From Bifidobacterium primatium (GTDB lineage Bacteria > Actinomycetota > Actinomycetes > Actinomycetales > Bifidobacteriaceae), in assembly GCF_002802875.1 (NCBI RefSeq), contig NZ_PEBI01000002.1:323353-387352 (forward strand): 64,000 bases of DNA, written 5' to 3'. The first letter of the stretch is position 1, and every line of letters starts with the position of its first letter. The notes under the pieces are model-generated. The model ran no database searches and was not told where the DNA came from. It saw only the letters and a list, made by a program, of their open reading frames with translations. This document shows, piece after piece, positions 1-64,000 of this stretch. Made by a program: the position numbers and the translations under genes.

Positions 1-145
1 CAATGTCAAGGTGACGAACGTCAACACCCTCAACCGCGCTGGCAAGCGCACCCGCACCCGCACCGGCTTCGGCCAGCGCGTGAGCGAGAAGCGCGCCATC
101 GTTACCGTCGCCGAGGGCCAGACCATCGACATCTTCGGTAACTGA
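1..145 (+). CDS. rplW: 50S ribosomal protein L23, C-terminal end (partial)
   Basis: Only the last 47 codons are inside the window, read from base 2 to the TGA at 143-145. The peptide ([15 protein letters not shown] ... TIDIFGN) matches the C-terminal half of bacterial L23, a 23S rRNA-binding protein at the polypeptide exit tunnel and a docking site for trigger factor and SRP. Its position directly before rplB is the standard S10-operon order, which supports the assignment. The start lies outside the window. Confidence 0.93.
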
Positions 146-175
146 AGGCTAGCCGAGAAAGTTAGGGACTAAATT

Positions 176-1006
176 ATGGCTATCCGTACATACAAGCCGA
201 CGACTGCCGGTCGTCGCAACGCTTCGGTTTCGGATTTCTCCGAGCTCACGCGTTCGACGCCTGAGAAGTCGCTGGTTCGCAAGCTCAGCAAGACTGGCGG
301 CCGTAACTCCTACGGTCGTATGACCAGCCGTCACCGCGGCGGCGGCCACAAGCGCCAGTACCGTCTCATCGACTTCAAGCGTTGGGACAAGGACGGCGTG
401 CCCGCCAAGGTCGCTCACATCGAGTACGACCCGAACCGTTCCGCCCGCATCGCCCTCCTGCACTACGCGGATGGCGAGAAGCGCTACATCATCGCCCCCG
501 AGGGCGTGAAGCAGGGCGACGTCATCGAGACCGGCGCCCAGGCCGATATCAAGCCGGGCAACAACCTGCCTCTTCGCAACATCCCGACCGGTACGGTGGT
601 TCACGCCATCGAGCTGCGTCCGCTGGGTGGCGCCAAGATCGCTCGTTCCGCCGGTGCCGCTGTTCAGCTCGTCGCCAAGGATGGCGCCTACGCCCAGCTG
701 CGTATGCCGTCCGGCGAAATCCGCAACGTGGATGCCCGCTGCCGCGCCACCGTTGGTGAGGTCGGCAACTCCGAGCACGCCAACATCCAGCTCGGCAAGG
801 CCGGTCGCGCCCGTTGGATCGGCAAGCGTCCGTGGACCCGTGGTGAGTCCATGAACCCGGTGGACCACCCGCACGGTGGTCGTACCCGCGGTGGTAAGCC
901 GCCGGTGTCGCCGTGGGGCAAGGGCGAAGTTCGTACTCGTCGTCCGAAGAAGGCTTCGAACAAGATGATCGTTCGTCGTCGTCCGGCCGGCAAGAACCGC
1001 AAGTAA
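176..1006 (+). CDS. rplB: 50S ribosomal protein L2
   Basis: 276 residues, the usual length of bacterial L2. The protein binds 23S rRNA, helps subunit association and lies close to the peptidyl transferase centre. The conserved C-terminal [19 protein letters not shown] block, holding the histidine needed for activity in other bacteria, is intact, as is the N-terminal PTTAGRRN start. It follows rplW by 30 bases and precedes rpsS by 15, so it is co-transcribed in the S10 operon. Confidence 0.98.
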
Positions 1007-1021
1007 GGAAGTGTCTGACAG

Positions 1022-1300
1022 ATGACTCGTAGCATCAAGAAGGGCCCATTCGTCGACGCCCACTTGCAGAAGAAGGTCGACGAGCAGAACGAGAAGGGCA
1101 CGAAGAACGTCATCAAGACGTGGTCGCGCCGTTCGATGATCACCCCTGATTTCATCGGACACACGTTCGCAGTTCACGATGGCCGCAAGCATGTCCCGGT
1201 GTTCGTCACCGAGGCCATGGTTGGCCACAAGCTCGGTGAGTTCGCCCCGACGCGCACCTTCAAGGGTCACGTCAAGGACGACAAGAAGGCACGCCGCTAA
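1022..1300 (+). CDS. rpsS: 30S ribosomal protein S19
   Basis: 92 residues beginning [12 protein letters not shown], the typical S19 N-terminus. S19 sits in the head of the small subunit with S13 and contacts 16S rRNA helices and the A-site finger. The [21 protein letters not shown] region is the family core. A gene for L22 follows 21 bases later in the canonical order. Nothing unusual is seen. Confidence 0.98.
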
Positions 1301-1321
1301 AGGCGAGGAGAGTAAAGACAC

Positions 1322-1681
1322 ATGGAAGCTAAAGCAATCGCTCGTCACGTCCGCGTGACGCCGCGCAAGGCTCGCCGCGTCGTCGACCTCATCCGAGGCA
1401 AGCAGGCGACCGAAGCGGTGACCATCCTCAAGTTCGCTCCGCAGGAAGCGGCCGTTCCGGTCCGCAAGGTCCTCGAGAGCGCCATCGCCAACGCTCGTGT
1501 TAAGGCCGACAAGGCCAACGAGCCGTTCCGCGAGAACGAGCTGGTAGTCAAGGAGACGTACGTCGACGAAGGCGTTACGTTGAAGCGTTTCCGTGCACGC
1601 GCCCAGGGCCGTGCCGCTCGCATCAACAAGCGCACCAGCCACATCACGGTTATCGTCGCCGACAAGGAAGGAGCCCGATAA
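1322..1681 (+). CDS. rplV: 50S ribosomal protein L22
   Basis: 119 residues. The N-terminal helix ([20 protein letters not shown]) and the C-terminal beta-hairpin ([22 protein letters not shown]) are the L22 signatures. The hairpin lines the exit tunnel, where macrolides bind and stalling peptides are sensed. The gene ends one base before the rpsC start, so translation of the two is probably coupled. Confidence 0.98.
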
Positions 1682-1682
1682 A

Positions 1683-2486
1683 ATGGGTCAGAAGATCAAC
1701 CCGTTTGGCTACCGTCTTGGCGTAACCGAAACCCACCGCAGCCGCTGGTTCTCCGACTCCAACAAGCCGGGCGAGCGTTACAGCGACTTCGTTCTCGAAG
1801 ACGACAAGATCCGCAAGGCCATGAACGCCGACCTCGAGCGTGCGGGCGTTTCCCGCATCGTCATCGAGCGTACCCGCGACCGCGTGCGTGTGGACATCCA
1901 CACCGCTCGTCCGGGCATCGTCATCGGCCGTCGTGGTGCTGAGGCCGACCGCGTTCGCGCCAAGCTCGAGAAGCTGACTGGCAAGCAGGTCCAGCTCAAC
2001 ATCTTCGAGGTCAAGAACGCCGCGATCGACGCCCAGCTCGTTGCCCAGGGCATCGCCGAGCAGCTCACCAACCGCGTCACCTTCCGTCGCGCCATGCGCA
2101 AGGCCCAGCAGGATGCCATGCGCGCCGGCGCCAAGGGTATCCGTATCAAGCTCTCCGGCCGCCTCGGTGGCGCCGAAATGAGCCGTTCGGAGTTCTACCG
2201 CGAAGGCCGCGTGCCGCTGCAGACGCTGCGCGCCCTCATCGATTACGGCTTCTTCGAAGCCCGTACCACCTACGGCCGCATCGGCGTGAAGGTGTGGATC
2301 TACAAGGGCGACATGACCGAGCGTGAGTTCGAGGAGCAGCAGGCCCAGCAGAACAACGGCCGTGGCCGTCGTGGCGATCGCCGCCCGCGCCGTGGTGCCC
2401 GTCGTGACGCTCAGAAGGCCGCTCCGGCTCAGGCTGAGGCCAAGCAGGAAGCAGCTGCTCCTGCCGCCACGGAAGCAAAGGAGTAA
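1683..2486 (+). CDS. rpsC: 30S ribosomal protein S3
   Basis: 267 residues from the ATG at 1683 ([14 protein letters not shown]). The frame is open upstream inside rplV, but the family start and the GAAGGAG ribosome site at about 1668-1674 fix this ATG. The type II KH domain ([30 protein letters not shown]) and the S3 C-terminal domain are present. A further roughly 50-residue tail, first Arg/Gly-rich and then Ala/Glu-rich, is typical of actinobacterial S3. S3 forms part of the mRNA entry channel. Confidence 0.97.
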
Positions 2487-2491
2487 ACCAG

Positions 2492-2911
2492 ATGCTTATT
2501 CCGAAGAGGACTAAATATCGCAAGCAGCATCGTCCTGTCCGTAAGGGCATGTCCAAGGGCGGCAACGAAATCGCCTTCGGTGATTTCGGTATCCAGGCAC
2601 TGGCTCCGGCTTACGTGACCAACCGCCAGATCGAGGCAGCTCGTATCGCCATGACCCGCTACATCAAGCGTGGCGGTCGTGTGTGGATCACGATCTTCCC
2701 GGATCGCCCGCTCACCAAGCACCCCCTCGGCGCCCGAATGGGTTCCGGTAAGGGCACCCCGGAGTTCTGGATCGCCAACGTGCGTCCCGGCCGCGTGATG
2801 TTCGAGATCGGTGGCGTCTCCGAGGAAGTCGGTCGCGAGGCTCTGCGCCGTGCAATCGACAAGCTCCCCATGAAGTGCAGGATCATTGCTCGTGAAGGCG
2901 GTGACAACTGA
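2492..2911 (+). CDS. rplP: 50S ribosomal protein L16
   Basis: 139 residues starting [14 protein letters not shown], the diagnostic L16 N-terminus. L16 lies at the A-site side of the large subunit and orders 23S rRNA near the peptidyl transferase centre. The [21 protein letters not shown] block is conserved. Its stop codon overlaps the rpmC start by one base (TGATG), indicating coupled translation. Confidence 0.98.
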
Positions 2912-3162
2912 TGTCAGTCGGTACAGCTGATTACACCATCAAGAACCTCAACGAAAAGACCAACGCCGAGATCGAGGCCGCGCTCAAGCAGTCGAAGGAA
3001 GAGCTGTTCAACCTCCGCTTCCAGGCTGCCACCGGTCAGCTCGAAAACACTTCTCGCCTCAAGGCCGTGAAGCGCGACATCGCTCGCATGTACACGGTTC
3101 TGCGCGAACGTGAGCTTGGCATCAGCGAGGCTCCGGCAGAAGAAAAGACTGAGGAGAAGTAA
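2911..3162 (+). CDS. rpmC: 50S ribosomal protein L29
   Basis: 83 residues. The helical L29 core ([56 protein letters not shown]) is complete, followed by a short acidic tail. L29 sits beside L23 at the tunnel exit. It shares a base with the rplP stop and is followed by rpsQ after two bases. Confidence 0.97.
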
Positions 3163-3164
3163 GC

Positions 3165-3425
3165 ATGGCTGAAGAGCGTAACTCCCGCAAGGTTCGCCGT
3201 GGCTACGTCGTGTCCGACAAGATGGACAAGACGATCACGGTCGAGATTGAGCAGCGTTCGACTCACCCGCTTTACGGCAAGGTCGTTCGCACCACCAGCA
3301 AGGTCAAGGCCCATGATGAACACAACGAGGCCCACGTTGGCGACCTCGTGAGTATTATGGAGACTCGACCCCTAAGCAAGACGAAGCGCTGGCGTCTGAC
3401 CGCCATCGTGGAGCGCGCTAAGTAA
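3165..3425 (+). CDS. rpsQ: 30S ribosomal protein S17
   Basis: 86 residues with the S17 OB-fold signature ([29 protein letters not shown]). S17 is a primary 16S rRNA-binding protein that organises the lower body of the small subunit. The gene ends the S10-operon block: a perfect 18-bp inverted repeat follows in the 93-base gap before rplN, where the S10 and spc operons separate in many bacteria. Confidence 0.98.
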
Positions 3426-3445
3426 TACAAGTTCGGCAAGGCTCG

Positions 3446-3489
3446 CCATTCACCCGGCGGCCGGGGCAACTCGGCCGCCGGGTGAATGG
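3446..3489 (+). promoter_or_regulatory. Perfect 18-bp hairpin between rpsQ and rplN
   Basis: Bases 3446-3463 are exactly reverse-complementary to 3472-3489, with an 8-base loop. The stem is very GC-rich. No T-run follows, so it is not a classical intrinsic terminator. Its place at the S10/spc boundary suggests an attenuator, an RNase processing site or an mRNA-stability element. The structure is seen; the function is inferred. Confidence 0.6.
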
Positions 3490-3518
3490 GGAGGACCAGC
3501 TCGGCTTAAGGAGAATCA

Positions 3519-3887
3519 ATGATTCAGCAGGAATCGCGACTTCGTGTCGCCGACAACACGGGTGCCAAGGAACTCTTGACCATCCGCGTGCTCGGTGGTT
3601 CGAAGCGCCGTTATGCAGGCATTGGCGATGTCATCGTCGCCACTGTCAAGGACGCCATTCCCGGCGGATCGGTGAAGAAGAGCGACGTGGTCAAGGCCGT
3701 CGTCGTCCGCACCGTGAAGGAAACCCGTCGTGCCGATGGCTCCTACATCAAGTTCGATGAGAACGCCGCCGTCATTCTCGGCTCCGGCCGTGAACCCAAG
3801 GGCACCCGTATTTTCGGACCGGTCGCTCGTGAGCTGCGCGACAAGCGCTTCATGAAGATCGTGTCCCTCGCACCGGAGGTGATCTGA
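3519..3887 (+). CDS. rplN: 50S ribosomal protein L14
   Basis: 122 residues beginning [19 protein letters not shown], the invariant L14 start. L14 forms an intersubunit bridge and is the binding target of the RsfS silencing factor in other bacteria. [35 protein letters not shown] is the family C-terminus. An AAGGAG ribosome site lies about 8 bases upstream. It is the first spc-type gene and is followed without a gap by rplX. Confidence 0.98.
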
Positions 3888-4223
3888 GTGGTAGCAAAGA
3901 TCAAGACCGGCGATGAGGTCAAGGTCATCCGCGGTCGCGACCGCGGCAAGGAAGGCAAGGTCGTCAAGATCCTGCCGAACGATCGCCTGATCGTCGAAGG
4001 TGTGCAGATCGTCAAGAAGCACGTCCGCGCCACCCAGCAGGGCCAGCAGGCCGGCATCGTGTCCGTCGAGGCTCCGATCCATCGCTCCAACGTGATGGTC
4101 ATCGACCCCGAGACGAAGCAGCCCACCCGCGTTGGCGTCGTCGTCAAGGAAGAAGCCCGTGACGGCAAGGTCAAGAAGGTGCGCGTGCGCGTCGCCAAGA
4201 AGTCCGGAAAGGAGCTGGCATGA
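3888..4223 (+). CDS. rplX: 50S ribosomal protein L24
   Basis: 111 residues with a GTG start placed immediately after the rplN stop. The N-terminal KOW motif ([26 protein letters not shown]) is typical of L24, an assembly-initiating 23S rRNA-binding protein. The last four bases overlap the rplE start (ATGA), so translation should be coupled to both neighbours. Confidence 0.97.
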
Positions 4224-4792
4224 CCGATACCACTATCGAAGCGCCGGCAACCCCGCGCCTGAAGCAGCAGTACAACGACGTCATCGTCCCCGAGCTCGAG
4301 AAGGAGTTCAAGTACTCCAACCCGATGCAGGTGGCTCGCGTCGAGAAGGTCGTCGTCTCCATGGGCGTCGGCGCTGCGGCTCGTGACTCCAAGCTCATCG
4401 AAGGTGCCGTCTCCGACCTGACCAAGATCACCGGTCAGAAGCCGAAGATCACCAAGGCCAAGAAGTCCGTCGCCCAGTTCCACCTGCGCGAAGGCCAGGC
4501 CATCGGTGCCTACGTCACCCTCCGCGGCGACCGCATGTGGGAGTTCCTGGACCGTCTGCTCACCCTGGCCCTGCCGCGAATCCGCGATTTCCGCGGCATC
4601 AACGGCAACCAGTTCGACGGCAACGGCAACTACAACTTTGGTCTGACGGAACAGACGATGTTCATCGAGATCGATCCGGATGCGGTCGACCACCAGCGTG
4701 GTATGGACATCACCGTTGTGACTTCAACCAAGGACGACAAGGAAGCTCAGGTCCTCCTGAAGCACCTTGGCTTCCCGTTCAAGGAGAACTGA
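4220..4792 (+). CDS. rplE: 50S ribosomal protein L5
   Basis: 190 residues. L5 binds 5S rRNA in the central protuberance and contacts P-site tRNA. The [26 protein letters not shown] and [29 protein letters not shown] segments are characteristic. A short Thr/Ala-rich N-terminal extension precedes the core. Start overlaps rplX by four bases; rpsZ follows after one base. Confidence 0.98.
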
Positions 4793-4793
4793 T

Positions 4794-4979
4794 ATGGCAA
4801 AAACCGCTCTGAAGAACAAGGCGGCCGGCAAGCCGAAGTTCAAGGTGCGCGCCTACACGCGCTGCCAGGTCTGCGGTCGTCCCCATTCCGTGTACCGCAA
4901 GTTCGGCCTGTGCCGCGTCTGCCTTCGTGAGAAGGCCCACCGCGGTGAGCTGCCCGGCGTTACGAAGTCCAGTTGGTAA
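4794..4979 (+). CDS. rpsZ: 30S ribosomal protein S14, zinc-binding type
   Basis: 61 residues from the ATG at 4794 ([15 protein letters not shown]). The frame is open a little upstream inside rplE, but the family start and the length fix this codon. Cys24, Cys27, Cys40 and Cys43 form two CxxC pairs, so this is the zinc-binding (C+) S14 rather than the zinc-free paralogue that many bacteria induce under zinc limitation. S14 completes the 30S head. Confidence 0.97.
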
Positions 4980-4996
4980 ATATCGACGCTGAAGGT

Positions 4997-5031
4997 CCGC
5001 TGCTTGCATGAGCATTCATGCCAAGCGGCGG
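4997..5031 (+). promoter_or_regulatory. Imperfect hairpin between rpsZ and rpsH
   Basis: CCGCTGCTTGCATG (4997-5010) pairs with CATGCCAAGCGGCGG (5017-5031) with one bulged base and one G-T pair. It lies in the 82-base gap between rpsZ and rpsH. No T-run follows. In other bacteria the S8 protein represses the spc operon by binding an mRNA hairpin, but this element was not matched to that site. Confidence 0.35.
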
Positions 5032-5061
5032 AAACCACGGCGAGGAAGGGCATAAGCCCAC

Positions 5062-5460
5062 ATGACAATGACAGATCCCATCGCAGACATGCTTACGCGT
5101 CTGCGTAACGCGAGCACGGCGAAGCACGAGACCGTCGACATGCCGTACTCCAAGTTCAAGGCGGCCATCGCCGCCATCCTGAAGCGTGAAGGCTACATCA
5201 AGGACTTCACCGCCAAGGAAGCCAAGGTCGGCCAGACTCTTGAGGTCACCCTCAAGTACGGCCCGAACGGCGAGCGTTCCATCGAAGGCATCAAGCGCGT
5301 TTCCAAGCCGGGCCTTCGTCGTTACGCCAAGTCCGACTCCCTGCCCATGCCGCTGGGTGGCCTTGGTATCGCTATCATCTCGACTAGCTCGGGACTGATG
5401 ACCCAGAAGGAATGCCTCAAGGAAGGCATTGGCGGCGAGATCGTCGCCTACGTGTGGTGA
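5062..5460 (+). CDS. rpsH: 30S ribosomal protein S8
   Basis: 132 residues. [15 protein letters not shown] is the S8 N-terminus; an in-frame ATG two codons upstream gives MTM, and either may be used. The C-terminal [34 protein letters not shown] is the classic S8 signature. S8 binds helix 21 of 16S rRNA and in some bacteria represses its own operon. rplF follows 20 bases later behind a GAAAGGAG site. Confidence 0.98.
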
Positions 5461-5480
5461 GAAAGGAGAGCTGATTACTT

Positions 5481-6020
5481 ATGGCATCGCATATCGGTAA
5501 GCTCCCCGTCGCCATCCCGGCTGGGGTCGAGGTCAAGCTCGATGGTCAGGCGTTCACCGCCAAGGGACCGAAGGGCTCTGACTCCTACACTATCCCCGAA
5601 GGCATCACCGCCGTCGTCGAGAACAACGAGATTGTTCTCACCCCGGCCGATGATCTTCGTCCTACCCGCGCCAAGCATGGCCTGAGCCGCTCCATCATCG
5701 CCTCGATGGTCAAGGGCGTGCACGAAGGCTACGCCAAGCGCCTGCTCATCGTCGGTACCGGTTACCGCGTGGTCGCCAAGGGCAAGGGCCTGGAGTTCTT
5801 CCTCGGCTACTCCCACACGATCACCGTCAACCCGCCGGAAGGCATCGAGTTCGAGGTCGTCAACGCCAACGAGCTCGTCGTCAAGGGCATCGACAAGCAG
5901 GTCGTCGGCCAGGTTGCAGCTAACATTCGCAAGCTGCGCGCTCCGGAACCCTACAAGGGCAAGGGCGTGAAGTACGCGGATGAGCACATTCTGCGCAAGG
6001 CTGGAAAGGCTGGTAAGTGA
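5481..6020 (+). CDS. rplF: 50S ribosomal protein L6
   Basis: 179 residues, the usual length. It begins [18 protein letters not shown] and ends with [24 protein letters not shown], the L6 signature. L6 lies near the factor-binding region of the large subunit. The rplR start follows one base after the stop. Confidence 0.98.
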
Positions 6021-6021
6021 T

Positions 6022-6393
6022 ATGACCGTTAAGATTTTCGGTAAGGGCAAGAAGGTTGCCCGCCTGCGCCGTCACGCTCGTCTTCGCAAGAAGATCATCG
6101 GCACCGCCGAGCGTCCGCGCCTGGTCGTTACCCGTACCAACCGCAACATGATCGCTCAGGTCGTGGATGACACCAAGGGCATCACCCTGGTGAGCGCCTC
6201 CACGCTGAACGACGACTTCACCGGTTTCGAAGGCACCAAGACCGATGCCGCCAAGAAGGTCGGCGAGCTCATCGCCGAGAAGGCCAAGGCCGCCGGCATC
6301 TCCGCCGTCGTCTTCGACCGCGGTGGCAACAAGTACCATGGTCGCGTCGCAGCCGTTGCTGAAGGCGCCCGCGAGGGAGGTCTGGCACTGTGA
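6022..6393 (+). CDS. rplR: 50S ribosomal protein L18
   Basis: 123 residues from the ATG at 6022; the frame is open into rplF but family length favours this start. L18 binds 5S rRNA with L5. The basic N-terminus ([36 protein letters not shown]) and the terminal [26 protein letters not shown] are diagnostic. The stop overlaps the GTG start of rpsE by four bases. Confidence 0.97.
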
Positions 6394-7121
6394 GCGACAA
6401 CGAAGTGAAGGAAACCCAAGTGGCTGAAGATTCGCAGAAGACCGAAGCCGAAGCCGTTGCCAAGAACGAGGATCGCAAGGGCCGCCGCGGCGGTCGTGGC
6501 GAGGGTCGTCGTGGTGAGCGTCGCAACCGCCGTGAGGAGAACCGCGGCGACGAGCTGCTCGATCGCGTCGTCACCATCAACCGTGTGGCCAAGACCCACA
6601 AGGGCGGCCGTACGTTCAGCTTCGCCGCTCTCGTGGTCGTAGGCGATGGCAAGGGCACCGTCGGCGTCGGTTACGGCAAGTCCCGTGAGGTCCCGGCGGC
6701 TATCGCCAAGGGCCAGCTCGACGCCAAGAAGCACATGTTCACCGTTCCGCGCGTTCGTGGCACCATCACCCACCCGGTGCTTGGTCACGACTCCGCCGGC
6801 ACCGTGCTGCTTCGCCCGGCCGCCCCGGGTACCGGTGTTATCGCCGGTGGCGCCGTCCGCGCCGTGCTCGAGTGCGCCGGCATCACCGACATCCTGTCCA
6901 AGTCCATGGGTTCGTCGAACGCGATCAACACCGTGAACGCCACCGTGGACGCCCTCAAGCAGCTTGAGGAGCCCGAAGAGGTCGCCGCCCGTCGTGGCCT
7001 GAGCCTCGAAGAGGTCGCTCCTGAAGCCCTCCTCCGTGAGCGCGCCGCCGGCATCGCCGAGGCCCGCAAGGCTCGCGAGGAAGCCGCTGCCAAGGCAGCC
7101 GAAGAGAAGGACGGTGAGTGA
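6390..7121 (+). CDS. rpsE: 30S ribosomal protein S5, extended
   Basis: 243 residues with a GTG start overlapping rplR. The S5 double-stranded RNA-binding domain and C-terminal domain span roughly residues 50-215 ([32 protein letters not shown] ... [18 protein letters not shown]). The first ~50 residues are an Arg/Gly/Glu-rich extension and the last ~30 an Ala/Glu helix, which explains the length over the usual ~167. S5 takes part in decoding fidelity and mRNA unwinding at the entry site. Confidence 0.97.
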
Positions 7122-7123
7122 GA

Positions 7124-7306
7124 ATGGCAAATCTCAAGATCACTCTGATCCGTGGTTTCGCCGGTAAGACCGCCGTGCAGAAGGCCAACGCCCAGTCGCT
7201 CGGCCTGCGCAAGATCGGTCAGACCGTCATCCGCGAGGACACCCCTGTCTACCGTGGCATGATCGACAAGATCCGCCACATGGTCACCGTAGAGGAGGCA
7301 GACTGA
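7124..7306 (+). CDS. rpmD: 50S ribosomal protein L30
   Basis: 60 residues starting [15 protein letters not shown] at 7124, the normal length. The frame is open two codons upstream to a GTG inside the rpsE stop, but the ATG fits the family. L30 is a small late-assembly protein of the large subunit. It lies between rpsE and rplO, as in other spc operons. Confidence 0.97.
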
Positions 7307-7308
7307 TT

Positions 7309-7773
7309 ATGGCCGAAAACAACGAGGAAGCCACAATCCTGCGCATGCACGATCTGCGTCCGGCCCCCGGTGCCAACAAGGCCAAGACCCGCGTCGGTCG
7401 TGGTGAAGGCTCCAAGGGTAAGACCTCCGGTCGTGGCACCAAGGGCACGAAGGCACGCTACCAGGTGCGTCCTGGCTTCGAAGGTGGACAGCTGCCGCTG
7501 TACATGCGCCTGCCGAAGCTGCGTGGCTTCAAGAGCCCGTTCAAGAAGCAGTACCAGGTCGTCAACGTCTCCGCTCTCGCCGAGCTGTTCCCGCAGGGTG
7601 GCGAAGTGACCGTTGAGCAGCTGGTCGCCAAGGGAGCCGTTCGTGGCGGCTTCCCGGTCAAGGTTCTCGGCGATGGCGAGATCTCCGTGGCCCTCACCCT
7701 CAAGGGTGTCAAGGCTTCGGCTTCCGCCAAGACCAAGATCGAGGCCGCTGGAGGCTCCATCTCCGAAGAGTAA
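7309..7773 (+). CDS. rplO: 50S ribosomal protein L15
   Basis: 154 residues. The glycine-rich N-terminal part ([35 protein letters not shown]) threads into 23S rRNA; the globular C-terminal domain follows. It is the last gene before a hairpin-bearing gap of 132 bases, after which secY starts. Confidence 0.98.
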
Positions 7774-7806
7774 TCCTCTGAGGGAAACGCTTCCGTAAAA
7801 AGATGC

Positions 7807-7836
7807 ATGACCCTCCCCGTAACAGGGGAGGGTCAT
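7807..7836 (+). terminator. Hairpin between rplO and secY
   Basis: ATGACCCTCCCC (7807-7818) is perfectly reverse-complementary to 7825-7836, with loop GTAACA. A weak T-containing stretch follows but no T-run, so read-through is likely. It may lower secY expression relative to ribosomal proteins, or end one transcript ahead of a secY promoter in 7840-7890. Confidence 0.5.
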
Positions 7837-7905
7837 TGCGTATGTGTACACTGTTTGCCTGTATGTGTATGCCCAGAGACGCCGGCATACCAAGGGAGGA
7901 AACAC

Positions 7906-9240
7906 GTGAGAACGCTCATTCAAGCTCTCCGTACCAAGGAGTTGAGGAACAAGATCCTCTTCGTCTTCGGTATCATCATCGTCTACCGCATCGGTTCGTT
8001 CATCCCGGTGCCCGGCGTGGACTACAAAACGGTGCAGGACTGCATCGCCGGATCCAGCAACGAGGACTTCATCGGTCTGGTCAACCTCTTCTCCGGCGGC
8101 GCCCTGCTGCAGCTGTCGATCTTCGCACTGGGCATCATGCCGTACATCACGGCGTCCATCGTCGTGCAGCTGCTTCGCGTGGTGATTCCCCGCTTCGAGG
8201 CGTTGCACAAGGAAGGCCAGTCGGGCGAGGCCAAGCTGACGCAGTACACGCGTTACATGACCATCGGCCTGGCCGTGCTGCAGTCGACCACCATCCTGGT
8301 GACCGCCCGTACCGGCGCCCTGTTCAACTACGCCTGCTCCGGCCAGGTCATCCCGGACGGCAGCCCGTGGAACCTCATCGTCATGATCCTCATCATGACC
8401 GGCGGCACCGGCCTGATCATGTGGATGGCCGAGCTCATCACCGACAAGGCCATCGGCAACGGCATGAGCGTGCTGATCTTCATGTCCATCTGCTCGGGCT
8501 TCCTGCCCAAGCTGTGGGACATCGGCTGGGGCTCCAACGGCTCGAACGGCGACTGGACCAAGTTCGGCATCGTCGTGGGCGTGCTCGTGGTCATCCTCGT
8601 GTTCGTCGTGTTCGTCGAGCTCGCGCAGCGCCGCATACCGGTGCAGTACACCCGCCGCATGATCGGCCGCAAGATGTACGGCGGCACCAGCACGTACCTG
8701 CCGCTGAAGATCAACATGTCGGGCGTGATCCCGCCGATTTTCGCCTCGTCCATCCTCGCCGTGCCGACCCTGATCGCGCAGTTCGGCAAGTCGGACCAGT
8801 CGTGGGTCAAGTGGATCAACACGAACCTCGCCGACACGACCACCGTGTGGTACATCGGCCTGTACGCCGTCATGATCGTGTTCTTCTGCTTCTTCTACAC
8901 GTCGATCACGTTCAACACAGACGAGACCGCCGACAACATGAAGCAGTACGGCGGCTTCATCCCCGGCATCCGCGCGGGACGCGCCACCAGCCAGTACCTC
9001 ACGTACGTGATGAACCGCCTCAACACCGTGGGCGCGGTCTACCTGCTGTTCGTGGCCCTCATCCCGACCGTGCTGATCATGGCGCTGAGCCTCAGCCAGC
9101 AGCTGCCGTTCGGCGGCACCACCATCCTGATCATCGCGGGCGTCGGCCTCGACACCCTTCGCCAGGCCAAGGCCCGCACCGAGCAGTTCCAGTACGAAGG
9201 CTTCCTGCTCGAAGACGAAACCAACACAGAAAGTAAGTGA
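7906..9240 (+). CDS. secY: Protein translocase subunit SecY
   Basis: 444 residues from the GTG at 7906, chosen because GGGAGGA lies 7 bases upstream and the N-terminus (MRTLIQALRTKELRNKILFVF) fits the family. The frame is open a further 33 codons upstream through the hairpin, which is probably untranslated. About ten membrane helices form the Sec translocon channel. The SIVVQLL and YTRRMIGRKMYGGTSTYLPLKINMSGVIPPIFA segments are SecY signatures. adk starts one base after the stop. Confidence 0.97.
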   Translation: MRTLIQALRTKELRNKILFVFGIIIVYRIGSFIPVPGVDYKTVQDCIAGSSNEDFIGLVNLFSGGALLQLSIFALGIMPYITASIVVQLLRVVIPRFEALHKEGQSGEAKLTQYTRYMTIGLAVLQSTTILVTARTGALFNYACSGQVIPDGSPWNLIVMILIMTGGTGLIMWMAELITDKAIGNGMSVLIFMSICSGFLPKLWDIGWGSNGSNGDWTKFGIVVGVLVVILVFVVFVELAQRRIPVQYTRRMIGRKMYGGTSTYLPLKINMSGVIPPIFASSILAVPTLIAQFGKSDQSWVKWINTNLADTTTVWYIGLYAVMIVFFCFFYTSITFNTDETADNMKQYGGFIPGIRAGRATSQYLTYVMNRLNTVGAVYLLFVALIPTVLIMALSLSQQLPFGGTTILIIAGVGLDTLRQAKARTEQFQYEGFLLEDETNTESK

Positions 9241-9241
9241 T

Positions 9242-9808
9242 ATGCGACTGCTAATCATGGGCCCCCAGGGCGTCGGCAAGGGCACTCAGGCTGCCAAGCT
9301 CGCCGAGCACTACGGCATCCCCACCATCTCCACCGGCGATATCTTCCGCTTCAACATCAAGAACAAGACCGAGCTCGGTCTCGAGGCGCTGAAGTTCATC
9401 GACAAGGGCGAGCTCGTCCCCGACGAACTGACCAACCGCATCGTCGAGGACCGTCTTGGCCAGGACGACGCCAAGAACGGCTGGATTCTCGACGGCTACC
9501 CGCGCAACGCCTCCCAGGTGGAGGCCCTCGATGGCATCCTCGCCAAGCTGGGCACTCCGCTGTCCGCCGTGGTCGCCCTTGACGCCGACCATGACGTGCT
9601 CATGGAGCGCATGAAGAAGCGTGCCGAGATCGAAGGCCGCTCCGACGATACGCCGGAGGCCATCGCCAAGCGCCTCGACGTGTACGCCAAGGAGACCGCT
9701 CCGCTGCTCGACACCTACGAGCAGCGCGGCCTGCTGGTCAAGATCGACGGCGTCGGCGACATCGACGCCATCCAGGCCAACATCGTCAGCGCGCTCGACG
9801 CCCGCTGA
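9242..9808 (+). CDS. adk: Adenylate kinase
   Basis: 188 residues. It carries out ATP + AMP to 2 ADP in the cytoplasm. The P-loop GPQGVGKGTQ (residues 7-16) and the AMP-binding STGDIFR and DGYPRN motifs are intact. The LID is short and lacks the four zinc-binding cysteines, so this is the short form used by actinobacteria. It follows secY and is closed by a terminator; no map gene stands between adk and infA. Confidence 0.97.
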   Translation: MRLLIMGPQGVGKGTQAAKLAEHYGIPTISTGDIFRFNIKNKTELGLEALKFIDKGELVPDELTNRIVEDRLGQDDAKNGWILDGYPRNASQVEALDGILAKLGTPLSAVVALDADHDVLMERMKKRAEIEGRSDDTPEAIAKRLDVYAKETAPLLDTYEQRGLLVKIDGVGDIDAIQANIVSALDAR

Positions 9809-9839
9809 TCCGGCCCGTCGATTACGACACGCCAATAGT

Positions 9840-9894
9840 ACACCGTATTCCCGCGACTTGCGGGAATACGGTGTTTCTGTTATTCTGTATTTTT
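9840..9894 (+). terminator. Intrinsic terminator after adk
   Basis: A perfect 15-bp stem (9840-9854 with 9860-9874, loop GACTT) is followed by a T-rich stretch ending in a run of five T at about 9890-9894. This ends the secY-adk transcript and implies a separate promoter for infA. Confidence 0.85.
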
Positions 9895-9950
9895 GGTGTG
9901 TCTTCGGGCATATCTTTCAGTAATTGACGCCAAGGAACGGATAGGGACTC

Positions 9951-10169
9951 ATGGCAAAAGACGGTGTGATTGAGGTAGAAGGTCAGGTTATCGAAGCATT
10001 GCCGAACGCGATGTTCCGTGTCGAACTCGAAAACAAGCACATCGTTCTGGCGACGATCTCCGGCAAGATGAGGAAGAACTACATCCGCATCCTCCCGCAG
10101 GATCGCGTCGTGCTCGAAATGAGCCCGTACGATCTGAACCGTGGTCGAATTACGTACCGTTACAAGTAA
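9951..10169 (+). CDS. infA: Translation initiation factor IF-1
   Basis: 72 residues, exactly the common length. The single S1-type OB fold is seen ([65 protein letters not shown]). IF-1 occupies the A site during initiation and assists IF-2 and IF-3. It stands just after the adk terminator and before rpmJ, so probably opens the alpha-type transcript. Confidence 0.98.
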
Positions 10170-10179
10170 AAGGAAAACC

Positions 10180-10293
10180 ATGAAGGTCAGCCCCAGTGTG
10201 AAGAAGATCTGCGACAAGTGCCGCGTGATCCGTCGTCACGGCCGCGTCATGGTGATCTGCGAGAACCCGCGCCATAAGCAGCGTCAGGGCTGA
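10180..10293 (+). CDS. rpmJ: 50S ribosomal protein L36
   Basis: A 37-residue protein beginning [14 protein letters not shown] and ending NPRHKQRQG, preceded by AAAGGAAAA. Cys11, Cys14, Cys27 and His32 form the zinc ribbon, so this is the zinc-binding L36. It lies between infA and rpsM in the conserved order. The following 145 bases contain a small CCCAGG/CCTGGG hairpin (about 10367-10387) and lead to rpsM; no other gene was seen there. Confidence 0.96.
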
Positions 10294-10438
10294 AAGCAGA
10301 CCCCAGCGGCAAAGTAAATCAGACGCTGAATCACAGTGTTCGTATCACCACGTACGGCATTGAACCCCAGGTGCGGAGGCCTGGGCCGTGAACTCGGACG
10401 ATTTGGCGTAAGACCTCCGATGAACAGAAGGAATCGCA

Positions 10439-10810
10439 ATGGCACGTCTTGCCGGAGTCGACATCCCCAATGAGAAGCGCATCGAGATCGCCCTCACCTA
10501 CATCTTTGGTGTGGGTCGCACTCGTGCCAAGGAAACGCTCGCAGCGACCGGTATCAACCCGGACACCCGCGTTAAGGATCTCTCCGATGAGCAGCTGATT
10601 ACGCTGCGTGATTACCTCGAGGGTAACTACAAGATCGAGGGTGATCTCCGCCGTGAGGTGGATGCGGATATTCGCCGTAAGATCCAGATTAACTGCTACC
10701 AGGGCATGCGTCACCGTAGGCACCTGCCCGTGCGTGGCCAGCGCACCAAGACCAACGCCCGTACCCGCAAGGGCCCGAAGCGCACGGTCGCCGGTAAGAA
10801 GAAGGCCTGA
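10439..10810 (+). CDS. rpsM: 30S ribosomal protein S13
   Basis: 123 residues beginning [30 protein letters not shown], the S13 helix-two-turn-helix. The basic tail ([35 protein letters not shown]) reaches tRNA at the A and P sites. S13 also forms a bridge to the large subunit. rpsK follows after 89 bases. Confidence 0.98.
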
Positions 10811-10899
10811 TTTTCATCAGACCTCAGTTCAGGCCACGAGTGGTTGACGCTCATCGCCTGAAATTCGATAATTATTCGTAAACAAGGAAACGAGGATCC

Positions 10900-11298
10900 A
10901 TGGCAGCTGCGAAGCAGGCCACGCGCAAGCCCCGTCGTAGGGACCGTAAGTCGGTTCCCGTCGGACAGGCGCACATCAAGTCCACATTCAACAACACGAT
11001 CATCTCGATCACCGATCCGTCCGGTGCCGTTGTCTCCTGGGCGTCCGGTGGCGATGTCGGCTTCAAGGGCTCCCGTAAGTCCACGCCGTACGCCGCTGGC
11101 ATGGCTGCCGAAGCCGCCGCCCGCAAGGCCATGGAACACGGCGTCAAGAAGGTCGACGTGTTCGTGAAGGGCCCGGGTTCCGGTCGCGAAACCGCCATCC
11201 GCTCCCTGCAGTCCGCAGGCCTTGAGGTCGGTTCCATCTCCGACGTCACCCCGCAGGCTCACAACGGCGTTCGTCCTCCGAAGCGTCGCCGCGTCTGA
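10900..11298 (+). CDS. rpsK: 30S ribosomal protein S11
   Basis: 132 residues. The core ([48 protein letters not shown]) and the C-terminal [18 protein letters not shown] are S11 signatures. S11 lines the mRNA exit channel with S7. The 83-base gap to rpoA contains a candidate internal promoter and a small hairpin. There is no rpsD in this cluster, unlike in E. coli. Confidence 0.98.
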
Positions 11299-11317
11299 AG
11301 CACTGACCTACAGAATC

Positions 11318-11323
11318 TATAAT
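11318..11323 (+). promoter_or_regulatory. Candidate -10 element upstream of rpoA
   Basis: A perfect TATAAT lies 59 bases before the rpoA start, in the rpsK-rpoA gap. No strong -35 was recognised. A 7-bp hairpin (AACCGGC/GCCGGTT, 11336-11358) follows in the would-be leader. It may give rpoA and rplQ an additional promoter. Confidence 0.4.
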
Positions 11324-11381
11324 CCAACCCGCGAGAACCGGCGAGTGCACGGCCGGTTTGAGCTGAAAGGATAAGTGTAAA

Positions 11382-12377
11382 GTGCTTATTGCACAGCGTC
11401 CGACCCTGACTGAGGAAGTCCTCAATCCCCAGCGTTCCCGCTTCACCATCGAGCCGCTTGAGCCTGGTTTTGGCTACACCCTCGGTAACTCGCTGCGCCG
11501 TACGCTGCTCAGCTCCATCCCCGGAGCTGCTGTTACGTCGGTGCGCATCTCCGGCGCGCTGCATGAGTTCACCACTCTGCCCGGCGTGAAGGAAGACGTT
11601 ACCGAGATTCTTCTGAACATCAAGGGAATCGTTCTTACCAGCGAATACGACGAGCCCGTCGTCATGTACCTGCGCAAGAACGGTGAAGGCGAGGCCACCG
11701 CCGGAGACATCACTCCGCCGGCCGGCGTCGTCATCTCCAATCCCGATCTTCACATCGCCACTCTCGCCGAGGACGGCGAGCTGGAGATCGAGTTCACTGT
11801 CGAGCGTGGCCGCGGTTACGTTCCTGCTCAGATGAACAAGCAGGATACGGGCGAGATCGGTCGCATTCCGGTGGATTCCATCTACTCTCCAGTGCTGAAG
11901 GTGAGCTACAAGGTCGAGGCTACTCGAGTCGAGCAGCGTACCGACTTCGACAAGCTCATCCTCGATGTGGAGACCAAGCCGGCCATTTCCCCGCGCGATG
12001 CCGTGGCATCCGCAGGCTCCACCCTTGTCGAGCTGTTCGGCCTGTGCCGTGAGCTCAACAACCAGGCGGAGGGTATCGAGGTCGGTCCGGTTCCGGTCGT
12101 GGAAGAAACCAACCCCGAGATGGCGGTTCCGATCGAGGAGCTCAACTTGACGCAGCGTTCCTACAACTGCCTCAAGCGCGAGGGCATCCACACGGTCGGC
12201 GAGCTGGTCTCCCATACGGAGCAGGACCTGCTCGACATCCGCAATTTCGGTATGAAGTCCATCGACGAAGTCAAGGAGAAGCTGCAGTCCCTCGGTCTGT
12301 CGCTCAAGGCCTCGCCGCTTGGTCTCGATACCATCAATCTCGAAGGAGGCACGTTCTTCTCTCCGGAAGACGAGTGA
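11382..12377 (+). CDS. rpoA: DNA-directed RNA polymerase subunit alpha
   Basis: 331 residues with a GTG start behind GAAAGGA. The N-terminal assembly domain ([36 protein letters not shown]) and the C-terminal domain ([48 protein letters not shown]), which contacts UP elements and activators, are both complete. The 106-base gap to rplQ holds overlapping short inverted repeats (GTCTCC/GGAGAC, 12379-12403). Confidence 0.98.
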
Positions 12378-12483
12378 TCGTCTCCGGGAGACGAACGTCT
12401 CCCTTGAATAAACGCAGCCTCGTGCCGCGCAGACGTTTGGGCCTCTGCCCTCCTGCCGGCACGGGACATAAGGAGTAATTACA

Positions 12484-12990
12484 ATGCCTACACCCAAGAA
12501 GGGCCCGCGTCTGGCTTCCAGCCCCGCGCATGAGCGCCTGATGCTCGCCAACATGGCTACGAGCCTGTTCCAGAACGGCCGCATCACCACCACGCTGCCG
12601 AAGGCCAAGCGCCTCCGTCCGCTGGCCGAGCGTCTGATCACGTTCGCCAAGCGTGGCGACCTGCACTCCCGCCGTCGCGTGATGCGCGTCATCCGCAACA
12701 AGAGCGTCGTGCACGTGCTGTTCACCCAGATCGCCGAAATGATGGAGCAGCGTGAGGGTGGCTACACCCGTATCGTCAAGATTGCTCCGCGCCGTGGCGA
12801 CAACGCCCCGATGGCCGTCATCGAGCTCGTCACCGAGCCGCTGAGCGCCAAGAAGGCCACCGTTGCCGAGGCTGAGGCCGCCACCAAGGCCGCCGCCGAA
12901 GAAGCTCCGGCCACCGAGGCCGAGGCTCCGGCCGCTGAGGCCACCGAGGCTCCGGCTCAGGAAGCCGCCGCCGAGGAGAAGGCCGAGTGA
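12484..12990 (+). CDS. rplQ: 50S ribosomal protein L17
   Basis: 168 residues. The L17 domain occupies about the first 120 ([53 protein letters not shown]). The last ~45 residues are an Ala/Glu/Pro-rich low-complexity tail, found in several actinobacterial ribosomal proteins. L17 sits near the tunnel exit. A terminator follows. Confidence 0.97.
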
Positions 12991-13030
12991 ATCTGATTCA
13001 CGTCAGGTGAACTGGTTTCAAACCGCTGAA

Positions 13031-13070
13031 GAGGTCTGGGATCGCAAGGTCCCGGACCTCTTTCGTTCTT
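13031..13070 (+). terminator. Intrinsic terminator after rplQ
   Basis: GAGGTCTGGGA (13031-13041) pairs with TCCCGGACCTC (13050-13060) with one G-T wobble, followed by TTTCGTTCTT. It closes the long ribosomal-protein transcript. Confidence 0.8.
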
Positions 13071-13157
13071 AATATCCTGTAATATCCCGAATTTGGTCAA
13101 TCCGTTCATTACGACCATGTTTTCCCTTCTTCATGATCGTTTTCGCCAAGTAATCCC

Positions 13158-13163
13158 GATACT
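13158..13163 (+). promoter_or_regulatory. Candidate -10 of truA (near-leaderless)
   Basis: GATACT ends 9 bases before the truA ATG and no Shine-Dalgarno sequence lies between. If used, transcription would begin within about three bases of the start codon, giving a leaderless mRNA, which is common in actinobacteria. No convincing -35 was seen. Confidence 0.35.
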
Positions 13164-13172
13164 CTAGTACGT

Positions 13173-14087
13173 ATGCGTTTGAGGATCGATTTGGGATATG
13201 ACGGCGGCGCCTTCTACGGATGGGCTCGCCAGCCGAAGCTACGTACCGTACAGGGGGAGATCGAGGCGGCAATCCGCAAGGTGCTGCGCGTACGGGCCGA
13301 CGATGCCGACGCCCCCGAAATCCGGCTGGTGGTGGCCGGCCGCACCGACACCGGCGTGCACGCCCTGCATCAGGTCTGCCACATCGACATCCCCGAAGAC
13401 GTGCTCGCCCGGGCCGTGGGCCACATGGACGTGACCCCGGAGGTCGCCTTGGAACGACGACTGCAGCGCGTGCTGCCCGACGACATCGCCATCCATCGTG
13501 TGCAGCAGGCCCCCGACGGGTTCGACGCACGATTCTCCGCGCTCGAACGCACCTATGTGTATCGGGTGAGCGACAACGGACGATTCGTGGACCCCCGGAC
13601 ACGAGGATTCGTCGTCGCCGTCGACGAAACGCTCGATATGGACGCCATGAACCAGGCGGCGGCGCTCACCATCGGTCTGCATGACTTCGGCTCGTTCGCC
13701 ACGCCCAATCCGGGAGGCACCACCATCCGAGAGGTCAAGTACGCGCAGTGGCGTCGGGTCGATCCCGGCACGATGCTGCACGGGGGAGCGGCCGACGGCG
13801 GCTACGGCGAGCCGGTGCCGTATGCGGAATCGGGACTGCTGTGCTTCACAATCGTCGCCGACGCGTTCGCGAGGAACATGGTCCGCTCGCTGGTCAACGG
13901 CTGCCTGCAGGTCGGACGCGGCCGAAAGGACGTGGAATGGTTCGCGCGGAAAATGGCCGTTCCCATGCGCGAAGGCTCCACCGGTCCGGCCGCGGCCAAG
14001 GGCCTCACGCTCGAATACGTGGCCTATCCTCCCGACGACATGCTCGCCGAACGTGCGCAGGCCATTCGCGCCGTGCGCACGCTGTAG
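13173..14087 (+). CDS. truA: tRNA pseudouridine(38-40) synthase TruA
   Basis: 304 residues. TruA isomerises uridines 38-40 in the anticodon stem-loop. The catalytic aspartate lies in GRTDTGVHALHQ (Asp59), and DDIAIHRVQQAPDGFDARFSALERTYVYRV is the second family motif. Insertions near FVVAVDETLD and GGAADGGYGEPVPYAESG make it longer than E. coli TruA (~270), as in other actinobacteria. It stands downstream of rplQ as in many Gram-positives, but behind a terminator. Confidence 0.95.
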   Translation: MRLRIDLGYDGGAFYGWARQPKLRTVQGEIEAAIRKVLRVRADDADAPEIRLVVAGRTDTGVHALHQVCHIDIPEDVLARAVGHMDVTPEVALERRLQRVLPDDIAIHRVQQAPDGFDARFSALERTYVYRVSDNGRFVDPRTRGFVVAVDETLDMDAMNQAAALTIGLHDFGSFATPNPGGTTIREVKYAQWRRVDPGTMLHGGAADGGYGEPVPYAESGLLCFTIVADAFARNMVRSLVNGCLQVGRGRKDVEWFARKMAVPMREGSTGPAAAKGLTLEYVAYPPDDMLAERAQAIRAVRTL

Positions 14088-14392
14088 CCGCATCGGCCAC
14101 GAAGGTCGCGACGGCCGGGCAGCCGTGACGTGTGCGGTCCGGCCGTCATGGCCGCGCACGTCCGTGCCGCGACCGCTTCCACGTCACACACATGACATGC
14201 GATAAATCATGAATCATGTTGGAAACATTCCTCGGTATTTGCGTTAACGGTGCGTGATTAATCTGATGCCCAGATTGCCGGCCGGCCATCGTGCCGATCG
14301 GACGCAGGCGAAGCATGCGTCGACGGCCGTGCGCGGAACGTGCCGGCCGCAGGTGCTTCGGCACGTGGGAAACGTGGGAAAAGGAGTGGGCA
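14088..14392. other. Intergenic stretch truA to ATP-grasp gene
   Basis: 305 bases without a supportable gene. ACGGCCGG (14111-14118) is reverse-complementary to 14139-14146 and could form a hairpin after truA, but no T-run follows. A more AT-rich segment around 14190-14260 (for example GATAAA near 14201) may hold the promoter of the next gene. An AAGGAG site at 14381-14386 marks the start of the following gene. Confidence 0.4.
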
Positions 14393-16573
14393 GTGATTCA
14401 ATCGCGGGCGCAGAAAATGGCAACGGAACTCGTCGACCGCAGGGAGGCGATCAACCGCGAACTGAGCCGTAACGGCGTACGGTTCGGCATCTACAAGAAC
14501 GGTCAGTACCACGATCAGCTGTTTCCCTACGATCCGGTGCCTCGCATCATCGAATCCAAGGAGTTCGACGAGCTTGAACTCGGTCTGGCGCAGCGCGTGA
14601 AGGCGCTGAACGCCTACCTGCGCGACATCTACTCCGACAAGCGCATCATCCACGACGGCATCATCCCCGAGGAATACGTGTACACGTCGGCCGGCTACTA
14701 TCCGCAGGTCAACGGCGTGACCCCTCCCGGCGGCGTGTTCGCGCACATCGCCGGCGAGGACCTGGTGCAGGGGGAGGACGGCCGCTGGTGGGTGCTCGAA
14801 GACAACCTTCGCATCCCGTCGGGCGCCAGCTATCCGCTGTTCGTGCGCGATATCGAACGCCGCATCTCGCCCAGACTGTTCCGCGACGTGCGTGTGCGCG
14901 ACAACCGTGCCTACCCGATGATGCTGCGCCGGTCGATGGATTTCGTGACCACCGAGGGCATCGCCGTGGTGCTCACGCCCGGCCGCTACAACTCCGCGTT
15001 CTTCGAACACGCGTATCTCGCCGAGAAGACCGGCGCCGTACTCGCATTCCCCGAGGATCTCGAGGTCGAGGACAACCAGCTGTTCTTCATCGACTACTCC
15101 GGCAGCAAGCACCGCGTCGGCGTGGTCTACCGCCGACTCTCCGACGACTATCTCGACCCGTTCGCCTTCAATGCCGAATCCGTAATCGGCGTGCCCGGCC
15201 TGCTCGGCGCCTACCGCGCCGGCAACGTGGCGATCATGAACGCGCCCGGTAATGGCGCCGCCGACGACAAGGCCATCTACTACTTCGTGCCGGCGATGAT
15301 CCAGTACTATTTGCACGAGGACCCGATCCTGCACAACGCGCCCACTTACATGCCGATGTTCGAACAGGACCGCAGGACCGTGCTCGACCGCATGGGCGAA
15401 CTCGTCATCAAGGACGTCGCCGAAGCCGGCGGATACGGCGTGGTGTTCGGATCGTCGCTCGACGCATCCCAGCGCGAGGAGCTCGCCGACAGGATCAAGG
15501 CCGACCCGCGCCGATTCATCGCGCAGGAGGTCATCCAGTTCCGCGACATCGACGTGGTCGACCCGAAGACCGGGCAGTACGAGCCGCGCAAGGCCGATCT
15601 TCGTGCGTTCGTCGTGACCGGCAAGGACACGCAGGTATGGTATTCCGGCCTGACCCGCTACTCGTCGGTCCCCGGACAGATGATCGTGAATTCCTCGCAG
15701 GGCGGCGGATTCAAGGACACGTGGGTGCTGGCTGACGACGATGCCGCGATGACCGACAAATACGACCAGTTCGAGGACGAGAAGATTTCCATCGCCACGC
15801 AGACGCAGCGGCACTCGCTTTCGCTGCTCACCGCGTCGAAGGCGGAGAACCTCTACTGGCTCGGACGGTACACGGAACGCGTGTTCACCACGCTCACGCG
15901 GTTCTTCCCGTTCTACGACCATGTGATGGACACCGACGTGGACGCGTTCCGCCCGTTCGCCCGCGCACTCGACCTGCCGGAGGACTTCGAGGACTTCGAT
16001 GCGTTCGTGCATAGCTTCCTGTACGACGAGAGCAACCCGAACTCGGTGCGCAGCGCCATGGACTACGCGTTCAACAACGCCGTGATCCTGCGTCCCGAAC
16101 TCAGCTCTCGCGTGCTGCAGTACGTGGAACTGGCGCTGAGCAGCATCACCGACGCGAGCGAGCGTTCGTCCGAGGCCGAGGACCTGTACGACCAGCGCGA
16201 TGTGACCGACGACATGCTGGCCTTCTGGGGCGCCGTCGAGAATTCGGTGGTCGACCAGACGCTCAAGTCGTTCCTCTTCGTCGGCAAATACCTCGAACGA
16301 CTCGACCTGTACACGCGCCTGCATGTTTCGCCCACCGAGCTCAAGCCGCCGCTGCGCAAGCTCGTCGACTATGCGATGACGTTGGACGGCATGCCCGTGC
16401 CGCAGTGCTTCGTCTCCGGCGTACGCTGGCTCATCGGTCAGCTGCCTGCCCGCGGCTACGAGAGGCTCGCCGACCGGCTGCGTGACTTCGAGACCGGATT
16501 CACCGATCATGTGGTCGCATCCCGACTGAAGCCGCTGATGACCGTCGACCCCACCGATCTCGGCGATCGGTGA
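14393..16573 (+). CDS. Circularly permuted ATP-grasp / Alpha-E fusion protein
   Basis: 726 residues from the GTG at 14393, chosen for the AAGGAG six bases upstream; the frame stays open further back through Arg-rich, non-family sequence. The first ~470 residues match the circularly permuted ATP-grasp family (COG2308): IYKNGQYHDQLFPYDPVPRII, DNLRIPSGASYPL, GGYGVVFGSSLD and RDIDVVDPKTG ... RKADLRAFVVTG. From about SLLTASKAENLYWLGRYTERV the protein is an Alpha-E domain (COG2307). The two are often separate genes; here they are fused. ATP-grasp enzymes ligate carboxylates to amines, and comparative work has predicted an amidoligase role for this family. The substrate is unknown. A transglutaminase-like gene follows, as in many genomes. 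Confidence 0.85.
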   Translation: MIQSRAQKMATELVDRREAINRELSRNGVRFGIYKNGQYHDQLFPYDPVPRIIESKEFDELELGLAQRVKALNAYLRDIYSDKRIIHDGIIPEEYVYTSAGYYPQVNGVTPPGGVFAHIAGEDLVQGEDGRWWVLEDNLRIPSGASYPLFVRDIERRISPRLFRDVRVRDNRAYPMMLRRSMDFVTTEGIAVVLTPGRYNSAFFEHAYLAEKTGAVLAFPEDLEVEDNQLFFIDYSGSKHRVGVVYRRLSDDYLDPFAFNAESVIGVPGLLGAYRAGNVAIMNAPGNGAADDKAIYYFVPAMIQYYLHEDPILHNAPTYMPMFEQDRRTVLDRMGELVIKDVAEAGGYGVVFGSSLDASQREELADRIKADPRRFIAQEVIQFRDIDVVDPKTGQYEPRKADLRAFVVTGKDTQVWYSGLTRYSSVPGQMIVNSSQGGGFKDTWVLADDDAAMTDKYDQFEDEKISIATQTQRHSLSLLTASKAENLYWLGRYTERVFTTLTRFFPFYDHVMDTDVDAFRPFARALDLPEDFEDFDAFVHSFLYDESNPNSVRSAMDYAFNNAVILRPELSSRVLQYVELALSSITDASERSSEAEDLYDQRDVTDDMLAFWGAVENSVVDQTLKSFLFVGKYLERLDLYTRLHVSPTELKPPLRKLVDYAMTLDGMPVPQCFVSGVRWLIGQLPARGYERLADRLRDFETGFTDHVVASRLKPLMTVDPTDLGDR

Positions 16574-16765
16574 TTGGCAAGCGGCGACCAGTAGGCGGCA
16601 AGCGGGCGTCAGCCACCGGTATCATGTTGCTCTCATGCGTTTTCGGATGGGCGGCGTAGTCGCCGGACCGATACGACTATCCTTGAAGGAAAGTCTGCGG
16701 ACCGGCCGTGCGTATGCGTCATGCGCCGCGCATCCGCATATCGGGCGTAAAAGGAGCTGGATTCG

Positions 16766-17569
16766 TTGAAGAAACTGTATTTTGATTACGAGATGAAGCT
16801 GACGTTTAGCTCGCCCGTAACCGATCATCGTTTCCAGCTCCGGTGCATTCCCGCCACCGGTCCCCGCCAGCAGGTCATCGACACCAAAGTGGTCATCGAC
16901 CCCGCAATCGAGCCGAATACGTCCATCGATTCGTTCGATTCCGTGGTGATGACGGGATTCCTGCCCGAACCGCACACGCATTTCGGCTACAAGGTGACGG
17001 GCATCGCGTTCGTGGACAACGCCAACATCAAATCCGAGATTTACAAGCCGCTCTACCGGTTCGATTCCGCGCTGACCATTCCCGGTCCGGCCGTCAAGGC
17101 GCTGACCGAACGATGCAAGGACCGTCTGCGTCACGAGAAGAACACCGGTTCGCCGGTCGCCGTGGCCACCGTGGTGATGGACGAGGTGTTCAAGTCGTTC
17201 GTCTACACGCCGAAGTCCACGACGATTCACACCACCGCCGAACAGGCTCTGGCCCAAGGCAAGGGCGTATGCCAGGACTACGCGCATGTGATGCTCTCGG
17301 TATGCCGCCACGTCGGACTGACCGCGCGATACATCGCCGGACTGCTGGGTGGCGAGGGGGCGACCCACGCGTGGGTGGAGGTGTATCACAAGGACCGTTG
17401 GATCGGGCTCGACCCCACTCACAACCGGTTGGTCGACGACAACTACATCACCATCGCCCACGGACGCGACTACCGCGACTGCATGCTCGACATCGGCGTG
17501 TTCTCGGGCAGCAACGTGCAGCAGACGCAGTGGGTGAACGCCTCCGTTCACGAGAAGCCGCAGGTGTAG
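16766..17569 (+). CDS. Transglutaminase-like cysteine peptidase family protein
   Basis: 267 residues with a TTG start behind AAAGGAG. The transglutaminase core holds a full catalytic triad: Cys169 in GKGVCQDYAHV, His201 in GATHAWVEV and Asp216 in GLDPTHN. An N-terminal beta-rich region (YFDYEMKLTFSSPVTDHRFQLRC) is the usual partner domain. There is no signal peptide or membrane segment, so it should be cytoplasmic. Families of this kind act as peptidases or amidases more often than crosslinkers. It is the standard companion of the COG2307/COG2308 proteins, so it probably acts on the same unknown product. Confidence 0.85.
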   Translation: MKKLYFDYEMKLTFSSPVTDHRFQLRCIPATGPRQQVIDTKVVIDPAIEPNTSIDSFDSVVMTGFLPEPHTHFGYKVTGIAFVDNANIKSEIYKPLYRFDSALTIPGPAVKALTERCKDRLRHEKNTGSPVAVATVVMDEVFKSFVYTPKSTTIHTTAEQALAQGKGVCQDYAHVMLSVCRHVGLTARYIAGLLGGEGATHAWVEVYHKDRWIGLDPTHNRLVDDNYITIAHGRDYRDCMLDIGVFSGSNVQQTQWVNASVHEKPQV

Positions 17570-17605
17570 AACCCGCCCTGTGACGACACGGGTAATACCT
17601 CGATT

Positions 17606-17635
17606 TTGCAATATCCGTAAAGTGTGGCATACTAT
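17606..17635 (+). promoter_or_regulatory. Promoter of tRNA-Ser
   Basis: A -35-like TTGCAA (17606-17611) and a -10-like TACTAT (17630-17635) are separated by 18 bases. The expected start at about 17642 is 17 bases before the mature tRNA, leaving a short 5' leader for RNase P. Confidence 0.65.
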
Positions 17636-17658
17636 TCAAGTTGCGTTTTTGTAGCAAT

Positions 17659-17744
17659 GGATAAGTGTCCGAGCGGTCGAAGGAGCACGCCTCGAAAGCG
17701 TGTGAGGGCAACCCCCTCCGCGAGTTCGAATCTCGCCTTATCCG
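17659..17744 (+). tRNA. tRNA-Ser (anticodon CGA)
   Basis: An 86-base class II tRNA. The acceptor stem GGATAAG pairs with CTTATCC (17737-17743), with discriminator G. The anticodon stem CACGC/GCGTG encloses CGA at 17693-17695, which reads UCG. A long variable arm (GAGGG...CCCTC) and the T-arm with GTTCGAATC follow. CCA is not encoded. An intrinsic terminator follows directly. Confidence 0.96.
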
Positions 17745-17750
17745 CCCTTA

Positions 17751-17788
17751 AGGGTTCTGGCCAGTTGGGATGGCCGGAACCCTTTTTT
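17751..17788 (+). terminator. Intrinsic terminator after tRNA-Ser
   Basis: AGGGTTCTGGCCA (17751-17763) pairs with TGGCCGGAACCCT (17771-17783) with one G-T pair, followed by TTTTT. It ends the tRNA transcript. Confidence 0.85.
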
Positions 17789-18159
17789 CATGCCGTTTTC
17801 GGCGGTATTCCAACGGTTTTTTTTTTGGGGGGGGGTAGGCCAAATTGTGTGTCCGACAGATCGGATTTGGTTTCTTTGCCCCTCTGGGGAAGCTGCCAGC
17901 TTGCGGCTGACTGATGAGGGGGCCTGGGGCTCCACGTCCAAATCATGTCTTCTGAACAGACGGTCTGTCCTCTGGCCTCGTTACTTGGCCAACCCGTTCA
18001 TCATTCATTGGCTGAACCGATCATAAAGACCCTTACTTGGCCTAGTCGTTCACGAACAGGCCGAAACCGAGGTCTTCGTGAACGGATTGGCCAATCTTGG
18101 TGAAAACATGTCTTTTGATGATTGGTTCGGCCAAGTTGATTGGTCATCAATTCCTTCGA
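17789..18159. other. Gene-poor stretch with T10G9 tract and inverted repeats
   Basis: No convincing gene was found in 371 bases. It holds ten T followed by nine G (17817-17835), and repeated short motifs of the form TTACTTGGCCnAnyCGTTCA at 17981 and 18033. The second is the left arm of an imperfect 20-bp inverted repeat (18037-18056 with 18075-18094, 17 of 20 pairs). Base composition is lower in GC than the flanking housekeeping genes. Confidence 0.55.
18037..18094. repeat. Imperfect 20-bp inverted repeat
   Basis: 18037-18056 and 18075-18094 pair at 17 of 20 positions around an 18-base loop; the inner CGTTCACGAA/TTCGTGAACG is perfect over 10 bp. A third related copy (GGCCAACCCGTTCA) lies at 17987-18000. 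It is not followed by a T-run. It may be a remnant end of a mobile element or a protein-binding region; no transposase gene was seen nearby. Confidence 0.5.
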
Positions 18160-18402
18160 TCACCCATTGGGGGAATGGATAATCTGTCTGGCGTGCAGGC
18201 CGGGCCACGGACTGAGCAACAGTTCGTCAAGGGTGACACCCAGCACCTGGGCGATCGCCATGATGTTCCTCAGGCTGGGATTCGCCGGTGTCCCCGGCAT
18301 GGACTCGCCCTTTTCGAACTTCTGATAGGTATACCGGCTCAGACCGGCCTCGTAGGTTACATGTTCCTGCGACAGGCCACGGGAAATGCGAAGTCTCTGC
18401 AT
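18160..18402 (-). CDS. Small XRE-family DNA-binding regulator
   Basis: 80 residues on the minus strand. Residues 1-35 (MQRLRISRGLSQEHVTYEAGLSRYTYQKFEKGES) form a Cro/C1-type helix-turn-helix, followed by NPSLRNIMAIAQVLGVTLDELL, typical of XRE proteins. Upstream in frame the codons read E-L-G-L-N, which looks like the normal family lead-in, but a TAG precedes them. The ATG at 18402 is therefore either a genuinely short start or the result of a small frame lesion. No good ribosome site was seen. It diverges from the zinc-ribbon genes at 18546 and may control them. Confidence 0.7.
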   Translation of the reverse strand: MQRLRISRGLSQEHVTYEAGLSRYTYQKFEKGESMPGTPANPSLRNIMAIAQVLGVTLDELLLSPWPGLHARQIIHSPNG

Positions 18403-18464
18403 GTTCAGCCCGAGTTCCTAGACATAATGGTTCCAAGCACCCGAAGGCGTGTTGCGTGGCATAC

Positions 18465-18511
18465 CTCGAAAGATACGAGCGAGCCGTTTTGTATATGACC
18501 TCCTGTATATG
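18465..18511. promoter_or_regulatory. Candidate operator sites between XRE gene and zinc-ribbon gene
   Basis: A CTCG-n7-CGAG dyad (18465/66 to 18479) and two copies of TGTATATG (18490-18497 and 18504-18511, 14 bp apart) lie in the divergent gap. These are plausible binding sites for the adjacent XRE regulator, which is an inference from position only. Confidence 0.3.
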
Positions 18512-18545
18512 GCATTCTTGAGTCCGGAAAGGTGAAGGTGCCGAC

Positions 18546-19967
18546 ATGGAAGATAAGTACTGCCGTTTCTGCGGGGCGTTGCTGCCGGAAGGAGCCCTGT
18601 TCTGCACCAAGTGCGGAAAGTCGACGGCAGTGGAGAACGACGATAAGGAATCCCATATCGAGCCTGATGGGGAAAAAGACCAAGGTGGGCATGATGTCGC
18701 AGGTGAAGCGGCCCATAATGCCGATACTGATGACCCACATTGGTGGAACCGCTCGGATAATCAGGACAATCAGAGGCCTGAGACGGTTCGAGAACAGCGG
18801 TCGGTTCAGCGGAAACAGAAGTGGGATCGCAAGCGCATCATCGTGATAGCCGTAGCGGCATTGCTGGCGCTGTTTATCGTCGTTACGGGCATCTTGTGGC
18901 CCAAGATGTTCCCTAAGGAGTTTCCTGCTGGTATCAATACCTATGCGGTTAAAGGAGAGTCTTATTATCAGTGGAAACGTAAGCTTCCCCATGTGGCAAA
19001 GGTAGTTGATGAATGTCATCAATATGGCTATACCGGCGAACTCACCTCGTCCACTCAACTTGACTCTGTTCTTTTCATGCCGAAATCGGACAGGCTTCTC
19101 ATTACCTATGATTGGGGCTTATCTCTCGATAGCGGAGACATCAGTGCATATGGTGAGAGTACCGAAAAAGCAATGAACTGCATGACAGACGCCCTTGGAT
19201 ACCAAGGGAATCTATCCGCTATGCTTGATGAATTTGCTCAGGATAATAAAAAAACCGATGGAATCGAGAGCCTTGACGAGGTGTCTCCCCGTGCTTTGAC
19301 CAATAACGTTGCGGCGCGATGCATGTGGACCATTGGGGATGCGGATACATCGATTCAGGGGATGGGCCGTTTTCTGTGTGCTCTGACTGAGGAGAAAGTA
19401 TCTGACAGTTCTTCTGATACGGCTTCGAGTGGTGATTCCTCCTCTGAGAGATCAGAACAAAACCGCAGGAGTGAGAGCCGAACGTCGGACGATGATTTCG
19501 CTGATTTGTGGAAGACGACCGTGGATGACAACGACTGGTCGAAAATCGCGGGGGACTATTGCCGGGCGGATGGCGTATGCGTCCATATCGCAAAGAACGA
19601 TTTCTACGACCCGAATACCTATGAGGGAACTCCGGGAACATTGAGTTTTACTGCCGGGGATTCCTCTTCCAATCCATTGCCGAACGGTCAGTCCCAAGTC
19701 GAACTCGGTTTCCAGTATCAAACCAAGCAGACCATGCCGCCGAGTCCGGAACCGTTTCCGATGTTCGCCGGTTGTCAGGGGTCGGCGGGTTGTGATCAAG
19801 GTTCTCAGGAAGGTGTCTTTTTTGTGATGCCCGGAGTCGATATGCAGTATTTCCAGCGGTTCTCCATTGACTCAAACAATCCTCCTGATAATTCCCGTGA
19901 TTATCTGGTTATCGGCCATCCGGGAGAAACAACCATATCCGACCAATCGGTGTTCTATCGGAAGTGA
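18546..19967 (+). CDS. Membrane protein with N-terminal zinc ribbon (paralogue 1)
   Basis: 473 residues. Cys6/Cys9 and Cys20/Cys23 (YCRFCG ... FCTKCG) form a zinc ribbon of the zinc-ribbon_2 type. A charged linker carries a conserved DPHWWNRSD (residues 63-71). A single membrane helix lies at about 97-118 (RIIVIAVAALLALFIVVTGILW). The remaining ~350 residues should be extracytoplasmic and include several cysteines and a Ser-rich linker near residue 280-310. The zinc ribbon would then be cytoplasmic. Function is unknown. It shares the whole N-terminal plan with the next gene and is notably less GC-rich than the housekeeping genes. Confidence 0.75.
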   Translation: MEDKYCRFCGALLPEGALFCTKCGKSTAVENDDKESHIEPDGEKDQGGHDVAGEAAHNADTDDPHWWNRSDNQDNQRPETVREQRSVQRKQKWDRKRIIVIAVAALLALFIVVTGILWPKMFPKEFPAGINTYAVKGESYYQWKRKLPHVAKVVDECHQYGYTGELTSSTQLDSVLFMPKSDRLLITYDWGLSLDSGDISAYGESTEKAMNCMTDALGYQGNLSAMLDEFAQDNKKTDGIESLDEVSPRALTNNVAARCMWTIGDADTSIQGMGRFLCALTEEKVSDSSSDTASSGDSSSERSEQNRRSESRTSDDDFADLWKTTVDDNDWSKIAGDYCRADGVCVHIAKNDFYDPNTYEGTPGTLSFTAGDSSSNPLPNGQSQVELGFQYQTKQTMPPSPEPFPMFAGCQGSAGCDQGSQEGVFFVMPGVDMQYFQRFSIDSNNPPDNSRDYLVIGHPGETTISDQSVFYRK

Positions 19968-19973
19968 TCAATC

Positions 19974-21215
19974 ATGTTCTGTCATAAGTGCGGTGCTCGG
20001 ATACCGGAGGATTCGCTGTTCTGTCCGAAGTGCGGTGCGAAATTGGCTTCGACTGCGGACAAGACGGAAGCGCGTGATTCGTCCAGTGAGCCAGTAGTGG
20101 AGCAACGGCGGCCTGACAGTGCCGAGGAATTCGATGTCGAGTCGGATGAGAGGAAAGACCAAGGCGGGCATGGCGTCGTAGATGAATCAGCCCGTAATAC
20201 CTCGCGTAATGCCGATGATGCCGAACCACATTGGTGGAACCGTTCGGATGAGCAGGCCGAGCAGGCGGCCGAAGCGGCTCGGGAACGGCGAATGGCTCAA
20301 CAGGAGCAGAAGTGGCATCGCAGGCGTGTCATCGTGATCACCGTGGTTGTGCTGATTGTGATCGCCGTGATCGTCGGTGCGGTGCTAAGTTCCCGTTCGA
20401 CCTCGCAACCCAATAAGAGCCAGGAGTCTTCAGAGATTTCAAACAGTGGGGAGGAATCTGACGAGACTAAGGATCCCAACGATGCATTAGCTGATTCCAC
20501 TGATGATGCGTCGCCCGATGCCACTGGGGAAAGCGCGGATCGGACTTCCTCTCAGACCGACGATCAGGGTCTGCGTGATCTGGCGACATGCGGGCGCCCG
20601 GGGTATTTCGTTCTGACCACGGGCGATGCGGGGAAACCGGTCGCGCGCTTGGAAAACACGGGAACCACCTATACGAGCATGAACGAGTATGTCGATCTTC
20701 GATGCCTGGCGCAGAAACTGGGGTATACGGGGACCAGCCTCGTCCGTGATCTTGGTGATAACGCGTCATGGAACAATTCGATGAATTGGTGGTATGCGTC
20801 GGATGGAGATGAATTCAATGATGACGATGACGGTGCCTATCGCAAGGAATACAGCACACCCAAACGGATTGGTGACGATACCTATAGGGTCAAGTGCTTC
20901 GACGAGAATCATCGTTCCATCTGCGATTTCTATATGACGGGCAATACCCCTACGCCGGCGGAAATGATGAAGGCACAGTATAAGGGCAACTCCAATGCCG
21001 TCGGATACGACCAATACAAGAGCTATAACTGCTTGGCCGGCAATTCAGGGCAATTGACCCCGTGCAGCTCCGTCTATCAGGAGATGGAAAACGGCACGAT
21101 GCAGTATCTGCCGTTTGGTATCGGGAACGCGTCCGACCCCGATGATTACAGCACCTATATTCCGGTGGATACCAACAAGAACGGAGTGATCGACGACGGC
21201 GAAATGGGGGATTAA
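19974..21215 (+). CDS. Membrane protein with N-terminal zinc ribbon (paralogue 2)
   Basis: 413 residues, starting 6 bases after the previous stop. Cys3/Cys6 and Cys17/Cys20 form the zinc ribbon. KDQGGH and PHWWNRSD (about 85-92) are shared with paralogue 1, and a membrane helix lies at about 118-137 (RRRVIVITVVVLIVIAVIVGAVL). The outer part begins with a Ser/Asp/Glu-rich linker and contains cysteines that may form disulfides. Near the C-terminus DTNKNGVIDDGE has every ligand position of an EF-hand calcium loop. The outer domain shows little resemblance to that of paralogue 1. The two genes are probably one operon. Function unknown. Confidence 0.75.
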   Translation: MFCHKCGARIPEDSLFCPKCGAKLASTADKTEARDSSSEPVVEQRRPDSAEEFDVESDERKDQGGHGVVDESARNTSRNADDAEPHWWNRSDEQAEQAAEAARERRMAQQEQKWHRRRVIVITVVVLIVIAVIVGAVLSSRSTSQPNKSQESSEISNSGEESDETKDPNDALADSTDDASPDATGESADRTSSQTDDQGLRDLATCGRPGYFVLTTGDAGKPVARLENTGTTYTSMNEYVDLRCLAQKLGYTGTSLVRDLGDNASWNNSMNWWYASDGDEFNDDDDGAYRKEYSTPKRIGDDTYRVKCFDENHRSICDFYMTGNTPTPAEMMKAQYKGNSNAVGYDQYKSYNCLAGNSGQLTPCSSVYQEMENGTMQYLPFGIGNASDPDDYSTYIPVDTNKNGVIDDGEMGD

Positions 21216-21385
21216 GAGGCATTGAGCGGAAGAAGGCGATCGCTGTTCGACAATACGAGTAACCACATTATTACGGATATCCCGTTGCTTACGCTGCGGC
21301 ATACCAAGTCAGGAGATCATTTCATGGTGGAAATGATTCGATGGACCCATGGATCCGAGTGAGTGGACCCACTATTCCGAGGGGA

Positions 21386-22393
21386 TTACTTGAGCAGGGC
21401 GGATTCGAGGGCGGGGTAGCCGAGGTCGATGGCCTGCAGGATGTGGGCGCTGATGAGCGAGGATACGGTCGTCAGCGAGGCGCGTTCCTTGGCGCTGATT
21501 GCGGAGGAGCCGGCGGTCGTGGAACTGGCTGCGGAGGAACCGGTCCCGGAAGCGTCGGCTGAAGAGCTGCCGGCGGAGTCGGTAGTCGAAGAGTTCGAGC
21601 TCGAAGAGGCGTCGTCATCGCCGTCGGCGGCGTCCACGGCGGCCATGGCGTTGAGCTGTTCGACCGCGCAGTTCATTTCGATGACGGCGGAGGTGGCGGC
21701 GGTCAGTCCGGTATCGGGGTCGGTGCTCGTCGCCGGATTATTGACGACGGACTTGATGGAATAGATCTTCTGGCGGGGGTCCTTCTCGTGTTTGACAGCC
21801 GTGGCGAGAATCTGCGCGTTCGTCTTGCGCTGGTTGCTGAGCTGATACAGCGTGGCGTCGGCGTTGTTCCTCGCCGCGAGGATCTCGTAGCCGAATCCGG
21901 CGCGGTCCTCGGCGAGACTCAGCGTGGCTGCCGCGTCGGTGTCGATGCTCAGCGTGGTGCCGGAGGCGACCTGCGCTGCGGGGGAGTCCATCACCTTCGA
22001 GACGTCCTTGATATGCAGTTGCGAGGCAAGGGTCGTGGCGGCATGCGTCGCCATGGCACTGCGCACGGTGCCTTCGGCGAACCGCTGCGGGCAGTCCGCG
22101 GCCACGTTCCGCCAGTCATGCTGGGCGGCCGCAGCGGAGAGCAGACGAATGGAGGAGGGCATGCCTTCCTGATACTGCCTGGTATGCCTCGTCGCCAACG
22201 TAAGTGCCTGCTCGCAGGGGCTCAGTTCGGAGTCATCGGTGCCCTGGCCGCTCAGACCGATCGCGTGGGCCGGCACGCAGAAGGCGAACAAGCTGATGAC
22301 GGCCATCAGCGCCGCGAACAGCGGGAGCGGGAATGATGCGCGTCGCGTGGAACGGTTGACGTCGGATTCGCCCTGAGCGCATAGTGTCTGCAT
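21386..22393 (-). CDS. Secreted protein of unknown function
   Basis: 335 residues on the minus strand. A basic N-terminus and hydrophobic stretch (LPLFAALMAVISLFAFCVPAHA) form a Sec signal peptide, probably cut after AHA. The mature part is helical, with two cysteines in its N-terminal third (SPCEQAL and AADCPQRF) and one later (EMNCAVEQL). A Ser/Ala/Thr/Asp-rich low-complexity stretch of ~55 residues follows, then a helical C-terminus with no cell-wall anchor. No family was recognised. It faces away from nusA, and the two -10 regions may overlap around TAGACTAGTAG (22401-22411). Confidence 0.7.
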   Translation of the reverse strand: MQTLCAQGESDVNRSTRRASFPLPLFAALMAVISLFAFCVPAHAIGLSGQGTDDSELSPCEQALTLATRHTRQYQEGMPSSIRLLSAAAAQHDWRNVAADCPQRFAEGTVRSAMATHAATTLASQLHIKDVSKVMDSPAAQVASGTTLSIDTDAAATLSLAEDRAGFGYEILAARNNADATLYQLSNQRKTNAQILATAVKHEKDPRQKIYSIKSVVNNPATSTDPDTGLTAATSAVIEMNCAVEQLNAMAAVDAADGDDDASSSSNSSTTDSAGSSSADASGTGSSAASSTTAGSSAISAKERASLTTVSSLISAHILQAIDLGYPALESALLK

Positions 22394-22472
22394 GAATCGT
22401 TAGACTAGTAGCCGTTGCAGACCATTGCGGGCAAGGTGCCCGTGTAATAACTTCATATGGGAGGTCTTTGGC

Positions 22473-23540
22473 ATGGAATTGGACTTGGCTGGCATTCACG
22501 CACTTGCTGCTGAGCAGGGAATAGATGCCGAGACTCTGGATGACGCACTGGCTGAAGCCCTGCGTCTTGCGTACTTGAAAACTCCTCACGCCGCGAAGCA
22601 TGCCCGCGTGGAACTTGATTCCCGCGCCGGAACGTTCACGGTGTGGGCTCAGGATGAGATTCCCCAGGAGCCCACGGAAGAGGATCCGCACCCGCACCCG
22701 GTTCTGGGTGAGGAATATGACGACACCCCCCGTGATTTCGGACGTCTTGCCGCCGCCACGGCCCGTCAGGTCATTTCCCAGCTGTTCCGTCGCGCCGCCG
22801 ATGAAAAGGTGTTCGGCGCGTTCTCGGGCCAGAAGGGCAACCTGATCACCGGCATCGTGCAGCAGGACGCCAAGGACCCGGGCAACGTGCACATCGCCGT
22901 CGGCGACGTCGAGGCCATCCTGCCGCGTCGCGAGCAGGTGCCGGGCGAGCGCTACCGCCACGGCGAGCGCCTGCGTGTGTATGTGGTGAACGTCTCCCGC
23001 GGCCTCAAGGGCCCGGAGGTCATCGTTTCTCGTTCGCATCCGGAGCTGGTCCGTCGTCTCTTCGAGCGTGAGGTCCCGGAGTTGTCGAGCGGTGCGGTGT
23101 CCATCATGTCGATCGCGCGCGAGGCCGGTGCCCGCACGAAGATCGCGGTGCGCGCCAACGCGCAGGGCGTCAACCCGAAGGGCGCGCTCATCGGCCCCGG
23201 CGGCTCCCGCGTCCGTGCGGTGATGGAGAACCTCGGCCAGGAGAAGATCGACATCGTCGACTGGTCGGCCGATCCGGCCCAGTTCGTCTCCGCTGCGCTG
23301 TCGCCGGCGCACACCACCGAGGTGAAGGTGGTCAGCGAGAAGAACAAGACGGCCATCGCGTTCATCCATGACGATCAGCTGTCGCTGGGCATCGGCAAGG
23401 AGGGGCAGAACGCCCGTTTGGCCGCTAAGCTCACCGGCTGGAAGATCGGCATCGAGTCCGAGGAGGTGCGTGCCAGGAAGGCCGCCGAGGCCGCGAAGGC
23501 GGCGGAGGCCTCCAAGGACGAGCAGGGTTCCGAGGAGTGA
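22473..23540 (+). CDS. nusA: Transcription termination/antitermination factor NusA
   Basis: 355 residues from the ATG at 22473 ([16 protein letters not shown]), with GGGAGG 8 bases upstream. Domains in order: N-terminal RNA polymerase-binding region, S1 domain (about residues 120-180), and two KH domains (including [28 protein letters not shown] and [22 protein letters not shown]). It lacks the extra C-terminal acidic repeats of proteobacterial NusA, as usual for Gram-positives. The usual upstream partner rimP is absent; a secreted-protein gene diverges instead. A terminator follows. Confidence 0.96.
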
Positions 23541-23546
23541 TTCGTC

Positions 23547-23595
23547 ACGCCGGAGGTGACGTCGTGGACATGCGGCGACACCTCCGGCGTTTTTC
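23547..23595 (+). terminator. Intrinsic terminator after nusA
   Basis: ACGCCGGAGGTG (23547-23558) is perfectly complementary to CACCTCCGGCGT (23579-23590), with a 20-base loop and a TTTTT run at 23590-23594. It separates nusA from infB, which therefore needs its own promoter in the 200 bases before 23797. No ylxR-type gene is present in this gap. Confidence 0.8.
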
Positions 23596-23796
23596 TGGTA
23601 TATGCAATCCATGGGGATGAGTATGCTTGTCTCGGAGTCTGAAAATGCGGGTGTAGTATGCCCACTTTCAGGAAAAGAACGAGGTAACACATCATGGTCG
23701 CACGATGAGACAGCACATGTTTGCCATCAGTGATCAGTGATCGCGCGGGAGTCCGTACGGGAATCGTATACGCGCGGTCGGGAATAGGAGATATTG

Positions 23797-26721
23797 GTGC
23801 CCAAAGCACGCGTATATGAATTGGCCAAGGCGTTTGGCGTAGATAGCAAGACCGTTCTTGACAAGCTCAAGAACATGGGCGAGTTCGTGAAGTCGGCCTC
23901 GTCGACAGTGGAAGCGCCGGTTGTGCGCAAACTCCGGGCGGAATTCCAGCCGTCCAACACCGAGAAGGGCGATGCCAAGAAGCCCCAGTCTCGTCGTCCG
24001 CAGCCGAAGCCGGCTGCAAAGAAGCCTGTTGTATCCGAATCCTCCGCCGCTGCGGCTTCCGCCGCGACCCCCGGTCCGCGTCCTGCGGCTCCGAAGCCGG
24101 GTCATCATGCCGCCGGCGAATCCTCCCATGCCACTCCGCGCAACGCGTTCCACCGCAACGAGCGTGGTGAGCGCGGCGAGCGCGAGACGTCCCGTGACGG
24201 CCAGCGCCAGCATGGCGGCGAGGGCCGTTCCGCCCGTCCGCATCCTCAGGGCGCCCGTCCTTCGGCTCCCCGTCCGGGAGACCGTCGTGGCGGTGGCCGC
24301 AACCATGGCGAGGGCCGTGGCCAGGGCGCACGTCCGCAGAATCCTCGTGGTCCGCGTCCGGGTCAGGGCGCCCAGGGCCAGCAGAACCACGGCGGCGCCA
24401 ATGGCTCCGCCACGCCCCGTCCGCATGCCACCGGCACGCCGCGTCCGGGCAACAATCCGTTCAGCCGCAAGCAGGGCATGAGCGTTCCCACGCCGGGTGA
24501 CATCCCGCGTCCGCATCCGATGGCCCGTCCGACCGTGAACAACGGCCGTGGCGGTCGCCCGGGTCGTCCGGGCCAGGGCGGTCCGCGTCCGGGTGGTCGC
24601 GGAGGTCGTCCGGGTCAGGGCAGGCCGAACCAGTGGGGCCACAGCCGTCCGGGTCAGGGTGCAGGCACCTCCGGCGGCGGTCGTCCCGGCGGCAGCCGTT
24701 TCGGCGGTCCGCGTCCGGGTCAGGGCGGCGGTCCGAACAACGGTCCCCAGAGCGGTGGCGGTCGTCCGGGTGGTCGCGGAGGCCGCGGCGGTACCGCCGG
24801 CGCCTTCGGTCGTCAGGGCGGTAAGTCCTCCAGGGCTCGCAAGCGTCAGCACGCAAGGAGGCAGGAGTTCGAGGAGATGAAGGCACCCGTTATCGGTGGT
24901 GTCCGCATCCCCACCGGTAACGGCCAGACCATCAAGCTTCGTCAGGGCGCCACGCTGGCCGACCTTGCGGAGAAGATCAACGTCAACGCCGCCTCCTTGG
25001 TCACCGTGCTCTTCCACCTGGGCGAGATGGCCACGGCCACGCAGTCCCTGGACGAGTCCACCTTCCAGATCCTCGGCGAGGAGATCGGCTGGAACATCAA
25101 GATCGTGTCCGCCGAAGAGGAGGACAAGGAGCTGCTCCAGCAGTTCGACATCGATCTTGACGAAGAGGAGCTGCAGGACGACGAGGATCTCAAGCCCCGT
25201 CCTCCGGTGGTCACCGTCATGGGCCACGTCGACCACGGTAAGACCCGACTGCTCGACACGATCCGCAAGACCAACGTCATTGCACGCGAGGCCGGCGGCA
25301 TCACGCAGCGCATCGGCGCCTACCAGGTCGCCATCGACCTGAACGGCGAGCACCGCAAGCTCACGTTCCTCGATACCCCTGGCCACGAGGCGTTCACCGC
25401 CATGCGTGCCCGTGGTGCCGAGCTCACCGACGTCGCGATCCTCGTGGTCGCCGCCGACGACGGCGTGATGCCGCAGACGGTCGAGGCCATCAACCACGCC
25501 CAGGCCGCCAACGTGCCGATTGTGGTCGCCGTGAACAAGATCGATAAGCCGGGCGCCAACCCCGAGAAGGTGCGCGGCCAGCTCACCGAGTTCGGCCTGG
25601 TGCCGGAGGAGTACGGCGGCGACACCATGTTCGTCGACATCTCCGCCAAGCAGAACATCAACGTGGACAAGCTCCTCGAAGCCGTGCTGCTTACCGCCGA
25701 CGCGACGCTCGACCTCAGGGCCAACCCCGACATGGACGCCCGTGGCGCCACCGTCGAGGCCCGACTCGACAAGGGTCGCGGCGCCGTGGCCACCGTGCTC
25801 GTCCAGCAGGGCACCCTGCACATCGGCGACGCTATCGTGGCCGGCACCTCGTACGGCCGCGTTCGCGCCATGCTCGACGAGAACGGCCAGCAGATGAAGG
25901 AGGCCACGCCCTCCACCCCGGTGCAGGTGCTTGGCCTCACCTCCGTGCCGACGGCAGGCGACCTCTTCCTCGTCGCCCCCGACGACCGAACCGCCCGCCA
26001 GATCGCCGAGAAGCGTCAGGCCACCGAGCGCGCCGCCCAGCTGGCGAAGCGCCGCAAGGTCGTCTCGCTCGAGAGCCTCAAGGAGCAGTTCGCCAAGTCC
26101 GAGATCGATATGCTCAACATCGTCATCAAGGGCGATTCCTCCGGCTCCGTCGAGGCGCTCGAGGACTCCCTGATGAAGATCGAGGTCTCCGACGAGGTCG
26201 GTATCCAGGTCATCCACCGCGGCGTCGGCGCCATCACGCAGAACGACGTCAACCTCGCCACGGTCGACAAGGCCGTCATCATCGGCTTCAACGTGCGTCC
26301 GAACCGTCAGGTCGCGGACCTCGCCGAACGCGAGGGCGTGGAGATCAAGTACTACTCGATCATCTACAAGGCCATCGAGGACGTCGAGGCATCCCTCAAG
26401 GGCATGCTCAAGCCGGAATACGAGGAGGTCGTCACCTCCCACTCCGAGATCCGCGAGATCTTCCGCTCCTCCAAGTTCGGCAACATCGCCGGCGTCATGG
26501 TGCAGGACGGCGAGGTCAAGCGCGGAACGAAGTGCCGTATCCTGCGCAACGGCGTCGCCACGGTCAACGACCTCGAGATCTCCTCGCTGCGTCGCTTCAA
26601 GGACGACGTCCAGTCGGTCAAGGAAGGCTACGAGGCCGGTATCAACCTCGGCTCCTTCAACGACATCCAGGAAGGCGACATCATCGAGACCTTCGAGATG
26701 CGCGAGGTCGAACGCAAGTAG
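23797..26721 (+). CDS. infB: Translation initiation factor IF-2
   Basis: 974 residues from the GTG at 23797 ([14 protein letters not shown]). AGGAG lies six bases upstream; an in-frame TTG one codon earlier is too close to it. Order: IF2N helical module (residues ~1-50), a ~300-residue Arg/Gly/Pro-rich disordered linker, a second IF2N, the GTPase domain with [16 protein letters not shown] and NKID, then the EF-Tu-like and C-terminal fMet-tRNA-binding domains. IF-2 brings initiator tRNA to the 30S subunit. The long RPG-repeat linker is typical of actinobacterial IF-2. Confidence 0.96.
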
Positions 26722-26748
26722 TCGATCGGTCGATTCGACCGATTCCTC

Positions 26749-26797
26749 TGGCTCCCCTCTCTGAGGGGAGCTGGCCGCCGAAGGCGGTCTGAGTGAA
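26749..26797 (+). repeat. Interspersed palindromic repeat, copy A
   Basis: It contains TGGCTCCCCTC, a short spacer, GAGGGGAGCTG and then a second small palindrome (GCCGCCGAAGGCGG) ending in CTGAG. The same layout occurs reversed at 26824-26871 and 37894-37945. It lies in the infB-rbfA gap and can fold into two stacked hairpins, so it may act as a terminator. Confidence 0.7.
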
Positions 26798-26823
26798 GGT
26801 GAATATCATCTGATGATGAGGCG

Positions 26824-26871
26824 CCTCCCCTCAGTCGGCGCAGCCGACAGCTCCCCTCCAGAGGGGAGCCA
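26824..26871 (-). repeat. Interspersed palindromic repeat, copy B
   Basis: Read on the minus strand it shares the order TGGCTCCCCTC, GAGGGGAGCTG, TCGGCTGCGCCGA, CTGAGGGGAG with copy A and still more closely with copy C. Copies A and B face each other 26 bases apart, so the whole 26749-26871 block could form one larger fold in the infB-rbfA transcript. Confidence 0.7.
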
Positions 26872-26904
26872 ATTGCATATATAAGACAACGTAAGGAAAT
26901 TCAT

Positions 26905-27432
26905 ATGGCTGGTACCAACCCTCGGGCCGTGCGCATCGCCGGCCTCATCAAGCGTGTGGTCGCGCAGTCCCTCGAAGCCGAGCTGCACGATCCGCGTCTG
27001 TTCGGCGTGACCATCACCGACGTGCGCGTGACCAACGACATGCAGATCGCCCGCATCTTCTGGACGCAGCTCGGAGACGAAGGCAAGGAGAAGGGACAGC
27101 GCAGGCGCGCATCCCAGGCGCTCAACCAGGCCAAGGGCCGTCTGCGTTCGCTCGTCGGGCGCAAGGCCGGACTGCGACTCACCCCCGTGCTCGAGTTCAA
27201 GTACGATGAGGTGCCGGGAGAGGCCACCGAAATCGAGGACATCCTCACCGCCGCCCGCAAGCGCGACGAGGAGCTCGCCAAGGTGCGTGCCACCGCCCAG
27301 TACGCCGGCGACGCCGACCCGTACAAGCATCCCGAGCAGGATGCCGACGGTGACATCGACGATGTCGATGACACCGACATCGAGGAGTACGACGACGATT
27401 ACGACGTCGAGTCGGACGATTCCAAAGCCTGA
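26905..27432 (+). CDS. rbfA: 30S ribosome-binding factor A
   Basis: 175 residues. The KH-like core covers the first ~115 (NPRAVRIAGLIKRVVAQSLEAELHDPRLFGVTITDVRVTNDMQIARIFW ... RLTPVLEFKYDE). A strongly acidic tail (EQDADGDIDDVDDTDIEEYDDDYDVESDDS) follows, longer than in E. coli RbfA. RbfA assists late maturation of the 30S subunit and cold adaptation. An AAGGAA site precedes the ATG. The infB-rbfA-truB-ribF order is widespread. Confidence 0.95.
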   Translation: MAGTNPRAVRIAGLIKRVVAQSLEAELHDPRLFGVTITDVRVTNDMQIARIFWTQLGDEGKEKGQRRRASQALNQAKGRLRSLVGRKAGLRLTPVLEFKYDEVPGEATEIEDILTAARKRDEELAKVRATAQYAGDADPYKHPEQDADGDIDDVDDTDIEEYDDDYDVESDDSKA

Positions 27433-27480
27433 CCCGTCGTCATCGGCGGTATCGTCATTGCCATCGTTCATGGCTTCATG

Positions 27481-27516
27481 ATGAAGAGCCTCCTCCTGCT
27501 GGGGGAGGCTCTTCAT
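27481..27516 (+). terminator. Hairpin after rbfA
   Basis: ATGAAGAGCCTCC (27481-27493) is complementary to GGAGGCTCTTCAT (27504-27516), a 13-bp stem with a 10-base loop. The tract after it (ATTGGC) is not T-rich, so termination may be partial before truB. Confidence 0.6.
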
Positions 27517-27632
27517 ATTGGCAAGTGATTTGCAAAAGGTCCGAAAGATCTGAAAGTATCCTTAAAAACCCGAAAAGGCCCGAATGGCCTGAAACAACGA
27601 CCCGACAGGAGATCGAAGCCGAAGGAGCATTC

Positions 27633-28826
27633 ATGCCCACACCATCCGAATCAGGCATTCTCGTCGTCGACAAGCCGCAGGGCGTCACCAGCCATGATGT
27701 CGTGGCCGCGGTCCGCAGTGGACTGCACATGAAGCGCGTCGGCCACGCGGGCACGCTCGACCCCATGGCCACCGGCGTGCTCGTCGTCGGTTTCGGCAAC
27801 GCCACCCGACTGCTCAACTACATCGTCGGCGCCGACAAGACCTATGAGGCCACCATCAGGCTCGGCCAGTTCACCACGACCGACGACGCCGATGGCGACA
27901 TCCTCTCATGGGAGGAGAAGCTCGCCCATGGCGGGTTCTCCCCAGACATCCAGCCGGATGCGCACATCTCTGGGGATATCGCAGACGTCCGTTCCGCTTC
28001 GGAAACGTTGAAAGCGTTGGATCGCAGCCGTATCGAACAGGCCATCGCCGAGCATTTCACCGGTCGCATCGAACAGACGCCAACCATGTTCTCCGCCATC
28101 AAGATCGACGGCAAGCGTGCCTACGATCTCGCCCGCGAAGGCAAGGACGTCAGGCTCGAGGCCCGCCCCGTCACCATCAGTGAATTCACGGTGCTTACGC
28201 CCGACATCGCCGTGACGGACGCGGTCGACGCCGACACGAATGAGACCGACACCGACACGAATGCCGACGGCGGCAACGCGACAACACCCGTCATCGACAT
28301 CACCGTGCGCGTCACCTGCTCGTCGGGCACCTACATCCGCGCCCTGGCACGAGACCTCGGCTACGTGCTCGGCGTCGGCGGCCATCTGACCATGCTGCGC
28401 CGCACCCGCGTCGGCGAATTCGATCTCGGTACGACCGAACGGTTCCGTGCCGTCACCGCCCACGCCGAAAGCCGCACGTTCACCAACCGCGACGGCGAGA
28501 CCATCACGCGCAATCGCTGCGCACTCGACTATCCCGAACCGGACGAAGACAATACCGAAGCAGGCGCCGATTCTTCCGACGACATCAGGGAACGGCATCG
28601 CGCCTACCTGCTGTCGTGCGCATCGTCGATGCCCGACAGCGCGCGACGTACCATGCCCTGCGTCGATGTGACCGCCGACGAGGCGAGGGAACTGCGTTTC
28701 GGCCGGTGGATTGCACGACGGGGCGACGGACTCGTCGCCGCCATCCATGGCGACGACCTCGTCGCCATCATCCAGCCCGCCAGCAAACGGCAGGCGAAGC
28801 CGGCCGTCGTGTTTCCGGCCGAATAG
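27633..28826 (+). CDS. truB: tRNA pseudouridine(55) synthase TruB, extended
   Basis: 397 residues from the ATG at 27633, with GAAGGAG 5 bases upstream; the open frame before it is not family-like. TruB makes pseudouridine 55 in the T-loop. The catalytic Asp43 lies in GHAGTLDPMATGVL; YEATIRLG, QTPTMFSAIKIDGKRAYDLAREG and RVTCSSGTYIRALARDLG are conserved. An Asp/Thr/Asn-rich insert (DAVDADTNETDTDTNADGGN) and a further ~40-residue insert before ELRFGRWI make it longer than the usual ~300 residues. Confidence 0.95.
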   Translation: MPTPSESGILVVDKPQGVTSHDVVAAVRSGLHMKRVGHAGTLDPMATGVLVVGFGNATRLLNYIVGADKTYEATIRLGQFTTTDDADGDILSWEEKLAHGGFSPDIQPDAHISGDIADVRSASETLKALDRSRIEQAIAEHFTGRIEQTPTMFSAIKIDGKRAYDLAREGKDVRLEARPVTISEFTVLTPDIAVTDAVDADTNETDTDTNADGGNATTPVIDITVRVTCSSGTYIRALARDLGYVLGVGGHLTMLRRTRVGEFDLGTTERFRAVTAHAESRTFTNRDGETITRNRCALDYPEPDEDNTEAGADSSDDIRERHRAYLLSCASSMPDSARRTMPCVDVTADEARELRFGRWIARRGDGLVAAIHGDDLVAIIQPASKRQAKPAVVFPAE

Positions 28827-28833
28827 CCGGACG

Positions 28834-28857
28834 TCGAATAATCGAATAATCGAATAA
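28834..28857. repeat. Three tandem copies of TCGAATAA
   Basis: Three exact 8-base units occupy 28834-28841, 28842-28849 and 28850-28857 in the truB-ribF gap. They are AT-rich against a GC-rich background. Length change by slippage is possible. No function is assigned. Confidence 0.6.
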
Positions 28858-28954
28858 CGTTCGGCGGGGCCGTTAAGCTAGTACATCGGTATATATGAGC
28901 GTCGGCGTCCGACGACAGAGACGACAGACGATAGGAATTCGAGCGAGGACATTC

Positions 28955-30115
28955 ATGAAGATCACCACACTGGTTCCCGACACCGAAGGCGCGCTGGCTT
29001 GGCCGCCGTTCGGGCAGAACAAGCGTTCCATCGTGGCCGTCGGCAATTTCGACGGCGTGCATCGCGGCCATCAGGCGGTGCTCAAGCGCACCGTCGACCT
29101 GGCGAAAAGCTATGGCTGCCGTTCGGTGGTCATCCTGTTCGACCCGCGTCCGGAAATCGTGCGCCAGTACGCGAAGGACCATGACGGCGCCCAGCTGCCC
29201 AAGGACGAGACCTACACCGATGCCGAGGCACTGACCGGCATCGACCGTCGTCTGAAGCTCATCGAGGAGATGGGCATCGACTACGCCATCGTGATTCGCT
29301 ACACGTTGGAATTCGGCGCCAAATCCTACCAGTACTTCCTTGGCCAGCTGGTCGGCAAGATCGGCCTGCGCAATCTCGTGATCGGCAAGGACGCTCGCAT
29401 GGGCGCCGGACGCGCCGGCAACGTCGACTCCATTGACTCCATCGCCCAGGCCACCCGCATGTTCGAAGTGGACGTGGTCGACGACCGCGGCCCCGGCGAG
29501 GTGCGCGTGCCGCTGACCGACAGCGACGAGACCGCCGAAGCCCTCGACAAGGTGAACGATCCCGATTCCGGCCTGACCAAGGCGGAACGTCGTGCACTGA
29601 GCAAGAAGACCCCGAACCGTCTGGTGCGCGCATGGAGCTCCTCGTACGTGCGCTACCTGCTGTCTCGAGGCAGGGTGGACGAGGCCGCCGAGATTCTCGG
29701 CCGTCCGCATGTGGTCGAAGGCGTGGTCGTCGGTGGCAAGCAGCGCGGCCGCACACTCGGATTCCCCACGGCCAACGTGGCCGGCGACGTGCAGGGCTAC
29801 ATGCCGGCCGACGGCGTATACGCCGGATGGCTCGTGGACGTCGACCCCGAGACGGGGGAGGAGAGGCGCTACCCCTCCGCCATCTCCATCGGCACCAAGG
29901 TGACGTTCGGCGAGCCGGAGGCCCGCGTGCTCGAAGCCTACGCCATCGCCCCGCTCGGCGAGGACGGCAAGCCCGAATGGCTGGACCTCTACGGCCACCA
30001 CACCCGCGTGGAGTTCGTGAAGTTCCTGCGTCCGCAGGTGCATTTCGACGGCGCCGACGAACTCGTCGCCGAACTCAGGCGCAACGTCGAACAGACCAGG
30101 GATATCTGCAAGTAG
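28955..30115 (+). CDS. ribF: Bifunctional riboflavin kinase/FAD synthetase
   Basis: 386 residues from the ATG at 28955 with GCGAGGA upstream. The N-terminal nucleotidyltransferase (FAD synthetase) has VAVGNFDGVHRGHQAVL; the C-terminal flavokinase has GRTLGFPTANVAGDVQGYMPADGVYAGWLVDVD. It converts riboflavin to FMN and then FAD. A ~50-residue insertion between the two domains (DSDETAEALDKVNDPDSGLTKAERRALSKKTPNR) lengthens it beyond the usual ~310. A strong terminator follows. Confidence 0.95.
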   Translation: MKITTLVPDTEGALAWPPFGQNKRSIVAVGNFDGVHRGHQAVLKRTVDLAKSYGCRSVVILFDPRPEIVRQYAKDHDGAQLPKDETYTDAEALTGIDRRLKLIEEMGIDYAIVIRYTLEFGAKSYQYFLGQLVGKIGLRNLVIGKDARMGAGRAGNVDSIDSIAQATRMFEVDVVDDRGPGEVRVPLTDSDETAEALDKVNDPDSGLTKAERRALSKKTPNRLVRAWSSSYVRYLLSRGRVDEAAEILGRPHVVEGVVVGGKQRGRTLGFPTANVAGDVQGYMPADGVYAGWLVDVDPETGEERRYPSAISIGTKVTFGEPEARVLEAYAIAPLGEDGKPEWLDLYGHHTRVEFVKFLRPQVHFDGADELVAELRRNVEQTRDICK

Positions 30116-30164
30116 ACTCCCGCCCGAGTTCTCCGGTTTCGACGGCCCGCAATGTCTTTTCGTC

Positions 30165-30206
30165 AAGGCCCCTTCCGCATGCGGCAGCCATGCGGAAGGG
30201 GCTTTC
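30165..30206 (+). terminator. Intrinsic terminator after ribF
   Basis: GCCCCTTCCGCATG (30168-30181) is complementary to CATGCGGAAGGGGC (30189-30202), with a 7-base loop and a short T-run. It insulates the following signalling locus from ribF transcription. Confidence 0.8.
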
Positions 30207-30223
30207 GTATTGCGTATGCAAAC

Positions 30224-30249
30224 GGGGCATCAACTATAGTTGATGCCCC
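30224..30249. promoter_or_regulatory. Perfect 26-bp palindrome before the response regulator gene
   Basis: Bases 30224-30249 read the same on both strands, with core CATCAACTATAGTTGATG. The centre (30236.5) is 29.5 bases before the first base of a perfect TATAAT. With a start near 30278 the site is centred at about -41.5, the class II activator position, and covers the -35 region. A closely related 20-bp palindrome lies at 32209-32228. Likely the binding site of the LuxR-type regulator encoded just downstream (inference). Confidence 0.75.
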
Positions 30250-30265
30250 ACGGCAAGCTGCGGAT

Positions 30266-30271
30266 TATAAT
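30266..30271 (+). promoter_or_regulatory. -10 element of the response regulator operon
   Basis: TATAAT stands 14 bases before the ATG at 30286, leaving a leader of only about 8 bases and no Shine-Dalgarno sequence. No separate -35 is evident, since the -35 region is inside the palindrome, consistent with activator dependence. Confidence 0.65.
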
Positions 30272-30285
30272 CCCCTTTCCCTCGT

Positions 30286-31002
30286 ATGAACGAATCCCGC
30301 CGGAGTAGGTTGGATAGCGTGAATGATGACAAGGGATGCCGGACGATTCATGTGGCGATCGTGGACAATGACCGATGCGCGCTCGCCATGTTGGACCAGC
30401 TGATCTGCGGAACATACGATGACCTCGCCGAAGACGGGATTCGCATCGTGACGGACTGGTGCGAGACCAGCGGCCGCAGGGCGATTATGCGGTGCAATCG
30501 AGTCGAGACCGTTGCGGACGTGTTGCTGCTCGACATGAGCATGGAGGACATCTCCGGCGTTCGCGTCTGCGAAGCGGTACGTTCCCGGCACGAAGTCATG
30601 GCGATTCTCGGCATCACGTCGTATTCTCCGACGAAATACGCAAAGCGGTTGGCGGAAGCCGGGGCTCAGGGTCTGGTTCCCAAGCTTGACCGCATGGAAA
30701 TCGTGCGGGCGATCGTCACCGTGGCCGATGGCGGTCTCTTCGAGCGATACGGCCGTTTCACGACCGTGGATGAATCGTATCGAAGACTCCGCAAGACGAC
30801 GCCGGCTAGGGAGGAGCTCTTCTCCGAACGGGAGTTCGACGTCATGGACCTCTGCTCATACGGCCTGACCTCCGACGAGATCGCGGAAAAGCTCGGTATC
30901 TCCCCTTCCACGGTCAAAACGCATGTGGTCAAGGCGATGAAGAAGCTCGGCGCCCGCAACCGTGCCGAGGCCGTGGGCATGTGGGTGACGGCAAGGGAAT
31001 GA
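30286..31002 (+). CDS. LuxR/NarL-family response regulator
   Basis: 238 residues. The receiver domain (about 20-145) has IVDND, phospho-acceptor Asp83 in LLLDMSM, Thr111 in GITSYS and Lys133 in VPKLD. The C-terminal HTH (LFSEREFDVMDLCSYGLTSDEIAEKLGISPSTVKTHVVKAMKKLGARNRAEAVGMWV) is of LuxR type. The ATG at 30286 has no ribosome site; a GTG at 30319 (MNDDKGCRTIHVAIVDND) gives a more typical N-terminus. The stop overlaps the kinase start (ATGA). A palindrome overlaps its promoter, suggesting autoregulation. The stimulus is not identifiable. Confidence 0.9.
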   Translation: MNESRRSRLDSVNDDKGCRTIHVAIVDNDRCALAMLDQLICGTYDDLAEDGIRIVTDWCETSGRRAIMRCNRVETVADVLLLDMSMEDISGVRVCEAVRSRHEVMAILGITSYSPTKYAKRLAEAGAQGLVPKLDRMEIVRAIVTVADGGLFERYGRFTTVDESYRRLRKTTPAREELFSEREFDVMDLCSYGLTSDEIAEKLGISPSTVKTHVVKAMKKLGARNRAEAVGMWVTARE

Positions 31003-32135
31003 CAATGAATGATTCCAAAGAATGGCTGCAGGACCGAGCCTCGAATGTTGATTTTGTGACGTTATTGATAGCCGTTGTGGTTGTAGTGTCCCTACTGGAA
31101 TGGCAGATGAATCCTCCGCATTGCATTATTGCGGTGGTATGTTCTCTCGCGCACATATTCGCCGTGTTGTTGATACCTTTCAGGCCAATCGAAGGCGGTG
31201 AAATCGTTGTTTTCATCTATTGCTGCTTTTCATTGCTGCCTTTGAATGAAGGAGTGAGTCAGTATTGGGGCGTCTGGGTTGCTTTGGGTTTTCTTGGTTA
31301 TCATCGTTTTTGGAAAAACGGCCTGGTGATGATGATGGTTGCCGTGTCGGCGAGAATGCTGCAATATTGCATTTTCCATGCTGCGGATGACTCATTGATT
31401 ATCGCAATGATGATGTCCTGTTCGTTCATCTTCGCGTGGTGCATAGGAGGGATGTTCCGGAGGGAAGTCGTCATCAATCGTGAATTGCAGGCCCTGCATC
31501 AGGAACGGCTGCAATACCAACGTGAGAAAAGAGTCGCAGCGGAAATCCATGATGCCGTATCGGGGCAGCTTTCCTACGCCATTCTTCTATCCCAGCGTAC
31601 GGATAAGACCCCGCAGACGATAATCTCCGGTATGCAGGATGCATCGGTAAAGGCGATGAATTCGCTGTATCAGATCATCGACTATCTAAATGATGAGTCG
31701 GAACGGGATCTCAGCGAATCCGATTCCCTGAAAGAATCACATCAACGGCCGTCCGACAGGTTGGGAACGATGCTTCGGGAAGAGGAGCATCGACTGGCGT
31801 CGATCGGTTTCGCCGGCAGAATTGCCGTGCAGGGAGATCCTGCCCGTATTTCGACGGAAGGTGAGGAATGCCTGTCGGGTTTGCTGAGGGAGTTGTTTGC
31901 AAACATCATGCGGCACGGCGAGCCGAGCGAACCGTATTATCTCAGCATCGTTTTCTCCTTGCACGAGATAACCGTGGTGCAGTCGAACACTATTCGAAAA
32001 GAACAATCCGCGATTCCTGCTTCTCGGGGACACGGACTTGTCTCGTTAAAGCAGCGCATTGCGCATAGGGGAGGCGTGGTTCGTCAGGTCCTGGAGGACG
32101 GGAGCTGGACGTTATACGCCTCCATTCCCCTGTGA
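30999..32135 (+). CDS. Membrane sensor histidine kinase (HisKA_3/NarX-DesK type)
   Basis: 378 residues from the ATG at 30999, which overlaps the regulator stop. The N-terminal ~155 residues form about five or six membrane helices with no extracytoplasmic domain of note. The dimerisation domain carries the phospho-accepting His184 in RVAAEIHDAVSGQLSYAILL. The ATPase domain has an N-box (RELFANIMRHG, Asn302) and a G-box (SRGHGLVSLKQRI). It should phosphorylate the adjacent LuxR-type regulator. The lack of an outer sensor domain points to sensing within or at the membrane, as for DesK or LiaS types (inference). Confidence 0.88.
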   Translation: MTMNDSKEWLQDRASNVDFVTLLIAVVVVVSLLEWQMNPPHCIIAVVCSLAHIFAVLLIPFRPIEGGEIVVFIYCCFSLLPLNEGVSQYWGVWVALGFLGYHRFWKNGLVMMMVAVSARMLQYCIFHAADDSLIIAMMMSCSFIFAWCIGGMFRREVVINRELQALHQERLQYQREKRVAAEIHDAVSGQLSYAILLSQRTDKTPQTIISGMQDASVKAMNSLYQIIDYLNDESERDLSESDSLKESHQRPSDRLGTMLREEEHRLASIGFAGRIAVQGDPARISTEGEECLSGLLRELFANIMRHGEPSEPYYLSIVFSLHEITVVQSNTIRKEQSAIPASRGHGLVSLKQRIAHRGGVVRQVLEDGSWTLYASIPL

Positions 32136-32157
32136 GGAAATATGCGGAATATGTTGC

Positions 32158-32228
32158 TGCCGAAAGGCATCAATCATCTGCCAAAAGGTGCCGGCCATCT
32201 GCCGAAAGGCATCAACCATAGTTGATGC
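32158..32228. promoter_or_regulatory. Three 21-bp direct repeats ending in a palindrome like that at 30224
   Basis: Units begin TGCCGAAAGGCATCAATCATC (32158; here given only as its start TGCCGAAAGG) at 32158, 32179 and 32200, each exactly 21 bases, the middle one being degenerate. The third runs into a 20-bp palindrome (32209-32228, GCATCAACCATAGTTGATGC) that differs from a perfect dyad at one base pair and matches the core of the palindrome at 30224-30249. The spacing of two helical turns suits cooperative binding on one face. It lies before the lipoprotein gene. Confidence 0.7.
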
Positions 32229-32373
32229 AATATTTTGCCTGTTCCGGCAAGTCCGATAGCGTGGGCGACGTAGGCCATACTTCAACGACGAGGAGGAAAC
32301 GATACGAGGCGGTGATGCTAAATTAGGCGATAGCGGTATTGCAATGTCGGAATACGTGGATGGGGATGCCGGG

Positions 32374-33063
32374 ATGGAGAAGTCTCGTTACGGTGCAATC
32401 AAGGTTGTTTCTTCGATGATGGTGTGTCTGTCGTTGATGCTTATCGGTGGATGCTCATCGGGAGGGGAATCGACAGGTGCCGCGAAGTCCGGCGGCAGTG
32501 CATCGGCCTCTGCGACGACGAATCCATCACCTTCGGAAAGTTCCCCATCCGTTTCTTCTCCGACCGAAACCGAAAAGCCGGTCACTGATTCGTTGGGTAC
32601 ATATTATGACGTGATCAAGGACCGGACTCTGGCGGAATGTGTGGCCAGTGAAATGTGGGCAAAACCCACGGACCAGCTTTCCAAGAAGAAAGCGGAAAGC
32701 GTGACCGATCTCACGGTTATTGGCGTGCTCAATGAATACAACATGCCCGACACACTTCCGTCATGCGGCATTGCGTTGAAGCACTTGACGAATCTTTCGG
32801 GATTGGAGGTATTCACGAATCTGAAGATCATATGTCTTGATCATCTGACGAACCTCAGCGATATCTCGGCGCTTCGTGGGATGAGCAAGCTGGCAATCGT
32901 CAGTCTGAAAGATACCGCTGTCCGTGACCTGACCCCGCTCGGCGCAGTGAAACATGTACGTACCCGAGATGATCGTGGAGTCTCGGTCTATGTGACCCAC
33001 GCCATGTACGATTCGATGATCGTGCCCAAGAACAGCGACATCATCCTATGGAAACAAGGATGA
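32374..33063 (+). CDS. Leucine-rich-repeat lipoprotein
   Basis: 229 residues from the ATG at 32374. MEKSRYGAIKVVSSMMVCLSLMLIGGC is a lipoprotein signal with lipobox LIGGC, so Cys27 should be lipidated and the protein membrane-anchored outside. A Ser/Pro/Thr-rich linker of ~50 residues follows. The C-terminal part has internalin-like leucine-rich repeats (LKHLTNLSGLEVFTNLKIICLDHLTNLSDISALRGMSKLAIVSL). An ATG 10 codons earlier lacks a ribosome site, whereas a perfect AGGAGG at 32291 faces an in-frame ATA at 32302, so the true start is uncertain. Regulation by the upstream two-component system is inferred from the shared palindrome. Ligand unknown. Confidence 0.75.
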   Translation: MEKSRYGAIKVVSSMMVCLSLMLIGGCSSGGESTGAAKSGGSASASATTNPSPSESSPSVSSPTETEKPVTDSLGTYYDVIKDRTLAECVASEMWAKPTDQLSKKKAESVTDLTVIGVLNEYNMPDTLPSCGIALKHLTNLSGLEVFTNLKIICLDHLTNLSDISALRGMSKLAIVSLKDTAVRDLTPLGAVKHVRTRDDRGVSVYVTHAMYDSMIVPKNSDIILWKQG

Positions 33064-33153
33064 TTCCTTTGCCTCCCCGTTTTTGATGGCGCCGCAGTAT
33101 TCAGTAATTATCAGCGAGACAAAGTTCTTGCCCTTAACGGGAGGGTCGGTAGC

Positions 33154-34749
33154 GTGAGAGAGGACGGAGATATGCTGCATGGGGGAATGCTCAGGCCGGT
33201 GACGTCGGTATTGTCGGCCGTACTTATGGTGATTGGCATGCTTGCGGCCACCGTGATAGCGCCTGTGGCGCCGTCCCATGCAGCATCGTCCGTTGTTATG
33301 GCCGCCGGAGACGGCGAATCGGCATCCGGTGGTGCCTCGTCGGCAAATGATGGCGGGCCGACGTTCGAGGGAACGGTGTCGCCGACGTTTTCGTTGTCCG
33401 ACTCCGGAGGAACGTATGGCTTCATCAGGGTCATGTCGTCTCCGGACGGCAAGACCGCGTACGTGCGGCAGGGAGGCCACGTATATGTCGTCGATGTGGT
33501 CTCCAGAACGGTGCGGTCGAAGATAACGTTCATGTCCAATGGGACGGGCGACGTGTCGTTGTCCGCCGACGGCAGCCGGCTGTATGTGTTGGATGCCGGC
33601 ACGGTGAAGGTGTTCGATACGGCGTCCATGAAGCAGATCGGCGGTTTTGGTGGTCATCTGACCATGGTCGTCGTCAGTGAGGATGGAAGAACCGCCTATG
33701 CGCCGGTGATCACCAAAGGCGGCACCGCCGAAACCGGCCTGGCGCAATACGATCTGTACTCATACGATATCGCCAGCGGACACAGCAAGCGGCTGTTCTC
33801 CCTGACGAACGCCAGCGTCAGCTATCTGCCCGCGTTCTCCTCGAAAACCGGGCTGATCTACGCGTACTTCTATCGTGAACGCAACCGGGATTCGGCGTTC
33901 GGCACCATCAACATGAACACGGGCGACATACGTGCATTGAAAACCGCTTCGGAAGGAGTTGGCTCCGATATGAGGATGAAGGTGTCCGATGACGGTGGTG
34001 CGCTCGCCTACATCTCCGGTGCGAAGCAGGTCGTCGTCATCGACGTGCGGACGGGGGAGCGGCGGGCGCTTGACGTGCCGTTCACGCCACGGACCCTTAT
34101 GCTGTCGCGGACCGGCAAACGACTGGTGGTAAGCAATAACGCCATCGGTCAAAGGCAGACCGCCGGTAAGGCCGAGGCTTTTGACCTCTCTCGGGGTGTT
34201 GCGAAAGCCGAGGCGGAGACGGATGCCGTGGCCACGAACATCATACCGATGATGATTGAGGACGACCGCAACGTCATATATGGAGCCATGGGCAATCGAG
34301 AATCGGACGACGGCAAGGTTTATCAACTGAATCTCGACACCGGGCGACAGCAAAGCGGCGTGTCCATCTACGATTCGAAGGACTCGGCGTATGACAATCA
34401 GCCTTCCGTCGCTGATCCGATAGGACCGCGCAAGCTATTGATCACCCAGTCCGGAGACGGCGGACGGATGCTGGTTCTCGGCATGCACACGCAGAACGAG
34501 AATTCGTTGTTCCTCTCGATGCTGAGGCTGCCGAAGACTGTGGACGACGGTGTCGGTTCGTCTCAGGTGGAGGCCAGGGATGACGGGAATAACGGTAGTG
34601 GATTGTCCGCCGCCGTGATTTCGGGAATCTGTGCGGGTGCGGCGGTGGTCGTTGCTGTCGTCGGTGCGAGTGTGATGCTCGTCATCAGGCGTCGGCGGGG
34701 GCCGGGGCGGACGGGAGCTCACATTCAAGGTCCCCGCCGGCGGCATTGA
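33154..34749 (+). CDS. Membrane-anchored beta-propeller-like surface protein
   Basis: 531 residues with a GTG start 8 bases after GGGAGGG. Residues ~15-44 form a signal peptide ending SHAA. The main domain shows repeated propeller-like blades of the YVTN type (SPDGKTAYVRQGGHVYVVDVVSRTV, SADGSRLYVLDAGTVKVFDTASM, SEDGRTAYAPV, SDDGGALAYISGAKQVVVIDVRTGE, SRTGKRLVVSNN). A Gly/Asn-rich linker, a membrane helix (AAVISGICAGAAVVVAVVGASVMLVI) and a basic RRRRGPGR stop-transfer tail follow. The chain would be held on the outer face by its C-terminus. It follows the LRR lipoprotein in the same direction and may belong to the same regulon. Ligand or activity unknown. Confidence 0.8.
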   Translation: MREDGDMLHGGMLRPVTSVLSAVLMVIGMLAATVIAPVAPSHAASSVVMAAGDGESASGGASSANDGGPTFEGTVSPTFSLSDSGGTYGFIRVMSSPDGKTAYVRQGGHVYVVDVVSRTVRSKITFMSNGTGDVSLSADGSRLYVLDAGTVKVFDTASMKQIGGFGGHLTMVVVSEDGRTAYAPVITKGGTAETGLAQYDLYSYDIASGHSKRLFSLTNASVSYLPAFSSKTGLIYAYFYRERNRDSAFGTINMNTGDIRALKTASEGVGSDMRMKVSDDGGALAYISGAKQVVVIDVRTGERRALDVPFTPRTLMLSRTGKRLVVSNNAIGQRQTAGKAEAFDLSRGVAKAEAETDAVATNIIPMMIEDDRNVIYGAMGNRESDDGKVYQLNLDTGRQQSGVSIYDSKDSAYDNQPSVADPIGPRKLLITQSGDGGRMLVLGMHTQNENSLFLSMLRLPKTVDDGVGSSQVEARDDGNNGSGLSAAVISGICAGAAVVVAVVGASVMLVIRRRRGPGRTGAHIQGPRRRH

Positions 34750-34761
34750 GTCCGCAGTTCC

Positions 34762-35100
34762 TTAAATCAGGGAGGCCATGACGTATTCGATGACGTGCTT
34801 CATCTCGTCGTCGGGAACATATCCGATGATCTCGGCGTTGCGGGCCTTGAGATCCAATGCCTTGAGCTGTTCGGTCTGCACGAATCCCTCGATGCTATGC
34901 GATGTCGATATGGGATGCACCGGCAGATGCAGCGGGTACCCGTTGTCGCGCGACGTGATGGGGCAGGTCATCGTCAGATTGCACAGCTGGTTGTATCGGT
35001 CATTGCTTACGACCAGCAGGTACCGTCGTTTGCGCTGCTCGTGACCGGCCGAAGGGTCGAGGTCGGCGGCGACGACATCGCCTCGTCTGAATCCGTTCAC
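34762..35100 (-). CDS. MazF/PemK-type toxin (endoribonuclease family)
   Basis: 112 residues from a GTG at 35100 on the minus strand, with AGGAGG 4 bases upstream. The fold signature is clear: FRRGDVVAADLDPSAGHEQRKRRYLLVVSNDRYN, then LTMTCPITSR, then GFVQTEQLKALDLKARNAEIIGYVPDDEM. MazF toxins cleave mRNA at short motifs. The start overlaps the stop of the antitoxin gene by four bases (GTGA), which is typical of MazEF operons. It is convergent with the surface-protein gene. Confidence 0.92.
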   Translation of the reverse strand: MNGFRRGDVVAADLDPSAGHEQRKRRYLLVVSNDRYNQLCNLTMTCPITSRDNGYPLHLPVHPISTSHSIEGFVQTEQLKALDLKARNAEIIGYVPDDEMKHVIEYVMASLI

Positions 35101-35369
35101 ATCGCCTCCTGTCCGACAGGGGCGGCGAAGCCGTCTTCCTCGGGCTGCCATGTTCCCCTCCAATCGGCGAACAGATCGCGCAGATCGGGGACGTTGTAGT
35201 CGCTGACGCGTGTGGTCTTGGGGGAGACCGGCCTGATGACGATGTTGCCGTCCTCCACGTCCAACGTCACGTAGCTGCCGGCCGAGATGCCGGTCTGTTC
35301 GCGAATCTCCTTGGGGATGCGAATGGCCTCGCTGTTGCCCCAGGTCGCCACAACCGCCGTGCTGGTCAT
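35097..35369 (-). CDS. MazE/AbrB-type antitoxin
   Basis: 90 residues. The N-terminal swapped-hairpin DNA-binding domain (VVATWGNSEAIRIPKEIREQTGISAGSYVTLDVEDGNIVIRPV) is the SpoVT-AbrB/MazE fold. The C-terminal ~40 residues (DYNVPDLRDLFADWRGTWQPEEDGF), acidic and extended, should wrap the toxin. It is the first gene of the pair, with GGAGG before its ATG, and should repress its own promoter together with the toxin. Confidence 0.92.
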   Translation of the reverse strand: MTSTAVVATWGNSEAIRIPKEIREQTGISAGSYVTLDVEDGNIVIRPVSPKTTRVSDYNVPDLRDLFADWRGTWQPEEDGFAAPVGQEAM

Positions 35370-35521
35370 GATGCCTCCCTGATTGAGTTGCCAATGAGCG
35401 TTTCGTCAATGTAAGTACGGATATACATAAGGATATACCAATGTCGTTGCGTTGGGAATCCGTCGTGAAAAGCGGGGATAATGGGAGTGGAATGCGTGGT
35501 TTTGATGGCGAGGAGGCCGAG

Positions 35522-36367
35522 ATGGGTGGAAATGTGAACGGAAACGGACGTGGAAACGTGGGGAGGGGTGCGAACGTCATCGTGGTGACGGGTGCGTCGA
35601 GCGGCATGGGACGCGAGTTCGTGCAGCAGATCGCCTACTGGGCGGCGGTCGGGCGCATCGGGGCCGACGAGATATGGGTGATCGCGCGACGGGAGAAGCG
35701 ATTGCGTGAGCTTGCGGGCGGCGCGCCGGTGAAGGTGCGGCCGTTGGCGCTCGACCTCGCCGACGCCGACGACCTCGAAGCGTATCGCCAGCTACTCGCC
35801 GAGGAGCGGCCGAACATCGTGATGCTCGCCAACTGCGCCGGCTTCGGCAAAATGGACCACTTCGAAAACGTGCCGCTTTCCGACGAGCTCGCCATGGTGG
35901 ACCTCAACATCAAGGCGCCTCTCGCCATGGTCTCGCACAGTCTGCCGTACATGCGCGCCGGTGCAAGAATCATGAACCTGTGCTCCATCAGCGGATTCCT
36001 GCCGTGCCCGTACATCAACGTGTATGCGGCAACGAAGGCGTTCATGGTCAGCTGGTCGCGGGCGCTCGGCCGCGAGCTCGCCCACCGCGGCATCAAGGTG
36101 ACGGCCGCATGCCCGTACTGGGTGCGCACCGAATTCTTCGACCGGGCGCAGCCGAAGACGGGGGAGCGGCGGCCGTTCCACAACTTCGTCGGCATCATGG
36201 ACGCGCGCGCTGTGGTGCGGAACATCATCGAGGATACGTTCCGTGGACGTGCGCTGTCGCTGCCGGGCTGGCCGGCCAAGACGATTTTCGCGGCGACGAG
36301 GCTGCTGCCGGTGCGGACTCTCATGTGGTCGCAGCTGCGTCTACAGGGGCTGGACGGACGGCCATAG
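35522..36367 (+). CDS. Short-chain dehydrogenase/reductase
   Basis: 281 residues from the ATG at 35522, chosen for the AGGAGG five bases upstream; longer starts at 35441 and 35492 add only a low-complexity lead. The Rossmann cofactor motif is TGASSGMG, the structural NAG motif appears as NCAG, and the catalytic Ser and Tyr-Lys lie in CSISGFLPCPYINVYAATK. The substrate is unknown. The C-terminal part (FAATRLLPVRTLMWSQLRLQGL) is amphipathic, as in SDRs acting near membranes on fatty or lipid substrates, which is only suggestive. A small hairpin follows. Confidence 0.88.
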   Translation: MGGNVNGNGRGNVGRGANVIVVTGASSGMGREFVQQIAYWAAVGRIGADEIWVIARREKRLRELAGGAPVKVRPLALDLADADDLEAYRQLLAEERPNIVMLANCAGFGKMDHFENVPLSDELAMVDLNIKAPLAMVSHSLPYMRAGARIMNLCSISGFLPCPYINVYAATKAFMVSWSRALGRELAHRGIKVTAACPYWVRTEFFDRAQPKTGERRPFHNFVGIMDARAVVRNIIEDTFRGRALSLPGWPAKTIFAATRLLPVRTLMWSQLRLQGLDGRP

Positions 36368-36373
36368 CGCGCC

Positions 36374-36393
36374 TCCTCCCTCGTCGGAGGGAG
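36374..36393 (+). terminator. Short hairpin after the SDR gene
   Basis: CCTCCCTC (36374-36381) is complementary to GAGGGAGG (36386-36393) around GTCG. There is no T-run, so this is a weak candidate. The rest of the 273-base gap to the aminotransferase gene holds no recognisable gene; it probably carries that gene's promoter. Confidence 0.4.
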
Positions 36394-36640
36394 GCTGATT
36401 GATATGGACTATATGTCTACTGCAAATCATCTCATTGGACTAAATGGCTTCTCGGTGTCATCTTGGGGACACATAAACGCGGTCGCGAGGAAACACGGCG
36501 AACTTAGACTCCGTTCTAGATTGCACAGCAAGGCGGTCGCCGAACGTCGCGGATGAACGATATCCGGCAACCTGCAAGCGCGTGATCGAACGAACACCTG
36601 CATCGACGTGGAACGCACGTCATAGCGGAAGGAGCATGAG

Positions 36641-37867
36641 ATGAAGCTTGCGGATACGGGTCTCACCCAGGACGAGCTCAAGGGCCTCGTGAAGAAGTAC
36701 ATGATCGAGACGTACGAGCGTTACGATTTCGTCGCCGAACGCGCCGAAGGCATGTACATCTACGATCCGGACGGCAACGCCTACCTTGATTTCTACGGCG
36801 GCATCGCCGTGAACAACGCCGGCAACTGCAACCCGAAGGTCGTGGCCGCCGTGCGCGACCAGGTGGGCGACATCATGCACACCTTCAACTACCCATACAC
36901 CATCCCGCAGGCACTGCTCGCCAAGAAGGTGTGCGACCTTGCCGGATTCGACAAGATCTTCTACCAGAACTCCGGCACCGAGGCCAACGAGGTGGCCATC
37001 AAGCTCGCCCGCAAGTACGGCATCGACCACTTCGGCCCCCACAAGTACGAGATCCTCTCCGCGCTGCATTCCTTCCACGGCCGCACCTTCGGCGCACTGG
37101 CCGCCACCGGCCAGCCCGGATCCCTCGCCCAGGACGGCTTCGGCCAGATGACCCCCGGCTTCGCCTACGCCGAATTCAACAACCTCGACGACTTCAAGGC
37201 CAAGATCACCGACAACACCATCGCCATCATGGTCGAGCCCGTGCAGGGCGAGGGCGGCGTGCACCCGGCCACGCAGGAGTTCCTCGAAGGCCTGCGCAAG
37301 CTGTGCGACGACAACGGACTGCTGCTCATCTTCGACGAGGTCCAGACCGGCTGGGGCCGCACCGGCTCCCTGTTCGCTTGGCAGGGCTACGGCGTCGAGC
37401 CCGACATCTTCACCATGGCCAAGGGTCTCGGCGGCGGCGTCCCGATTGGCGCCATGGTCACCAAGGACCCGATCGCCGCGTCCCTGACCCCCGGAACCCA
37501 CGGCACCACGTTCGGCGGCTCCCCGATGTGCACCGCCGCCGCGCTCGCCGAGGTCGACGAGATCGTCAGCCGCAAGCTGCCGGAGAACGCCGCCAAGATG
37601 GGCGAATACTTCATCGAACAGGGCAAGAGCCTGCCGCACATCAAGGAATCCCGCGGCCGTGGCCTGCTCGTCGGCTTCGAGTTCGACGGCACCGTCAACG
37701 CCGTCGACGTCAAGCACGCCGCCCTCAAGCGCGGACTGCTCACCACCGCCATCGGCGACAGCATCATCCGCTGCATCCCGCCGCTGATCGTCACCAAGAA
37801 GCAGATCGACGAAGCGATCGAGATCCTCACCGACTCCGTGAACGCCGTCGCCGCCGGCAAGGAGTGA
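36641..37867 (+). CDS. Class III PLP-dependent aminotransferase
   Basis: 408 residues with GGAAGGAG before the ATG. The family motifs are intact: NSGTEANEVAIKLAR (phosphate binding), SFHGRTFGALAATGQ, EPVQGEGGV, DEVQTGWGRTG and the PLP lysine Lys261 in MAKGLGGGVPIGA. The family includes acetylornithine and 4-aminobutyrate aminotransferases. Motif style and length resemble ArgD-like enzymes, but it stands away from arg genes, so the amino donor cannot be named. An interspersed palindromic repeat follows and may terminate it. Confidence 0.88.
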   Translation: MKLADTGLTQDELKGLVKKYMIETYERYDFVAERAEGMYIYDPDGNAYLDFYGGIAVNNAGNCNPKVVAAVRDQVGDIMHTFNYPYTIPQALLAKKVCDLAGFDKIFYQNSGTEANEVAIKLARKYGIDHFGPHKYEILSALHSFHGRTFGALAATGQPGSLAQDGFGQMTPGFAYAEFNNLDDFKAKITDNTIAIMVEPVQGEGGVHPATQEFLEGLRKLCDDNGLLLIFDEVQTGWGRTGSLFAWQGYGVEPDIFTMAKGLGGGVPIGAMVTKDPIAASLTPGTHGTTFGGSPMCTAAALAEVDEIVSRKLPENAAKMGEYFIEQGKSLPHIKESRGRGLLVGFEFDGTVNAVDVKHAALKRGLLTTAIGDSIIRCIPPLIVTKKQIDEAIEILTDSVNAVAAGKE

Positions 37868-37893
37868 CATCCGTCGGAGATGGCCCGGGGTCA

Positions 37894-37945
37894 ACTCCCC
37901 TCAGTCGGCTTCGCCGACAGCTCCCCTCAATCATGAGGGGAGCCA
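37894..37945 (-). repeat. Interspersed palindromic repeat, copy C
   Basis: On the minus strand: TGGCTCCCCTC, spacer ATGATT, GAGGGGAGCTG, then TCGGCGAAGCCGA and CTGAGGGGAG. It matches copy B nearly base for base outside the spacer. It sits just after the aminotransferase gene and is followed by TTTTA, so it could serve as its terminator. Confidence 0.75.
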
Positions 37946-37997
37946 TTTTATGAATACCGACGTCCTCTGACCGAGGGAGCTATTTTATGAATACCGA
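37945..37997. repeat. Short direct repeat beside palindromic repeat C
   Basis: ATTTTATGAATACCGA occurs at 37945-37960 and again at 37982-37997, and related GACCGAGGG / AACCGAGGG segments follow each. It looks like a ~37-base tandem duplication created next to the palindromic element. Confidence 0.6.
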
Positions 37998-38092
37998 TGA
38001 GTAACCGAGGGGAGGGCGTTCCCCTGGATTATTTCCATCGGCTCTTCTATGCTGGAAACCGCGGCGACGATGCCGCAGATCGAAGGGATACC

Positions 38093-39235
38093 ATGCTCAA
38101 GTTTTCCATACCGCAGAACATCATCGTCGACTACGGCGGAGTAAGCCGGCTCGGCACCTACGCCGCCGAGCTCAACATGACCAACGTGCTCATCATCGCC
38201 GACCCGTTCCTCGCCGAGGCGCCGCTCGCCAAGCAGGCCACGGCATCGCTCGACGAGGCCGGCATCAGGCACGCCATGTTCACCGACGTCAAGCCCAACC
38301 CGACCGCAGTTTGCGTGGACGAAGCCGCCAAGCTGTTCAAGAGCGGCGAATGCGACTCCATCATCGCCATCGGCGGCGGCTCCTCGCTCGACGTGGCCAA
38401 GGCCGTCGGCGTGGTCGTCAAGTACGGCGGCGAAATCGGCGACTACGAGGGCATGAACACCGTGCCCGGCCCCATCGTGCCGTTCATCGCCATTCCCACC
38501 ACCGCCGGCACCGGCAGCGAGGTCACCTCGTTCTCCGTCATCACCGACGAGGCCCGCAACTACAAGCTCACCGTCGGCTCCAAGCTGCTGCTGCCCGCCT
38601 ACGCCATCCTCGACCCAGGCGTGCTCGCCACCGTCCCGGCCCGCGTGGCCGCCGCCTGCGGCACCGACGCCATGGTCCACGCCATCGAATCGTTCACCAA
38701 CACCGTGGACTCCACGTTTTCCGGCATGTACTCGCTCGAGGCGCTGCGCCTCATCGGCAAATACCTCAAGCGCTTCTACGCCCGACGCGACGACGCCGAG
38801 GCCGCGCGTGGCATGATGGTCGCCGCCACCATGGCCGGCATCGCCTTCGAATCCACCCGACTCGGACTCGTGCACGCCATGAGCCACCCCATCTCCGCGT
38901 TCTTCCATGTGGCGCACGGCGAGGCCAACGGCCTGCTGCTGCCCAGTGTGCTGGAATTCAACGCGCTCGCCGACAAGGGCCAGTACGAGCTCATGCACGA
39001 GGCGTTGTTCCCCGACGTCGAATACTACGAGCCGGAGGACTTCATCAACGAGATTCGCTCGCTGCTTGAATCCATCGGCATCCCCGATTCACTGGAGGCC
39101 GCCGGCGTCGACCGCGAGTCGTTCCCCGCTGTCGTCGAGCAGATGACTCGGGACGCCATGGCATCCGGCAACATCGCGGTCAATCCGCGCGCCGTCACCC
39201 CGAAGGATGTGGAGGCGATCTATCGAGCACTGTGA
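38093..39235 (+). CDS. Iron-containing alcohol dehydrogenase (FucO-like)
   Basis: 380 residues from the ATG at 38093, with GAAGGGA upstream; the earlier open frame runs through repeat DNA. NAD binding is shown by IIAIGGGSSLDVAKA and FIAIPTTAGTGSE. The metal ligands correspond to Asp192 and His196 (GTDAMVHAIES), His261 and His275 (HAMSHPISAFFHVAHG). Relatives reduce lactaldehyde, 1,3-diols, butanal or 4-hydroxybutyrate. The upstream aminotransferase might supply an aldehyde, but no pathway can be fixed. Confidence 0.9.
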   Translation: MLKFSIPQNIIVDYGGVSRLGTYAAELNMTNVLIIADPFLAEAPLAKQATASLDEAGIRHAMFTDVKPNPTAVCVDEAAKLFKSGECDSIIAIGGGSSLDVAKAVGVVVKYGGEIGDYEGMNTVPGPIVPFIAIPTTAGTGSEVTSFSVITDEARNYKLTVGSKLLLPAYAILDPGVLATVPARVAAACGTDAMVHAIESFTNTVDSTFSGMYSLEALRLIGKYLKRFYARRDDAEAARGMMVAATMAGIAFESTRLGLVHAMSHPISAFFHVAHGEANGLLLPSVLEFNALADKGQYELMHEALFPDVEYYEPEDFINEIRSLLESIGIPDSLEAAGVDRESFPAVVEQMTRDAMASGNIAVNPRAVTPKDVEAIYRAL

Positions 39236-39251
39236 TTTCTCTTTGTGATTG

Positions 39252-39332
39252 ACGGCGATCGTTCCTCTCTGTGATCGCCGTGTTGTGGGAACTGGAGCGC
39301 CGCGAACGACCGTATCGGTCGCCGCGGCGCTC
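39252..39332. terminator. Two hairpins between convergent genes
   Basis: ACGGCGATC/GATCGCCGT (39252-39260 with 39273-39281) and a longer GAGCGCCGCG/CGCGGCGCTC stem (39295-39304 with 39323-39332) with a nested GACCG/CGGTC. The first is placed to end the alcohol dehydrogenase transcript, the second the GH127 transcript from the other strand. Neither has a strong T-run. Confidence 0.5.
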
Positions 39333-39344
39333 CGTGTATTCGTT

Positions 39345-41870
39345 TCAGGCTTTCTCGTCGATACGGAAATACAACTGGTATGGCACATCGGCCGGAATTC
39401 GTGCGATGGGTTCGAATCGCGGGGAATCGCCATACTCGGCCATCACGTATGGTCCCCAGGTGATCGCCGCCGTGCCGGCGTCGTCCGGTGTGCGGACGAT
39501 GCCTATACCAATGGGGAATCGAATGTCGATGTCGGTCATCGACGTGCCGGACGGGCGTTTCATGGGAAACACCAGCTCATGCGTGGAGGCGTCGTATTCC
39601 ACAATGCCGTATTCCACAATGCCGTATTCGGCGGTGTCGTGATTGCAGCCGGCATGGCGTCCGACATCGACCGGGCAGCCGTTGACGGCGACGACGATGC
39701 CGGTGACATCGGGGCCGCCGCCGCGCGGCTGTTCCGGATGTCGGTCGTCGTGGCCGTCGAAATCGGGAAATGCGCGGCCAAGCGCCCACCATGGCACGCG
39801 GACGCGCAGCGTCGCAGCCGCCAACCGGTCGATATGGATATGGATGATGTTCGGCGTCTCGTCGGCCGCGTCGATACGCATGACGATGCCGTCGTCCGGA
39901 GCATCGACGTTCATGGACTCCAGCAGCTGGATATGCACGGCGTCCGATCGGTCGTCGATAAGCACCGCGCCCTCGCCGGCACGGAAGTGGACCTCAAGAC
40001 CGGTGCCGTGGCAGCAGGTGTTGCCGTCGATGTCGAACGACCTGCGGCCGTCCTCGCACGTCGGCAGGAAATACGTGCTGCCGCCGTTCGGTGCCGAACT
40101 GTCGATGGATGCGGCGATATGGTTGCGCAGCGCCAGCTCGATGTAGTCGCCGTACTCGGGGGAGAGGACGTCTCCGTGCCGCCGCAGCCCGTCGGCGAGC
40201 TTGAGCAGATTGTAGGTGGCGCAGGTCTCGGCCGTATCGTCGGCCAGAGATCCGGCGACGACGTTCGGCGTGCGGAACATCTCGCCCTGTCCCGTTCCGC
40301 CGATCGCATACAGATGCGATGAAACGACCTCGTGCCAGAAACGTTCCGCCGCCTGAAGATACATGTTTCCGGTTCGTCGGTCGATGACGTGAATTCCTGA
40401 TTGTTCTGCCAGTGCAAGATATCCGATGGCCTGGGGGATGTGCTGGTTCGCGTGCATCCCGTCCAATGCGTCCACATGCTGCCGCAGGGGTTCGAGCAGA
40501 CGGTCGTTGTCGAAATAGCGGGCGGTCGTGAGGAACCGTTCGGCACCGCAATGTTTGCCATGGTGGTCGCTGTCGTCATCGTTGTCGTCGCCGCTGCCGC
40601 CGCCGCGCTCGCCGACGATGGCGGCGAGACGCGCCAGCGCCTCGTTCATGCCGCCGAATTCGCCGGCGATATACGTGCTCCACATGCGTTGACGATGCTC
40701 CGGAGTCAGCCGTCCAAGACGGTCGGCCACCCATCGGCCGATGCCTTCGGCTATCGGCAGTGCCTGCGTCGCACCGGCCTCATAGGCGTCGATGAGGCCG
40801 GCGAGAATCTTATGCAGTGTGTAGTACGGTGCCCACACGTCGGGATAGGGCACGAGACGTTCCAGATCGTCGAACTGGCATTCGTCGTAGGCGCTGAGAA
40901 AACCGGGACGGCAACCGGACCGTTTCGCGAACGCCCGCTGCACTTCGGCAAGGCCGTCGACGAGATGGTCGAGTTTGCCGCGGATTCCGGCGTCACCGGT
41001 CGCCTGCACGCACAGCGCGTAGGCGGAGAGCACATGCCCGGTGGTGTGGCCGCGCAGCAGGCAATCCGGCGAATCCCAGCCGGTCATCGGCTGCGCGTCG
41101 CACGTATCGATGCCGGCCGCCTGACGGAAGGCGTAGAGCAGCCGGTCGTCGTCCAGCGAACGCAGATACTCCAGACGGAGACGCTGATCGCGGCCGATGA
41201 CCGAATCCGCGTCGAAGCGGATGGCGGTGAGAGGAACGTTGCGAAGCGTCGGCTTTAACTTCATGGAATCGGCGTTGGTGTCATCGTTGCCGCCCGAGCC
41301 GTTGTCTCCCATGGCATCGTCCGCAGAATCTTCGGCGCTTCCGGAATGCTCCGATTCGACGTCGATGACCGCCGTTACGGGGAACGACGGTTCGGTGCCG
41401 GTATGGCCGGTGACGACGGTCCGGCCCGGAGCCGGCCGAACGACGGCTTCGGCATCGGGCCAGACCAACGGCACGGCGATGGCGCCGATATCGGTGATCG
41501 CCGCTCTCCATGAGGGCAGACGAACATGCAAGGGTGCTGTGCGGCCGTCATCGGCGACACATCGTCGCATGATTGGAGGCACGGAGCGGATGGCGGCCGT
41601 ATACGGCTGCTGCACCACGGTGACGGCGAAATCGCGCGTCACGGTGTCGCCGTCGTTCGTGACCGTGGCGGTGAGCGTGACCTTGCGGTCGCCTCGGCCG
41701 AACACCGGACGATGCACGCGGCCGGTGGAATCCAGCCAGCGATCGTCCGACGATTGCCAGGCGATACGGGAGCCATGCCGGCCCGTCGACGGCAGGTCGA
41801 GATCGAACTCCACGGTGGCGAGATTGCCGAGCGTGATGGCGTCGGCGTCGGATTGTGCGGTAGCGGTCAT
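39345..41870 (-). CDS. GH127-family beta-L-arabinofuranosidase
   Basis: 841 residues on the minus strand. The N-terminal ~90 residues look like an atrophied bacterial Ig domain (FDLDLPSTGRHGSRIAWQSSDDRWLDSTGRV). The (alpha/alpha)6 catalytic region begins near residue 210 (RLRLEYLRSLDDDRLLYAFR), with HTTGHVLSAYALCVQATGD and YAIGGTGQGEMF. Zinc and catalytic residues correspond to Glu548 and Cys550 (DTAETCATYN) and Cys619/Cys620 (NTCCHGTGLE). There is no signal peptide, so it acts inside on imported arabino-oligosaccharides. A His/Asp/Gly-rich insert lies near residue 430. It follows the GH36 gene by nine bases in one operon. Confidence 0.88.
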   Translation of the reverse strand: MTATAQSDADAITLGNLATVEFDLDLPSTGRHGSRIAWQSSDDRWLDSTGRVHRPVFGRGDRKVTLTATVTNDGDTVTRDFAVTVVQQPYTAAIRSVPPIMRRCVADDGRTAPLHVRLPSWRAAITDIGAIAVPLVWPDAEAVVRPAPGRTVVTGHTGTEPSFPVTAVIDVESEHSGSAEDSADDAMGDNGSGGNDDTNADSMKLKPTLRNVPLTAIRFDADSVIGRDQRLRLEYLRSLDDDRLLYAFRQAAGIDTCDAQPMTGWDSPDCLLRGHTTGHVLSAYALCVQATGDAGIRGKLDHLVDGLAEVQRAFAKRSGCRPGFLSAYDECQFDDLERLVPYPDVWAPYYTLHKILAGLIDAYEAGATQALPIAEGIGRWVADRLGRLTPEHRQRMWSTYIAGEFGGMNEALARLAAIVGERGGGSGDDNDDDSDHHGKHCGAERFLTTARYFDNDRLLEPLRQHVDALDGMHANQHIPQAIGYLALAEQSGIHVIDRRTGNMYLQAAERFWHEVVSSHLYAIGGTGQGEMFRTPNVVAGSLADDTAETCATYNLLKLADGLRRHGDVLSPEYGDYIELALRNHIAASIDSSAPNGGSTYFLPTCEDGRRSFDIDGNTCCHGTGLEVHFRAGEGAVLIDDRSDAVHIQLLESMNVDAPDDGIVMRIDAADETPNIIHIHIDRLAAATLRVRVPWWALGRAFPDFDGHDDRHPEQPRGGGPDVTGIVVAVNGCPVDVGRHAGCNHDTAEYGIVEYGIVEYDASTHELVFPMKRPSGTSMTDIDIRFPIGIGIVRTPDDAGTAAITWGPYVMAEYGDSPRFEPIARIPADVPYQLYFRIDEKA
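39594..39629. repeat. 15-bp tandem repeat inside the GH127 gene
   Basis: GTATTCCACAATGCC occurs twice in tandem (39594-39608, 39609-39623), and GTATTC starts a third. On the coding strand it gives the repeated peptide GIVEYGIVEY. The unit is a multiple of three, so copy changes keep the frame. Confidence 0.75.
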
Positions 41871-41879
41871 GAAGCGTCC

Positions 41880-44228
41880 TTAGAGGGAGGTGTTGGCGGT
41901 GGGGATGGCGGTGAGGATGAAGATGCGGGAGAAGCCGTCGCCGGGGAGCGGGCTGCGGCCCCAAGTGGCGGTGGTGCGGTCGGTCAACGGCAGTCCGGCG
42001 CGCATGAGCTCGTCGCCGTATCGCGGCCGCCACGGCGTGAACCCCCTGCCGGCCATGGCCGTGTCATCCGCGTCGGCGACCGTCGTGTCGATCTCCGTCA
42101 CGGCATACCGCACATCGTCCTGCAGGCCGGCGAGCCTCAGCCACGGCACCGGCGCGTTCACACCGGTCAGCGCCCGGTACCAGCCAACGACGGCCATCCG
42201 TCCATCATCGGCGACCATCATCCATGCGGCGTCGGCGGCATCGAAGCCGGGACGCCGGTCGAACGGGCTGCGCAGACGCCAGAACGTGCCGGTCCTCATC
42301 AGCGGGCCCAGCCATTTCGCCCATGCGATCTGCCGGCGGATGCGTTTGCGCTCGTCTTCATCGAGCACGGTCGGGTCGAGCTCGTAGCCGAACGCGCCGA
42401 ACAACGCCACATCGCCGCACATCTTCAACGACAGCCGTCGTCCCGTCTCCTCGTTGGGAATGGCCGAAACATGGTTTGAACACGCGCCGACCGGATACAG
42501 CATCGACGTGCCGTATTGAATCTTCACGCGTTCGAGCGCGTCAGTGTCGTCGGAGATCCACGCTTGCGGCGCGGTCGCCAACGTACCGGCGTCCACGCGT
42601 GCGCCGCCGCTCGCGCACGATTCGATGAAAAGGTTCGGGAACCGTGCGGCAAGGCCATGCAGCAGTTGGTAATAGCCCAGAGCATGCCGATGGAACACCT
42701 CGCCCTGCCGGTCGGGTGGCAAAGCCCGTGAATACGCCTCGGACAGCGAACGGTTCATATCCCATTTGACGTAGTCCACGCCGATTCGCCCGATGGCGTT
42801 CCCCATCGCCTGCAACAGGTAATCGACGACCTCCGGACGGGTCATGTCGAGCACGTACTGGCATCGTTGCACACCCAGCGAACGCAACGGCAGTCGCGGG
42901 TCGCCGAGCACCCAGTCGGGATGCCGGTGGAACAGGTCGCTGTCTTCGCTGATCATCTCCGGCTCGAACCACAATCCGAATCCCATACCCATGTCGTGCA
43001 CGGCGTCGGCAAGCGACTTCAGGCCGTTCGGGAACTTGCGCCGGTCGGCGAACCAGTCGCCCAGCGACGAATCCGCGCGGTCGCGATGGCCGAACCATCC
43101 GTCGTCCACGACCAGCATCTCCATGCCGAGGTCCTTCGCCGAACGGGCCATGGCCGTCAACGAGGCCTCGTCCATATCCATATGCACGGCCTCCCATGTG
43201 TTGACGACGATGGGGGAGCGGCGCGTATTCCACGGAGAACGGATGAGATTGCGCCGATACAGCGCGTGCAGCGTCTGGCTCAGGCCGTTGAGGCCTGTGC
43301 GACTGCAGGCGATGATGGCCTCGGGCGTCCGGAACGTCCCGCCCGGCGCAAGCCGCCATGAGAACGTTTCCGGATTGATGCCGATGCGCAATCGTGTGCG
43401 GGCGTACGAATCCACGAACACGGAGGCGTCGAAATTGCCGCTGTATACGAGCGTGGCGGCGACGGACTCGCCCTGCATCTCGTCGGCGTTCGGCCGAGCG
43501 AGCGCGATGTACGGGCTGGCATGCTGGCTGCTGTGGCCGCGGATGGACGATACGCCCTGCAGTCCGGTGCGCAGCGGTGCGCGTTCGACGTGCGTCTCGC
43601 GCGCCCACGCGCCGGTGAGCGTGATCATGTCCCAGTCGGCGTCGGGCAGGTCGAGGCTGGCGCTATAGGCGGCCTCGACGGTCTGCGGCAGGTGCGAGAG
43701 GTTCCTGATGCGTACGCTGCGCGCCACGACGGGAAGGCCTCGGAACATCGTCTCCGACAACGTGACCTTCAGGCCGAAGGATGCGTCGACAAGGTCGATC
43801 TCCAGCGTCTCGCAGTCGGCTTGCCCGGATTCTTCGACGTTGTCGGTTGCGATGTTGGCGAACGTGGACGGCAGGCCGTCGAGCGAAACCTTGCCGTGAA
43901 CGATGCGATATGTTTCGTATGCGAGTTTCACGGCCTGCGATCCCGCCGCGTTGCGAACGGACAGCGCACAGGGGCGAAGGTCGGACGAACCGGCCTGCGG
44001 ATACTCGCGGCGTATCTGCTCGAGGGAGATGCCCGGATGGTCGGCGTCGACCTGCATGGTGTCGCGGACGTCGAGTTCCTGCAGGTCGGAGAAATCCATC
44101 CGGTCATGAATCGCTGAACCGAAGTACAACGTATTGAGGTCGCCATTGGGAAGCACCTGTATGACATGGCTGATAAGGCCATTGGTCATATGGAACCGCA
44201 TATCATGCGTAATCAGTTGTATTTCCAA
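41880..44228 (-). CDS. GH36 alpha-galactosidase
   Basis: 782 residues on the minus strand, the size of tetrameric bacterial GH36 enzymes. The N-terminal beta-sandwich is followed by the catalytic barrel (NTWEAVHMDMDEASLTAMARSAKDLGMEMLVVDDGWFGHR). The nucleophile is Asp490 in VKWDMNR and the acid/base is about Asp560 in SDDTDALER; GLWFEPEMI is also typical. No signal peptide, so it should hydrolyse imported raffinose-type or melibiose-type sugars in the cytoplasm. It is the first gene of a two-gene operon with GH127 and is divergent from the oligopeptide importer. Confidence 0.93.
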   Translation of the reverse strand: MEIQLITHDMRFHMTNGLISHVIQVLPNGDLNTLYFGSAIHDRMDFSDLQELDVRDTMQVDADHPGISLEQIRREYPQAGSSDLRPCALSVRNAAGSQAVKLAYETYRIVHGKVSLDGLPSTFANIATDNVEESGQADCETLEIDLVDASFGLKVTLSETMFRGLPVVARSVRIRNLSHLPQTVEAAYSASLDLPDADWDMITLTGAWARETHVERAPLRTGLQGVSSIRGHSSQHASPYIALARPNADEMQGESVAATLVYSGNFDASVFVDSYARTRLRIGINPETFSWRLAPGGTFRTPEAIIACSRTGLNGLSQTLHALYRRNLIRSPWNTRRSPIVVNTWEAVHMDMDEASLTAMARSAKDLGMEMLVVDDGWFGHRDRADSSLGDWFADRRKFPNGLKSLADAVHDMGMGFGLWFEPEMISEDSDLFHRHPDWVLGDPRLPLRSLGVQRCQYVLDMTRPEVVDYLLQAMGNAIGRIGVDYVKWDMNRSLSEAYSRALPPDRQGEVFHRHALGYYQLLHGLAARFPNLFIESCASGGARVDAGTLATAPQAWISDDTDALERVKIQYGTSMLYPVGACSNHVSAIPNEETGRRLSLKMCGDVALFGAFGYELDPTVLDEDERKRIRRQIAWAKWLGPLMRTGTFWRLRSPFDRRPGFDAADAAWMMVADDGRMAVVGWYRALTGVNAPVPWLRLAGLQDDVRYAVTEIDTTVADADDTAMAGRGFTPWRPRYGDELMRAGLPLTDRTTATWGRSPLPGDGFSRIFILTAIPTANTSL

Positions 44229-44508
44229 GCTTTTGCACCCCCTGTCGGGAAGCTTTGAACGGAGTGCCTACGTTACCATCGCCAACGTTTCGGCAAAGTG
44301 CGATTCATGTAACGACAAGACTCAAGACTAGACCATAGTTCATCTTCGTTTTACATATTGGCAAATCTTATGGCGAATTCAAACCGTTATATGGACATCA
44401 ACATCTCCACCAACGGAAATGCCGGACCGGTGTCATCGCGGTCCATATCTCCGGCGTCTCAGCCATTCCCACATATTGCGAAACGCCGTTCACAGAGAGG
44501 AAAATACG
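44229..44508. other. Divergent control region, GH36 versus oligopeptide importer
   Basis: 280 bases between divergent starts, with no supportable gene. It is more AT-rich than the genes on either side, especially 44300-44380. A CGTT-n9-AACG dyad lies near 44271-44292. No local regulator gene was found. An AGAGAGG site (44494-44500) precedes the binding-protein gene. Confidence 0.4.
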
Positions 44509-46257
44509 ATGAAAAAGCAAATGACGGCGCTGGCGGCCCTGGTCGCCGTATGCGCCATGACGTTGAGCGGCTGCGGCGGCTCCGGATCGAGCGACTCCGG
44601 CACGGCGAAGACCGGCGGCACCATCAAACTGGTCGGCACCGACGACATCGACCACCTCGACCCGACCGGCAGCTCGCTGGTGAGCACCTACACGTTCCAG
44701 CGCGCCATCAGCCGACAGCTCATCAGCTACAAGGCCAGCAACGACGCCAAGGAGCAGGTCGAGGCCCAGCCCGACCTCGCCGAAGCGCTGCCGACCGTCT
44801 CCTCCGACGGCCTGACCTACACGTTCAAGCTGCGCAAGGACGCCATGTGGAGCACCAGCCCCGCCCGCGTCATCACCTCCGAGGACGTGGCCAACGGCTT
44901 CAAGAAGGTATGCAACCCGCTGCTGCCCTCCGCCGCCGCCTCCTACTACAACGTCATCGACGGCATGGAGCAGTACTGCGCCGCCTACGACACCAAGAAC
45001 CCCACCACCGAGAACGTGAAGAAGCACATCCTGAACGACAACGTCCCCGGTATCACCACGCCCGACGACCACACCATCGTGTTCAAGCTCAAGGAGAAGG
45101 CCTCCGACTTCATCTACATGGTGTCGCTCGACAACGTCTCCCCGGTGGCCAAGGAATCGCTGGACTACGAGCCCGACAGCCCCGACTACCGCAAGAACTA
45201 CATCTCGTCCGGCCCCTACACCGTCGACGAGTACAAGGCCGACAGTCACCTGTACCTCAAGCGCAACCCCAACTGGAAGAAGGTGTCCGACCCGCTGCGC
45301 GCCGCCAACGCCGACCGCATCGAGTTCACGTTCGGCGTCAGCGCCGACAACGCCCTGCAGCAGGTGTCCAACGGCGACGCCGACGGCCTGTGGGCCATGA
45401 ACGTGCCCGCCGCGCAGTGGGGCACCCTCAAGACCACCAACGGCGACAGCATGAGCGCGTTCTCCCAGGGCGGCACCAACTTCCTGTGGTTCAACACGCT
45501 CTCCAACAACAACGGCGGCGCACTGAAGAAGACCGAAGTGCGCAAGGCCCTGCAGTACTCCGTCGACAAGGCGGCGTTCGTGCAGAAGCTCGGCGGCTCC
45601 GAACTCGCCGAACCCGCCGTCGGCATCTTCGGACGCGGCGTCGTCGGCTTCGACGAGAAGAGCGACCCATACAAGACCGACGGCAACAAGGGCGACCCGG
45701 CCAAGACCAAGTCGCTGCTCGCCAAGGCCGGAGCCGGCAACCTCAAGCTCAAGCTCGCCTACCGCTCCGACAACGCGACCGAACCCTCCATCGCCCAGAT
45801 CATCCAGCAGGACATGAAGAAGGCCGGCGTCGACGTGCAGCTCGTGCCCGTGCCCGCCTCCGACTTCTACGCCAGCTTCATGACCACGCCCGACAACACC
45901 AAGAACGGCAAGTGGGACATCGCCCTGTGCGGATGGAACCCCGACTGGGTCGGCGGCGCCGCACGCTCCGTCTTCCAGCCGCAGTTCACCTACACCGGCA
46001 CCGCCCAGGTGTACAACTACGACAACTACAACAACACCAAGGCCAGCGAACTCGCCAAGAAGGCGCTCGCCAGCTCCAGCACCTCGGACGCCGAGAAGAT
46101 CTGGGGCGAGGTCAACGACGCCGTCATGGACGACCCGCCGGTGCTGCCGCTCTACTCGGTGAAGGCCACGCTGATCCACAGCAGCGCGATCAAGAACGCC
46201 TCCATCTTCGCCCTCTCCGCCGGCTACGACTGGACCAACGTCTCAGTCGAACGGTAA
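44509..46257 (+). CDS. Oligopeptide ABC transporter substrate-binding lipoprotein
   Basis: 582 residues from the ATG at 44509. MKKQMTALAALVAVCAMTLSGC is a lipoprotein signal with lipobox LSGC. The mature chain is an SBP_bac_5 (DppA/OppA) protein, with QPDLAEALPTVSSDGLTYTFKLRKDAMW and RKNYISSGPYTVDEY. It should bind peptides outside and hand them to the permease encoded downstream. A strong GC hairpin follows, which would raise its expression over the membrane parts. A second reading as a sugar binder is unlikely, given the prolyl peptidases downstream. Confidence 0.9.
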   Translation: MKKQMTALAALVAVCAMTLSGCGGSGSSDSGTAKTGGTIKLVGTDDIDHLDPTGSSLVSTYTFQRAISRQLISYKASNDAKEQVEAQPDLAEALPTVSSDGLTYTFKLRKDAMWSTSPARVITSEDVANGFKKVCNPLLPSAAASYYNVIDGMEQYCAAYDTKNPTTENVKKHILNDNVPGITTPDDHTIVFKLKEKASDFIYMVSLDNVSPVAKESLDYEPDSPDYRKNYISSGPYTVDEYKADSHLYLKRNPNWKKVSDPLRAANADRIEFTFGVSADNALQQVSNGDADGLWAMNVPAAQWGTLKTTNGDSMSAFSQGGTNFLWFNTLSNNNGGALKKTEVRKALQYSVDKAAFVQKLGGSELAEPAVGIFGRGVVGFDEKSDPYKTDGNKGDPAKTKSLLAKAGAGNLKLKLAYRSDNATEPSIAQIIQQDMKKAGVDVQLVPVPASDFYASFMTTPDNTKNGKWDIALCGWNPDWVGGAARSVFQPQFTYTGTAQVYNYDNYNNTKASELAKKALASSSTSDAEKIWGEVNDAVMDDPPVLPLYSVKATLIHSSAIKNASIFALSAGYDWTNVSVER

Positions 46258-46263
46258 CGGATT

Positions 46264-46315
46264 CGGCGCCCCGCCCGTTCCCGTCCCGTATGGGCGGGCG
46301 GGGCGCCGCCCTTTT
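46264..46315 (+). terminator. Partial terminator after the binding-protein gene
   Basis: CGGCGCCCCGCCCG (46264-46277) is complementary to CGGGCGGGGCGCCG (46295-46308), followed after two bases by CCCTTTT. The stem is strong but the T-run is only four, so some read-through into the ATPase gene is expected. This would give excess binding protein. Confidence 0.7.
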
Positions 46316-46364
46316 CCCCTGCATAGGCTCTTCTGAACCGCATAGAGCACAAGGAGTTACGGAA

Positions 46365-48263
46365 ATGTCCATTCTTCAAGTACACGACGTCAGCGTGGAC
46401 CTGCCCACCGAGGACGGCGTGGTGCACGCGGTGCAGCACGTGTCGTTCGACGTCGACAAAGGCGAGGTGTTCGGCATCGTCGGCGAATCCGGCTCCGGCA
46501 AAAGCGTGCTCACCCAGGCCATCACCGGCCTCATGCCCGGCGCCGAGGTCCACGGCTCCGCCGTGTTCGACGGCGTCGACCTGCTCAAGGCCACATCCAG
46601 GCAGCTGCGGTCCATGCGCGGCAACAAGATCGGCATGATCTTCCAGGACCCGCTCTCCAGCCTGCACCCATACTTCACCATCGGCTCGCAGATCGTCGAG
46701 GTCATCAAGACCCACGAACCGCAGACCTCGCGCGACGACGCGAAGGCCCGGGCCATCGAAATGCTCGAGATGGTCGGCATCAAGAACGCCGACAAACGCT
46801 TCAACAACTACCCGCACCAGTTCTCCGGCGGCATGCGCCAACGCGTGATGATCGCCATGGCGCTCGTGCTGCGCCCCGAGATCATCATCGCCGACGAGCC
46901 GACCACCGCACTCGACGTGACCATCCAGAAGCAGGTGCTCGACGTGCTGCGCGACATGTCCGTGCGTCTCGGCACCACCGTCGTCATGATTTCCCACGAC
47001 CTGACCCTCCTCGGCTCGTTCGCCGACCGGGCCATGGTCATGTACGCCGGCCACCAGCTGGAGACAGGTCCCGTCTCCGCGTTGTTCTCGCGCCCCGCTC
47101 ACCCGTACACGCTCGGCCTTCTGCACTCCTCGCCCGATGCCGAGGGGGACCGCAAGCGGCTCACCCCCATCGAAGGCCGTATGCCCAGCCTGCTCGACAT
47201 CCCCGTTGGCTGCGTGTTCGCGCCGCGCTGCCCCAACGCCACCGACCGGTGCGGGCTCATCGCCCCGCCGCGACGCACGCTCAGCGACGGCGTGACCGTA
47301 AGCTGCTGGAGGCGCGCCGACCCCACCCCAGCCGAAGCCAAGCCGGAGATCGACGAATTCGTGCTCCAGCGCGCCCGCGACCGCGCCGAGGAACAGGCCG
47401 ACGGAACTGCGGAAGACAAGGAATGGCCGCTAGACAGGAACGCGCCCATCGCCCTCGTGGAGGACCTGCACCTGACATACAACGCCGGCACCCGCAAGGC
47501 CGTCGAAGTGCTCAAGGGCGTCGACCTGACCGTCAACCGCGGCGACTCCATCGGCCTCGTCGGCGAATCCGGCTGCGGCAAGACCACGCTCGCCCGCGTG
47601 ATCGCGGGACTCCTGCCCGCCACCAGCGGCAAGGTCACGCTGCTCGGCCAGGACAACAGCACCGTAAGCCGCACCGAATGGCGCGAACAGCGCCGCCACG
47701 TACAGCTCGTGTTCCAGGACCCGTACGGCTCGCTCAACCCGCGCCGCCGTATCGGCTCCATCATCGGCGAACCCATCCGCATCCAGCACCACTGGTCCGG
47801 CGACCGGTTGAAGAAGCGCGTGCAGGAGCTCATGGAGCTCGTCGGACTCAATCCCGAACACTACAACCGGTATCCCGGCGAATTCTCCGGCGGCCAGCGC
47901 CAGCGCATCGGCATCGCCCGCGCGCTCGCCCTCGACCCCGAGCTCATCATCTTCGACGAGCCGGTCTCCGCGCTCGACGTCTCCATCCAGGCGCAGATCC
48001 TCAACCTCATCCAGGACCTGCAGGACGCCTTCGACTACACCTACCTGTTCATTTCGCACGACCTGGCCGTCGTCCGTCACGTATGCAGCCGCGTCGTCGT
48101 CATCGAAAACGGCCGGATCGTGGAACGCGGCGACACCGAACGGATCTACGACAATCCGCAGGCACCCTTCACCAAGCGTCTGCTCGCCGCATCCATCCGC
48201 GCCGTGCCGCCGCAGTCGGAGGCAACAGCCCATCGCACACTCGTCAAGGAGGTGGCGGCATGA
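46365..48263 (+). CDS. Oligopeptide ABC transporter double ATPase (DppD-DppF fusion)
   Basis: 632 residues from the ATG at 46365 with AAGGAG upstream; the frame is open for far longer upstream but only as a shadow of the binding-protein gene. Two complete ATPase units are fused. Unit 1: GESGSGKS, FSGGMRQR, IIADEPTTALD. Unit 2: GESGCGKT, FSGGQRQR, IIFDEPVSALD. The oligopeptide-type C-terminal region with clustered cysteines (GCVFAPRCPNATDRCG) lies between. It powers the importer. The stop overlaps the next start (ATGA). Confidence 0.93.
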   Translation: MSILQVHDVSVDLPTEDGVVHAVQHVSFDVDKGEVFGIVGESGSGKSVLTQAITGLMPGAEVHGSAVFDGVDLLKATSRQLRSMRGNKIGMIFQDPLSSLHPYFTIGSQIVEVIKTHEPQTSRDDAKARAIEMLEMVGIKNADKRFNNYPHQFSGGMRQRVMIAMALVLRPEIIIADEPTTALDVTIQKQVLDVLRDMSVRLGTTVVMISHDLTLLGSFADRAMVMYAGHQLETGPVSALFSRPAHPYTLGLLHSSPDAEGDRKRLTPIEGRMPSLLDIPVGCVFAPRCPNATDRCGLIAPPRRTLSDGVTVSCWRRADPTPAEAKPEIDEFVLQRARDRAEEQADGTAEDKEWPLDRNAPIALVEDLHLTYNAGTRKAVEVLKGVDLTVNRGDSIGLVGESGCGKTTLARVIAGLLPATSGKVTLLGQDNSTVSRTEWREQRRHVQLVFQDPYGSLNPRRRIGSIIGEPIRIQHHWSGDRLKKRVQELMELVGLNPEHYNRYPGEFSGGQRQRIGIARALALDPELIIFDEPVSALDVSIQAQILNLIQDLQDAFDYTYLFISHDLAVVRHVCSRVVVIENGRIVERGDTERIYDNPQAPFTKRLLAASIRAVPPQSEATAHRTLVKEVAA

Positions 48264-49420
48264 GCGAGGCAACAGTACGCAACACCACATCCACCGACGC
48301 CAAGACCAGTCTCGGCGCGGTAGGCGCGGCCAGCAACAAACCCGCGCCCGCCCGCAAGATCGAACAGCTCGGCACTGGACAGGCCACATGGCGCCGCCTG
48401 CGCCACGACAAGGCCTCGATGATCGCCCTCGGCTTCATCGTGTTCCTCGTGCTCATGGCCGTCTTCGCGCCCGCGCTCGCCGCCGTCACCGGGCACGACC
48501 CCGCACAGCAGTACCGCGAGATAGGCCTGACCGCCACCGGTCTGCCCACAGGCCCGGGCAAGGCGTTCTGGTTCGGCGCCGACCAATTGGGCCGCGACGA
48601 ACTCGTCCGCATCGCCTACGGAGCCCGCGTGTCGCTACTGGTCGGCGTGGTCGCCTCCATGTGCGGCTCGCTCATCGCCGTCGTCATCGGCGTATTGGCC
48701 GGCTACTTCGGCGGCTGGGTCGACAACGTGCTCTCCCGCATCACCGACTTCGTCATGACCATCCCGTTCCTGCTGTGCGCGCTGGCGCTGGTCTCCGTGT
48801 TCGGCGCGAGCATCCGCATGTGTCTGTTCGTCGTCATCTTCTTCTCATGGGCCGTCACCGGGCGAGTCATCCGAGCCCAGGTGCAGGTGCTCAAAAAGAA
48901 GGAGTTCGTCGAGGCGGCACGGTCGCTCGGCGCATCCGACGCATCCATCATCGTCAAGGACATCCTGCCGAACCTCACCGAGACCATCATCGTCTACACC
49001 ACGCAGGGCATCCCCAGCTGCATCGTGTTCGAGGCGTCGCTGTCGTTCCTCGGCATGGGCATCGTGCCGCCGACGCCAAGCTGGGGCGGCATGCTCTCCG
49101 AAGCGGCCGGCAACTCCATCTACATGGTCGCGCCATGGCTGGTGTTCTTCCCCGGCCTGTTCCTGCTCATGACCACGCTCTCGTTCAACATCCTCGGCGA
49201 CGGCCTGCGCGATGCCCTCGACCCGAAGGCCGGCCGCCGCATGCTGGCGAAAAAACGCAGGCGGAAGGGAGCGGCGGCCGTGGCCGCGGTCGCGCCCGTC
49301 ACCGCGCAGATCGCCGTCGCCAACGACGACATCGCCGCGGCGAAATCGGCCGAAGCAACGTCATCGACGTCGGTCTCATCATCGACGTCGGCGGCATCCA
49401 TGACGAAGGAAGGCGACTGA
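48260..49420 (+). CDS. Oligopeptide ABC transporter permease (DppC/OppC-like)
   Basis: 386 residues with AAGGAGG before the ATG. Six membrane helices are expected, with an N-terminal OppC helix (MIALGFIVFLVLMAVFAPAL) and the ABC-contact EAA loop (EAARSLGASDASIIVKDILPNL). The last ~70 residues are an unusual Ala/Ser/Thr-rich cytoplasmic tail ending SSSTSAASMTKEGD. It pairs with the permease encoded next; the order C then B is the reverse of the common one. Confidence 0.92.
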   Translation: MSEATVRNTTSTDAKTSLGAVGAASNKPAPARKIEQLGTGQATWRRLRHDKASMIALGFIVFLVLMAVFAPALAAVTGHDPAQQYREIGLTATGLPTGPGKAFWFGADQLGRDELVRIAYGARVSLLVGVVASMCGSLIAVVIGVLAGYFGGWVDNVLSRITDFVMTIPFLLCALALVSVFGASIRMCLFVVIFFSWAVTGRVIRAQVQVLKKKEFVEAARSLGASDASIIVKDILPNLTETIIVYTTQGIPSCIVFEASLSFLGMGIVPPTPSWGGMLSEAAGNSIYMVAPWLVFFPGLFLLMTTLSFNILGDGLRDALDPKAGRRMLAKKRRRKGAAAVAAVAPVTAQIAVANDDIAAAKSAEATSSTSVSSSTSAASMTKEGD

Positions 49421-49421
49421 C

Positions 49422-50378
49422 ATGGTCAAGCAGATTCTCCGACGACTCCTCTTCGCCGTCATCATCCTGTTCCTCCTGAGCATCTTCGTGTTCGCGCTGT
49501 TCTATATAGCGCCCGGCAACCCCGCCCGACTCATCGCCGGCGAAAAGGCCAGCCAGGAGGTGCTCGACCAGGTCACCCGCAACCTCGGCCTCGACAAGCC
49601 CCTATGGCAGCAGTACATCCGGTTCATCACCCACGCGTTCCAAGGCGACTTCGGCATCTCCTACCGCAACCAGACTCCCGTGACCGAACTCATCCTCTCC
49701 CGACTGCCCGTCACGTTCTCGCTCGTCGGCGGCGCCGTCATCATCTGGCTGCTCATCGGCGTACCGCTCGGCGTGGTCTCCGCCACCCATCCCGGCACGT
49801 GGAAGGACCGCCTCGCCCAGGTGCTCAGCCAGCTGTTCATCAGCTTCCCCTCGTTCGTGCTTGGCATGTTCCTGCTCTACCTGCTCTACTACCTGCCCAA
49901 GCGCAACGGCTTCACGCTCTTCCCCCCGGGCGGCTACAAGCCCCTCGAGGACGGCTTCATCGACTGGGCATGGCACATGGTGCTGCCATGGCTCACCCTC
50001 GCCCTGCTCATGGCCGCCCTCTACCAGCGCCTCACCCGCGCCGAAATGATCGACGTGCTCGGCGAGGACTATATCCGCACCGCACGGGCCAAGGGCATCT
50101 CCGAACGCAAGGTCATCTACAAGCACGGCCTGCGCTCCACCCTCACTGTGCTCACCACGCAGCTCGGCGCCGACATCGGCTCCCTGCTCTCCGGCTCCAT
50201 CATCATCGAACAGGTCTTCGGACTCCAAGGCGTCGGCGCGCTCGCCGTCAAATCGGTGAACACACAGGACCGGCCCGTCATCATCGGCGTGGTGCTGCTC
50301 GGCGGATTCTTCATCGTGATGATGAACCTGCTCGTCGACATCCTCCACGTGGCGTTGGAGCCGACGCTGCGGCGATGA
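49422..50378 (+). CDS. Oligopeptide ABC transporter permease (DppB/OppB-like)
   Basis: 318 residues. It begins QILRRLLFAVIILFLLSIFVFALFYIAPGNPARLIAGEKAS, the characteristic DppB start, and has the EAA loop (RTARAKGISERKVIYKHGLRSTLTVLT). Six membrane helices are expected. It forms the translocation pore with the upstream permease. The gene starts one base after the preceding stop. Confidence 0.93.
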   Translation: MVKQILRRLLFAVIILFLLSIFVFALFYIAPGNPARLIAGEKASQEVLDQVTRNLGLDKPLWQQYIRFITHAFQGDFGISYRNQTPVTELILSRLPVTFSLVGGAVIIWLLIGVPLGVVSATHPGTWKDRLAQVLSQLFISFPSFVLGMFLLYLLYYLPKRNGFTLFPPGGYKPLEDGFIDWAWHMVLPWLTLALLMAALYQRLTRAEMIDVLGEDYIRTARAKGISERKVIYKHGLRSTLTVLTTQLGADIGSLLSGSIIIEQVFGLQGVGALAVKSVNTQDRPVIIGVVLLGGFFIVMMNLLVDILHVALEPTLRR

Positions 50379-50441
50379 CGCCGGACGAGACGCAATGACA
50401 AATGACATCGGTCGAATGACATCGAGAAAGCGAATACGACG

Positions 50442-51806
50442 ATGGATATGACGAATTTTCTGGTGACGGGATCGTCCGGCGCGCCGGCGCAGCCGACGGC
50501 GCCGACGACCCAGGACACGTCGGCCGGCGGATACTTCGTGCCCGGCTTCTACGTGGAGGACCATACGATCGACGTTCCCCTGGATTGGAACGACGAGACG
50601 GCCGGCACCATCACCCTGTTCTACCGGGAGATAGTGGACCCGGACAAACGCGACGACGACCTGCCGCTGCTCTTGCACTTGCAGGGCGGTCCCGGCGGCA
50701 AGGGGCAGCGGCCGATGCCGGGCGACGCCTGGCTGGGCGAGGCCGTGCAACACTATCGCGTGATCATGCCCGACCAGCGTGGCACCGGTCGGTCGACGCC
50801 CGTGGACGGCGGCATCATCGCCAAATTCGACGACGCGAGGCAGGCTGCGGATTACTTGAGTCATTTTCTCGCCGACTCCATCGTGCGCGACTTCGAATAC
50901 CTGCGCAAGAAGCGGTTCGGCAGCCGGCGGTGGACGACCATCGGGCAAAGCTACGGCGGATTCCTCACCCTCACCTACCTGTCGCTGTTCCCGGAGGGCC
51001 TCGGCGCGTGCATGACCATGGGCGGCATCCCCGGCGTGCCGCCGGATGCCGACGAGGTCTACCGGCACACGTATCCGAGGGCGGCGCTGAAAAGCCGGAT
51101 GTACTACGAACGCTATCCGCAGGATGAGCATATCGTGGCCGACGTGGCCGATCAGCTCGCCTCCCACGACGTGCGCCTGCCCAACGGCGACCCGTTCAGC
51201 GTGGCCCGGCTGCAATCCGTGGGCTCGGTGTTCGGCATGGGCACCGGCTTCGACCAGATCCACTGGCTGTTCGACGAGGCGTTCACCCCCGACGGCCGGC
51301 TCTCCGACACGTTCCTCTACCAGGTGCTGGGCCGCACGTCGAACGCCGGCAGCCCGCTGTACTGGACATTGCAAGAGTTCATCTACGGCAACGACCACAG
51401 CGGTCCGATGAACTGGGCCGCGCAGCGTGAACTGGCGAATCATCCGGAATTCGACGAGAGCAGGCGTCCGCTCATGTTCTTCGGCGAGATGACCTTCCCG
51501 TGGATGTTCGACGAGATATCGTGCCTGCGGCCGTTCAGACCCGCCGTGGAGCTGCTCATGCAACGCGACGAATGGCCGACGATTTATCGCCCGGACGTAT
51601 TGGCCCGCAACGAGGTACCCGTGCAGTCGCTGGTCTATTTCGACGACCTGTATGTGGACTCGCGCATCCAATTGCGCACGCTGAGCGGCATCGGCAACGC
51701 CCGCGCCTGGGTGACCAACGAATACCAGCACGACGGCATCACCCACGCCGGGATGTTCACCCGGCTGCACGAGCTCATCGCGCAGCGCGGCGGCGCCCTG
51801 CGATGA
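50442..51806 (+). CDS. Proline iminopeptidase (alpha/beta hydrolase, S33)
   Basis: 454 residues. The S33 motifs are intact: LHLQGGPGG (oxyanion hole), MPDQRGTGRS, nucleophile Ser170 in IGQSYGG, and His435 in HDGITHAGMF. Enzymes of this family release N-terminal proline from peptides in the cytoplasm; no signal peptide is present. It lies 63 bases after the peptide permease, so the imported peptides are probably proline-containing. Confidence 0.92.
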   Translation: MDMTNFLVTGSSGAPAQPTAPTTQDTSAGGYFVPGFYVEDHTIDVPLDWNDETAGTITLFYREIVDPDKRDDDLPLLLHLQGGPGGKGQRPMPGDAWLGEAVQHYRVIMPDQRGTGRSTPVDGGIIAKFDDARQAADYLSHFLADSIVRDFEYLRKKRFGSRRWTTIGQSYGGFLTLTYLSLFPEGLGACMTMGGIPGVPPDADEVYRHTYPRAALKSRMYYERYPQDEHIVADVADQLASHDVRLPNGDPFSVARLQSVGSVFGMGTGFDQIHWLFDEAFTPDGRLSDTFLYQVLGRTSNAGSPLYWTLQEFIYGNDHSGPMNWAAQRELANHPEFDESRRPLMFFGEMTFPWMFDEISCLRPFRPAVELLMQRDEWPTIYRPDVLARNEVPVQSLVYFDDLYVDSRIQLRTLSGIGNARAWVTNEYQHDGITHAGMFTRLHELIAQRGGALR

Positions 51807-51909
51807 CGCCGGTACGTTGGCCGGTGACGTTGCGGATGCCGCCGGCACCTCGACGGATGATGGATGGAAGGCGTAGACCGTATAGGACGTATAGGAAAGG
51901 ATGGGCATC

Positions 51910-53472
51910 ATGACGCAAGCGACAACGAACGATGATGACGAAAGGCCGCAGCGGGAATCGGAGACGCAGCCGAAGCCGCAGGGCGACTCCAGCTCGAGAC
52001 GACCGTTGGGCGCGAACTTCCGCGATTTCATGCGCACGGGATGGGCCGACCACGAACTCGATACCGAGCCCCTGCCGTCCAGCGACTACACGCCGGAGAG
52101 ATGGAAGGCCATAGGCAAGCTGTTTCCCGGCGAGCGCCTGGTGTTCCCCGCCGGCGCGCACAAGCAGCGCAGCAACGACCTGGATTACGCGTTCCGGCCC
52201 AACACGTCGTTCGCCTACCTGACCGGTCTCGGCAAGGACTACGACCCCGACGCCGTGCTCGTGCTCGAACCGGTGCGGCACGGCTCGCCCGAGGCGAAGG
52301 CCGGCGCCACGCACGTGCCGATGCTGTACATGCATCAGCCGGCCGACAACAGCACCACGGACTTCTACATGTCTGCCGAATACGGCGAATACTGGATCGG
52401 TCCGCGCCCGGGCCTCAAGGAATTCGAGACGATGACCGGCATCGAGACCCATGACCTGGCCCAGTTCGCCGACGCCGTGGCCAAGGACGTCGGCCCCGAT
52501 GCGGTGCGCGTGCGCGTGATCCGCGAATCCGACCCGCATGCCACCGCGCTTGTGGACGCCGCCCGCGCCGCCGGCGGCTTCGACGACCCGACCGCGAACG
52601 ACGCCGATGATGCCGTGCTGCACACCGCCTGCGCCGAGGCGCGCATCATCAAGGACGACTACGAGATCGACCAGCTGCGCAAGGCCGTGCGCGCCACCTA
52701 CAACGGCTTCTGCAAGGTGCTGCGCAATCTCGACGAGGCCATCGACCGGCCGCGTGGCGAGCGCATCATCGAAGGCGTGTTCAACGCCAACGCCCGCGTG
52801 GAGGGCAACACCGTGGGCTACGACACCATCGTCGCCTCGGGCGACCACGCGCCGCGCCTGCATTGGATGCGCAACACCGGCACACCCCGCAATGGCCAGC
52901 TGCTGCTCATGGACGCCGGCGTGGAGGTCGATGACCTCTACACCGCCGACATCACCCGCACCTTCCCGCTTGGCGGCCGGTTCACGCCGTTGCAGCGGCG
53001 CATATACGACGCCGTGTTCGAGGCGCAGCAGGCCGCGTTCGACGCCTGCCGGCCGGGCGTGCCGTTCTCCGTCATCCACGACACCGTGATGCGCGTGACC
53101 GCGCAGAAACTGCACGAGCTGGGCATCCTGCCGGTGAGCGTGGAGGAGACGCTGAGCCCCGAAGGCCAGCAGCACCGACGCTGGCTCGTCTGCGGCGTGG
53201 GCCATCACCTCGGTCTCGACTGCCACGACTGCGCGCAGGCCCGCAACGAGGAGTACTTCGACCGGCCGCTGGAGCCCGGCATGGTGTTCACCATCGAGCC
53301 CGGCCTGTACTTCCAGTCCGACGACCTGCTCATTCCGCCGGAATTCCGCGGCATCGGCGTGCGCATCGAGGACGACGTGCTCATGACCGAGCATGGACCC
53401 GAATGGTTGTCGGACTATATCCCCCGTACCGCCGACGACGTCGAACGCTGGATGGCCGCCATGGCCGACTAG
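51910..53472 (+). CDS. Xaa-Pro aminopeptidase (M24B, aminopeptidase P)
   Basis: 520 residues from the ATG at 51910, eight bases after AAGGA; an ATG at 51901 touches that site and is less likely. The N-terminal aminopeptidase P domain is followed by the pita-bread fold, with metal ligands in MDAGVEVDDLYTADITRTFP (two Asp), GVGHHLGLD (His), FTIEPGLYF and RIEDDVLMTEHG (Glu). It removes an N-terminal residue preceding proline. With the iminopeptidase it completes stepwise breakdown of X-Pro peptides. Confidence 0.93.
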   Translation: MTQATTNDDDERPQRESETQPKPQGDSSSRRPLGANFRDFMRTGWADHELDTEPLPSSDYTPERWKAIGKLFPGERLVFPAGAHKQRSNDLDYAFRPNTSFAYLTGLGKDYDPDAVLVLEPVRHGSPEAKAGATHVPMLYMHQPADNSTTDFYMSAEYGEYWIGPRPGLKEFETMTGIETHDLAQFADAVAKDVGPDAVRVRVIRESDPHATALVDAARAAGGFDDPTANDADDAVLHTACAEARIIKDDYEIDQLRKAVRATYNGFCKVLRNLDEAIDRPRGERIIEGVFNANARVEGNTVGYDTIVASGDHAPRLHWMRNTGTPRNGQLLLMDAGVEVDDLYTADITRTFPLGGRFTPLQRRIYDAVFEAQQAAFDACRPGVPFSVIHDTVMRVTAQKLHELGILPVSVEETLSPEGQQHRRWLVCGVGHHLGLDCHDCAQARNEEYFDRPLEPGMVFTIEPGLYFQSDDLLIPPEFRGIGVRIEDDVLMTEHGPEWLSDYIPRTADDVERWMAAMAD

Positions 53473-53532
53473 CGTCACGTTGATGCGGGCGGCGTCGATA
53501 CGGGCATCGGCCGGCCGGGCCGTGCCGGCGGG

Positions 53533-53538
53533 TACGAT
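53533..53538 (+). promoter_or_regulatory. Candidate -10 of the helicase gene
   Basis: TACGAT lies 8 bases before the ATG at 53547, and no ribosome-binding site intervenes. If active, the mRNA would be leaderless or nearly so. Confidence 0.35.
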
Positions 53539-53546
53539 GGGTCCTT

Positions 53547-54989
53547 ATGCTGCAGACTGAGGCTTTGGCCATGCTCGACGCCGGTGCCAACGTGTTCCTC
53601 ACCGGCGCCCCCGGCGCCGGCAAGACCTACGTATTGAACGAATTCATCCGCAACGCGCGGACGGCCGGCAAATCGGTGGCCGTCACCGCGTCCACCGGCA
53701 TCGCCGCCACGCACGTCAACGGACAGACCATCCACTCGTGGAGCGGCGTCGGCGTGGCGACCGCATTGGAGCCGGCCACGCTCAAACGCATCAAAACACG
53801 ACGGCGCAAGGCCGTCGGCGCCACCGACATCCTCATCATCGACGAGGTCTCGATGATGCACGCATGGCTGTTCGACATGGTCGACGAGGTCTGTCGCGTG
53901 CTGCGCCGCGACGACCGTCCTTTCGGCGGACTGCAGGTGGTAATTTCGGGCGACTTCTTCCAGCTACCGCCGGTCAGCCGGTCGGGGCGAAACAACGACA
54001 TGATCGCGCCAAGCGAAACGTTCCTGCGAACGCGCGAGGAATACGCGCGGCGCGGCCTCGACCCGGAGGGATTCGTCACCGAATCGTTGGTATGGCAGCG
54101 GCTGGCGCCCACGATCTGCTATCTGACCGAACAGCATCGCCAGGACGACGGCCGACTGCTCGGCGTGCTCACCGACATCCGCGACGGCGGCGTGACCGAC
54201 GCCGACCGTGCCGCGCTCGACTCGCGCATCGGCGTATTCCCCGGTCCGGGCGTCGTCGCCACGAACCTGTTCCCCACGAACCGTCAGGCCGACGCCCTCA
54301 ACGACCGTATGCTCGCCGCGATACCGGACGAAAGTCATGATTTTCACGCCGAATCGGCCGGTTCCGCACAACTGGTGGCGCGGCTGAAGAAGAACATGCT
54401 TGCCCCCGAGCACCTCGTATTGAAACGCGGCGCCGCCGTCATGGCGCTGCGCAACGACCAGGACCGTCAGTACGTGAACGGGTCCATCGGCACGGTCGTC
54501 GAATTCGAGCAGGAGAACAAGGGCGGATGGCCCATCGTACGGTTCGAGAACGGCAACATCGTGACCATGAAGCCCGCCGCATGGGAGATGATGGACGGCG
54601 AGACCGTGCTCGCCAGCGTCAACCAGGTGCCGTTGCGCTGCGCGTGGGGGATCACCATCCACAAATCGCAGGGCATGACGCTCGACCGGGCCGTCATGGA
54701 CCTGCGCCGCACGTTCGCACCCGGCATGGGATACGTCGCGTTGTCCCGAGTGGAGGCGTTGGACGGACTGTATCTGCATGGCATCAACGAGAAGGCGTTC
54801 CTCGTCTCCGCCGACGCCGTACGACTCGACTCGCGACTGCGGGAGGAGTCCCGTGCTGCTGCCGAACGGCTCGCCGCCGAAGGCGCCGATGCGTTCGACC
54901 CACGCAACCGCTCGGACGCCGGTATCGCAGCTTGGGAGTCTTCGGACGGCGGCGATTTCGACGAATTCATGCAGGACGCATTGTTCTGA
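53547..54989 (+). CDS. PIF1/RecD2-like superfamily 1B helicase
   Basis: 480 residues. Motif I is FLTGAPGAGKTYVLNEFI, Ia is TASTGIAATHVNGQTIHSW, II is LIIDEVSMM, III is VISGDFFQLPPV, and the C-terminal motifs are CAWGITIHKSQGMTLDRAVMDL and GYVALSRVEALDGLYL. These match the PIF1 family of 5'-3' DNA helicases, present in bifidobacteria and some other bacteria. A role in genome stability or G-quadruplex unwinding is inferred from eukaryotic and Bacteroides homologues. It is convergent with the next gene, 13 bases away. Confidence 0.93.
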   Translation: MLQTEALAMLDAGANVFLTGAPGAGKTYVLNEFIRNARTAGKSVAVTASTGIAATHVNGQTIHSWSGVGVATALEPATLKRIKTRRRKAVGATDILIIDEVSMMHAWLFDMVDEVCRVLRRDDRPFGGLQVVISGDFFQLPPVSRSGRNNDMIAPSETFLRTREEYARRGLDPEGFVTESLVWQRLAPTICYLTEQHRQDDGRLLGVLTDIRDGGVTDADRAALDSRIGVFPGPGVVATNLFPTNRQADALNDRMLAAIPDESHDFHAESAGSAQLVARLKKNMLAPEHLVLKRGAAVMALRNDQDRQYVNGSIGTVVEFEQENKGGWPIVRFENGNIVTMKPAAWEMMDGETVLASVNQVPLRCAWGITIHKSQGMTLDRAVMDLRRTFAPGMGYVALSRVEALDGLYLHGINEKAFLVSADAVRLDSRLREESRAAAERLAAEGADAFDPRNRSDAGIAAWESSDGGDFDEFMQDALF

Positions 54990-55002
54990 TCTGTGGCGGT
55001 GG

Positions 55003-58000
55003 TTACCGCAGGTCGCGGATGCGGCGGCCGAGCATGCGCATGGCCTTGAGACTGCGTTCGTAGAACGCGGCGACGACGATGAGTGTGATGCCGGCCAACG
55101 CCAGCCACACCCACCAGTAGTCCGCGCTGAAGGCGCTGATCGCCGGCCAGAGCTGCACCAGCACATGGGCGGCCAGCACGATGGTGCCGCATAGCAGCGG
55201 TGCCTGCAGGCCGCGGACTCCGCCGGCGATGATCGCCGCCAATGCCATCGTGCCGACGGCGACGATGCGGATGTTCGACGGCATCGGAGTAATCCATGTG
55301 AGCAGCAGTGACGGCAGCATGGCGGCAAGCAGACCGAGACCGAGCGCCTTCCAACTGCGCAAGGCGGCGTCGCGGCGCATGAGCAGGACTCCGACGATGA
55401 GCGCGGCTATGGCGAACGTGAGCGTCGGCAGCTCCGGCGGTGTGACCGGGGCGTAGGTGGTGCGGCCATCGAACACCAGCGCGTTGAAGTTCATGACGGC
55501 GATGATCAGCGTGCCGATTATGGCGATGACGAGCAGGATGACGGCGCGTTGGCGACGGTTCCCTGACTCGACGTCGGCGGGTGACGGAACGGAGGGCGGC
55601 ATGCCAAGCCATGCGATTGCGGCCAGGACGCACAGGGCGACTAGCTGCGGCATGATGATGACCGTCGGAGCGGTGATGAACGGGATGGCGTCGACGAACG
55701 TGCCGCAGCCCTTGAGGCAGGGCAGCGTACCTGCGGCGCCTATGCCGCCGATGGCGCAGACGCCGCTCGGCAGCATGAGGCCGGTGCGTTCCGAGGTCGT
55801 AAGCGTAATGATTCGGCCGTCGGCCTTGGCGAAGGCGGCCCACGCGAGCACGCCGATCATGATGAGACCCCACAGGAGGTAGCGTATGGTGCTCATGTCG
55901 CTGTTCATGAGATCTGCCAGCCGTTGCGTCGCATGGGCGATGTTCTCGGCATAGAAGCCGATAAGCGGTACGATGACGAGTCCCGCGACGATGCGAGGGC
56001 CTTCGGGAACGTCATTCGCCAGTATGAGATACCAGGCGGCGAGCAGCAGTACGGCGACAAGGCCGATGGCGACTTCCATGCCGTCGTGTCCGCTGGTGTT
56101 CAGCATGGCGAGCGACACCGCCGACAGCAGCGACAGGCATTGCAGGGTGCGCAGCGTATAGACGGCATAGGACGGCTGGGTTTTTACCGGTCGTTGCGGT
56201 TGCGGTTGCGGTTGTGGCGGTTGTGGCTGCGGCTGCACGGCCGTAAGCGGCTGCACGGCCGCCTGCCGGGATGTCGCCTCGGGTGCCGGCGCCGCTGCCG
56301 ACATCGTCGATTGCAGCGACATCGACAGGGGCTTCGGGCGGGGAACCGGGCGTGATGCGGCGATTCCCTTGCCGGTGAATAGGCGCAGCGCCAGCACGGC
56401 TGCGGCATAGACGACCGGCAGCAGCAGGAACAGCGCCAGCACCATTGCGCGATTGGAGGGGAACGTGACCAGCAGGGACAACGTCGTTGTCGTGAATACC
56501 AGGGTCGGGATGACGAACCGACGTTCCAGCGTGCGCGACAGCCACAGCAGCGTGACGGTCAGCAGCAGCATGGTGACGAGTGTGGGAATGGACGGATCCG
56601 GCTCGAATATGGAGAAGAACGACGACCATTTGGAGACCAGAACGGTGAGCAGAACGTCAAGGAACACGGTGAACATCGCGGGAATGCTGAACAGCGTCTG
56701 CATGGCCAGCGCCGCGGCGGCGATGATGATGCTGAATATGCGGCCCGCCTCGCATTCCTTCGAGGACGGCTTCCACGCCGATTGCTTCGTGGAAATTCCT
56801 CTTTTGAGCATGCGGGCCAATGCGGCGAACGCGCAGGCGAAGACGGCCGCCTCGGCGCAGGGAATCAGGAACTGCCAGTCCCGATGCTGCTGCGTGTCGA
56901 CTCCGGCGAACGCCAGCTTGTCGATGGCGAAGGCGATTGGTATGAGGGACAGCGCCGCGGCCGGCAGCGTCAGCGCCGGAACGACCGGCGCCGTGAGGGC
57001 GAAACGTCGGTGCAGGAACGGCCATGCCGCCAGCCACACCAGCGTGGTGACGATGGTTGCGAACAGCATGAGCATCGGGCTTCCGGGCTGGGTGGCGAGA
57101 CCCATGTTCCCTATGGTCGCGAACGCGCCGGCGACCATGCCGATGACGACTACGGCGTTGCGCTCCACATTGGGGGCCTTGGCTCCCTCATATCGTTGTG
57201 CCGGCAGGAACGCACCGACGGGGATGAGCACGACGGTCGCGATGATCGCCGACGCCCAGAATCGGGTGGTCTCGACGTCGTGGAACAGGGCCGTGTTGAT
57301 GGGGTCGATGGCGAACATGCCATACAGTCCGTTCATGAACGAGTACGGGGCGACGAAGGCGGGAAACAGTGTGAAGACGCGCAACGGGCGATGTGAGGAG
57401 GATGGTTCATGCGCCTGATGCGCACGCATGCGACCGACGCCCCACAATCCCATGCTGAGTCCGGAGACCAACAGCATGCCCAGGCCGGTGACGGCATCGC
57501 CCGGCACCGTTGCGAACGCCGGAAGCTTCGGGGCAAGCAGCGAATCTATGGACAGGGCGATGAGCGACGCCCAGCCGACGCCTTCCGCCGTGATGCGCAG
57601 GCGGTCCTGCAGCGCGAACGTCACTGCAAGGCCAAGCAGGCCGATGACGGCAATGGCGATGCCACGCTGCGTGTCGTTCAGCAGTGAATAGGTGAGCGCG
57701 GCGAACACGAACACCGCGGCCGACACCAGCACGATGCCCACGGCCAACAGCAGGATCTGCACGTTGAACCGCTGGCGCGGGGATGTGGGCTGCTGTGGCT
57801 CGATGATCGGCTGTGGCGCGGCGGGCTGTCGTGCGGCTGTCTGCTGCACCACGGTCTGCGGGGGAACGGGTTGGGAAAGGGCGACCTGAGGCGTGGTGGG
57901 CGGTGCGGGTGTGGGCGCGTGCTGCGATGGCTCGTCCTGTGCCGGAATGGCGGTGTGCGGAGGCCCGGTCTGTTGCGTGGACTGTATGGGGGTTGGATTC

Positions 58001-58470
58001 AGACGCATCTCGTCGAGCAGCTGCGTACGTTCGCGCAGCAGCTTCGCCGCCTCCATGCCGAGCTCGAGGATTTGTCGTGCCTGCGGGTCGGTGAGGTCCA
58101 CGCCGGTGGGGGAGCGTCGCGGGTCGGTGATCGAGGTGAACGTGTCGGGGTAGATGTTCGGATTGGTCAATACGTCGGGATTGCGCGGCCATGCATTGAG
58201 CGTCACACCCTTGGGGGGTCGCGCCATCGGGTCCCGCAGGCGGTTGATGAGCCGGTCCCGCTGCTCCAGTGCCCTGGCCGCGCGTCGGCTGATGTCGAGC
58301 AGCCGTCGGGAACGGGGGTCGTCGAGGTCGATGCCGGTGGGGGTGAAGCGGCCGGTCACCGGCGTGAACGTGTCGGGATTCAGGGTCGTGGAACGCAATT
58401 GCGAGACGGACCGTGGCCAGCGGTTCATGGCCGGCACGCCGTTCGGTGCGGGTACGACGTTGTAGTTCAT
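55003..58470 (-). CDS. Very large polytopic membrane protein with duplicated N-terminal module
   Basis: 1155 residues on the minus strand from the ATG at 58470, behind AGAAGGGA; the frame is open further upstream without family-like sequence. Residues ~15-80 and ~91-156 are two copies of one module (xNxWPR ... YPDTFT/NPDTFT ... PTGIDLDDPRSRRLLDI versus PTGVDLTDPQARQILEL), each ending in a charged helix. A Pro/Gln-rich linker (about 160-233) leads to more than twenty hydrophobic helices through to a basic C-terminus (MLGRRIRDLR). A second Pro/Gln-rich cytoplasmic or external loop lies in the middle of the chain (PQPQPPQPQPQPQRP). No transporter or enzyme motif was recognised. Function unknown. 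Confidence 0.75.
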   Translation of the reverse strand: MNYNVVPAPNGVPAMNRWPRSVSQLRSTTLNPDTFTPVTGRFTPTGIDLDDPRSRRLLDISRRAARALEQRDRLINRLRDPMARPPKGVTLNAWPRNPDVLTNPNIYPDTFTSITDPRRSPTGVDLTDPQARQILELGMEAAKLLRERTQLLDEMRLNPTPIQSTQQTGPPHTAIPAQDEPSQHAPTPAPPTTPQVALSQPVPPQTVVQQTAARQPAAPQPIIEPQQPTSPRQRFNVQILLLAVGIVLVSAAVFVFAALTYSLLNDTQRGIAIAVIGLLGLAVTFALQDRLRITAEGVGWASLIALSIDSLLAPKLPAFATVPGDAVTGLGMLLVSGLSMGLWGVGRMRAHQAHEPSSSHRPLRVFTLFPAFVAPYSFMNGLYGMFAIDPINTALFHDVETTRFWASAIIATVVLIPVGAFLPAQRYEGAKAPNVERNAVVVIGMVAGAFATIGNMGLATQPGSPMLMLFATIVTTLVWLAAWPFLHRRFALTAPVVPALTLPAAALSLIPIAFAIDKLAFAGVDTQQHRDWQFLIPCAEAAVFACAFAALARMLKRGISTKQSAWKPSSKECEAGRIFSIIIAAAALAMQTLFSIPAMFTVFLDVLLTVLVSKWSSFFSIFEPDPSIPTLVTMLLLTVTLLWLSRTLERRFVIPTLVFTTTTLSLLVTFPSNRAMVLALFLLLPVVYAAAVLALRLFTGKGIAASRPVPRPKPLSMSLQSTMSAAAPAPEATSRQAAVQPLTAVQPQPQPPQPQPQPQRPVKTQPSYAVYTLRTLQCLSLLSAVSLAMLNTSGHDGMEVAIGLVAVLLLAAWYLILANDVPEGPRIVAGLVIVPLIGFYAENIAHATQRLADLMNSDMSTIRYLLWGLIMIGVLAWAAFAKADGRIITLTTSERTGLMLPSGVCAIGGIGAAGTLPCLKGCGTFVDAIPFITAPTVIIMPQLVALCVLAAIAWLGMPPSVPSPADVESGNRRQRAVILLVIAIIGTLIIAVMNFNALVFDGRTTYAPVTPPELPTLTFAIAALIVGVLLMRRDAALRSWKALGLGLLAAMLPSLLLTWITPMPSNIRIVAVGTMALAAIIAGGVRGLQAPLLCGTIVLAAHVLVQLWPAISAFSADYWWVWLALAGITLIVVAAFYERSLKAMRMLGRRIRDLR

Positions 58471-58603
58471 GTGCAGTCCCTTCTGATTCACTGCCTCTTC
58501 AAGTCTGTCACATTTCCGTGCCGGCGGGAAGGAAGGGGGAGGGCGTTTTTCGTCGTGCCCGGACCGCCGATGATGTCCCTTAACATGAATACCCTTGGGG
58601 TTT

Positions 58604-60421
58604 ATGAGTTCCAAAGCATTGCGTATGTCTACGCTGTTCCTTCGCACGCTGCGCGAAGATCCCGCCGATGCGGACGTCGATTCCGCGAAGCTGCTGCAGC
58701 GAGCCGGATATATTCGTAAGGCCGCCCCGGGCATCTGGACGTGGCTGCCGCTGGGCCTGAGGGTCCTCAACAAGATCGAGGGCATCGTCCGCGAGGAGAT
58801 GGACGGCATCGGCGCCCAGGAAGTGCACTTCCCCGCCCTGCTGCCGCGCGAGCCGTACGAGGCCACCCATCGCTGGGAGGAGTACGGCGACAACATCTTC
58901 CGTCTCAAGGACCGTCACCAGGCCGACTACCTCCTCGCGCCGACGCACGAGGAGATGTTCACCCTGCTGGTCAAGGACATGTACTCGTCCTACAAGGACC
59001 TGCCCGTCGTCCTCTACCAGATCCAGACCAAGTACCGCGACGAGTTCCGTCCGCGCGCCGGCCTGATCCGCGGCCGCGAGTTCGTCATGAAGGATGCCTA
59101 CTCGTTCAACATCGACGAGGAGGGCCTCAAGAAGGCCTACTACGATCAGCGCGGCGCCTACGAGCGCGTCTTCCAGCGTCTCGACCTCAAGTACGTGCCC
59201 GTGTTCGCCATGTCCGGCCCGATGGGCGGCTCCGCATCCGAGGAGTTCCTCGCCCCCATGCCGATCGGCGAGGACACGTTCGCGCTCGCCCCCTCCGGCA
59301 AAGCCTGGAACGTCGAGGCGCTTACCACGCCCGAACTGCCGGCCGTCGATTTCTCGAACACGCCGGCTGCCCACAAGGAGGCCACGCCCGACGCCAAGAC
59401 CATCGACAAGATGATCGAGCGCGCCAACGCCGACCACCCGCGTGCCGACGGCCGTTCGTGGGAGGCCTCCGACATCCTCAAGAACGTGGCGATCACCATC
59501 AAGCACCCCGAGGATGAGGACCACGACGAGCCGTGGCGCGAGGTCGTTGTCGTCGGCGTGCCCGGCGACCGCACGGTCGACATGAAGCGTCTCGAAGCGC
59601 AGTTCGCTCCCGCCGAGATCGAGGAGTCCACCGAAGAGGACCTCAAGAAGCATCCGGAGCTGGTGCTCGGCTACATCGGACCGATGGTGCTGGGACCGCA
59701 GGCCGAGAAGGCCGGCGTCGAGAACCCGTGCCGCTACTTCGTGGACGCCCATGTGGTCAAGGGCTCCGCATGGTTCACCGGCGCCGATGAGCACGAGGTC
59801 GACTACTACGATCTCGTCTACGGTCGCGATTTCGAGGCCGACGGCACCGTCGAGGCGGTCGAGGTGCGTCACGGCGACATGAGCCCGGACGGCTCCGGTC
59901 CGCTGAGCTTCGAACGTGGCGTGGAGATCGGCCAGGTGTTCCAGCTCGGCCTCAAGTACTCCAAGGCCCTGGACCTCAAGGTGCTCGACCAGAACGGCAA
60001 GGCCGTCCCGGTGTGGATGGGCTGCTACGGCATCGGCGTCTCCCGCGTGCTCGCCTGCATTGCCGAGACGCATCACGACGAGCGTGGTCTGGCATGGCCG
60101 TCCGTCATCGCCCCCGCCCAGGTGCACGTCGTTGCCACGGGCAAGAACGCCGAGGCGTTCGAGGCCGCCGAGAACCTCGTCTCCGAACTGGAGGCCAAGG
60201 GCATCGAGGTCATCTACGACGACCGCAAGAAGGTCTCTCCGGGCGTGAAGTTCAAGGATGCCGAGCTCATCGGCGTTCCGCTGGTCGCCGTAGCCGGCCG
60301 CGACACCGTGAACAACGGCACCATCGAGGTGCGTGACCGTGACGGCGAGAACAACGTGGCCGTCCCGGTCGCCGAGGCCGCCGGCGTCATCGCCGAGCGC
60401 GTCGCCGCACTGCTCAAGTAG
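58604..60421 (+). CDS. proS: Prolyl-tRNA synthetase, bacterial type
   Basis: 605 residues from the ATG at 58604; an in-frame TTG three codons earlier is a weaker choice. Class II motifs: motif 1 around [25 protein letters not shown], motif 2 [21 protein letters not shown], motif 3 [13 protein letters not shown]. The INS editing domain that deacylates Ala-tRNAPro lies between motifs 2 and 3, as in bacterial-type enzymes. A TAACAT at 58581-58586 could be its -10. The ribosome site is poor. Confidence 0.96.
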
Positions 60422-60455
60422 TTTCTGCAGCCGGCTCTCCGCGACCGTATATCAT

Positions 60456-60510
60456 CGGGCTTGCCTCCGTCGCCATGACCGGAACCGTCACGGCGACGGA
60501 GACAGGCCCG
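60456..60510. terminator. Hairpin between convergent proS and ssb-like genes
   Basis: 60456-60474 and 60492-60510 pair over 19 bp with two G-T pairs and a 17-base loop. It covers the 3' end of the ssb-like gene. No T-run is present on either side, so termination may depend on Rho or be partial. Confidence 0.45.
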
Positions 60511-61054
60511 ATTCGTTCTCCATGGAGCCGAACTCCTCGTCCGAGGCGTCGTTGTTCATGCCATGCACGCCGTTGTTCGGGATACCTGAACCGTTGCCGA
60601 TGCCGGCATCCGGGCCATTGCCCATGCCGACGCCCAACCCGTTGCCCGCGGCGGCGCGTTCGGCATCCCCGCCGTTGGAGCTTCCCCCGCCATTCTGATT
60701 GCGCACGAACGCGCCCGCGCCACGATTGAGGTCATGGCCCACATGCGAGGCCTCGATGGCCATGCTGCTGCGCTGCGCGCCGTCGCGCTCCCACACGTCG
60801 GTGATCAGATCGCCCACCACGATGACGGGATCGCCCTTCTTCACCGACTGCATGATGTTCATCGCCAGCGACCGGAAGGCCTTGACGGTGATCCATGTGG
60901 TGTTGCCCTCCTGCCACTGCCCGGTGCGGCGGTTCCAAAACGAACGGGTCGAAGCCAGGCGAAACGTGCACATCGGCGTGCCGCCCTGCACGCCGAGACG
61001 AACCGGCTCCTTGCCCACGTTGCCGGTGATTACGATCTGTGACTGCTGTGCCAT
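60488..61054 (-). CDS. Single-stranded DNA-binding protein (paralogue without acidic tip)
   Basis: 188 residues on the minus strand from the ATG at 61054 (MAQQSQIVITGNVGKEPVRL), with AAGGGG upstream; longer in-frame starts are not family-like. The OB fold covers ~110 residues (FRLASTRSFWNRRTGQWQEGNTTWITVKAFRSLAMNIMQSVKKGDPVIVVGDLITDVWERDGAQRSSMAIEASHVGHDL). The Gly/Asn-rich tail ends ENESGLSPSP and lacks the acidic DDDIPF-like tip that recruits repair proteins. It is not next to rpsF and rpsR, so is likely a secondary SSB. Confidence 0.88.
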   Translation of the reverse strand: MAQQSQIVITGNVGKEPVRLGVQGGTPMCTFRLASTRSFWNRRTGQWQEGNTTWITVKAFRSLAMNIMQSVKKGDPVIVVGDLITDVWERDGAQRSSMAIEASHVGHDLNRGAGAFVRNQNGGGSSNGGDAERAAAGNGLGVGMGNGPDAGIGNGSGIPNNGVHGMNNDASDEEFGSMENESGLSPSP

Positions 61055-61303
61055 CTTCGGCCCCTTCCATGCTTTCCTCGCCGAGGTGCGAAACCTCGGC
61101 ATGAACGTTTGGACCGTTCCGCCGACGGCGCCGGATCCACCGACGATGGGGAAAACAGAGGAGGTTGCAAACCGCCGGTGATTCCGGTCGTCGCCGGAAC
61201 GGTGATACCCACTGTGCATCGGCGGCGGCATGAAAGGAAAGCCGAGACGGCATTGTGGAAAAACGACCCACCCCTGCCCCGGAATTGTGGAAAACTAGGC
61301 ATC

Positions 61304-61348
61304 AAAAAACGGGCATGTGGATGGCCGAAGCCATATCCACATGCCCGT
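61304..61348 (-). terminator. Intrinsic terminator after the M13 peptidase gene
   Basis: On the minus strand, ACGGGCATGTGGAT (complement of 61335-61348) pairs with ATCCACATGCCCGT (complement of 61309-61322), followed by a run of six T (61304-61309). An inner ATGGC/GCCAT extends the stem. Confidence 0.8.
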
Positions 61349-61386
61349 GATCGGAAATGAATCGCTATCTCGTCATCGGCGGACCG

Positions 61387-63459
61387 TCACCAGATGCGCA
61401 CGCGCTGGTCGGGCGCCAGCCACATGGCGTCGCCCTCGGTCACATCGAACGCCTTGTAGAACAGGTCCACGTTACGCACGATGCCGTTGGTGCGGAACTC
61501 GGCCGGCGAATGCGGGTCGATCTGCAGATACTGCTCGGCCAGCTCATCACGGTTCTTGCCGCGCCACACCGAGGCATAGGAGAGGAAGAAACGCTGCAGG
61601 CCGGTGAACCCGTCGATGACCGGCGCATGCTCCAGCACACGCTCGACGGTCTCGGGACGGCCGTCCCCGGCGCCCAACGCGATGGCATACGCCTTGATGG
61701 CGATGTTCACGCCGCCGAGATCGCCGATGTTCTCGCCGATGGTCAGCGCGCCGTTCACATGCGGCGCCTGCTCGGGATGTCCCTTGCGGGTGTACTTCTC
61801 GGCCAGCTGTGCGGGCACGAACCCGTTGTACTGCTCGATAAGCGCCTTCGTGCGCTCCTCGAAGTTCGAACGGTCCTCGGCCGTCCACCAGTCATGCAGC
61901 CTGCCGTCGCCGTCGTACTTCGAGCCCTGGTCGTCGAAGCCGTGGCCGATCTCGTGGCCGATCACCGCGCCGATGCCGCCGTAGTTGGCGGCGTCCTCGG
62001 CATCCGGGTTGAAGAACGGCGGCTGCAGAATCGCGGCCGGGAACACGATCACGTTCATCGTCGGCTCGTAGTAGGCGTTCACCGTCTGCGGGTTCATCAG
62101 CCACTCGTCCTTGTCGACCGGCTGACCGGCCTTGGCCAGCTGATAGCCGGCCTCGTAGCGCCAGGCGTTGCGCAGGTTCTCCACGAGGGAGAGATCGTCG
62201 GAGACGCTCAGCGCGCCGTAGTCGCGCCAATGGTTCGTGTAGCCGATCTTCGGCGTGAACTTGGCAAGCTTCTCCAGCGCCTTGGCCTTGGTGTCCTCGC
62301 CCAGCCAGTCACTGGCCGAGATGGAGGCGTGATACGCCTTGATGAGATTGCCGACCAGCTCCTCCATACGCTCCTTGGAGGATTCGGGGAAGTGACGGCG
62401 CACATACTCGCGGCCGACGTCCTCGCCGCAGATGCCGTTGACCAGCGAGACCGCGCGCTTCCAACGGTCGCGCTGTTCGGTCGTGCCCGAAAGCACCTTG
62501 CCGTAGAAGTCGAAGCTCGTCTTGTCGAAATCCTTGCTGAGGAAGCGGGCCCAACCGTTGAGCAGATGCACGCGGGCCCACAGCTTCAGGTCGTCGAGAT
62601 CGGCCTCCCGCCAGAAGCGGTCGATGCCGGTGAGGAAGCTCGGCTCGTGCACGATGGTGTGCGCCAGCACCGTGGTCATGTCGATGGGCTGCATCGAGGC
62701 GGCGGCCGTCACATCATATGCCTGCTGCCATGCCTCGGCCCACGCCTCGATGTCGAACGAGGAGAGCGTGGCCTTCAGCTGCTCGAAATCGGTGGGATTG
62801 TAGGTCTTGTCCTCGTCTCGGGTGGCCACCACATCCCAGTGGTGCTTGGCGATGCGGGTCTCCACGTCAAGGAAGCGCTTCGCCTGCGTATCGGCCTCGT
62901 CGCCCGTCTTCGCATAGCCGGCCAGACGCAGCAGGTTCGCGACCATGTCCACGTAGGCCTCGCGCACGGCGGCATAGCGCTCCTCGCGGTAGTACGCCTC
63001 ATCCGGCAGGCCGAGGCCGGCCTGCTCCACATGCGTGATGTTGCGTTCCGGATCACCTGGATTCGGGTACACCATGAATCCGATGAGATCTGGGCCGCCC
63101 GCCGGGTTCAGGGCGCCGAGCACGCGCGTCAGCGCGGCCTTGTCGTCGGCCGAGTCCACGGCTTCGAGATCGGGGCGGATGGGGTCCAGGCCGGCGGCGT
63201 CGATGGCGTCCTCGTCACGGAACGAACGGTAGAGGACGGCCGACTTGATGGCCGGGCTGTCCTCGTCCTCGAGGATGTCGCGAACGTCCTGTTCGGCGTT
63301 CTCGGCCAGCTTGTCGAACGCGCCGAAACGGGCGCGGTCCGCGGGAAGGATATACGTGTCGATCCACGGGCCGTTCACATAACGGAAGAAATCGTCGGAT
63401 GGCCTGGTGACGGAGGAGAACGAAGCCGGATCGATGCCGGAGATAAGCGTGTCTGTCAT
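61387..63459 (-). CDS. M13-family metallopeptidase (PepO/neprilysin-like)
   Basis: 690 residues on the minus strand. The zinc motif is HEIGH (His502, Glu503, His506) with the third ligand in GENIGDLGGV; NAYYEPTMNVIVFPAAILQPPFF is the substrate-binding signature. It ends PDQRVRIW, close to the conserved CxxW terminus. There is no signal peptide or membrane helix, so it is a cytoplasmic endopeptidase like lactococcal PepO, acting on oligopeptides such as those imported by the ABC system. It is divergent from map. Confidence 0.94.
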   Translation of the reverse strand: MTDTLISGIDPASFSSVTRPSDDFFRYVNGPWIDTYILPADRARFGAFDKLAENAEQDVRDILEDEDSPAIKSAVLYRSFRDEDAIDAAGLDPIRPDLEAVDSADDKAALTRVLGALNPAGGPDLIGFMVYPNPGDPERNITHVEQAGLGLPDEAYYREERYAAVREAYVDMVANLLRLAGYAKTGDEADTQAKRFLDVETRIAKHHWDVVATRDEDKTYNPTDFEQLKATLSSFDIEAWAEAWQQAYDVTAAASMQPIDMTTVLAHTIVHEPSFLTGIDRFWREADLDDLKLWARVHLLNGWARFLSKDFDKTSFDFYGKVLSGTTEQRDRWKRAVSLVNGICGEDVGREYVRRHFPESSKERMEELVGNLIKAYHASISASDWLGEDTKAKALEKLAKFTPKIGYTNHWRDYGALSVSDDLSLVENLRNAWRYEAGYQLAKAGQPVDKDEWLMNPQTVNAYYEPTMNVIVFPAAILQPPFFNPDAEDAANYGGIGAVIGHEIGHGFDDQGSKYDGDGRLHDWWTAEDRSNFEERTKALIEQYNGFVPAQLAEKYTRKGHPEQAPHVNGALTIGENIGDLGGVNIAIKAYAIALGAGDGRPETVERVLEHAPVIDGFTGLQRFFLSYASVWRGKNRDELAEQYLQIDPHSPAEFRTNGIVRNVDLFYKAFDVTEGDAMWLAPDQRVRIW

Positions 63460-63480
63460 ACGACCCAGATTAACGGCCGA

Positions 63481-63539
63481 ACCATACTTCCGCCATCATA
63501 TTCCGCATCGGACGATATGGCATGACGTTGAAGTATGGT
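63481..63539. promoter_or_regulatory. Symmetric divergent promoter region pepO-like / map
   Basis: ACCATACTTC (63481-63490) and GAAGTATGGT (63530-63539) are perfect inverted copies 39 bases apart. Each presents TATGGT as a -10-like hexamer facing outward, one toward the peptidase start at 63459 and one toward map at 63573. They could be mirror-image promoters or a two-site operator. Confidence 0.45.
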
Positions 63540-63572
63540 AGTGGGGAAACAATCGAAGAAAGCGAAGCAGAC

Positions 63573-64000
63573 GTGATCGAACTCAAAACCCCTCAGGAAA
63601 TCAAGGAAATGCGTCCCGCCGGCAAGTTCGTCGGATCCATCCTCAAGGATCTGAAGGCCATGACCAAGGTCGGCACCAACCTCCTCGAAATCGACGAATT
63701 CGTCAAGCAGCGCATCGAGGCGCGCAACGGCGCCGAATCCTGCTACGTGGACTACGCCCCCGACTTCGGCACCGGCCCGTTCGCGCATTACATCTGCACG
63801 TCCGTGAACGACGCCGTGCTGCACGGCGTCCCCTACGACTACAACCTCAAGGACGGCGACCTCATCTCCCTCGACCTCGCCATCAACGTCGACGGCTGGG
63901 TGGGCGACTCCGCCATCAGCTTCGTCGTCGGCAAGAACCAGGACCCCGAGGACCTGCGCCTCATCAAGTGCACCGAGGACGCGCTCGCCGCCGGCATCGC
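63573..64000 (+). CDS. map: Methionine aminopeptidase type I (partial, 5' part)
   Basis: The first ~142 codons are present, from a GTG at 63573 (MIELKTPQEIKEMRPAGKFVGSIL); the rest lies beyond the window. ICTSVNDAVLHGVP and GDLISLDLAINVDGWVGDSAISF carry the substrate His and the first two metal-binding Asp residues of M24A peptidases. It removes the initiator methionine from new proteins. In many Gram-positives map lies between adk and infA; here it is separate. Confidence 0.92.
   Translation, partial: MIELKTPQEIKEMRPAGKFVGSILKDLKAMTKVGTNLLEIDEFVKQRIEARNGAESCYVDYAPDFGTGPFAHYICTSVNDAVLHGVPYDYNLKDGDLISLDLAINVDGWVGDSAISFVVGKNQDPEDLRLIKCTEDALAAGI

What the first reader, a model, noticed from the sequence alone, without database searches (positions are those of the whole stretch)
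30224..32228. Shared palindrome marks a putative regulon of a LuxR-type two-component system
A perfect 26-bp palindrome (core CATCAACTATAGTTGATG) lies over the -35 region of the regulator operon, centred near -41.5 from the predicted start. A 20-bp near-match is found 2 kb away, before the LRR lipoprotein gene, and within this window I saw no third good match. The layout implies that the regulator activates itself and the surface-protein genes. This gives a testable operator for an undescribed signalling system.
Basis: partly seen in the sequence, partly recalled or inferred. Interest (0 to 1): 0.72.

Follow-up and report, generated by a model that had tools for sequence, protein, structure and literature searches.

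The report
Two-site switch of a gut-bacterium regulator
A Bifidobacterium gene switch appears to recognise one palindromic DNA address that occurs only twice in its genome, before its own genes and before a neighbouring surface-protein gene; this is an ordinary kind of control circuit, made interesting because the address is kept while the genes behind it differ between species.

Summary
A perfect 26-bp palindrome (30224-30249) precedes a LuxR-type response-regulator/kinase pair; a one-mismatch copy of its 18-bp core (32210-32227) precedes an LRR-like lipoprotein gene. The 2.7-Mb genome has no third match at 3 mismatches or fewer. The window is Bifidobacterium, near B. saimiriisciurei and B. 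catulorum. Of 9 genus genomes searched, the two-site pattern occurs only in the 3 with an orthologous regulator; the palindrome is the longest invariant block of the upstream region and its distance to TATAAT is fixed. A diverged regulator system in a fourth genome of the genus has an exact TCAAC-N4-GTTGA dyad before its secreted-protein gene and one-mismatch copies before the regulator; one regulator in another genus also has an exact copy. In B. catulorum the second site sits before a different gene (a secreted Cys-containing protein). I conclude it is the regulator's operator, giving autoregulation plus one adjacent target unit, probably by activation. Not supported: control of the neighbouring propeller gene. 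Binding, phosphorylation and direction of control are inferred. It is a new member of a known kind; the changing target and a possible secreted-protein/lipoprotein pair are the interesting parts.

The parts
30224..30249 (.). operator 1: perfect 26-bp palindrome before the regulator operon
   Evidence: holds the longest block invariant in three species (24 bp)
30266..30271 (+). TATAAT, predicted -10 of the regulator operon, 20 nt after the 18-bp core in all three species
   Evidence: no matching -35
30319..31002 (+). LuxR/NarL-type response regulator (REC + GerE), GTG start
   Evidence: Pfam PF00072 and PF00196 above cut-off; orthologues 95% and 86%
31005..32135 (+). membrane sensor histidine kinase, assigned by motifs (H182, D183, N300, G342/G344) and linkage
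   Evidence: no Pfam family above cut-off; weak NCBIfam MctS E 9e-5, far below its cut-off
32209..32228 (.). operator 2: near-palindrome before the lipoprotein gene; also scores as a terminator-like hairpin with an AATATTTT tail
32235..32240 (+). TTGCCT, possible -35 of the lipoprotein gene
   Evidence: sequence, picked by eye; not recognised by the promoter scan
32255..32262 (+). GATAGCGT, proposed -10 region, exactly 27 nt after the core in three species (GATAACGT in B. saimiriisciurei) although the DNA between has diverged
32374..33063 (+). LRR-like lipoprotein (lipobox LIGGC by eye), first gene after operator 2 in this genome
30165..30205 (+). hairpin after ribF, likely its terminator, separating ribF from the regulator operon
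   Evidence: RNA fold -33.1 kcal/mol for 30160-30215, z -4.75; not called by the terminator scan

Best explanation
The palindrome is the binding site of the response regulator encoded just after it. The kinase phosphorylates the regulator in response to an unknown signal; a regulator dimer binds TCAAC-N4-GTTGA (with GGCA...TGCC flanks at site 1) upstream of two promoters: its own (centre about -41.5, positive autoregulation) and that of the adjacent secreted/surface-protein unit (centre about -48 to -50). In this genome the second unit begins with the lipoprotein gene; in B. catulorum it begins with a secreted Cys-containing protein followed by the lipoprotein gene. Shown: specificity, conservation, position, co-occurrence with the regulator. 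Inferred: binding, phosphorylation, activation rather than repression, signal. The confidence is for the link between dyad and regulator, whatever the sign; within it I judge activation about three times likelier than repression.
For: Only 2 matches in the genome, both here. Of 9 genus genomes searched, the pattern (2 mismatches or fewer, 2 places each) is in the 3 that hold a regulator orthologue at 86% or more and in none of the other 6. The invariant 24-bp block is followed by a next-longest of 9 bp; own versus B. catulorum 24/26 identical inside, 113/187 outside. Site 2 keeps 15/18 while flanks keep 18/60 and 9/27. Distance to the proposed -10 is fixed at 20 and 27 nt in 3 of 3 species. 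Exact TCAACNNNNGTTGA in 8 genomes: 12 places, 9 at regulator loci (one of the 9, in G007, inside a coding region), reversed control 0. A regulator only 32% identical (G007) has two 1-mismatch dyads before it and a perfect GTCAAC-N4-GTTGAC before its secreted-protein gene; G024 has an exact one before its regulator. Of 58 distinct regulator upstream regions 8 carry the dyad with at most 1 mismatch; 29 permuted-arm patterns average 0.66, maximum 5; other spacers give 0-1 (recount). REC residues D16, D72, T100, K122 are invariant.
Against: No binding or expression data. The three close species share ancestry; the 8 regions are 6 lineages (3 are the orthologues), not far above the best permuted control (5). 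In L016, L033 and L133 the dyad has one mismatch and its place relative to the start codon is doubtful. In G007 the looser pattern (2 mismatches) is not enriched genome-wide (54 against 44 for the control); only the top of the list is (3 of the 5 places with at most 1 mismatch). One high-scoring regulator locus each of G001, G006, G008 and G088 has no dyad within about 10 kb. Operator-to-promoter spacing differs by 7-9 bp between the two sites and is 32-36 bp in G007 and 48 bp in G024, with boxes picked by eye. Relatives of the secreted/lipoprotein pair in G138 and G150 have no two-component genes within the 13 kb read. Site 2 scores as a terminator-like hairpin.
Confidence: 0.8

Rival explanations
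1. The dyad is the regulator's operator but acts as a repressor site: bound regulator blocks RNA polymerase at its own promoter and at the second promoter. (This reading lies within the 0.8 given to the dyad-regulator link.)
For: Site 1 overlaps the -35 region, where a bound dimer could also exclude polymerase; conservation does not tell the sign.
Against: Site 1 promoter has a perfect -10 and no -35, as expected of an activator-dependent promoter; site 2 lies upstream of the possible -35, not over or below the -10.
Confidence: 0.2
2. The dyads are RNA hairpins (terminators or processing sites of ribF and of the kinase gene), not DNA operators.
For: Site 1 folds at -23.4 kcal/mol, z -5.5; site 2 at -12.1, z -2.5. 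Site 2 is followed by AATATTTT and is called terminator-like.
Against: Site 1 has no T tract and lies after a stronger ribF hairpin. The T tract of site 2 is absent in B. catulorum. The letters TCAAC/GTTGA, not just pairing, are kept in non-orthologous systems, and two G007 copies carry one-sided changes that break pairing. Terminator-like calls were no more frequent than in shuffles (2 against 2.4).
Confidence: 0.07
3. The dyad is bound by some other regulator encoded elsewhere.
For: No binding data; HTH families other than LuxR also bind dyads (recalled).
Against: Pattern and regulator orthologue co-occur in 3 genomes and are absent together in 6 of the 9 genus genomes, and the same core accompanies some diverged members of the same regulator family.
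Confidence: 0.1

Closest known systems
SerRK of Bifidobacterium breve (two-component control of the serpin gene, autoregulatory)
   Same: A bifidobacterial two-component system controlling an adjacent exported protein with an autoregulatory loop (passages of the review PMC7822027; passages of PMC8012564)
   Different: Target is a serpin; sequence and operator could not be compared because the original paper (PMC3457475) is not held
NarL/VraR/DevR-type response regulators
   Same: REC + GerE architecture; best solved relatives VraR (E 4e-23), then DevR and NarL
   Different: The named NCBIfam equivalogs shown all score far below their cut-offs (MadR 75 of 300 bits); their operators were not compared here
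Paralogous bifidobacterial LuxR-type systems (e.g. L019, L021, L023, L028)
   Same: Also have a dyad upstream of the regulator
   Different: Dyad is of another sequence, GTTGTmATCC-N3-GGATGACAAC

Membership tests
LuxR/NarL-type response regulator | receiver domain above curated cut-off | tested here: met
   PF00072 45.6 bits against 30.2
LuxR/NarL-type response regulator | GerE HTH domain above curated cut-off | tested here: met
   PF00196 63.4 bits against 23.5
LuxR/NarL-type response regulator | conserved acidic residue, phospho-acceptor D, T/S and K | tested here: met
   D16, D72, T100, K122 invariant in 4 of 4 rows of A2; roles recalled
Two-component histidine kinase | kinase domains above curated Pfam cut-off | tested here: not met
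   no Pfam hit above cut-off
Two-component histidine kinase | H-box, N-box and G-box residues | tested here: met
   H182 D183, N300, G342 and G344 invariant in 4 of 4 rows of A4; motif names recalled
Class II activator promoter | operator centred near -41.5 on a promoter with poor -35 | tested here: inconclusive
   geometry fits a predicted start; start not mapped
Class II activator promoter | regulator raises transcription | not testable with these tools
   needs expression data
SerRK system | sequence orthology and shared operator | not tested
   original paper not held
Leucine-rich repeat protein | LRR domain above curated cut-off | tested here: not met
   LRR_4 14.9 bits against 27; internalin H model E 9e-5 but 21 bits against 1050

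The most novel reading that the evidence does not exclude
A mosaic bifidobacterial competition module: a two-component switch of narrow scope (two operators per genome) drives a cassette of a secreted Cys-containing protein and its partner lipoprotein, with an Rv2525c-like wall hydrolase nearby in some genomes. The lipoprotein would be the immunity partner, kept as an orphan where the secreted gene has been lost (as in this window), while the operator stays in place and the cargo is exchanged.
Probability: 0.25. Interest if true: 0.65.

Novelty: new member of a known kind. Interest (0 to 1): 0.42.

Why it matters
It gives a ready-made, testable operator for one group of bifidobacterial two-component systems, and it ties that switch to a small set of exported proteins that differs between species and may act between bacteria or at the cell surface.

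Tried and rejected
Secreted protein of B. catulorum (L008 8130-8720): scanning it and 3 relatives against Pfam gave one match in one member, DUF6112 at E 0.11; no PHROG, no NCBIfam family up to E 1, no defence family; PDB profile hits, best E 0.005, look like chance; the single-sequence AlphaFold model had mean pLDDT 32 and was not searched. A recalled likeness of its C-terminus to lactococcin 972 was not supported by Pfam and is dropped. Relatives of it: 6 of 189 family genomes, one with an in-frame stop; 0 of 394 genomes drawn from the class, a search that had no positive control; 0 in viral contigs; 0 in phage records.

The 16-mer ATCAACTATAGTTGAT in viral contigs: 53 stretches, not examined; treated as background because the collection is large.

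ATCAAC-N4-GTTGAT in 189 family genomes: 26 places in 20 genomes, reversed control 3 places. The 20 loci returned, one per genome, were inspected within 3 kb; apart from the three orthologous loci only G024 sits before a regulator-kinase pair. The extra places of G017 and G066 were not inspected. The site of G007 at L102 3479 (exact TCAAC-N4-GTTGA) lies inside a coding region and is not counted as an operator.

Regulator-region counts: a strict finder kept only 20 regions (7 with the dyad). One search took 60 loci (the best 30 of each of two searches, not all matches listed there) and dropped 11 whose first 20 residues repeated an earlier row, leaving 49 (8 with the dyad), in which two genes were still counted twice (L016/L144, L034/L132). 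The recount keeps all genes once: 58, 8 with the dyad. The palindrome listing read reverse-strand loci in the wrong orientation and was redone.

Full report
What was checked. The palindrome GGGGCATCAACTATAGTTGATGCCCC is at 30224-30249 exactly as described, and a copy of its 18-bp core with one change is at 32210-32227. In the whole 2.7-Mb genome in which the window lies there is no third place with up to three mismatches, and the reduced core TCAACNNNNGTTGA occurs exactly twice, both here, with no match for the reversed control. Among perfect spacerless palindromes in the window it is alone above 9-bp arms; simulated windows gave 0.125 with 10-bp arms on average.

Where it is. The upstream gene is ribF (PF06574, PF01687), followed by a strong hairpin at about 30165-30205. 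The palindrome comes next, then TATAAT at 30266, then a response regulator (PF00072 and PF00196 above cut-off) and a membrane kinase that no Pfam model recognises but which keeps the H, N and G box residues. The second dyad lies between the kinase gene and a lipoprotein gene with weak LRR similarity. The two named relatives found are Bifidobacterium saimiriisciurei (regulator 95% identical) and B. catulorum (86%).

Conservation. The 9 genomes returned for the genus were searched. Three have a regulator at 86% or more and the same three have two dyads each, about 2 kb apart; the other six have none at two mismatches or fewer. Over the ribF-regulator gap the palindrome holds the longest run identical in all three species, 24 bp, the next being 9; own and B. 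catulorum agree at 24 of 26 positions inside and 113 of 187 outside. The core-to-TATAAT distance is 20 nt in 3 of 3 although the letters between change. At the second site, where the flanks of own and B. catulorum are no longer alignable (18 of 60 and 9 of 27 positions equal), the dyad keeps 15 of 18 and GATAGCGT follows after exactly 27 nt in both, GATAACGT in B. saimiriisciurei. The in-frame ATG at 30286 is ACG in B. saimiriisciurei, so the regulator most likely begins at GTG 30319.

The cargo changes, the site stays. In B. catulorum the second dyad precedes a 196-aa protein with, by eye, a signal-peptide-like start and several Cys, and the lipoprotein gene follows it. No relative of that protein was found in the window's genome or in G005, the B. 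saimiriisciurei genome. The kinase has diverged more than the regulator in B. catulorum (57% against 86% identity), mostly in its second half. Downstream, a beta-propeller gene stands in the window's genome but not at the B. saimiriisciurei locus.

Beyond orthologues. In G007, of the same genus, a regulator with 32% identity and its kinase are followed by a relative of the secreted protein. A perfect GTCAAC-N4-GTTGAC dyad stands before the secreted gene and two one-mismatch dyads stand between the regulator and a divergent gene with Rv2525c-like and peptidoglycan-binding domains. At two mismatches or fewer the G007 genome has 54 matches (control 44), so the loose pattern is near background; of the 5 with at most one mismatch 3 are at this locus. 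In G024, another genus, the only exact TCAACNNNNGTTGA of the genome lies before a regulator-kinase pair. Over the eight genomes there are 12 exact places: G000 2, G005 2, G002 3 (2 at the locus), G007 3 (2 at the locus, one of them coding), G024 1, G008 1 (elsewhere), G001 and G006 none. In 58 distinct regulator upstream regions, 8 have the dyad at one mismatch or fewer, against an average of 0.66 for 29 patterns with permuted arms (maximum 5), and other spacers give 0-1. The 8 are 6 lineages, so this enrichment is moderate. One regulator locus each of G001, G006, G008 and G088 shows no such dyad. So the core seems to belong to part, not all, of this regulator family; other members have a different dyad.

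How it probably works. The regulator, once phosphorylated, binds as a dimer to the dyad. At site 1 the geometry (centre at -41.5 of the predicted start, perfect -10, no -35) is that of an activator-dependent promoter; at site 2 the dyad lies just upstream of a possible -35 TTGCCT. In my judgement this favours activation about 3 to 1 over repression. The signal is unknown. The two sites differ in distance to the -10 by 7-9 bp, which is unexplained.

Rivals. A terminator or RNA hairpin is unlikely for site 1 and possible as a second use of site 2 in this genome. Another binder is not excluded but is disfavoured by co-occurrence.

What is new. The kind of circuit is known: an autoregulated two-component system with an adjacent exported target, as in SerRK of B. 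breve (review passages; the original paper was not available). Word searches of the held open papers, of which I saw listings and, for two papers, passages, listed no paper that by its title is about this system; they could not search for the operator's letters and cover only part of the literature, so absence from print is not claimed. The more novel reading rests on gene neighbourhood: the secreted protein and the lipoprotein are adjacent in G002, G138 and G150 (3 of 6 genomes with the secreted protein; G138 and G150 look nearly identical and G083 holds an interrupted copy), the lipoprotein family also occurs without it (own, G005, G157, G158), and Rv2525c-like proteins are near it in G002, G007 and G048. 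This fits a secreted effector with a partner lipoprotein but is not tested.

Changes on re-check. The regulator-region count was redone and the hydrolase domains were tested; the place count was corrected to 26.

Noticed in passing
window 30313, 32255, 33148: TAGCGTG occurs four times in 64 kb, both strands, three of them at the regulator start, the lipoprotein promoter and the propeller-gene promoter; the last two share, by eye, TTGCCY-16-TAGCGTG. Could be a shared -10 type.
   Followed up: partly
window 31601-32800 against L007: The kinase's second half and the lipoprotein gene are nearly identical to B. saimiriisciurei (296-297 of 300 in three of four 300-base blocks, 282 of 296 in the fourth) while the kinase's first half and the regulator are about 91-94%: looks like recent exchange.
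   Followed up: partly
L008 6678-7865 against window 31005-32135: The kinase keeps its membrane half but has a diverged catalytic half in B. catulorum.
   Followed up: no
L008 9573-11759, L102 1296-3518, L103 5601-8141: Large proteins with PF08924 (Rv2525c-like) and peptidoglycan-binding domains near the secreted gene; the L008 copy strongly matches phrog_15213 (559.9 bits).
   Followed up: partly
window 33172-34749: Beta-propeller-like exported protein with, by eye, a C-terminal membrane segment; absent from the B. saimiriisciurei locus.
   Followed up: partly
window 34762-35607, minus strand: MazE/MazF-like toxin-antitoxin pair (PF04014, PF02452) next to the variable locus.
   Followed up: no
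L019, L021, L023, L028 upstream of the regulator: Another regulator group with a different dyad, GTTGTmATCC-N3-GGATGACAAC, a candidate operator of its own.
   Followed up: no
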